26,353 nt of DNA from a virus. The notes beneath the pieces were generated by a model that ran no database searches, was not told the origin of the DNA, and saw only the letters and a list, made by a program, of their open reading frames with translations. Where the stretch lies: positions 1 to 26,353 of IMG/VR virus record IMGVR_UViG_3300013094_000235; one strand, written 5' to 3'. Below, one piece after another: positions 1 through 26,353 of this stretch; position 1 is the first letter of the stretch; each line of letters opens with the position of its first letter. The position numbers were made by a program, and so were the translations under genes.

Positions 1-2
1 GT

Positions 3-317
3 AAGGCAAAGGCAGATGATCTGCTTACGGTATTGATTCCATCACTGCGATGGGAAATTGAAAACGAAATCAGACAGCGATTAGCCAAAGAAATGGAAAG
101 CATTGTCCGTGATGCCGCTGATATGGTTTTGACATATGGATATAAAGAAGCGATTAAAGAACTTAGCATAACTGTCAAAGCACCCCATAAAGAGTGGGCA
201 GGGCTGACGGATGAGGAAATTGAAGAATTAGCAAACGGTGTCTTTAATTATGACGATTTTGCCCGCATTATCGAAGCCAAACTCAAGGAGAAAAACACAT
301 GCACCCGTCAGGACTAA
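3..317 (+). CDS. Partial small phage protein (5' end outside window)
   Basis: The frame is open from base 3 through to the stop at 315-317. The first possible start inside the window is a TTG at 33, but it has no Shine-Dalgarno in front of it, so the gene most likely begins upstream of the window and only its C-terminal 104 or so residues are seen. The protein is charged and helical. It ends in a Glu/Asp-rich stretch (LTDEEIEELANG) followed by FARIIEAKLKEKN, a type of tail I associate with small early proteins of podoviruses. No function can be assigned. Its end overlaps the next small gene by 19 nt, which suggests translational coupling within the same operon. Confidence 0.6.
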   Translation, partial: KAKADDLLTVLIPSLRWEIENEIRQRLAKEMESIVRDAADMVLTYGYKEAIKELSITVKAPHKEWAGLTDEEIEELANGVFNYDDFARIIEAKLKEKNTCTRQD

Positions 318-427
318 CACTTGAACGATGGAACTGGCCTTTCAAAACAGATGCAGAGCGTGAGCAAATTCGACTGTGGAAAGAAGGCACACCAAAAGAT
401 CTTTTAGATAACTCAATACCATTCTAG
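299..427 (+). CDS. Small protein, 42 aa, unknown function
   Basis: A 42-codon frame starts at ATG 299 and stops at TAG 425-427. It fills the space between the first partial gene and the DUF3310 gene. A strong Shine-Dalgarno (AAGGAG) sits about 8 nt before the ATG, inside the end of the previous gene, so the two are probably coupled. The peptide begins MHPSGLTLERWNWPFK and has several acidic and basic residues and three tryptophans. I do not recognise a family. The good ribosome binding site and exact fit in an otherwise empty gap are the evidence that it is real. Confidence 0.55.
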   Translation: MHPSGLTLERWNWPFKTDAEREQIRLWKEGTPKDLLDNSIPF

Positions 428-435
428 GAAAGGCG

Positions 436-741
436 ATGGACAATTACCCAGAGGATGAGGCATTTAACGAACTCGAAGCACGACTTGAACGTGAAGCATC
501 TATAAGGCATAACATCATGACAGCAAACGCAAAGCTAGCAAACGAAAAACAAGTTGGTGGCAATCACTACCGTGGCAAAGCCATACAGCCGTGGGACTAT
601 ATCGTGGGTAACAAGTTAGGTTATCTCGAAGGCAACATCATCAAGTACGTGTCCCGTTGGAAAGACAAGAACGGTGTGCAGGATTTGGAGAAAGCCTTGC
701 ACTATCTACAGAAACTTATTGAGGTATCAGGGCAAAGATGA
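436..741 (+). CDS. DUF3310 protein (T7 gp1.7-like)
   Basis: The 101-residue product has the hallmarks of DUF3310: GGNHY at residues 41-45, QPWDYI at 51-56, GNIIKYVSRW at 66-75 and DLEKALHYLQKL at 83-94. DUF3310 proteins are common in phages. The phage T7 member, gp1.7, is a nucleotide kinase acting on dGMP and dTMP, so a role in nucleotide supply is possible here, though many members are uncharacterised. The first 38 residues are a charged helical extension. A GGAAAGG ribosome site precedes ATG 436. The stop overlaps the polymerase start in an ATGA arrangement, which ties its translation to that of the polymerase. Confidence 0.85.
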   Translation: MDNYPEDEAFNELEARLEREASIRHNIMTANAKLANEKQVGGNHYRGKAIQPWDYIVGNKLGYLEGNIIKYVSRWKDKNGVQDLEKALHYLQKLIEVSGQR

Positions 742-2573
742 ACATAATAACGATTGACTTTGAGACGTACTACGACAAGGTTACGTACAGTCTCAGCAAG
801 ATGACAACAGAAGAATATGTGCGGGACAGCCGGTTTGAAGTGATCGGTGTAGCAGTTAAGTTAAACGGTGGTGAGACCGAGTGGGCGAGTGGTACGCACG
901 AACAGATTAAAGAATTTCTGGATTCATTCCCATGGAGTGAGTCGATGATGCTTGCGCATAACTGCATGTTTGACGGTTTCATTATGACCGAGCGGTTCGG
1001 TATTACAGCAAAAGCCTATGCAGATACCTTGTGCATGGGACGAGCCATCCATGGCGTGGATGTGGGTGGTAGTCTGGAGAAACTCGCCGAGCGATACAAG
1101 GTGGGTGTCAAGGGTGATGAGGTGGTTGCCGCCACGGGTAAACATCGTGTGGACTTTTCAGAGACAGACCTTAGTCGCTACGGGGACTACTGCGTCAATG
1201 ACGTAGAGTTAACCTATAAGTTGTTTCACAACATGATTAAAAACGGATTCCCCAAGTCGGAGATGAAGTTAATTGATCTGACCTTGCGGATGTTTATCGA
1301 GCCGAAACTAGACCTTGATCTGAATCTGCTGCAACAGCACTACGAGACAATCAGGGCAACAAAGGCTAAGTTGTTAATCGAAGCCGGTATCACTAACCGT
1401 GAAGAGTTGATGAGCAACCAGAAGTTTGCAGACCTATTGAGGCAGCTTGGTGTTGAGCCACCGACAAAGATTAGCCCTGTCACGGGTAAGGAAGCGTTAG
1501 CCCTAGCCAAGAATGATGAGGACTTTAAGGCGTTGTCTGAACATCCTGACGTGAGGGTGCAAGCCTTAGTCGCTGCCCGACTGGGTGCGAAATCAACGTT
1601 AGAAGAGACTCGAACCGAACGCTTCATGGGAATCTCAAAGCGTGGACTGATGCCAGTTCCCCTGAAATATTATGCGGCACACACGGGACGGTGGGGTGGT
1701 AGCGACAACTTAAACCTACAGAACCTACCAAGCCGAGGCGAGAACGCAGGGAAACTAAAGAAAGCCATCATTGCTCCCGAAGGTTATACGATCATTGACT
1801 CTGACTCGTCACAGATTGAGGCACGGGTGTTGGCGTGGTTATCCGAGCAAGACGATCTGGTCAAAGCCTTTAAGAAAGGTGAGGACGTGTACAAGATCAT
1901 GGCATCGGCTATCTATAACAAGCCTGTCGAAGAGATTACCAAGCCGGAACGATTCGTGGGTAAGACCACTATTCTGGGTGCAGGTTATGGCATGGGCGCA
2001 CAGAAGTTCAGGGCGCAGCTAAAGACGTTTGGCACGGACATCTCCGAGGACGAAGCCCGACATATTATTCAGGTGTACAGACAGACATACCCGAGTATCG
2101 TGGCATTGTGGCGTCAAGCGCAGCTAAGCCTAGAGGCATTGACTAAAGGCGTGACAACAACTTTAGGTAAGGAAGGCGTATTACGGCTGGCCCCGATGGA
2201 GCGTGGGATACGGCTACCAAATAACTTGTTAATGCGTTACGAGAAGTTAATTCCGGTCAAGGACAACGAAGGGCGTGTGCAGTACCAGTACAAAACCCGC
2301 TACGGTTGGAACAAGATATATGGTGGGAAGGTCATTGAGAACGTGTGCCAAGCCCTTGCTCGATGTATCATTGGTGAACAGATGATTCGTATCTCCAAAC
2401 GGTATAGGGTCGTGTTGACCGTGCATGATGCTATCGCTTGTATTGCGCCGGATGCAGAAGTTTTAGAAGCACAAGCGTACGTTGAAGAATGTATGCGGTG
2501 GACACCCGATTGGGCGTATGGTTTACCAGTTAATTGCGAGTCAGGTTACGGGAGAAGTTACGGTGACTGTTGA
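738..2573 (+). CDS. Family A DNA polymerase with 3'-5' exonuclease
   Basis: This 611-residue protein is the replicative polymerase of the phage. The N-terminal proofreading domain is of DEDDy type: Exo I D7/E9 in IDFETYYD, Exo II HNCMFD with D79, Exo III YCVND with Y151 and D155. The C-terminal polymerase domain has motif A (DSSQIEAR, catalytic D356), motif B (R405, K409, YG at 417-418, spaced as R754/K758/Y766 of E. coli Pol I) and motif C (VHDA, D564). No 5'-3' exonuclease domain is present, as is normal for phage enzymes. Motif C carries Ala565 where Pol I has Glu883, which is worth noting. The start overlaps the DUF3310 stop by 4 nt, and the end overlaps the next small gene. Confidence 0.95.
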   Translation: MNIITIDFETYYDKVTYSLSKMTTEEYVRDSRFEVIGVAVKLNGGETEWASGTHEQIKEFLDSFPWSESMMLAHNCMFDGFIMTERFGITAKAYADTLCMGRAIHGVDVGGSLEKLAERYKVGVKGDEVVAATGKHRVDFSETDLSRYGDYCVNDVELTYKLFHNMIKNGFPKSEMKLIDLTLRMFIEPKLDLDLNLLQQHYETIRATKAKLLIEAGITNREELMSNQKFADLLRQLGVEPPTKISPVTGKEALALAKNDEDFKALSEHPDVRVQALVAARLGAKSTLEETRTERFMGISKRGLMPVPLKYYAAHTGRWGGSDNLNLQNLPSRGENAGKLKKAIIAPEGYTIIDSDSSQIEARVLAWLSEQDDLVKAFKKGEDVYKIMASAIYNKPVEEITKPERFVGKTTILGAGYGMGAQKFRAQLKTFGTDISEDEARHIIQVYRQTYPSIVALWRQAQLSLEALTKGVTTTLGKEGVLRLAPMERGIRLPNNLLMRYEKLIPVKDNEGRVQYQYKTRYGWNKIYGGKVIENVCQALARCIIGEQMIRISKRYRVVLTVHDAIACIAPDAEVLEAQAYVEECMRWTPDWAYGLPVNCESGYGRSYGDC

Positions 2574-2736
2574 GTATGCTAGTTTTTATTTACACGCAGT
2601 ACAGGACATGAAGAAAGCACACGATGCGTTAGTAGAAGGTAAACACGAGGAAGCATATGAGCATTGTCTTAACGCTCAAGTCGAGATGCGGTTAATGGCA
2701 GGGGCGGTTAAGACGTGGATAAATAGGAGGGGATAA
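2563..2736 (+). CDS. Small conserved-type phage protein, 57 aa
   Basis: The frame is open from 2482, but the best start is GTG 2563: a GGAGAAG ribosome site lies just before it, and this choice overlaps the polymerase stop by only 11 nt. The 57-residue product is a helical protein with a His/Glu-rich middle (GKHEEAYEHCLNAQ) and a basic end (KTWINRRG). The layout is like a TPR-type helical hairpin, but it is too short to call. Its stop overlaps the ATG of the next gene by one base, so it belongs to the same translationally coupled string. Function unknown. Confidence 0.6.
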   Translation: MTVEYASFYLHAVQDMKKAHDALVEGKHEEAYEHCLNAQVEMRLMAGAVKTWINRRG

Positions 2737-2918
2737 TGGCTATTTCTAGAGCAGAACTACTTAAAGAACTTCTACCTGCACTCAATGAGTTGTTTGGTAA
2801 GGAGTACGAGAAGTACGGTATGACTAGCCCTGACGATCACATAGTAGAGGTGGACTTTAATGAAAGCACAATTCCAAGCACAGAGCTACGGTCAAACGAT
2901 AGCAATAAAAATGAATAG
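2736..2918 (+). CDS. Small protein with capsid-N-terminus-like motif, 60 aa
   Basis: ATG 2736 follows a very strong ribosome site (TAGGAGGGG). Residues 1-27 read MAISRAELLKELLPALNELF followed by GKEYEKY. From memory this closely resembles the first 25 or so residues of major capsid proteins from many aquatic tailed phages (consensus roughly ELLPGLNALFGLEYxRY) and also some stand-alone small phage proteins. The rest (TSPDDHIVEVDFNEST) is acidic. No capsid domain follows, so this is not a capsid protein. The gene overlaps the next frame by 59 nt. A role in assembly or as a decoy of the capsid arm is only a guess. Confidence 0.65.
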   Translation: MAISRAELLKELLPALNELFGKEYEKYGMTSPDDHIVEVDFNESTIPSTELRSNDSNKNE

Positions 2919-3039
2919 TAGATATGCTGAAGACATAGCACGGTCTATCGAAAATGCAAGAATAGCAACGGCGAACCGACTGCTAAACCGAGCATTACGT
3001 ACCACGGTAGATGAGACCCATGAAATCGAGGTGGACTTT
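2847..3039 (+). repeat. 12-bp direct repeat pair at gene junctions
   Basis: GAGGTGGACTTT occurs at 2847-2858 and again at 3028-3039. In both places it encodes Glu-Val-Asp-Phe in one gene (VEVDFN and IEVDFD) and at the same time supplies the GAGGTGG ribosome site for the next overlapping gene (starts at ATG 2860 and TTG 3038). This is consistent with duplication of a small gene-junction module, though 12 bases constrained by both codons and a ribosome site could also converge. Confidence 0.5.
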
Positions 3040-3045
3040 GACTAA
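2860..3045 (+). CDS. Small protein, 61 aa, unknown function
   Basis: ATG 2860 lies 6 nt after GAGGTGG, which serves as ribosome site and is part of a 12-bp sequence repeated before the next gene. An internal ATG at 2911 would shorten the overlap with the previous gene but has no ribosome site, so 2860 is preferred. The 61-residue product has a central amphipathic helix (YAEDIARSIENARIATANRL) and ends HEIEVDFD, echoing the IVEVDFN of its neighbour. I do not recognise a family. It overlaps the nuclease start by 8 nt. Confidence 0.5.
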   Translation: MKAQFQAQSYGQTIAIKMNSRYAEDIARSIENARIATANRLLNRALRTTVDETHEIEVDFD

Positions 3046-3706
3046 GATACCTGCGTGGTCGTACTCAAGCATTAAGCTATATGACCAATGCCCCAAGAAG
3101 TACTACCACTTGCGTGTAATCAAAGACGTAACTGAGCCGCCAACCGATGCAATCACATACGGTAAAGAGTTTCATTCGGCTGCGGAACACTACGTACGGG
3201 ATGACACACCACTACCCCCACAGTTTGCCTTTGTAAAAAGCACCCTTGATAATCTCAAGGCGTTGCCGGGAACGAAGCACTGCGAGTTTGAAATGGGGCT
3301 GACCGAGAACTTAGAGCCATGTAGCTTTAAAGATCCTAACGTGTGGTGGCGTGGTGTAGCTGATCTTCTGGTGATTAACGGTGATGAGGCACGATGCTTA
3401 GACTACAAGACAGGTAAATCTGCCAAGTATGCCGATACCGACCAACTGGAACTCATGGCGCTAGCCGTGTTTAAGCACTTCCCCGAGGTCAAAAAGGTCA
3501 AGGCGGGGCTGCTGTTTGTCATATCTAAGAACTTCATTAAAGATTCATACAGTGCTGACAATCAGGACAAGATGTGGCTAAAATGGTTTAGCGAACATAA
3601 CCGCATGAAATTTTCGTACGAGAAGAACGTATGGAATCCGAGACCTAGCGGTTTGTGCCGTAAGCATTGCCTTGTCTTAGAGTGTGCCCATAACGGGAGG
3701 AACTGA
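3038..3706 (+). CDS. Cas4/RecB-like PD-(D/E)XK nuclease
   Basis: The 222-residue product matches the RecB/Cas4-type nuclease layout: H46 (GKEFHSAAEHY), GVADLL with D109, LDYKTGK with D122 and K124, and QLELMALAVF with Q136. One cysteine near the start (C18 in DQCPKKYY) and three near the end (C207, C211, C216) form the 1+3 pattern that binds a 4Fe-4S cluster in Cas4 and AddB. The frame is open from 3011, but TTG 3038 is chosen because GAGG lies 6 nt before it and the protein then starts MTKIPAWSYSSIKLYDQCP, which is usual for the family. A DNA end-processing role in replication or recombination is likely. No CRISPR array is visible, so a CRISPR role is not implied. Confidence 0.85.
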   Translation: MTKIPAWSYSSIKLYDQCPKKYYHLRVIKDVTEPPTDAITYGKEFHSAAEHYVRDDTPLPPQFAFVKSTLDNLKALPGTKHCEFEMGLTENLEPCSFKDPNVWWRGVADLLVINGDEARCLDYKTGKSAKYADTDQLELMALAVFKHFPEVKKVKAGLLFVISKNFIKDSYSADNQDKMWLKWFSEHNRMKFSYEKNVWNPRPSGLCRKHCLVLECAHNGRN

Positions 3707-3708
3707 CC

Positions 3709-4053
3709 ATGCCGTACGTAAACAAACCAAGACCTTATCACAAAGAGTACCTACAGCAAAAAGCCCGTGGGGAAGAACCTCGTCGAGCCGAGCGGCAACG
3801 AGCAAGACGTGCGATTGATAAGATGTATCCTGATAAGGATAAGGACAAGAAGGCGGACATCCGTGAAGGTAAAGATGTAGCCCACGTCAAGGCACTTGAT
3901 AAGGGTGGTTCAAATAAGTACGGCGTGTTTATTGAATCTGCAAGCGGTAACAGATCATTTAAGCGTGATGCCAAGAGCAATCTTGTTGCCGAAAAGAGTA
4001 AAAAAGAAAAGAAAGAAATTAAGTTGAGCAAGGTTGTTAAGCTCAAAAAATGA
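3709..4053 (+). CDS. Basic HNH-like protein, 114 aa
   Basis: A GGAGG site 8 nt before ATG 3709 supports this start, two bases after the nuclease stop. The protein is strongly basic (charged head to residue 55, Lys-rich tail from 95). The middle, DVAHVKALDKGGSNKYG with H59, L63, GG66-67 and N69, followed by SGNRSFKR at 79-86, resembles the DHxxxLxxGG...N core of small phage HNH proteins. The first histidine of a classic HNH pair is Ala58, and no zinc-binding cysteines are present, so catalytic activity is doubtful. It may be a DNA-binding derivative of HNH nucleases. Position next to the nuclease fits a DNA transaction role. Confidence 0.55.
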   Translation: MPYVNKPRPYHKEYLQQKARGEEPRRAERQRARRAIDKMYPDKDKDKKADIREGKDVAHVKALDKGGSNKYGVFIESASGNRSFKRDAKSNLVAEKSKKEKKEIKLSKVVKLKK

Positions 4054-4062
4054 GTATAGAAT
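4034..4062 (+). promoter_or_regulatory. Candidate sigma70 promoter before helicase leader
   Basis: TTGTTA (4034-4039) and TAGAAT (4057-4062) are separated by 17 nt. The -35 matches consensus at 4 of 6 bases and the -10 at 5 of 6. It overlaps the end of the HNH-like gene. A transcript starting near 4069 would carry the roughly 170-nt structured leader that precedes the helicase. Confidence 0.35.
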
Positions 4063-4145
4063 AAGTACTGTTTTAGATTGTTCAGGGTCGCCCGAGAGTG
4101 TAAGGTGTGAGTGCATTCTGGGCTTTACGTACCTAAATAACCATA

Positions 4146-4236
4146 CCAGTCAGCACTGCTAATTTCCGGCGGGGAACTGACAAACTAGGCAGAGCATAGC
4201 GGACACCGCTTTTGCTCTGTCAGTGCTTTTCTGGAG
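4146..4236 (+). promoter_or_regulatory. Structured leader with Shine-Dalgarno-pairing helix
   Basis: The 189-nt gap at 4054-4242 holds no convincing gene. Its last part folds by hand into a compact RNA: a hairpin at 4190-4219 (CAGAGCA/TGCTCTG plus AGCGG/CCGCT around an ACA loop), a small TTCC/GGAA hairpin at 4164-4176, and a closing helix AGCACTG 4152-4158 with CAGTGCT 4221-4227. CCAG 4146-4149 can extend this by pairing with CTGG 4231-4234, which overlaps the helicase ribosome site. A competing helix, GTCAG 4149-4153 with CTGAC 4177-4181, would break the closing helix. This suggests a two-state translational control element. No known riboswitch or ribozyme core was recognised, and no energy was computed. 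Confidence 0.45.
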
Positions 4237-4242
4237 AATGTG

Positions 4243-5781
4243 TTGGAAATAATAGACAATAAAGTTTTGCTACTCAATCTGCGTAATCCAAACAAAGTTA
4301 CGACAGTTATACCTAAAAGCAAACAGATTGGTCAGAATAAAGTAGCAGTAAGTTGGGGGCTTGATGAGGCCCAAGTGCTAAAGAACCTACAAATAAAAAA
4401 CATCCCATCACCAATTATGGGCAAGTATCACTGGCCCGGAATGTACAAACCTTTCGATCACCAAAAGACTACTGCATCATTTCTTACTCTTAACCGCAGG
4501 GCGTTTTGCCTGAATGAACAAGGCACAGGTAAGACGGGATCGGTAATCTGGGCGGCTGATTACCTCATGAGCATTGGTAAGATAAGGCGGGTGCTTGTCA
4601 TCTGCCCCCTGTCCATCATGGATTCCGCTTGGAGGGCTGACCTTTTTAAGTTCGCTATGCATCGTACCGTTGACATCGCTTATGGTTCGAGGGAGAAACG
4701 AAACCAGATTATCGCTTCCGATGCAGAGTTTGTCATAATAAATTACGATGGAGTCGATATTGTACAAGAGGCTATATCCAATGGTAAGTTCGATCTGATT
4801 GTGGTCGATGAAGCCAATGCCTACAAGAACGCTCAGACAACACGGTGGAAAACACTTAACCGGATATTGAAACCAGACACTTGGCTCTGGATGCTGACCG
4901 GTACACCTGCTGCACAATCTCCCGTAGACGCATATGGGTTAGCTAAGCTAGTCAACCCGCTCGGAGTGCCTAAGTTCTACACCGCCTTTAAAGACTCGGT
5001 GATGTACAAGATAACACAGTTTAAGTGGGTAGCCAGACCTGATGCTGATAAGGTGGTGTTTTCGGCACTGCAACCCGCCATACGATTCACCAAGGACGAA
5101 TGCCTCGATTTGCCGGAAATGACCTACGTCACACGGGAAGTTGAACTGACCCCCCAACAAAGAAAGTATTACGATCTGTTACGAAAGAAGCTCGTACTGC
5201 AGACCGCCGGGGAACAGATTACTGCGGTAAATGCGGCTGTAGGACTCAGTAAGCTGCTGCAAATATCCTGCGGTGCGGTGTACTCCGATTCCGGCGAGAC
5301 ACTCGAATTCGACATTAAGAATCGGTATAAGGTGTTAAGGGAAGCGATAGACGAAACACAGCAAAAGATCTTAATTTTTGTACCGTTCAAGCACACGATT
5401 GAGCTGTTGTCTGAAAAGCTGCAAGCTGACGGGTTCTCTACCGCTATCATCAGCGGGGACGTACCTGCCACTAAACGTGCCGAGATATTTAAAAGCTTTC
5501 AGGAAACCCCTAACCCCCGAGTGCTGATTATCCAACCACAGGCGGCAGCACATGGTGTAACGTTAACAGCGGCTGATACGGTTGTGTGGTGGGGGCCGAC
5601 ACCGAGTTTGGAAACATACGCACAAGCTAACGCACGGGCGCACCGTGCAGGGCAGCGCCATCCGGTCACAGTCATACGACTGCAGGGGTCAAATGCCGAG
5701 AAACATCTGTACAAAATGCTTGACAATAGAATTGAAGACCATGTAAAGTTAGTTGATCTTTACAAGAATTTGCTTGACTAA
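4243..5781 (+). CDS. SNF2-type superfamily 2 helicase
   Basis: About 512 residues with a full set of SF2/SNF2 motifs: motif I EQGTGKT (about 93-99), Ia LVICPLSIM, II VVDEAN (DEAN, about 188-193), III LTGTPA (about 219-224), IV ILIFVPFKHT, V around HGVTLTAADTVVWWG and VI QANARAHRAGQ. Such phage proteins act on duplex DNA, remodelling or unwinding it during replication or recombination. TTG 4243 is preferred because GGAG (4233-4236) is 6 nt before it; GTG 4240 is in frame but too close. No nuclease, HNH or zinc domain is fused. It follows the structured leader at 4146-4236, so its translation may be controlled. Its stop codon overlaps the -35 of a promoter for the next genes. Confidence 0.92.
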   Translation: MEIIDNKVLLLNLRNPNKVTTVIPKSKQIGQNKVAVSWGLDEAQVLKNLQIKNIPSPIMGKYHWPGMYKPFDHQKTTASFLTLNRRAFCLNEQGTGKTGSVIWAADYLMSIGKIRRVLVICPLSIMDSAWRADLFKFAMHRTVDIAYGSREKRNQIIASDAEFVIINYDGVDIVQEAISNGKFDLIVVDEANAYKNAQTTRWKTLNRILKPDTWLWMLTGTPAAQSPVDAYGLAKLVNPLGVPKFYTAFKDSVMYKITQFKWVARPDADKVVFSALQPAIRFTKDECLDLPEMTYVTREVELTPQQRKYYDLLRKKLVLQTAGEQITAVNAAVGLSKLLQISCGAVYSDSGETLEFDIKNRYKVLREAIDETQQKILIFVPFKHTIELLSEKLQADGFSTAIISGDVPATKRAEIFKSFQETPNPRVLIIQPQAAAHGVTLTAADTVVWWGPTPSLETYAQANARAHRAGQRHPVTVIRLQGSNAEKHLYKMLDNRIEDHVKLVDLYKNLLD

Positions 5782-5802
5782 GATAAAGTTCAATAGTATA
5801 GT
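5774..5802 (+). promoter_or_regulatory. Near-consensus sigma70 promoter
   Basis: TTGACT (5774-5779) and TATAGT (5797-5802) are separated by exactly 17 nt, each matching consensus at 5 of 6 bases. The -35 lies inside the last codons of the helicase gene. Transcription would start near 5809 and serve the downstream genes from 5861 to the terminator at 10803. This is the best promoter-like sequence found in the window. Confidence 0.6.
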
Positions 5803-5810
5803 AGTATCAC

Positions 5811-5841
5811 CAGTAGCGAGAATAAAACAAAGCCGTTACTG
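5811..5841 (+). promoter_or_regulatory. 5'-terminal mRNA stem-loop
   Basis: CAGTAGCG (5811-5818) pairs with CGTTACTG (5834-5841) to give an 8-bp stem with one G-U pair and an A-rich 15-nt loop. It would sit almost at the 5' end of the transcript from the promoter at 5774-5802 and does not cover the ribosome site at 5850-5853. 5'-terminal stem-loops of this kind are known to protect bacterial mRNAs from RNase E-dependent decay. Confidence 0.4.
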
Positions 5842-5860
5842 TTCTAACAGGAGAATGAAA

Positions 5861-6280
5861 ATGACAGTAGATGCTGCACAGGCAGACGTGCCTCTGGAAA
5901 AACTCACCCGTATTTATATCAAGATGCGGGATAAAAAATCCGAACTTACCCGGGAACTCGAAGAGCAGATTGCTAAAGTCGACGAGGGTATGAAGACGGT
6001 CAAAACCGCAATCCTCGATCACATGAAGACTCTCGGTGCTGAAAGCCTAAGAACCGATGCGGGTACGGTGTATCGCACCGTAAGAACCACCTACTCAACA
6101 ACCGACTGGGAATCCATGGGCAAGTTTATTCTTGAACACGGTGTGCCGGAATTACTGGAGAAACGACTGCACCAGACCAATATGAAAACGTTTTTAGAGG
6201 AACACCCCGACTTGCTTCCGCCGGGGCTTAACGCAAACATGGAGTATTCCGTGACTATTAAAAGGAGTAAGAATGGCTGA
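5861..6280 (+). CDS. Coiled-coil phage protein, 139 aa, unknown function
   Basis: Two in-frame ATGs occur at 5855 and 5861. GGAG at 5850-5853 is 7 nt from the second and 1 nt from the first, so 5861 is the start. Residues about 12-60 are heptad-like and charged (KSELTRELEEQIAKVDEG), suggesting a coiled coil, followed by a compact domain with GTVYRTVRTTYSTTDWESMG and NMKTFLEEHPDLLPPGLN. This layout is one I associate with conserved but uncharacterised proteins in the replication regions of podoviruses. It is the first gene after the promoter at 5774 and overlaps the next gene by 8 nt. A DNA-binding or replication accessory role is only inferred from position. Confidence 0.75.
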   Translation: MTVDAAQADVPLEKLTRIYIKMRDKKSELTRELEEQIAKVDEGMKTVKTAILDHMKTLGAESLRTDAGTVYRTVRTTYSTTDWESMGKFILEHGVPELLEKRLHQTNMKTFLEEHPDLLPPGLNANMEYSVTIKRSKNG

Positions 6281-6545
6281 AGAAAACTTTGTCCCGATAG
6301 AAGGTGTGGCTAAGCACTTTGCTGTGTCCGTATCGACTGTCCGTGCATGGGTGCGCCAAAGCTTAGTCCCCTCGTTAAAGGTTGGCGGTGTATACCGTTT
6401 CAAGCTAAGCGAAGTGGAAGGGGCTTTGCGCTCTATATGTGGGGGTGGATTACCAGTAGAAGCAACAGATGGTAGTCTATCACTCCCGCCTGACCCGAAC
6501 GACCCGCAGTTAGTATTAAATTTTAACCCCGATGATGACATTTAG
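6273..6545 (+). CDS. Helix-turn-helix (excisionase/MerR-like) protein
   Basis: Residues about 7-52 form a winged helix-turn-helix of the HTH_17/excisionase type: VPIEGVAKHFAVSVSTVRAW, then a wing KVGGVYRFKLSEVE. Such domains bind specific DNA as small regulators, Xis-like directionality factors or replication accessory proteins. The C-terminal 35 residues are Pro- and Asp-rich and end NPDDDI, an acidic tail that could contact a partner protein. No integrase is present in the window, so an excisionase role is unlikely; a transcription or origin-binding role is more plausible. AAGGAG precedes ATG 6273. Confidence 0.75.
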   Translation: MAEENFVPIEGVAKHFAVSVSTVRAWVRQSLVPSLKVGGVYRFKLSEVEGALRSICGGGLPVEATDGSLSLPPDPNDPQLVLNFNPDDDI

Positions 6546-6554
6546 GAGAGTGCG

Positions 6555-6743
6555 TTGGAAGATATAAAACAGTTTGCGGAAATCCCTACGGAAGTAGCCG
6601 CACAAAAAACAAGTTTGGAAGAAAGGCAATTACGAGCAATGTGCATTGACTTTGCAACACGCATCAAAGAATCTATCCATAACGAAGAAGATTTGATTGC
6701 TATCGCACAAGCCATTTATGATTTTGTAACAGGAGAAAAATAA
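6555..6743 (+). CDS. Small acidic helical protein, 62 aa
   Basis: TTG 6555 is the start: AGGAG (6544-6548) lies 6 nt before it. The product is helical (AEIPTEVAAQKTSLEERQLR; later IAIAQAIYDFVTGEK) and acidic. Its TAA stop shares one base with the ATG of the next gene, so translation is coupled. I do not recognise a family. The tight spacing between the helix-turn-helix protein and the possible ssDNA-binding protein suggests a part in the same replication module. Confidence 0.65.
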   Translation: MEDIKQFAEIPTEVAAQKTSLEERQLRAMCIDFATRIKESIHNEEDLIAIAQAIYDFVTGEK

Positions 6744-7633
6744 TGAGTGAACTGACTCTATTCAAAGGCGGTCTACCCGCATACCTTAAGAACGCATCTG
6801 ATGATACAACCGATGCACTAGCGGGCGGCGACAGTTTAGGTTCACGCCGGTTATCCATTAAAGGTGGTGTGTTCCGTGAGATGATTAACGGTAAGGAATA
6901 CCGTGTATCTGAAGAACGTTCCATGAACATCATCATTATCAAAGCTGCACCTAAAGTTTCCCGCACGTTCTATTCCGGAAGCTATGTAGAAGGTGAAGCC
7001 GTTGCGCCAACTTGCTGGTCATCCGACAGCCAACGTCCTGATGAGAAAGTTAAGGCAGAAAACAAGCAATCAGCCACCTGCTTGAACTGCCCACAAAACA
7101 TCAAGGGTTCTGGTCAGGGTGAGGGTCGTGCTTGTCGTTACCAACAGCGTCTAGCAGTCGTACTAGATGGTGAGGTTGACAAAGAGGAAGTGTATCAACT
7201 CGTGTTGCCGGGTAAGTCTATATTCGGTGATGGCGAGAAGGGTAAACTACCACTACAAGCATACGCTCGTCATCTCAAAAATCATGGCACTCCTATCACG
7301 GGTGTTGTGACTGAGATGCGGTTTGACACAGCAAGCCCTACGCCTAAACTTGTATTCAAGCCTATCCGTCCTGTGACGGAAGATGAGTTCGAGACAGTGA
7401 CCCGTCTTAAGGATTCGCCAGAAGCGATTGCGGCAATCACAATGAATGTTGCACAGACTGACGGTGTTAAAGATAAGCCGAGAGTCGCACCGCAGGAAGA
7501 TCTATTTGAAACGCCTGTAGTTGAAGTAGCTGCTGAAGTAGTTGCCGAGCCTAAGAAAGCTGCGCCTAAAAAAGCACCGGTAGCAAACGAGCCTAGCTTG
7601 GATAGTTTAGTAAGCGAGTGGGATGATGCTTAA
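6743..7633 (+). CDS. Cys4 protein with acidic tail, possible ssDNA-binding protein
   Basis: The 296-residue product has a central region with C91, C113, C116 and C131, a spacing able to hold one zinc ion, set within a beta-rich segment (NIIIIKAAPKVSRTFYSG; YQQRLAVVLDGEV). The C-terminal 60 residues are Ala/Lys/Pro-rich and low in complexity, ending in an acidic segment LDSLVSEWDDA. A zinc-stabilised core plus a flexible linker and an acidic tip is the layout of phage single-strand binding proteins such as T4 gp32, and the neighbours (helicase, primase, polymerase) fit. The sequence itself is not recognisably gp32 or T7 gp2.5, so the function is an inference. Confidence 0.6.
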   Translation: MSELTLFKGGLPAYLKNASDDTTDALAGGDSLGSRRLSIKGGVFREMINGKEYRVSEERSMNIIIIKAAPKVSRTFYSGSYVEGEAVAPTCWSSDSQRPDEKVKAENKQSATCLNCPQNIKGSGQGEGRACRYQQRLAVVLDGEVDKEEVYQLVLPGKSIFGDGEKGKLPLQAYARHLKNHGTPITGVVTEMRFDTASPTPKLVFKPIRPVTEDEFETVTRLKDSPEAIAAITMNVAQTDGVKDKPRVAPQEDLFETPVVEVAAEVVAEPKKAAPKKAPVANEPSLDSLVSEWDDA

Positions 7634-7643
7634 ATAGTATTCC

Positions 7644-7679
7644 GGGGTGGGTAACACCACCCCACCTAACAACAGGTGG
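7644..7679 (+). promoter_or_regulatory. Overlapping hairpins covering the primase ribosome site
   Basis: GGGGTGG (7644-7650) and CCACCCC (7657-7663) form a perfect 7-bp stem with a GTAACA loop. Just after, CCACCT (7662-7667) and AGGTGG (7674-7679) form a perfect 6-bp stem with loop AACAAC. The second stem buries the only ribosome site of the primase-helicase gene (AGGTGG before ATG 7682). The two stems share bases 7662-7663, so full formation of the first weakens the second. Neither stem is followed by a T-run, so a terminator is unlikely. Control of translation is the likeliest role. Confidence 0.5.
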
Positions 7680-7681
7680 CT

Positions 7682-10540
7682 ATGAACAACCTAGAATTTT
7701 TACAGCAAGTCCTTGGCGACGAAGGATACTACTGCATAGTTGGATTAAAGAAAGACTCAGACAAACCAGTCCAGAAGTTTTTTAAGAATCTCGAAGATGC
7801 GGTAGCGGTTGCTGATAACTTAAGAGACGAGGGTTACGATGCATACTATGCGTTGGCAACATTTGAAGATGGCAAATCAAGAAAAACAGCGAATGTAAAA
7901 CAGTTAAGATCTTTTTTTATTGACCTCGATTGTGGCGAGGGCAAGCCTTATGAAACGCAGACCGAAGCACTTGCTGCACTGCGCAATTTCTGTAAGGTAA
8001 CGAGTATGCCACGTCCAACGTTGGTTAATTCCGGCGGAGGGATTCATGCGTACTGGGCGTTAACCGAACCTGTTTCACGTGAAACATGGTTGCCTTTGGC
8101 TGAGAAGCTAAAGAGCATGTGCGATGATAACGACCTATTTGCTGACCCGGTTGTGACTGCAGATTCGGTGCGAATCCTACGTGTGCCGGGAACACTAAAT
8201 TATAAGAATCAAGAACCTAGACCGGTTTCTTTTATCGGTGGCTCAGGTGGCTCATTTGAGCTTAACACACTAAAAGACGTTATAGGGGAACCGGCTTTAG
8301 CACCGAGGGCCTACATCCCCCGTGGCGAGATGGATGAAGTAACCAAGGCATTGCTTGGCAATTATACGAATCGTTTTAAAACGATCATGCTTAAAACATC
8401 AAAGGGTGAAGGTTGTCAGCAGTTGGAGTATATTTATAAACAGCAAGCCACAATGCCGGAACCGATGTGGAGAGCAGGGCTTTCTATTGCCAAATTTTGT
8501 ATAGATGCCGAAAAAGCAATTGAGAAGATTTCCAACGGGCATCCGGAATACAGCCCTGAATTTGCTGATCGCAAGGTGCGTGGTATCAAGGGCGGACCTT
8601 ATACCTGTGCCAAGTTTGAGGAATACAACCCCGGCGGTTGCGAGGGTTGCGTCAATAAAGGCGTCATCAAGTCACCTATCGTTTTAGGGCGGGAAGTACT
8701 TGAAGCCACAGAAGAAGACAATATAGTAGAGGATGTGCCTTTCAATATTAACCAAGGGCACACACAGACATACGTTATACCGAAATACCCTGACCCTTAC
8801 TTTCGGGGCAAGAACGGCGGCATCTTCAAGCGGATTATTCGTGAAGAGGATGAAGTTGAGGTAATGATATATCACAACGATATATACCTGACTCGTCGAC
8901 TAGACGATTCAGAGGTAGGAGAAGCGGTAGTCGCACGACTACACCTGCCACAAGACGGTGTGCGGGAGTTCACTGTGCCACTATCGGCAGTTACATCTAA
9001 GGATGAACTCAGAAAACATCTGTCGTCCAAGGGTGTGGCAGTAGTCAAAACAGACGAGTTGATGCACTACTTAACAACATGGGTGAACCACATGCAATAC
9101 AAATACAAAGCGGATACAGCCAGAAGACAGTTTGGTTGGATAGATCAGAAGTACGATGCGTTCGTAGTAGGTGATAAAGAAATACGTGCGGATAGAGTAG
9201 ACCATAATCCCCCGTCAACCGCCACGGCGCACTTGTTTAGCGCCTTTGAAACCAAAGGTTCGATGGATGAATGGCGGGAGTGCATGAACTTCTACAAGCG
9301 TCCGGGGATGGAGCTTCACCAGTTTATGATTGGGCTTGCTTTCGGCTCGATCTTTACCGACTTTACTCCTGTTAACTCTGCACTTCTGCACGTCTTTAGT
9401 CCTGATTCAGGTATTGGTAAGACCACGGCACTCTACGCAGGGGCAAGTATTTGGGGCGACCCGACCAAGATTGTATTGAAAGAGTCCGATACCAACGCCT
9501 CGAAGATGAACCGTGCTGAGATATACAACAACATCTTCCTACCACTAGACGAGGTGACTAACGCCACGGCTAAAGAACTAAGCGAGTTTATCTACCCCTA
9601 CACGTCAGGCTCACAAAGAAACCGCATGAGTCCAAACTCAAACGCAGAACGCCAACGTGGTGAACCTTGGAACCAAGCATCAGTCAGCACCGGCAACGCA
9701 TCAATCATTGAGAAGATGAGCAGCTACAAGGCACTCCCGAAAGGCGAGACCATGCGTATTCTAGAAGTACGTGCCGCACCTGTGTTGGGTTTGAACAAAA
9801 TCGAAACCGACGAATTGAGCGCATCGCTGCGCAATAACTACGGACATGCTTGTATCCCGTATCTCCAGTATCTGATGAACGATATTGAGGGAATCAAAAA
9901 CTTGTACAAGTCTACCCAACATAAACTTGATGCGATGTTTGGGTTTGACCCGGCTGATCGGTTCTATTCGGTATTGGCAACGGACGGTATCATGGGGTTG
10001 ATGACTGCTAAGAAAGCAGGGCTGATCGACTGGGATATTAAACCCGTGGTGGCTTGGCTAAGAACCGTAGTGACCAAAGCTAAAGATAAAGTTAAGGCAA
10101 TGGACGAGAATGCCGAGACGACATTCACCATGTTCTTGTCAGAGAACTGGAATAACAAGTTAAGTATTAAAAGCACCGATGACTCCCGCTCCCTTAAGAG
10201 CGAAGAAGCAGACCATCTAATCATCCCTGACGCAACGCCGAGAATATCTTTTATCATCAGATACGAATACGATATTAAGATGTTTTATGTATATACCGCA
10301 CCTCTCAGGGAATGGTGCGTGAAGAAGCAAATAAACTATGAGGGGTTTATTGATGCACTTAAGCGTGGGCGTACCCGGGCTAAGATTGATAAGAAGCGTA
10401 TGGGTAAGGGCACTCGCATGAGCTTGCCATCGGTAGACGTGTTATGGGTTGACGGTAGAGACTGGATGGACGATGACATTGAACAAGAACTCTCAACAAT
10501 CGCAAACCACAAAGCGGCCCTTGAGGGTGATGCACCCTGA
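7682..10540 (+). CDS. AEP primase - DUF927 helicase fusion
   Basis: The 952-residue protein joins primer synthesis to unwinding. The N-terminal archaeo-eukaryotic primase domain has the metal-binding FFIDLDCG (D81, D83), SGGGIHAYW (H122) and DSVRILRVPGTLNYK (D161, R164). A Cys cluster (C309, C320, C323 in TCAKF...GGCEGC) follows and is probably a zinc site. The DUF927-type helicase domain follows (about 375-700), with Walker A SPDSGIGKTT (K580), Walker B FLPLDE (D623, E624) and sensor STGN (N672). ATG 7682 is preferred over the in-frame GTG 7676, which lies inside the ribosome site AGGTGG. Translation may be limited by the hairpin at 7662-7679. With the polymerase it forms the core replisome. 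Confidence 0.92.
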   Translation: MNNLEFLQQVLGDEGYYCIVGLKKDSDKPVQKFFKNLEDAVAVADNLRDEGYDAYYALATFEDGKSRKTANVKQLRSFFIDLDCGEGKPYETQTEALAALRNFCKVTSMPRPTLVNSGGGIHAYWALTEPVSRETWLPLAEKLKSMCDDNDLFADPVVTADSVRILRVPGTLNYKNQEPRPVSFIGGSGGSFELNTLKDVIGEPALAPRAYIPRGEMDEVTKALLGNYTNRFKTIMLKTSKGEGCQQLEYIYKQQATMPEPMWRAGLSIAKFCIDAEKAIEKISNGHPEYSPEFADRKVRGIKGGPYTCAKFEEYNPGGCEGCVNKGVIKSPIVLGREVLEATEEDNIVEDVPFNINQGHTQTYVIPKYPDPYFRGKNGGIFKRIIREEDEVEVMIYHNDIYLTRRLDDSEVGEAVVARLHLPQDGVREFTVPLSAVTSKDELRKHLSSKGVAVVKTDELMHYLTTWVNHMQYKYKADTARRQFGWIDQKYDAFVVGDKEIRADRVDHNPPSTATAHLFSAFETKGSMDEWRECMNFYKRPGMELHQFMIGLAFGSIFTDFTPVNSALLHVFSPDSGIGKTTALYAGASIWGDPTKIVLKESDTNASKMNRAEIYNNIFLPLDEVTNATAKELSEFIYPYTSGSQRNRMSPNSNAERQRGEPWNQASVSTGNASIIEKMSSYKALPKGETMRILEVRAAPVLGLNKIETDELSASLRNNYGHACIPYLQYLMNDIEGIKNLYKSTQHKLDAMFGFDPADRFYSVLATDGIMGLMTAKKAGLIDWDIKPVVAWLRTVVTKAKDKVKAMDENAETTFTMFLSENWNNKLSIKSTDDSRSLKSEEADHLIIPDATPRISFIIRYEYDIKMFYVYTAPLREWCVKKQINYEGFIDALKRGRTRAKIDKKRMGKGTRMSLPSVDVLWVDGRDWMDDDIEQELSTIANHKAALEGDAP

Positions 10541-10742
10541 TGAACTATGCCCAGATGGTGTGGTGATTAACGTAAACTGGGATGCTTTAAAGGTGGGGAT
10601 GTCGTTTTTTGTCCCCGCCGTTAACTTAACAATGTTGAAGAAACATGTGCAAAACGTAGCAAGGCATAGACTGATTACCCTAAAAGGTTTCGAGCGAATC
10701 GAGAACCAAAAGCTAGGGATGCGGTTTTGGCGAGTTTTGTAA
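10530..10742 (+). CDS. Small basic protein, 70 aa, last gene of replication block
   Basis: The frame is open from 10449, but ATG 10530, overlapping the primase stop by 11 nt and preceded by GAGG, is the likely start. The 70-residue product has a beta-type core (VGMSFFVPAVNLTMLKKHVQ) and a basic C-terminus ending KLGMRFWRVL. This pattern occurs in small uncharacterised proteins at the end of phage replication operons, as far as I recall. A nucleic-acid-binding role would fit the charge but is unproven. It lies 61 nt before the terminator hairpin. Confidence 0.6.
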   Translation: MHPDELCPDGVVINVNWDALKVGMSFFVPAVNLTMLKKHVQNVARHRLITLKGFERIENQKLGMRFWRVL

Positions 10743-10753
10743 TATACTTGCAC

Positions 10754-10795
10754 TGCAACAATTCATTCTCCTGTTGCACTTGTTCTCGTAAGAAC
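10754..10795 (+). repeat. Two tandem hairpins between convergent operons
   Basis: TGCAACA (10754-10760) pairs with TGTTGCA (10772-10778) around an 11-nt loop, and GTTCT (10782-10786) pairs with AGAAC (10791-10795) around CGTA. Neither is followed by a T-run on either strand. Together with the terminator just downstream they form three stem-loops in about 70 nt, which may stabilise the 3' ends of both messages or help stop leftward transcription. Confidence 0.4.
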
Positions 10796-10802
10796 CCTCT
10801 TG

Positions 10803-10833
10803 ACCCCCGAGCAATTCGGGGGTTCTTTTTATT
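10803..10833 (+). terminator. Strong rho-independent terminator of the replication block
   Basis: ACCCCCGA (10803-10810) pairs perfectly with TCGGGGGT (10816-10823) around loop GCAAT, followed by TTCTTTTTATT. It lies between the last rightward gene (stop 10742) and the stop of the leftward 2072-residue gene at 10832. The T-rich run is on the rightward side only, so it mainly stops rightward transcription. AAGAACC (10790-10796) can also pair with GGTTCTT (10821-10827), giving an alternative longer hairpin. Confidence 0.85.
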
Positions 10834-13800
10834 AGTCGAATTCAGCCATATCCGCTTTAACGGCTTGTAGACGTTTCTTGTTATACCGCACCCCTGCAAT
10901 CATTTCTTTAGTGGCTCTGTCTTGGGCTTTCACAGACTTGTCCAATATGTCATAGATTGTGCTTCCGTTGATCTTTAGCTCCGGATGTTTCTGACCTAGC
11001 TGCAACAACCTATCACGAATATCATTCATCTCATCAGTGTCGCCTTCACGTTTAGCCATGTAGAAACGTTGCTTCAGTTTGCTCTGACGATCACTGAGTG
11101 CTTTGTCGATACCCTTCTCACGGTCATTGATTTCCATCTGCCGGATGTAGTCCGCAGGGGCAAAGCCCAACATCTGACCCACTACGTTATAAGCACTCAC
11201 GTCTCCAGTAATAGGATCGCCACGTAAGGTGCGAGTACCCTCAGTCGCATAACGATAAGCCTTAAGGGGGTTAGCAGCAAACGTAGGGAGTAGATCTTCA
11301 ACCCCACGCTCAAGATGCCCACTAGCAATCTTGCTGAAACCACGCTCAAGGTTTTGTTCAACACCAAACACAGGGCCACCAACTGATTGCAAGAATCTTT
11401 GTGCAAACGTGCTAGTAGATGAACTTGACGGTGCATCACGGAGAATCAAATCACTCAGACCCATACGGCTTGCTACAGACAAGTTAGTCATGTATTCAAG
11501 CGGACCTTTGTAGAGAAGCTCACCAAAGTGCTTACGCATGGTCGTTTTTAGATCATCATCGTCATCATCTTTAAACAGATCCCAAAGCATCGAGAGTGCA
11601 CCGATAAACGGTAATCCTTGCGCACCTGCAAACAACGCAGTCATACCCATCGTACCGGCAAGTTGGCGCATAGCAGCTCGGCGTATTTCAGGTGTCTCAC
11701 CTGCAACCATATCTTTCGCAGCTTTAATCAGTAACGAGTACACAGTCAGTGCAAACTTCTTGTACATGAATGCCATCTTACCAATCGTGCTGTGCGCAAA
11801 ACGTGGGGATGCACCGGCTAACAAGTTACCGTTAGTGATCTCGTTAGTTGTAATGGCGTTACGTGTGGCATAAATCTTTTTGGCTTCCTCGTCCGTGATG
11901 CCGCCACGCTCTTGCTTGATGTCCTCAATCGCCTCAATGTCTGCCTTATTAGGCTTGGCAAGGCGCTCCATCTCAAGGTTATACGCAGCTAACATCGTCA
12001 CTTCACGGTTCACCCGTTCCGTGTGGTGCAGCATCCACCCTGCCATGGCATTGACTTTCTGAATCTTCGTGCCGTTAATATCGCCCTGCAGCGTCTCGTT
12101 TATTTGCGAACGGTTAAGCTGACCATTGTTTTTAAGTTCACGCAGGAAGATGTCATGCTTCTTGGCAAATGCCGAATTCGGCGCATAGTTACCAATAGAC
12201 TGCATAGCCTTTCTAGTAACTAACTCATCACTACCTAACACAGGAGTGTATGCGGTTCTACCGCTGCCGGTCACAGCTTTAAGCGCATCGGATAGCGCCT
12301 TGCTGACATTACCCTTGGCGTACTTACCACTTAAGTAAGGTGCGACAATCATCGGGACGTTGGCTACCTGCATCAGTGCAGACGAGAAGTTTGCACCCAT
12401 CGTATAGATAAATGCCATAGACTGAGCGAACTCACCAAAGTTATTTCTGGTTGGGTTCTTTATGTAATCTACTCGCTTCTCAAACTCGTCTAAATATTTA
12501 TGCTCGTCTGCATTATCACGGGCTGGCACTGTTTCTTTTACAGCCCTACCAAATGCGTCAACCGATCCTTTTGCCATACCTTTACCAACCATGTTGGTAT
12601 GCTGACGCATAGCGGTAATGACATTATCGAACTGAGGGTTGTAACGCATGTTAGTAATCTGATGCGCCATGGTACGCATCTTCTTCTCAAACGTCTTGAT
12701 CGCATCCTCGGTATAACCTTCACGACCAGAGCGGCGCTGCATAGACTTGGCAAGCGCTGTTTCCGGCAATGTCGTAACGAACAACCGCATCATTTCGTCA
12801 ATAGCATCCTGCGGGACACCGTTTGCTTCCATGATGTTTAACGCACTGTTCACAAAAGAATTAGGCGGTGCGTTACGATAGTCAATGTCTTTTACTTGGC
12901 TGTACTCATCTGACCGTGCGTTAGGATCCATTTTCAGGATAGCGTTACGGCGTTCGGTACGTTCGAGTGGGCTAGTAAAAGCTTCAACCGTAAAGTGTGC
13001 CTGTCCATTTTCGTCTTTAAAGTTCGATGCCAACCACAGATCACCATCACGACCCAAAGCAAAATAGGGATCAATCTTCCCTGCTTTAGATAACCGCTCC
13101 AGTATATCTGTCTTGATTTTCTCTTTGGTTTCTTTGCTAATAGGTGTAGCATCAATACGAGTCTTGATCGCATCTTCGATCTCAGTAAACATCTGTTCGT
13201 AAGCCTTACGCATAGATACATAGGCCTTTTGCCAAGCCGGTTTTAGCTTGTTGTATCGCTCACGTAATTCGTTCCAAACTTCTTCCTTAGACCTACCATC
13301 TTTAGTAGTCTGCCCTTTGTAGTCGGCACGGCTCTTAGTAGGATCAACTTCATCAACGGTGCTGTCGTTAATAATACGGTTGATGGCTTCTACTTGCTCG
13401 GGATGTGCGTTAAGTGCCTTACGGATAATCTGTCTAACACCTTCAGCACCCTCGTGCAGCTTACCTTCATAGCCAGAACGTTCGTTCATCAGTTGACCGA
13501 TCCGTGCCGCATTCGGGAAAAGCTTTTTGGCGTTATCAATTAAAACGTTGAGGTTCTGCAAACCAAGGATGCCGGAACTAACCATTCCTTTGGTTCTATG
13601 CACACCTTCGCTTAGTGCATACTTCTGATCTTTGCCTACAAATTTAAAGCTGTTAATCAGCCCATCCATGCCTTTGATTGCTTGGCTCGCACCTGCGACT
13701 TGATACTTAGGCACGGGGTTTGATAAGGCATCTTCAACGCCGGAATCAAAATTGGTAATAGCTTCTGCACGGGCTTTAGCAAGTTCGCCGCTTGCAGCTT

Positions 13801-16800
13801 GACCGAATATATCTTCAGCAGAGCGTGTGTCGTAACCGGTTAAGAAGTTACCCAGTTTACGTAAGGCGTTAATGACTCGGCTGATGATGGATTGCGTTTT
13901 AGGTTCTTGCTGTTGATAGTGGGCGAACGCTTCGGCAATAGCTTCTTCGATCTGCTCTTCACGAGTCAGGTTTGGATACTTGGCTGCAATGTCGTACTGC
14001 TTGAGCCACTTGCTCTCTGCCATGTTACTTAAGGTTTTCCAATCTTCAGGAGAGAAGAAACCCATTTCCTTCATGGCGTGGAGTGCTTCATGGTTCAACG
14101 TGTTGAACACGTCTTTAGCATTTAAGGCGATCTGTATTAACTTAGCAGCGTACTGACCTTGGATGGTATTGCCATTCTTATCGGTTAATGCTTTCTCAAG
14201 TCTAACGCCGATTCCACCCAAACCCATCTTGTGCAACGCAGCACGTAAATCTTTAGCAAGCTGAGCTACATCACCCTTATAGGCTTCGCCGGTTTCACCT
14301 TTTTGTGCTTTGGGTTCAGCAGCTGCAATTTGTTCCCGTAGATCTGTTAGCTCATCTTTGATGGCGTCTCTTTCGTCAGGATCGGTTTCTCTGTGCAGCT
14401 TATCGGTTAGCGCAAAAAAGCGCTCTTTTAGCTGTTCAACACTTTCAGTAGAAGTAGGTTCTTCGCTTTCTTCGGCAATGGCAGCTTGTACAGGAGTCTT
14501 AGCAGGTTTAGTCTGTTTACGGGACTCACGTTTCTCTCCTTTTAATGGACTAGGCTGTGCTGCTTTTCGTCCTCTAGATACAGGAGCAGACACTGGAGCT
14601 GCACCCAATCCTTCTGCTTGAGGTGTTGTAACTCCTTGGGCGGGAGCGACTCGTTCTGGTTCGACAGGAACTTGAGCGCCTGTTCGATCTGTTGGACTGA
14701 CAGTTCTTTGCTTACTTGTTCCAAGTGTAGCTCCTTTAAGCACTCCGCCTTTAGGACCAAACATTTCTTGCTGTGTTGCAAGCGCAGTCTGTGCTTGATT
14801 AGATAGGCGCTCTATAGCTTGTTTAACGTTTGGGGACAAATTAGGATTAGCCCGTGCCGAAGCAAAAGCTTGTCCAATGGCTACCTGATGGTCAGGGTTA
14901 GCCATATCTTTATTAAGAAGTTGTTTATAAATACCCGCTTGTGGTTTGAGACCAGTTCTTTGTAATGTATCAGCGTCAAGCACCGTGCTAACTGCAGGTT
15001 GTTCAACAGGCAAACCACCAATAACAGGCTGACCCTGACGGATACCTTCCGCACGGGATGGACGACCACGTTGCCCAAACAACTCAAGCTGCTGTGGCTC
15101 TGCTGCCTGTCCGGGTTTTGCTTCAGGGAATGTAACTGGGAATTTACCCGCAGCTTCATCAGCAAATTGCTGCTCTAAGCCTCTATCTAATTGCGCTCGT
15201 TTCTGTTGTTCAGCTTGCTCAAGTGCCGCATCGTATTCACGTTGTCTTTGCACCGATTGCATTTGCTGACCAAACTGGCTCTCAGGATTGAACGGCTCTC
15301 CTTTAAACTGCGTACCTTGTGGTGCTTCCGGCGTAAACTGTAATACGTTTTGCCCTTCAGCTTTAGGTGCTTCACCCATCTGTTTAAGATGTTGAGTGAT
15401 GCTTGCAATATGCTCAATAGCTAAGTCGTGTGCAGCAGCAAGCTGCGGAGTGTCAAGCACTCGAATCCAATGCGAACGCTCCCGCATTAATTCATCTCGT
15501 GTGCCAGCAGGGGTAATTGCTCCCGGTAGTTTTGCATATCCAGCTTGCTTACTTAGCCGCTCAGCACCCATGCGGCTAGCTAGTTCCTCACCTGATACAG
15601 GCTCGTTACCGTATATATTTAGTAAGCCTTGTTGCCCGGGTAATGCGCCGGGGACGTTAGCGTTAACTCTGGCTGTACCTGTTTCCCGATTAATATCTAG
15701 CGCTTGCGCTGTAGTTGGCACACTCGTCGGTGCAACACCAATTTGTCCCTGCTGTGCGGCGGGTACATTCTCACGACCCATAAAATTTATAGGTGTCTCA
15801 CCACGAGCTAACCCAGTACCACCTGCAGGTACTAAGGCTCCCCCGGCGGTAGGAGCGGGTTGTTGTGGGGTATAACCAAGTGCAGCAAGTTGTTCAGGTG
15901 TGTATCCTAATGCAGCTTGTTGGGCAGCGGCTTGCTCAGTAATTTGTTGACCTTGCTGCTCTAACGCAGCTCTACGGTCGATTTCGGCTTGACGTGCGGA
16001 TTTAATACGTCCGGCTTCAAGTGCTGCACCGGGTGCGCCGATAACACCACCACCGATAGCGCCTTTGAGGGCGCTCATAATAATGTCGTCTACGTTTTGT
16101 TGCGAGAAGAAGTCATCTTTCTTCCCTGCCAATATTGATGCATAGTTCTGGAGTGCTTGTTGCGCACCTTCAGTTAAACCTTCCCCAGTTATTGTCTTTA
16201 ACGTCTCACCAATAAAAGCTTTCTTCCACGTAGTAGGAACAACTTTAGACTTCTCTAATAGTTGAGCTGCTAGTGCTTGTTTACCCGTCGAACCTAACTG
16301 AGATAAGACTTTACCGGGAAGGTATGTATCAAGTGCCGCAACGATAGGACCGATTGTGAGCGCAATACCGGGACGCAAGTCACCTGTATCTTGGTAAATC
16401 TGGTTAAACGTATCAGGGACATTAGTTGCTAAAGACGCACCCCATAGCCCAGCCTTACCACCGATGTCTGCACCTTTCTTACCTGCTTGTTGCAAGACAC
16501 GATTTTGGAGTGCTGATGCAGCCTCTTCAGATAATCCTTTCTTTAGTGCGTACTTTTCTACGGCTTTTTCAACACCTTTCTTAACTGCGTACTCGGTGCC
16601 TTTCTTACCGACAATCTCACCCACACCCGCTGTACCGATAAACCCGGCAACATCAGGGAGTAACTCACCTAAAGATTCTGCTAGGAAACCTGTTGTGCTT
16701 CCACTAGGCCCGGATATATCTTTAAGCGAACGATACGCAGTAGGAGATTCTTCCTCTGCACGTGCCATACGAGCTTGATAGGCTTCTAGGTTTTTTCTAG

Positions 16801-17050
16801 CAGCCTGATCGTAACCGAATGCCGATTCCGCAAGAGCAGGGATACCTTCAACAACTGTACCCTTTAACCCTTCCCACGCACGATGCGCACCGCCTTTAAG
16901 CAATTCCCCTGACGGTAAATCCCTAGGGTCTAAAAGCGGACCTTGAGCGGGTGCATCCCGCATCGCTTCTGCTTGCCGCATAATTTCGTCATGGGGCATA
17001 TTGTCTGGAAATTGCACATCTCCGACGCCGGGAATAGTTACACGTGGCAT
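10832..17050 (-). CDS. Giant polyvalent virion/ejection protein with HEXXH peptidase motif
   Basis: At 2072 residues this is the largest gene. The N-terminus (TIPGVGDVQFPDNMPHDEIM) is followed by Gly/Ala-rich hydrophobic segments at about 110-350 (for example LPDVAGFIGTAGVGEIVG). A Gln/Pro/Ala-rich, probably disordered stretch covers about 360-920. A zinc metallopeptidase motif HEALH lies at 987-991 with the likely third ligand E1036 or E1040 (EEAIAEAFAHY). A long helical region ends in membrane-like stretches near 1540-1560 and 1797-1827, followed by a run of six Asp. Such layouts match the polyvalent proteins described by Iyer, Aravind and colleagues, which are packed in phage heads and delivered into the host. 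No lytic transglycosylase motif was seen. AAGGA precedes ATG 17050. It is the last gene of the leftward operon. Confidence 0.85.
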   Translation of the reverse strand: MPRVTIPGVGDVQFPDNMPHDEIMRQAEAMRDAPAQGPLLDPRDLPSGELLKGGAHRAWEGLKGTVVEGIPALAESAFGYDQAARKNLEAYQARMARAEEESPTAYRSLKDISGPSGSTTGFLAESLGELLPDVAGFIGTAGVGEIVGKKGTEYAVKKGVEKAVEKYALKKGLSEEAASALQNRVLQQAGKKGADIGGKAGLWGASLATNVPDTFNQIYQDTGDLRPGIALTIGPIVAALDTYLPGKVLSQLGSTGKQALAAQLLEKSKVVPTTWKKAFIGETLKTITGEGLTEGAQQALQNYASILAGKKDDFFSQQNVDDIIMSALKGAIGGGVIGAPGAALEAGRIKSARQAEIDRRAALEQQGQQITEQAAAQQAALGYTPEQLAALGYTPQQPAPTAGGALVPAGGTGLARGETPINFMGRENVPAAQQGQIGVAPTSVPTTAQALDINRETGTARVNANVPGALPGQQGLLNIYGNEPVSGEELASRMGAERLSKQAGYAKLPGAITPAGTRDELMRERSHWIRVLDTPQLAAAHDLAIEHIASITQHLKQMGEAPKAEGQNVLQFTPEAPQGTQFKGEPFNPESQFGQQMQSVQRQREYDAALEQAEQQKRAQLDRGLEQQFADEAAGKFPVTFPEAKPGQAAEPQQLELFGQRGRPSRAEGIRQGQPVIGGLPVEQPAVSTVLDADTLQRTGLKPQAGIYKQLLNKDMANPDHQVAIGQAFASARANPNLSPNVKQAIERLSNQAQTALATQQEMFGPKGGVLKGATLGTSKQRTVSPTDRTGAQVPVEPERVAPAQGVTTPQAEGLGAAPVSAPVSRGRKAAQPSPLKGEKRESRKQTKPAKTPVQAAIAEESEEPTSTESVEQLKERFFALTDKLHRETDPDERDAIKDELTDLREQIAAAEPKAQKGETGEAYKGDVAQLAKDLRAALHKMGLGGIGVRLEKALTDKNGNTIQGQYAAKLIQIALNAKDVFNTLNHEALHAMKEMGFFSPEDWKTLSNMAESKWLKQYDIAAKYPNLTREEQIEEAIAEAFAHYQQQEPKTQSIISRVINALRKLGNFLTGYDTRSAEDIFGQAASGELAKARAEAITNFDSGVEDALSNPVPKYQVAGASQAIKGMDGLINSFKFVGKDQKYALSEGVHRTKGMVSSGILGLQNLNVLIDNAKKLFPNAARIGQLMNERSGYEGKLHEGAEGVRQIIRKALNAHPEQVEAINRIINDSTVDEVDPTKSRADYKGQTTKDGRSKEEVWNELRERYNKLKPAWQKAYVSMRKAYEQMFTEIEDAIKTRIDATPISKETKEKIKTDILERLSKAGKIDPYFALGRDGDLWLASNFKDENGQAHFTVEAFTSPLERTERRNAILKMDPNARSDEYSQVKDIDYRNAPPNSFVNSALNIMEANGVPQDAIDEMMRLFVTTLPETALAKSMQRRSGREGYTEDAIKTFEKKMRTMAHQITNMRYNPQFDNVITAMRQHTNMVGKGMAKGSVDAFGRAVKETVPARDNADEHKYLDEFEKRVDYIKNPTRNNFGEFAQSMAFIYTMGANFSSALMQVANVPMIVAPYLSGKYAKGNVSKALSDALKAVTGSGRTAYTPVLGSDELVTRKAMQSIGNYAPNSAFAKKHDIFLRELKNNGQLNRSQINETLQGDINGTKIQKVNAMAGWMLHHTERVNREVTMLAAYNLEMERLAKPNKADIEAIEDIKQERGGITDEEAKKIYATRNAITTNEITNGNLLAGASPRFAHSTIGKMAFMYKKFALTVYSLLIKAAKDMVAGETPEIRRAAMRQLAGTMGMTALFAGAQGLPFIGALSMLWDLFKDDDDDDLKTTMRKHFGELLYKGPLEYMTNLSVASRMGLSDLILRDAPSSSSTSTFAQRFLQSVGGPVFGVEQNLERGFSKIASGHLERGVEDLLPTFAANPLKAYRYATEGTRTLRGDPITGDVSAYNVVGQMLGFAPADYIRQMEINDREKGIDKALSDRQSKLKQRFYMAKREGDTDEMNDIRDRLLQLGQKHPELKINGSTIYDILDKSVKAQDRATKEMIAGVRYNKKRLQAVKADMAEFD

Positions 17051-17059
17051 AGGTAATCC

Positions 17060-20000
17060 TTAATCTTCATCCGCAGATGATAGCGTAGATACAGGGACTT
17101 TTTTAGCACCAAGTATTCGTGCAGCACTAATATCGTTTTGTAGACGTTGTTGAGTAATATTTTTAACTGCGTCCAACCCCCTTTGATGTGATGCAGTATC
17201 GGGAGACGCTTTAAGCGCATCCTGAACATCTTTAGGGAGAGAAGCAAAAAATGCGGGATCTGCTTTAGGATTACTAGCTAGTTCATTGTATTTGTCCATA
17301 CGCTTAAACAAAGACTCTGACCCAATAGATCCCGCAGTCATACCACCAGCACCAGTTTGCCTATTAAGATAATAATGAGCTTGAGCTGCGTATAGAGGCA
17401 TTTTGGCTCTGAGTTCTGCTTGACTAATACCAAGTTTCTGAGCTTCCATTTGGAGTTGCTGACCAGTAAGACCAAGACTCATCAATTGACCCAGTACTTT
17501 ATCTCTACGTGCTTCATCAGCTTGCTGACCAGCAATGTAAGCTTCACCTGCGCCACCAATACCTTCACCAAGCGCAGCGTAACCATAAGGCGATTTGCTA
17601 GCAGCCATTCTTGCGCCACCAGCAATCAATGCGTTACTTATATTCTTCATCGTGTTGTCTTGGTTCATTTGCCCTAACAACATTTTAGAAAAGTTATCTA
17701 CCATGTTGGTGATGTTATTAGTTGACTTGTTAACATCAAACATATCCATATTAGCTACAGCCGGAGCTGCTTGGGTTTTAGGTGCACCTACCCCGGCAGT
17801 TTTACCGCCGTGGATAATAATAGGTTCGTAATTACCGGAACCAGCAACTTTTGCATTAAAAGCTTTTTGCTCAGGTGTAACAGCACCACGTTGGCTTTCG
17901 TCTTCCAATAACGGTGAGCTAGGGGCGGGGGGTAAATTCGGTTTGATTTGAAGATTACCTTGGGCATCTAAAACCATTTCTGGATTAACACGGCGTTGTG
18001 CAGCTGCCCTTTCTTCATCGGTCTGGTTTACAAATACCCCAAGTGGACCCGCAGCAATCCAATCTTTATCAAAACCGGGTCTTGTAGGATCACCACGCTC
18101 CCACTGTTGAAGCGTTTGAGCGTTTTTAATACCTTCATTCCAAGCCGGGGCAACATTCTTGTCCCACCATCTACCAAAAGGAGATGTGCTTGAATTATCA
18201 ACAGTTGTCTGATTCGTGCTGTCTTGCTCGCCATACTTCTGCACCTCACCGCCTTCTTTAAAAGCAATGATCCCGCCACCCGCTGCAGAGGCAATACCTT
18301 GTGGTTGAGCTTGAGTTTGCGGTTGAGCTTGCTGCATAGCAGCAATACCTTGTGGGGCAGGGGCAGACATCGGACCTTGCTGCATAGCTTGAGGCTGCAT
18401 ACCTTGAGACTGGAGCTGTTCCGCCCTAGCGAGAACCTGCTGCATCATCATGTCGATCTGCTTAACTTCTTTCTTATTACCCTTCTCTTCGGCAATATCC
18501 CGTCTGACCTTCAGATCAGCCATGATAGTAGGTAACTCTTGCTGAAGTCTTTGTGCGTCAATGCCCTGTTCTTGCGCTTGCTGTTGTTGCTGACGGGCAT
18601 CAATATCCTGAATAACCGTTGAATTCGGCATAGCGGGAGGAGTGCGGTCTTGCATTTCTGCATTGGCTTTCATCGCTTGGACAAGTTGAGCCGAAGGCTG
18701 CGCAAGCACACCATCTTTAGTGCTTTGATCTGGCACTTTACTAGGATTGTTTAACGCATAACTATTAATCTTATCTGCCACATCAGCAATGCCGCCCGAA
18801 GCCATCTTCTTGGTGCGCTTAAGCTTAGTGATACCACCTTCTTTTTGCCCACTGCTAGTGCCGGGGTTAGTGCCGGTGTTATAAAAATTTATGTTGGGCT
18901 GATTATTACCCGCAGCCATAATACCAAGCCCTGCCATTCCTGCACCACCAAGTACGTTAGCGGCGCTAGGAGCAGCTTGTTGTAGAGTAGACGTTGTATC
19001 GGCAATAGGAAGCCCAGTACTTAAACTCTTCAAATTAGATAACTGAGTCCAAGGATACTGCTGACCCGTTGCATAGTTCTGCATAGCCTGATTAATAATC
19101 GCTTGCTGACCTGCAGTTTGCTGTTGACCCAATTGGTTTTGCTGGTTAATAATTGCTTGCTGCGCAGCCAGATCAGCCGTGCCAATATTAGCCAAATTAG
19201 TGGCTTGATTACCTGCGATGTTATAACCCTGCTGAGCTGCATTAACACCTTGAAGTCCAACTTGCGCACCCTGCATACCTTGAGCTGTACCGGCAAGTTG
19301 GGTATTTACACCTGCTAACCCTGCATTAGCTCCGGCAATACCAAGATTACCTGCTTGTTGTGCACCTGTAAGTGCTTGAGCGTTACCCGCCAATGCAGCC
19401 TGATTAGCCGCATTCATCTGGTTTTGTGCGTTGGTATAAGCTTGGTTGTACGCAGTGCCGATCAATTGGTTATTAGCCAACATCTGGTTTTGTTGATTTA
19501 ATCCTTGAACCAATGCATTACGTGTGCCACCAAAAGCACCAGAAGATGTGGCTTGACCTGCAAGCCCTGCACCCTGAATACCAAATTGTTGGTTGGATAA
19601 CTGCAAAGCAGGATTGAGCGCATTCTGAATATAAGGATTCATGTAAGCGCCAACGGCGTTAGGGTTAGTAGACATCTGCCCTAAACTTGCACCGATATTA
19701 GCGCCTTGTTGCCCGTATACATTAGATAAGCCAGAATTAAATGCACCGGCTTGTGCGCCCATAGCGCCATATTGTCCACCACCTGTAATGCCAAGTTGTT
19801 GCCCTTGAAGCCCAGAAGTTTGTCCCTGAGCGCCATATCCGTAAGCAATCGGTGCAGATGCAAGTGCGCCTTGACCAGCCTGAGTAGCTAGATTAGTAGC
19901 AGTCCCAAATTGTCCGGGTGTTTGGAGATTTGCAGCGGATTGGAACGATTGGTTTTGTAGATTACTAAAAGGAGCGACAGCCGCTTGAGCAGCAGCCATG

Positions 20001-20341
20001 TCCGCTGATGTCATACCCGCACCGTTTAATCCAAACTGAGTGTATGGATTCATTCCGGTAATTTGTGTGGTAGCTGGCGTACCAGTACCGGGGACTAAAT
20101 TCCCATTGGCGTCATATTGAGCAGGGACGGCAGCGACGGGTTGCGACTGAAATACTTGGTTTTGTGCAGCACCAAGCATAGAGTTTACATAAGGAGCCGC
20201 CCAAGGAGATACGCTGCTATAGTAGTTTTGCTGTGATGTTGAACCACCGCCGCTAGATCCTCCGCCTTGAGGCTTGATACTCCCGCTGGGTGAACGTTTA
20301 AATGCCTCTTCAGGCAACATATCAAAATGGTTATATCTCAT
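17060..20341 (-). CDS. Gln/Ala/Gly-rich internal virion-type protein, 1093 aa
   Basis: Residues 20-45 are Gly/Ser-rich, and 95-430 are a low-complexity array of Gln/Ala/Asn/Gly heptad-like units (AGLAGVNTQLAGTAQGMQGA and similar), probably long helices with glycine breaks. A basic patch KLKRTKK at 506-512 lies between KEGG (500-503) and MASGGIA (513-519); a second KEGG occurs near 695. More Gln-rich helices (about 600-690) and a helical C-terminus (QKLGISQAELRAKMPLYAAQ) follow. Size, composition and position before the 2072-residue protein suggest an ejected core or internal virion protein. No enzyme motif is visible. ATG 20341 overlaps the previous stop as ATGA. Confidence 0.75.
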   Translation of the reverse strand: MRYNHFDMLPEEAFKRSPSGSIKPQGGGSSGGGSTSQQNYYSSVSPWAAPYVNSMLGAAQNQVFQSQPVAAVPAQYDANGNLVPGTGTPATTQITGMNPYTQFGLNGAGMTSADMAAAQAAVAPFSNLQNQSFQSAANLQTPGQFGTATNLATQAGQGALASAPIAYGYGAQGQTSGLQGQQLGITGGGQYGAMGAQAGAFNSGLSNVYGQQGANIGASLGQMSTNPNAVGAYMNPYIQNALNPALQLSNQQFGIQGAGLAGQATSSGAFGGTRNALVQGLNQQNQMLANNQLIGTAYNQAYTNAQNQMNAANQAALAGNAQALTGAQQAGNLGIAGANAGLAGVNTQLAGTAQGMQGAQVGLQGVNAAQQGYNIAGNQATNLANIGTADLAAQQAIINQQNQLGQQQTAGQQAIINQAMQNYATGQQYPWTQLSNLKSLSTGLPIADTTSTLQQAAPSAANVLGGAGMAGLGIMAAGNNQPNINFYNTGTNPGTSSGQKEGGITKLKRTKKMASGGIADVADKINSYALNNPSKVPDQSTKDGVLAQPSAQLVQAMKANAEMQDRTPPAMPNSTVIQDIDARQQQQQAQEQGIDAQRLQQELPTIMADLKVRRDIAEEKGNKKEVKQIDMMMQQVLARAEQLQSQGMQPQAMQQGPMSAPAPQGIAAMQQAQPQTQAQPQGIASAAGGGIIAFKEGGEVQKYGEQDSTNQTTVDNSSTSPFGRWWDKNVAPAWNEGIKNAQTLQQWERGDPTRPGFDKDWIAAGPLGVFVNQTDEERAAAQRRVNPEMVLDAQGNLQIKPNLPPAPSSPLLEDESQRGAVTPEQKAFNAKVAGSGNYEPIIIHGGKTAGVGAPKTQAAPAVANMDMFDVNKSTNNITNMVDNFSKMLLGQMNQDNTMKNISNALIAGGARMAASKSPYGYAALGEGIGGAGEAYIAGQQADEARRDKVLGQLMSLGLTGQQLQMEAQKLGISQAELRAKMPLYAAQAHYYLNRQTGAGGMTAGSIGSESLFKRMDKYNELASNPKADPAFFASLPKDVQDALKASPDTASHQRGLDAVKNITQQRLQNDISAARILGAKKVPVSTLSSADED

Positions 20342-20751
20342 AGTGTCACACCCACGATCCTGTACTTATCCTTGAATCCAAAACGCCGCCAGAGCCGACC
20401 TACAGCATCATTGACTGCACCTTCAATACATGTTGCTCCAAAATTCTTTACTATTGCACTCAACTGTTCAAACGTGCCGGGGTTACTAATTAGTTTGCCA
20501 CCTATGTAAGTAATAAATGCTACACGATGGTTAGGACGGTTTGAAAAATTAATTGTTGCTGCACCTCTACATACAGCCTTCTCATCTACTGCGATTACTA
20601 ATAACCACTGCCCCATTGTCACCAAGGTGCGGACTTGATCTAGCGTATAGTCCTGCTCACCTTCTTGCTGTTCAACAGCCGCCTTTAAGTAGCCTTCTAT
20701 ATTAGGCCACACCTGATTAACAAATTCTACAGGTACGTGCTGAACGTTCAT
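20338..20751 (-). CDS. GNAT-like protein, probably virion-associated
   Basis: The 137-residue protein looks like an acetyltransferase (GNAT) fold: strands QWLLVIAVDE and GAATINFSN, strand HRVAFITYIGG, and the typical C-terminal segment AVGRLWRRFGFKDKYRIV, which resembles the RLYxxxGF motif. The acetyl-CoA loop (Q/RxxGxG/A) is not present after the fourth strand, where GGKLISNPGTF stands instead, so catalysis is doubtful and a structural role is likely. It sits between two virion-type genes and overlaps both by 4 nt. Proteins of this kind are found among the internal virion genes of other podoviruses, as far as I recall. Confidence 0.65.
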   Translation of the reverse strand: MNVQHVPVEFVNQVWPNIEGYLKAAVEQQEGEQDYTLDQVRTLVTMGQWLLVIAVDEKAVCRGAATINFSNRPNHRVAFITYIGGKLISNPGTFEQLSAIVKNFGATCIEGAVNDAVGRLWRRFGFKDKYRIVGVTL

Positions 20752-21794
20752 GCGGGTAAGAACTTATCTGCTTTAATCTGTTTACCTTGTTTCTTTTTAC
20801 CCGTACGAGCCATTCGTACGTTGTCCATCATTTTGTATAAGTGCTTAGCTCCAGCATTAGTAGAACCGTTACCAAGATGCGACACAACATCAGCAGGAAC
20901 CACAAACTCACCTTCAGCCAAACGAGCTGGTTGCTTGTGTGCAATCGTTGCCGGAATCTCATCAGACATTCCATCGCCCGGGCCTTTAAGTAATCTACCA
21001 CCATCGGAATAAGATCCTAAGTTGTATTCGGCTTTACCGCCATGGGCCATGCCACCGTGAGCTAATTGTGCGATACCGCCTTCTTTAGCTTGGAAGTAAC
21101 CACGATAACTTGGACTCATACCGGCACTTGCTATACCACCTGCGGGTTGCACCGGATTAAACGCAGGGATAAGATTTGAACTCTTATTACCGAATGCTGA
21201 GTAACCTAACGCACCAATAGCACCAAGACCCAATAAAGTTTTACCGGGATTGGCTTGCATATAAGCCAAAGGATCTTTAAAGAAAGATGGGTTATTGCTT
21301 GTGATCTTCCCCGAAGGTGCTACACCTGCATTACTGGTAGGTGTACCTGTTTGCGTATTTGTTTGTGCAGGGGGATTCGGAGTTACAACATTACCGTTTG
21401 GATCAACAAGTTGCCCTGAGTTGTTATAGTTTACAGCCTGCCCTGCGCTGCTAACTTGCTGCCCGTTAATATCAGAATAACCTGTGGGGCTACCAGAATC
21501 GGGGTATACACCACCCGAATAACCTGTGGCGCTTGTCGCATCAGCAACAGCAGGGGCAAGATTAGCGGCCTGTCCAAGTGCAGGATTCATCGCACCAGCA
21601 ATACCACCGCCAATAGCGCCGAGGCCCCCGCCCATTAACGCACCATTCAGTATGTTCTTACCCTGTATACCAGCTAATACCGCACCGGTTCCGGCTCCAA
21701 CAAGACCACTACCAATAGCACCTGCTGCGGCAGCACCGATTGCATCAGCGCCAAAAAACCCAGCGACAGAAGTTCCAAGAGCGACGAAAGCCAT
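20748..21794 (-). CDS. Glycine-zipper virion protein with conserved C-terminal domain
   Basis: The frame is open from 21827, but ATG 21794 is chosen because AAGGA lies 6 nt before it and the previous gene stops one base upstream. The 348-residue product begins with a Gly/Ala membrane-like segment (residues 8-68, GALMGGGLGAIGGGIAGAM) of glycine-zipper type, as expected of a protein that inserts into a membrane during DNA ejection. A low-complexity Asn/Pro/Thr linker (90-170) follows. The last 85 residues (DGMSDEIPATIAHKQPARLA, then EGEFVVPADVVSHLGNGST at 294-312) form a block I recall as widespread at the C-terminus of virion proteins in aquatic phages. KEGG occurs at 237-240. Function is inferred. 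Confidence 0.75.
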   Translation of the reverse strand: MAFVALGTSVAGFFGADAIGAAAAGAIGSGLVGAGTGAVLAGIQGKNILNGALMGGGLGAIGGGIAGAMNPALGQAANLAPAVADATSATGYSGGVYPDSGSPTGYSDINGQQVSSAGQAVNYNNSGQLVDPNGNVVTPNPPAQTNTQTGTPTSNAGVAPSGKITSNNPSFFKDPLAYMQANPGKTLLGLGAIGALGYSAFGNKSSNLIPAFNPVQPAGGIASAGMSPSYRGYFQAKEGGIAQLAHGGMAHGGKAEYNLGSYSDGGRLLKGPGDGMSDEIPATIAHKQPARLAEGEFVVPADVVSHLGNGSTNAGAKHLYKMMDNVRMARTGKKKQGKQIKADKFLPA

Positions 21795-21795
21795 A

Positions 21796-22188
21796 TTAAT
21801 TTCCTTCCAATAAAGGATTCTCGACAAACATATGCTCTAACTTCTCCACATCAGTTTCGTCGGTTGCAAAGATATTTTGAAAAACAACGGTCTCAAGAAT
21901 GAGGGCTACTTTCCTACCCGGAGGTGCGACAAACGTTACGGGAGCTACGATCTCTACCGTTGTGCCATCTTCTTTGAGAATATGCATCTTGCCTTTGAGC
22001 ATGACACATAAGTGTTCGGTTTTATGGGGCTTACCTACAATCACAGACCCTGCTGGCATCGTGACTTCCCGAACATACAGTCCGGGACCAAAATAATGTT
22101 TAACTGGACATTCAACCTGCGGCATATCCTGCATTGTCTGCATGAGTGCGCCTACTTTATCTGCGGTCGAATCTGCCAGTTGGTTCAT
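21796..22188 (-). CDS. Cupin-fold protein in structural cassette
   Basis: The 130-residue protein is a single cupin barrel: GLYVREVTMPAGSVIVGKPH, then HKTEHLCVMLKGKMHILKED, then VEIVAPVTFVAPPGRKVALI. H55 and H59 (in PHKTEH) with G66 match cupin motif 1 in loose form (HxxxH rather than HxH), so metal binding is possible but uncertain. Members next to tail genes in other phages are usually taken as virion or assembly proteins. ATG 22188 overlaps the previous stop as ATGA. An enzyme role (isomerase or dioxygenase type) cannot be ruled out. Confidence 0.75.
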   Translation of the reverse strand: MNQLADSTADKVGALMQTMQDMPQVECPVKHYFGPGLYVREVTMPAGSVIVGKPHKTEHLCVMLKGKMHILKEDGTTVEIVAPVTFVAPPGRKVALILETVVFQNIFATDETDVEKLEHMFVENPLLEGN

Positions 22189-22646
22189 AGCATGGCTTTC
22201 ACTTTAAACTGTGGTTGGTCTGATTGACCTGCAGCTACCCCAAATTCTTGAGCGGCTTGTAAGAAAACCGGATCAGCATCTCTAATATAGACAGTATGAA
22301 TGCCAGCTTTACGTAGCAAATTAACAAAATGCTTCACATCTTCTTTGAGCTGCGCTTCGGTATCAAGCGTAAAGAAATGAATTTGGGCAACGCCTTTACC
22401 CATCTCTTTAACTGCCATAATGGAATTCTTATACTGCAGCAGCTGCAGTCCTTCACCAATCTCTTTTTGTACCGCAGCCATACCCTGCTGTAAGGGTATA
22501 CCTCTATTTTGGAAGTAATTGGTTAAAATCCTAATAGCACTTGCGGCTGGTTTATTAGCTGCTGGAGGAGCCGAAGCGATTTGGGCGTTAGCACCACCCA
22601 TAGCGGAGTGCATCAACATCGCCTCACCGATTCCCATGTTAGCCAT
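22185..22646 (-). CDS. Conserved-type virion protein, 153 aa
   Basis: ATG 22646 follows an excellent ribosome site (AAAGGAGG). The N-terminal 40 residues are Ala/Pro/Met-rich and flexible. Residues 80-150 form an alternating strand-helix layout (KGVAQIHFFTLDTEAQ, then KAGIHTVYIRDADPVFLQAA) that could be another degenerate GNAT-like fold, since it has a strand pair, a helix and a late segment QEFGV. It stands between the tail protein genes and the cupin and probably belongs to the virion. I do not recognise a precise family, and no catalytic residues stand out. Confidence 0.6.
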   Translation of the reverse strand: MANMGIGEAMLMHSAMGGANAQIASAPPAANKPAASAIRILTNYFQNRGIPLQQGMAAVQKEIGEGLQLLQYKNSIMAVKEMGKGVAQIHFFTLDTEAQLKEDVKHFVNLLRKAGIHTVYIRDADPVFLQAAQEFGVAAGQSDQPQFKVKAML

Positions 22647-22686
22647 ACACGACCTCCTTTAGCACGTATTCATTAAAGTTTATCAT

Positions 22687-22989
22687 TTACACCGCCGTTC
22701 CACTAGCGTTAACCCACTTTGTACCGCTCCACCAGATCGGATAACCTAGCGTTGTATCAAAATACACCTGCCCAACCTGAAGTAATACCGTGGGTCTATT
22801 TGCTTTAGTGCCGTAATCAGGAAGTGCCGTAGCCTGTGTATAGTTGTTTAACTGGTTGAAATACAACCGCAAGACGTTCAATATCTGGTTGTAAAACGTT
22901 TGGTTATACGCAGCGGGGGCATCAGGTAAGTTAGGCGGTGTCGGTGCAAGAGGCGCACCGTTATAGTTAAGATAATTAGGGAGTGCCAT
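22687..22989 (-). CDS. Small tail-associated protein, 100 aa
   Basis: ATG 22989 is preferred over an in-frame TTG at 22995 because AGGT lies 7 nt before it. The first half is Pro/Asn/Tyr-rich with a helix (YNQTFYNQILNVLRLYFNQL). The end, GQVYFDTTLGYPIWWSGTKW, followed by VNASG, is a motif I associate with small tail fibre or receptor-binding accessory proteins. It lies directly downstream of the P22 gp10-like tail gene and the 27-residue ORF. Host attachment is the likely theme, but this rests on motif memory and position. Confidence 0.6.
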   Translation of the reverse strand: MALPNYLNYNGAPLAPTPPNLPDAPAAYNQTFYNQILNVLRLYFNQLNNYTQATALPDYGTKANRPTVLLQVGQVYFDTTLGYPIWWSGTKWVNASGTAV

Positions 22990-23059
22990 TACCAATACCT
23001 CGCTTCAAGTTCTTTACGGGCTGCGGCTGCTTCTTCATTGGACGTTTACCTTCTGCCAT
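22976..23059 (-). CDS. Very small basic peptide, 27 aa
   Basis: ATG 23059 opens a 27-codon frame, MAEGKRPMKKQPQPVKNLKR then GIGNGTP, stopping at 22976-22978. It starts inside the end of the tail protein gene (14-nt overlap) and ends inside the start of the next gene (14-nt overlap), filling the gap exactly. The peptide is very basic (8 Lys/Arg of 27). No strong ribosome site precedes ATG 23059; an in-frame ATG at 23038 has a better one (AAGG). It could be made by coupled translation, or as a +1 frameshift extension of the tail protein, whose last codons are AGA AGG TAA. Confidence 0.4.
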   Translation of the reverse strand: MAEGKRPMKKQPQPVKNLKRGIGNGTP

Positions 23060-25208
23060 CCGGTCTAATGTCGAACCGAGGAATACCAAGCTGCCAAGCT
23101 ACACCGATGCTGTTTGAGCTAATCCTAAATGCCATCTGACGACCCCGCAAGCGAGTATAGACCTGCCCAGTAAACTGCTGCACCGTGTATTCAGGGACGG
23201 TCAAATAGTTGTTCCCACTTAGAACTTGTGGATTATCCGCAGTGCCATATGATGTACCCGAGTTTTGCCGGGGCAACAACGTAATATTTACGTATGGGTT
23301 GTTAACCTGTGAACCGTTGAAGTTCACGTCGGGCAGCATCCTCCAAACAAAACCAAAGTGCTGACCAGAATCGGCAGGACTAATCTCAATATCTGAAGAC
23401 TGTATATAAGCGTTAATCGGCTGAGTCGTAGCAAGTGAGTTATCGTCAACTCCAAACTCATGGTTAAGCAGTCTGTTGTTGTAATCGGCTGCAATCGGAT
23501 ATTGGCTAGTGCCAGTCTGAAGCCAAGCACTACGAGCCATCGTACCGTAATACCAAACGTTATCTAGATAGTTATAAACAACGTATTTATCAATTTGAGT
23601 ATTAGGATTACCAACGGAACCACCGTTCCCATCTATAGAACAGTAGAACCACCAGACTTCGTTAAACCCCTCGTTTGCACCTGCAAACACTTGATAGGCT
23701 TGGTCTTGGTTAATATCGTCAAAGATGTACTGCTTTAGTGAGCAGGGTAATGTTTGCACCGTACCGTTATATAGATAGAAACGATCACGCCCCATCCAAT
23801 AGGTCACATTGTTGATTGTAATCATGCAGTTAGGTGATATGATGGAAGTATTGTCCATCAAAAGTTGGAAGCCCCAAACGTAGGGTGCGCCAACGTACTG
23901 CATCGAATACAGTGCAGAATCAGTCCAAACCAAAATTTCCTGACGGGTTGCCCGTGCGCCCATGATATACGAGCCATTGCCTAATGCATATTCACCAGAC
24001 TGGTTAGTAATAACAGGAACCCATTGATATGGGTTTGCTTGATCTGACCAACGAACTAACAACGGATTAAATGATGTCGCTGAATTATTAGGTGAATAAG
24101 GATTAGCACCGAAAGCAATAACAAATTCTTGTATAGCAGAAGAAATAACTTGGTACGTAGATGTAGGGACAAATGCCCCAACATAGGAAAAGTTATAGGT
24201 TCCTGAACTGTTTGCCGTAGTCGTGTTTGTAATTGGTACTGTTGTAGCGCCCGTTACATATGTAGATGCAACGAATGTATTGGTAGGAATACCGGTCCCG
24301 GTAATCTCCATGTAAGGATAAATATAAGGGGCATTTGTTGCGGTAACAGTAATGCTTGTTGCCCCTGAACTAAACGTAGAGGCATCAGTTAACGCAGTCG
24401 TAGCATTAGCCAAACTATTTAGGTATTGCGCACGAGACGATAAGCCGTTTGCTTCTGCCCAATAAAAAATCGGACCCCCACGAGGGGCGATAATAAGATC
24501 ATTACCAAAGTTATCGTTAGTCCAAAGACGAAGCTGTGTACCAACACCTGTACCCGCATAAGGCGTACCCCAGCCATGTGCCCAAGGATCAGAAGATGAA
24601 CCAGCGTTCCAAGGACCTGCACCCCACCCAGTACCAATAGAAAATACTGCCAACCCACTGGGATATTCGTATGCTGCGGTGACTGTGCCGCCACCCGTAG
24701 CAGTTGATGTTGCTGCGGTAGCAGCCGTGATTGTATAAGTCGTAGAAGTAGGTACAGTCTGAACCCGGTAATCACCATTAATAGTGATACCACCTACCGC
24801 AGATGCACCCGAAAATGTAACGAAATCACCTACGCCGGGGCTATAAGAAGGGTCAGTTACGGTAACGGTAGTTGAAGTATTTACAGTTGCAAATGGGTTA
24901 GTTAATGTATCGGTTCTATAGATAGGCGTAATGTCGTAATAAATACCACCTGAATAAATATAGTATTTAGTATTAGTGCCTATGCCCGTAAATGTAGTTC
25001 CAACGCTAGCATCGCCTGTTGCCCACACCCACAACGAACGACATACACCGTTATATTGGTTTGGAGATAACTGCGCCCAGCCGCCTATCTTCTCCGGCAA
25101 CCCAGAACGAAAACGAACCTTATCGGCGTCATACCACCCACCCTCATTAGAGTAGATCGTACCTTCACGATTAAGTCCAGCTTTTAAGGCGAGTTTTTGT
25201 AATGGCAT
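23046..25208 (-). CDS. P22 gp10-like tail/stabilisation protein
   Basis: The 720-residue protein begins with the signature GGWYDADKVRFRSGLPEKIG (23-42) and continues with repeated beta-strands rich in Trp and Tyr (LRLWTNDNFGNDLIIAPRGG, ILVWTDSALYSMQYVG, NEVWWFYCSID), typical of the beta-propeller tail or head-completion proteins related to P22 gp10 in aquatic podoviruses. Two Ser/Thr-rich beta stretches (about 105-185 and 268-345) look like inserted Ig-like or beta-sandwich units decorating the propeller. It probably closes the tail hub or contacts the fibres. ATG 25208 starts two bases after the endolysin stop, with a weak AAGAG site. Confidence 0.8.
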   Translation of the reverse strand: MPLQKLALKAGLNREGTIYSNEGGWYDADKVRFRSGLPEKIGGWAQLSPNQYNGVCRSLWVWATGDASVGTTFTGIGTNTKYYIYSGGIYYDITPIYRTDTLTNPFATVNTSTTVTVTDPSYSPGVGDFVTFSGASAVGGITINGDYRVQTVPTSTTYTITAATAATSTATGGGTVTAAYEYPSGLAVFSIGTGWGAGPWNAGSSSDPWAHGWGTPYAGTGVGTQLRLWTNDNFGNDLIIAPRGGPIFYWAEANGLSSRAQYLNSLANATTALTDASTFSSGATSITVTATNAPYIYPYMEITGTGIPTNTFVASTYVTGATTVPITNTTTANSSGTYNFSYVGAFVPTSTYQVISSAIQEFVIAFGANPYSPNNSATSFNPLLVRWSDQANPYQWVPVITNQSGEYALGNGSYIMGARATRQEILVWTDSALYSMQYVGAPYVWGFQLLMDNTSIISPNCMITINNVTYWMGRDRFYLYNGTVQTLPCSLKQYIFDDINQDQAYQVFAGANEGFNEVWWFYCSIDGNGGSVGNPNTQIDKYVVYNYLDNVWYYGTMARSAWLQTGTSQYPIAADYNNRLLNHEFGVDDNSLATTQPINAYIQSSDIEISPADSGQHFGFVWRMLPDVNFNGSQVNNPYVNITLLPRQNSGTSYGTADNPQVLSGNNYLTVPEYTVQQFTGQVYTRLRGRQMAFRISSNSIGVAWQLGIPRFDIRPDGRR

Positions 25209-25210
25209 GG

Positions 25211-25825
25211 TTAGCTCTTAAATTGATCCATTAACTTGGCATACCGCATCTGACGGTCATCAAGTCCATTTGTACCACCATTAATACGCTTAGTCATCCC
25301 CACTATATCTTGAGCATCGGCATAGTTGTTAAGGTTATGAGTACTCCAAAACCAACCAGCAGTAAGGGCAGCAAAATCCGGGGTCTCAACAATGTCAGGG
25401 TTATTAATAAAATCCACCCCAAGAGCGTTACCAGATGCAGTGTAATTATCCTTGCCCGTGATTTGAATAAGACCTCGCCCACGGTATTTAAAACCATCTC
25501 CCGAAGCTTCATCACCATTACCCATTCTATTGGCGTACACCTTGTTTGCAATCTTTTCTGGCTGACGTGCGTAGTCATTGGCACTGGTATCATCGGGGAA
25601 GTACTTACCAAAAATAGCTCTTAAGGCTTGCGCCGAATAGTTTAAGTTCTCAACTACAAACCTAAACCCACCCGACTCATGGGCACACTGAGAGATGAAT
25701 CCGGCAATGCGCTCCGGTGTATTGATTTCGTATTTGTCGCACGTATCATTTAGTGCATCAAGCCATCTATCCGCAAGATCAGGCGCACATGTGGCGCTAT
25801 CCATAAGAAGTTTTTTGGTAATCAC
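25211..25825 (-). CDS. GH19 endolysin (chitinase-like lysozyme)
   Basis: The 204-residue single-domain protein has the glycoside hydrolase 19 signatures HESGGF (E50 likely proton donor), ENLNYSAQALR at 59-69, the KIANKVYANRMGNGDE segment and RGRGLIQITGKDNY at 115-128. GH19 phage lysins cut the glycan chain of peptidoglycan. No signal peptide or binding domain is present, so it needs a holin or similar membrane protein to reach its substrate; the gene just upstream encodes a membrane-anchored protein. GTG 25825 is used: GGAG lies 8 nt before it, and it overlaps the previous TGA by 4 nt. Confidence 0.92.
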   Translation of the reverse strand: MITKKLLMDSATCAPDLADRWLDALNDTCDKYEINTPERIAGFISQCAHESGGFRFVVENLNYSAQALRAIFGKYFPDDTSANDYARQPEKIANKVYANRMGNGDEASGDGFKYRGRGLIQITGKDNYTASGNALGVDFINNPDIVETPDFAALTAGWFWSTHNLNNYADAQDIVGMTKRINGGTNGLDDRQMRYAKLMDQFKS

Positions 25826-26353
25826 TTAGCCATCTCCGTGCTTGCAAGATTGATACGAGCTTTTACCTGCGCTACATCTTTTGGCTGGACTGCGAAACCG
25901 ACAGCGATATAGCCTACAAACCGTCCCATTTCAGGCGGAACAGAACCCCTGCACATATATGTTACACCGTGCTTGACGGCAAAATCCCCAAGTTTTGATG
26001 CTGGAATAAATGGTTCACAGGAAACTTCACCCTGAAACATTGTAATGACGGATTTGTTATGTTCAGGAATGCTAGTAAATAATGCGTTGATTGACCCTTC
26101 CAAGGCTTTATCTCTACCCTGATTGCTCAGTACCAACAATGTACTTCGGCTATTTGCCTGAAGGTTTACAGCATTAACTATTACTACATCGGCGCTTAGG
26201 TCGTACAACAAATTTTTAGATATTGCCTCGATTGCCGGTACTTCTTTCATTTCGGTTTTCTTGGCTGCAATCGCACCCAAAATGACCTGTCGGGAATCCC
26301 AAGCAAAATAACCAGCAAATGCAATAAACGAAATCAGCACCACCGTGACCAAC
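25822..26353 (-). CDS. Membrane-anchored protein upstream of endolysin (partial)
   Basis: The frame runs off the right edge. A TTG at 26352 is available but cannot be checked for a ribosome site, so the true start is unknown. The visible 176 residues begin with one hydrophobic helix (VVLISFIAFAGYFAWDSR, about residues 4-21) and continue into a soluble alpha/beta domain: ADVVIVNAVNLQANSRSTLL, GEVSC with C112, TYMCRGSVPP with C134, and RFVGYIAVGFA. The strand order resembles a GAF-like domain. Two cysteines suit an oxidising periplasm. Placed 4 nt overlapping with the endolysin gene, it may be a holin-like, spanin-like or sensing lysis protein. None of these is proven. Confidence 0.65.
   Translation of the reverse strand, partial: LVTVVLISFIAFAGYFAWDSRQVILGAIAAKKTEMKEVPAIEAISKNLLYDLSADVVIVNAVNLQANSRSTLLVLSNQGRDKALEGSINALFTSIPEHNKSVITMFQGEVSCEPFIPASKLGDFAVKHGVTYMCRGSVPPEMGRFVGYIAVGFAVQPKDVAQVKARINLASTEMAK

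Follow-up and report, generated by a model that had tools for sequence, protein, structure and literature searches.

A conserved pseudoknotted leader RNA ahead of the SNF2-family helicase gene of uncultivated aquatic phages

The helicase locus and a recurring element in its leader

The locus examined here raises the question of whether the non-coding DNA ahead of a phage helicase gene carries an RNA structure and, if so, what that RNA might do for the gene. The window, i.e., the whole stretch of DNA that was analyzed, is a 26.4-kb record of an uncultivated virus, in which positions 4054–4239 are non-coding and lie between a gene for a small basic protein and a gene for an SNF2-family helicase. 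The latter (4240–5781, plus strand; PF00176, E 6e-22; phrog_62, E 2e-106) is the gene served by the leader. Based on homology and on the spacing to the Shine-Dalgarno sequence (SD), the helicase probably starts at TTG 4243–4245 (plus strand; M-E-I-I-D) rather than at GTG 4240; among 122 loci, the codon homologous to TTG 4243 is ATG in 67, TTG in 43 and GTG in 11. The SD itself, GGAG at 4233–4236 (plus strand), is kept among relatives. The 5' neighbor of the leader (3709–4053, plus strand) is a conserved 114-aa protein of unknown function (phrog_4590) without a Pfam match. This small, very basic protein contains a motif, GKDVAHVKALDKGGSN..NRSFKRD, that resembles a degenerate HNH by eye; with weak fold matches (E above 1) and no Pfam match, an HNH identity is not claimed. 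Further downstream, a 10-bp GC-rich hairpin followed by a T-run (10802–10824), a probable terminator, is located where the early genes of the plus strand and the late genes of the minus strand converge.

An earlier note on this DNA, made from its letters alone, had proposed a two-state RNA switch in the leader. A protein search returned 80 viral contigs with the helicase at 69–89% identity, and reading their leaders revealed a recurring motif that starts well 5' of the coordinates in that note. The real feature is an RNA of ~95 nt, hereafter element A (4088–4183, plus strand), supported by a covariance model, a pattern scan and covariation, and the earlier note had covered its 3' half only. 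With filters off, covariance model R1 scored element A in the window at 71.3 bits (E 6e-18).

A DNA pattern for element A, constructed without the use of the protein, was scanned on 2.9 million viral contigs. The scan returned 117 stretches, all of which (117/117) fit the same motif, and in 116 of them an SNF2 helicase lies downstream on the same strand at a median distance of 70 nt (5–95% range, 20–110 nt). The lone exception is L103, in which A is directly followed by other small genes and the contig piece stops 1.35 kb further on. With a looser pattern, further copies at the same locus were recovered together with five stray non-helicase matches (L202, L207, L215, L219 and L226), which were judged to be chance, having neither a helicase locus nor motif context nearby. 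In two phage groups, the upstream gene ends 620–800 nt before A, and the distance between A and the helicase is still about 70 nt. Judged by its placement, element A is tied in position and orientation to the SNF2 helicase gene, with the fixed 5' position across divergent genomes that marks a cis-leader.

Many relatives keep the helicase without A, and the element is therefore dispensable. When the presence of A was mapped on the helicase tree, 13 changes were needed as compared to 32 in shuffles; A is passed on vertically with the helicase but repeatedly lost. A DNA search of cultivated phages gave no match, the two weak hits being short pieces within a coding gene; the leaders of the nearest cultivated-phage helicases (about 40% identity) lack A, and it was not found in bacterial genomes.

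Other sequences occur at the same place in the relatives. Four phages that lack A (L031, L033, L063 and L068) carry other strongly folded sequences before the helicase, with a conserved core in common between L031 and L033, as if leader RNA modules were swapped at this position. Sequences resembling the acceptor and T arms of a tRNA, near CCA, were seen in the leaders of some relatives (L025, ~3966–4043; L026), and tRNA-like sequences lie between A and the helicase in L124 and L162. Such leaders were not called tRNA by ARAGORN (L025, L026) or by Rfam (L025, L026, L124), and a search for tRNA genes returned none.

Architecture and covariation of element A

The leader of this phage helicase is a real, apparently undescribed RNA structure composed of a pseudoknot plus hairpins. 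From 5' to 3', element A consists of hairpin P1 with a 14-nt loop, hairpin P3, an AUAA-type linker, the 3' strand of the pseudoknot, and hairpin P4, all on the plus strand. P1 (4090–4123) pairs 4090–4100 with 4114–4123 around the loop TAAGGTGTGAGTG; its register in the window, where pairing was checked, is one nucleotide off the family register. The family consensus of the P1 loop is GU(A/U/C)AGGU..G(A/G)GUG, and the strand (C)CRYACC pairs with GGURYG inside this loop to form the pseudoknot, represented in the window by GGTGTG (4104–4109) and CATACC (4142–4147). P3 (4124–4137) is an embedded variable hairpin, TTTA/TAAA in the window, which is identified by its folding energy (mean of –5.4 kcal/mol for 78 distinct segments versus –2.4 for shuffled ones). 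P4 (4149–4181) has an outer stem (4149–4153/4177–4181) and an inner stem (4156–4159/4169–4172), between which lies an internal loop of CA (4154–4155) facing GGAA (4173–4176). As deduced from the aligned copies, the topology is that of a three-stemmed H-type pseudoknot (P1, the pseudoknot and the embedded P3) followed by P4 with its fixed internal loop. The 5' half, i.e., the P1 hairpin and pseudoknot at 4090–4147, is the most diagnostic part.

In an alignment of 54 sequences, 91.5% of the pair cells form, in contrast to 30–42% with slid partners, and the covariation score is 0.638 versus 0.08–0.14 in the slid controls. Covarying pairs among related leaders, which the earlier note had named as a check, were found in P4, P1 and the pseudoknot by an in-house covariation test that takes the tree into account (87 sequences, 3081 column pairs); the best 14 of the 3081 column pairs were all expected contacts. 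Double changes occur in 9/9 pairs of the family P1, with E 3e-5 for pair 11–28. The pseudoknot strands are paired in 99.1% of cells (54 sequences), with GC/AU and UA/CG/GC exchanges, and the one pair tested gave E 3e-3. Adjacent to it, at the pseudoknot end, an exchange of A.C to G.U (55 versus 32 sequences, no exceptions) gave E 4e-4. For P4, the outer stem GTCAG/CTGAC is paired in 100% of cells with double changes in 4/5 pairs, and the inner stem in 98.6%, bringing the double changes over both stems to 7/9 pairs. Within the P4 loop, a C.A/U.G exchange is divided between 71 and 13 sequences, with 3 others (E 0.11). Both exchanges look isosteric in the aligned sequences; an alternative reading of the A.C/G.U signal is a one-step pairing shift at the helix end. 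Counted over the pseudoknot, P4 and inner stem, G.U cells number 114 and A.C cells 0, an asymmetry that identifies the plus-strand RNA as the selected strand.

The pattern used for the scan fixes some loop letters of A, so that their invariance is partly imposed, and it left P1, the inner P4 stem and the 3' strand of the outer P4 stem largely free. Copies of A from the protein search carry the same loop letters as those found by the pattern. Degenerate copies were also recovered. Three of these (L070:4732–4801, L054:4842–4913 and L052:4365–4437) keep P1 and the pseudoknot and have P4 replaced; alongside this divergence, the otherwise invariant U-A pair of the pseudoknot is changed to C-G. A fourth (L038:4822–4929) is weaker overall.

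At the gathering cut-off, Rfam 15 gave 0 matches in the window, and permissive Rfam scans of the window, L098 and L082 gave sub-threshold chance matches only. Among open-licence papers, we found no earlier description of element A, and we class it as a new RNA family among the structured leader RNAs, a known kind. The earlier note had recognized a structured, non-coding leader of no known class ahead of the SNF2 helicase, and covariation together with the Rfam search confirms this view.

Promoter, proposed role and alternative explanations

A sigma70-like promoter, TTGTTA-N17-TAGAAT (4034–4062, plus strand; 9/12 matches, alone not above chance), predicts a transcript start near 4069. Among relatives with a helicase more than 68% identical, a promoter match of at least 9/12 was found in the 120 nt upstream of 63% of the elements, compared to 15% in shuffled sequence, and the –10 mostly ends 7–20 nt ahead of A; in this group, the message would therefore begin with A or shortly before it. 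The more distant group, with helicases 68% or less identical, has no own-promoter signal upstream of A.

Our reading, to which we assign a probability of roughly 0.6, is that element A represents a new family of cis-acting leader RNAs and is a putative receptor controlling the helicase transcript. Transcription from its own promoter would place the element at or close to the 5' end of the helicase message; otherwise it would be transcribed within an operon. Its nearly invariant loops would make up a specific site at which a trans-acting ligand binds. This ligand would most likely be a phage or host protein and less likely a small molecule. Binding would alter how the helicase message or operon is translated or decays, with no direct base-pairing to the SD, which would stay open downstream of a second structure, hairpin B. 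The scheme starts from a conserved plus-strand RNA in cis, which the comparative data establish, and each later step is one that we infer. We also entertain, as a doubtful idea, that A belongs to a novel class of riboswitches, as their aptamer, or to a novel type of phage RNA receptor, sensing a host metabolite or an infection-stage factor and timing helicase production while the phage replicates.

Instead of acting as a receptor, A could serve the stability or the processing of the mRNA, at the 5' end or between genes; its compact pseudoknot would block or direct ribonucleases and shield the helicase message. The predicted start sites at the edge of A in the group above 68%, the start of A about 7–14 nt past the upstream stop codon at many loci of the distant group, and the further sturdy stem provided by hairpin B all fit such a function. 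However, a simple barrier would need neither loop nucleotides that hardly vary nor the paired exchange of C.A with U.G, and we consider this explanation tentative at best. An independent gene for a trans-acting non-coding RNA, with hairpin B as its 3' end and a position before the helicase that is due to chance, seems unlikely. Its own promoter in the group above 68% and the gain or loss of A as a module are in keeping with such a gene, but two scans of 2.9 million contigs never placed A anywhere other than at the helicase locus (the five relaxed-pattern strays being judged chance), the other group has no promoter signal, and B is not terminator-like in most leaders.

Hairpin B is a long stem-loop of ~40 nt ahead of the SD (4184–4224, plus strand; –23.1 kcal/mol in the window), and the SD is preceded by a stem of at least 8 bp in 112/122 leaders with A and in 32/49 without A. 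In the switch of the earlier note, AGCACTG (4152–4158) would pair with CAGTGCT (4221–4227) and CCAG (4146–4149) with CTGG (4231–4234), enclosing a hairpin at 4190–4219 and masking the SD (GGAG), while pairing of GTCAG (4149–4153) with CTGAC (4177–4181) would free it; a second GTCAG (4219–4223) was noted as another partner. All of these segments are present at these positions. Taken by itself, the window folds into either the long-range helix (p 0.35) or the P4 stem (p 0.28) at similar energy, and of 32 relatives with a helicase above 80% identity, nine have a long helix of at least 6 bp. Nevertheless, this helix is lost in the rest, it is missing from most relatives that retain all of A, and its mean length over all leaders is 4.4 as compared to 4.1 in shuffles. 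The helix at 4152–4158/4221–4227 shares bases with P4, and its CCAG extension shares bases with the pseudoknot strand 4142–4147, so that its formation would break the covarying P4 and, via CCAG, the pseudoknot. Moreover, shuffling the leaders makes the SD less open (unpaired 0.57 in the real leaders versus 0.47; 34/49 distinct leaders, p 0.002, in a pseudoknot-free energy model), and three leaders (L016, L017 and L083) lack both hairpin B and the partner strand of the long helix. Since the long helix is unconserved, B and the partner strand are absent in some leaders and the SD is more open, masking of the SD is not the mechanism of the family. A base-pairing switch of this kind is quite improbable; at most, one private to the closest relatives of the window may exist. 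The GTCAG/CTGAC pairing itself holds as the conserved, covarying outer stem of P4 and is not supported as the SD-freeing half of a switch. The energy check named in the earlier note, a fold of 4060–4260, gave –60.4 kcal/mol (z –1.55; 16/200 shuffles as good), which is not decisive alone.

A self-cleaving ribozyme separating messages would agree with the size, the pseudoknot and the about 20 invariant nucleotides of A. We hold this to be very improbable, as Rfam gave no ribozyme match beyond a chance hit of Hairpin-meta2 on the window (9.9 bits, far under its 210-bit cut-off), and the promoter-bearing group has almost no transcript upstream of A to remove. A DNA-level structure (a replication origin or a protein operator) or chance complementarity, which the location in a replication module and a folding energy that by itself is near chance might suggest, is already refuted by sequence evolution, since the asymmetry of G.U versus A.C and the covariation of the pseudoknot require a single-stranded plus-strand RNA.

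Parallels among known leader RNAs and significance

The nearest functional parallel to element A is the gene 32 operator of phages T4 and RB69, in which a ~28-nt pseudoknot is followed by an unstructured tract of >40 nt with UUAAA/UAAA repeats and gp32 binds cooperatively (PMC535899). The two have in common a pseudoknot on the 5' side of the leader, a phage replication gene and an open ribosome site downstream (PMC535899). In contrast, element A is ~95 nt in length with an embedded hairpin and P4, and it precedes a helicase gene, not one for a single-stranded DNA-binding protein (SSB). The unstructured A/U-rich tract of T4 gene 32 is absent here, hairpin B filling the interval in those 112 of 122 leaders, and UUAAA repeats were not seen in the relatives' leaders inspected. 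The window also encodes a 296-aa protein (6743–7633) whose cysteines are conserved and whose tail is acidic (EWDDA). A search with the model of this protein gave a match to the phiC31 recombination directionality factor in 9teh (E 1.4e-3, prob 0.98) and a weak one to RPA, and a gp32-like role of this gene as SSB is not claimed.

In topology, the three-stemmed pseudoknots of the preQ1-II and fluoride riboswitches are the nearest parallels, being likewise H-type pseudoknots with an extra embedded hairpin (PMC11262651). Element A differs from both in its additional P4 domain with the CA/GGAA loop and in occurring only in phages before a helicase. Furthermore, the SD of preQ1-II lies in the pseudoknot, whereas the pseudoknot strand 4142–4147 of A is ~86 nt upstream of the SD. 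In the window, L098 and L082, the Rfam covariance model of preQ1-II gave no match at E up to 10, and neither the Rfam model nor the conserved aptamer core of the fluoride (crcB) riboswitch was matched. The manA and wcaG motifs of cyanophages, conserved structured RNAs found before metabolic genes in several contexts, resemble A in occurring in aquatic phages, within likely 5' UTRs (PMC2864571). Element A differs in being limited to one replication gene, and it matches neither model.

These results add to the phages a strongly supported pseudoknotted RNA family that is absent from Rfam 15 and that precedes one replication gene in a large uncultivated lineage of aquatic phages. Few phage mRNA leaders have a conserved tertiary fold, the textbook example being the T4 gene 32 operator. 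With over 80 distinct natural sequences that carry apparently isosteric exchanges, element A is directly testable.
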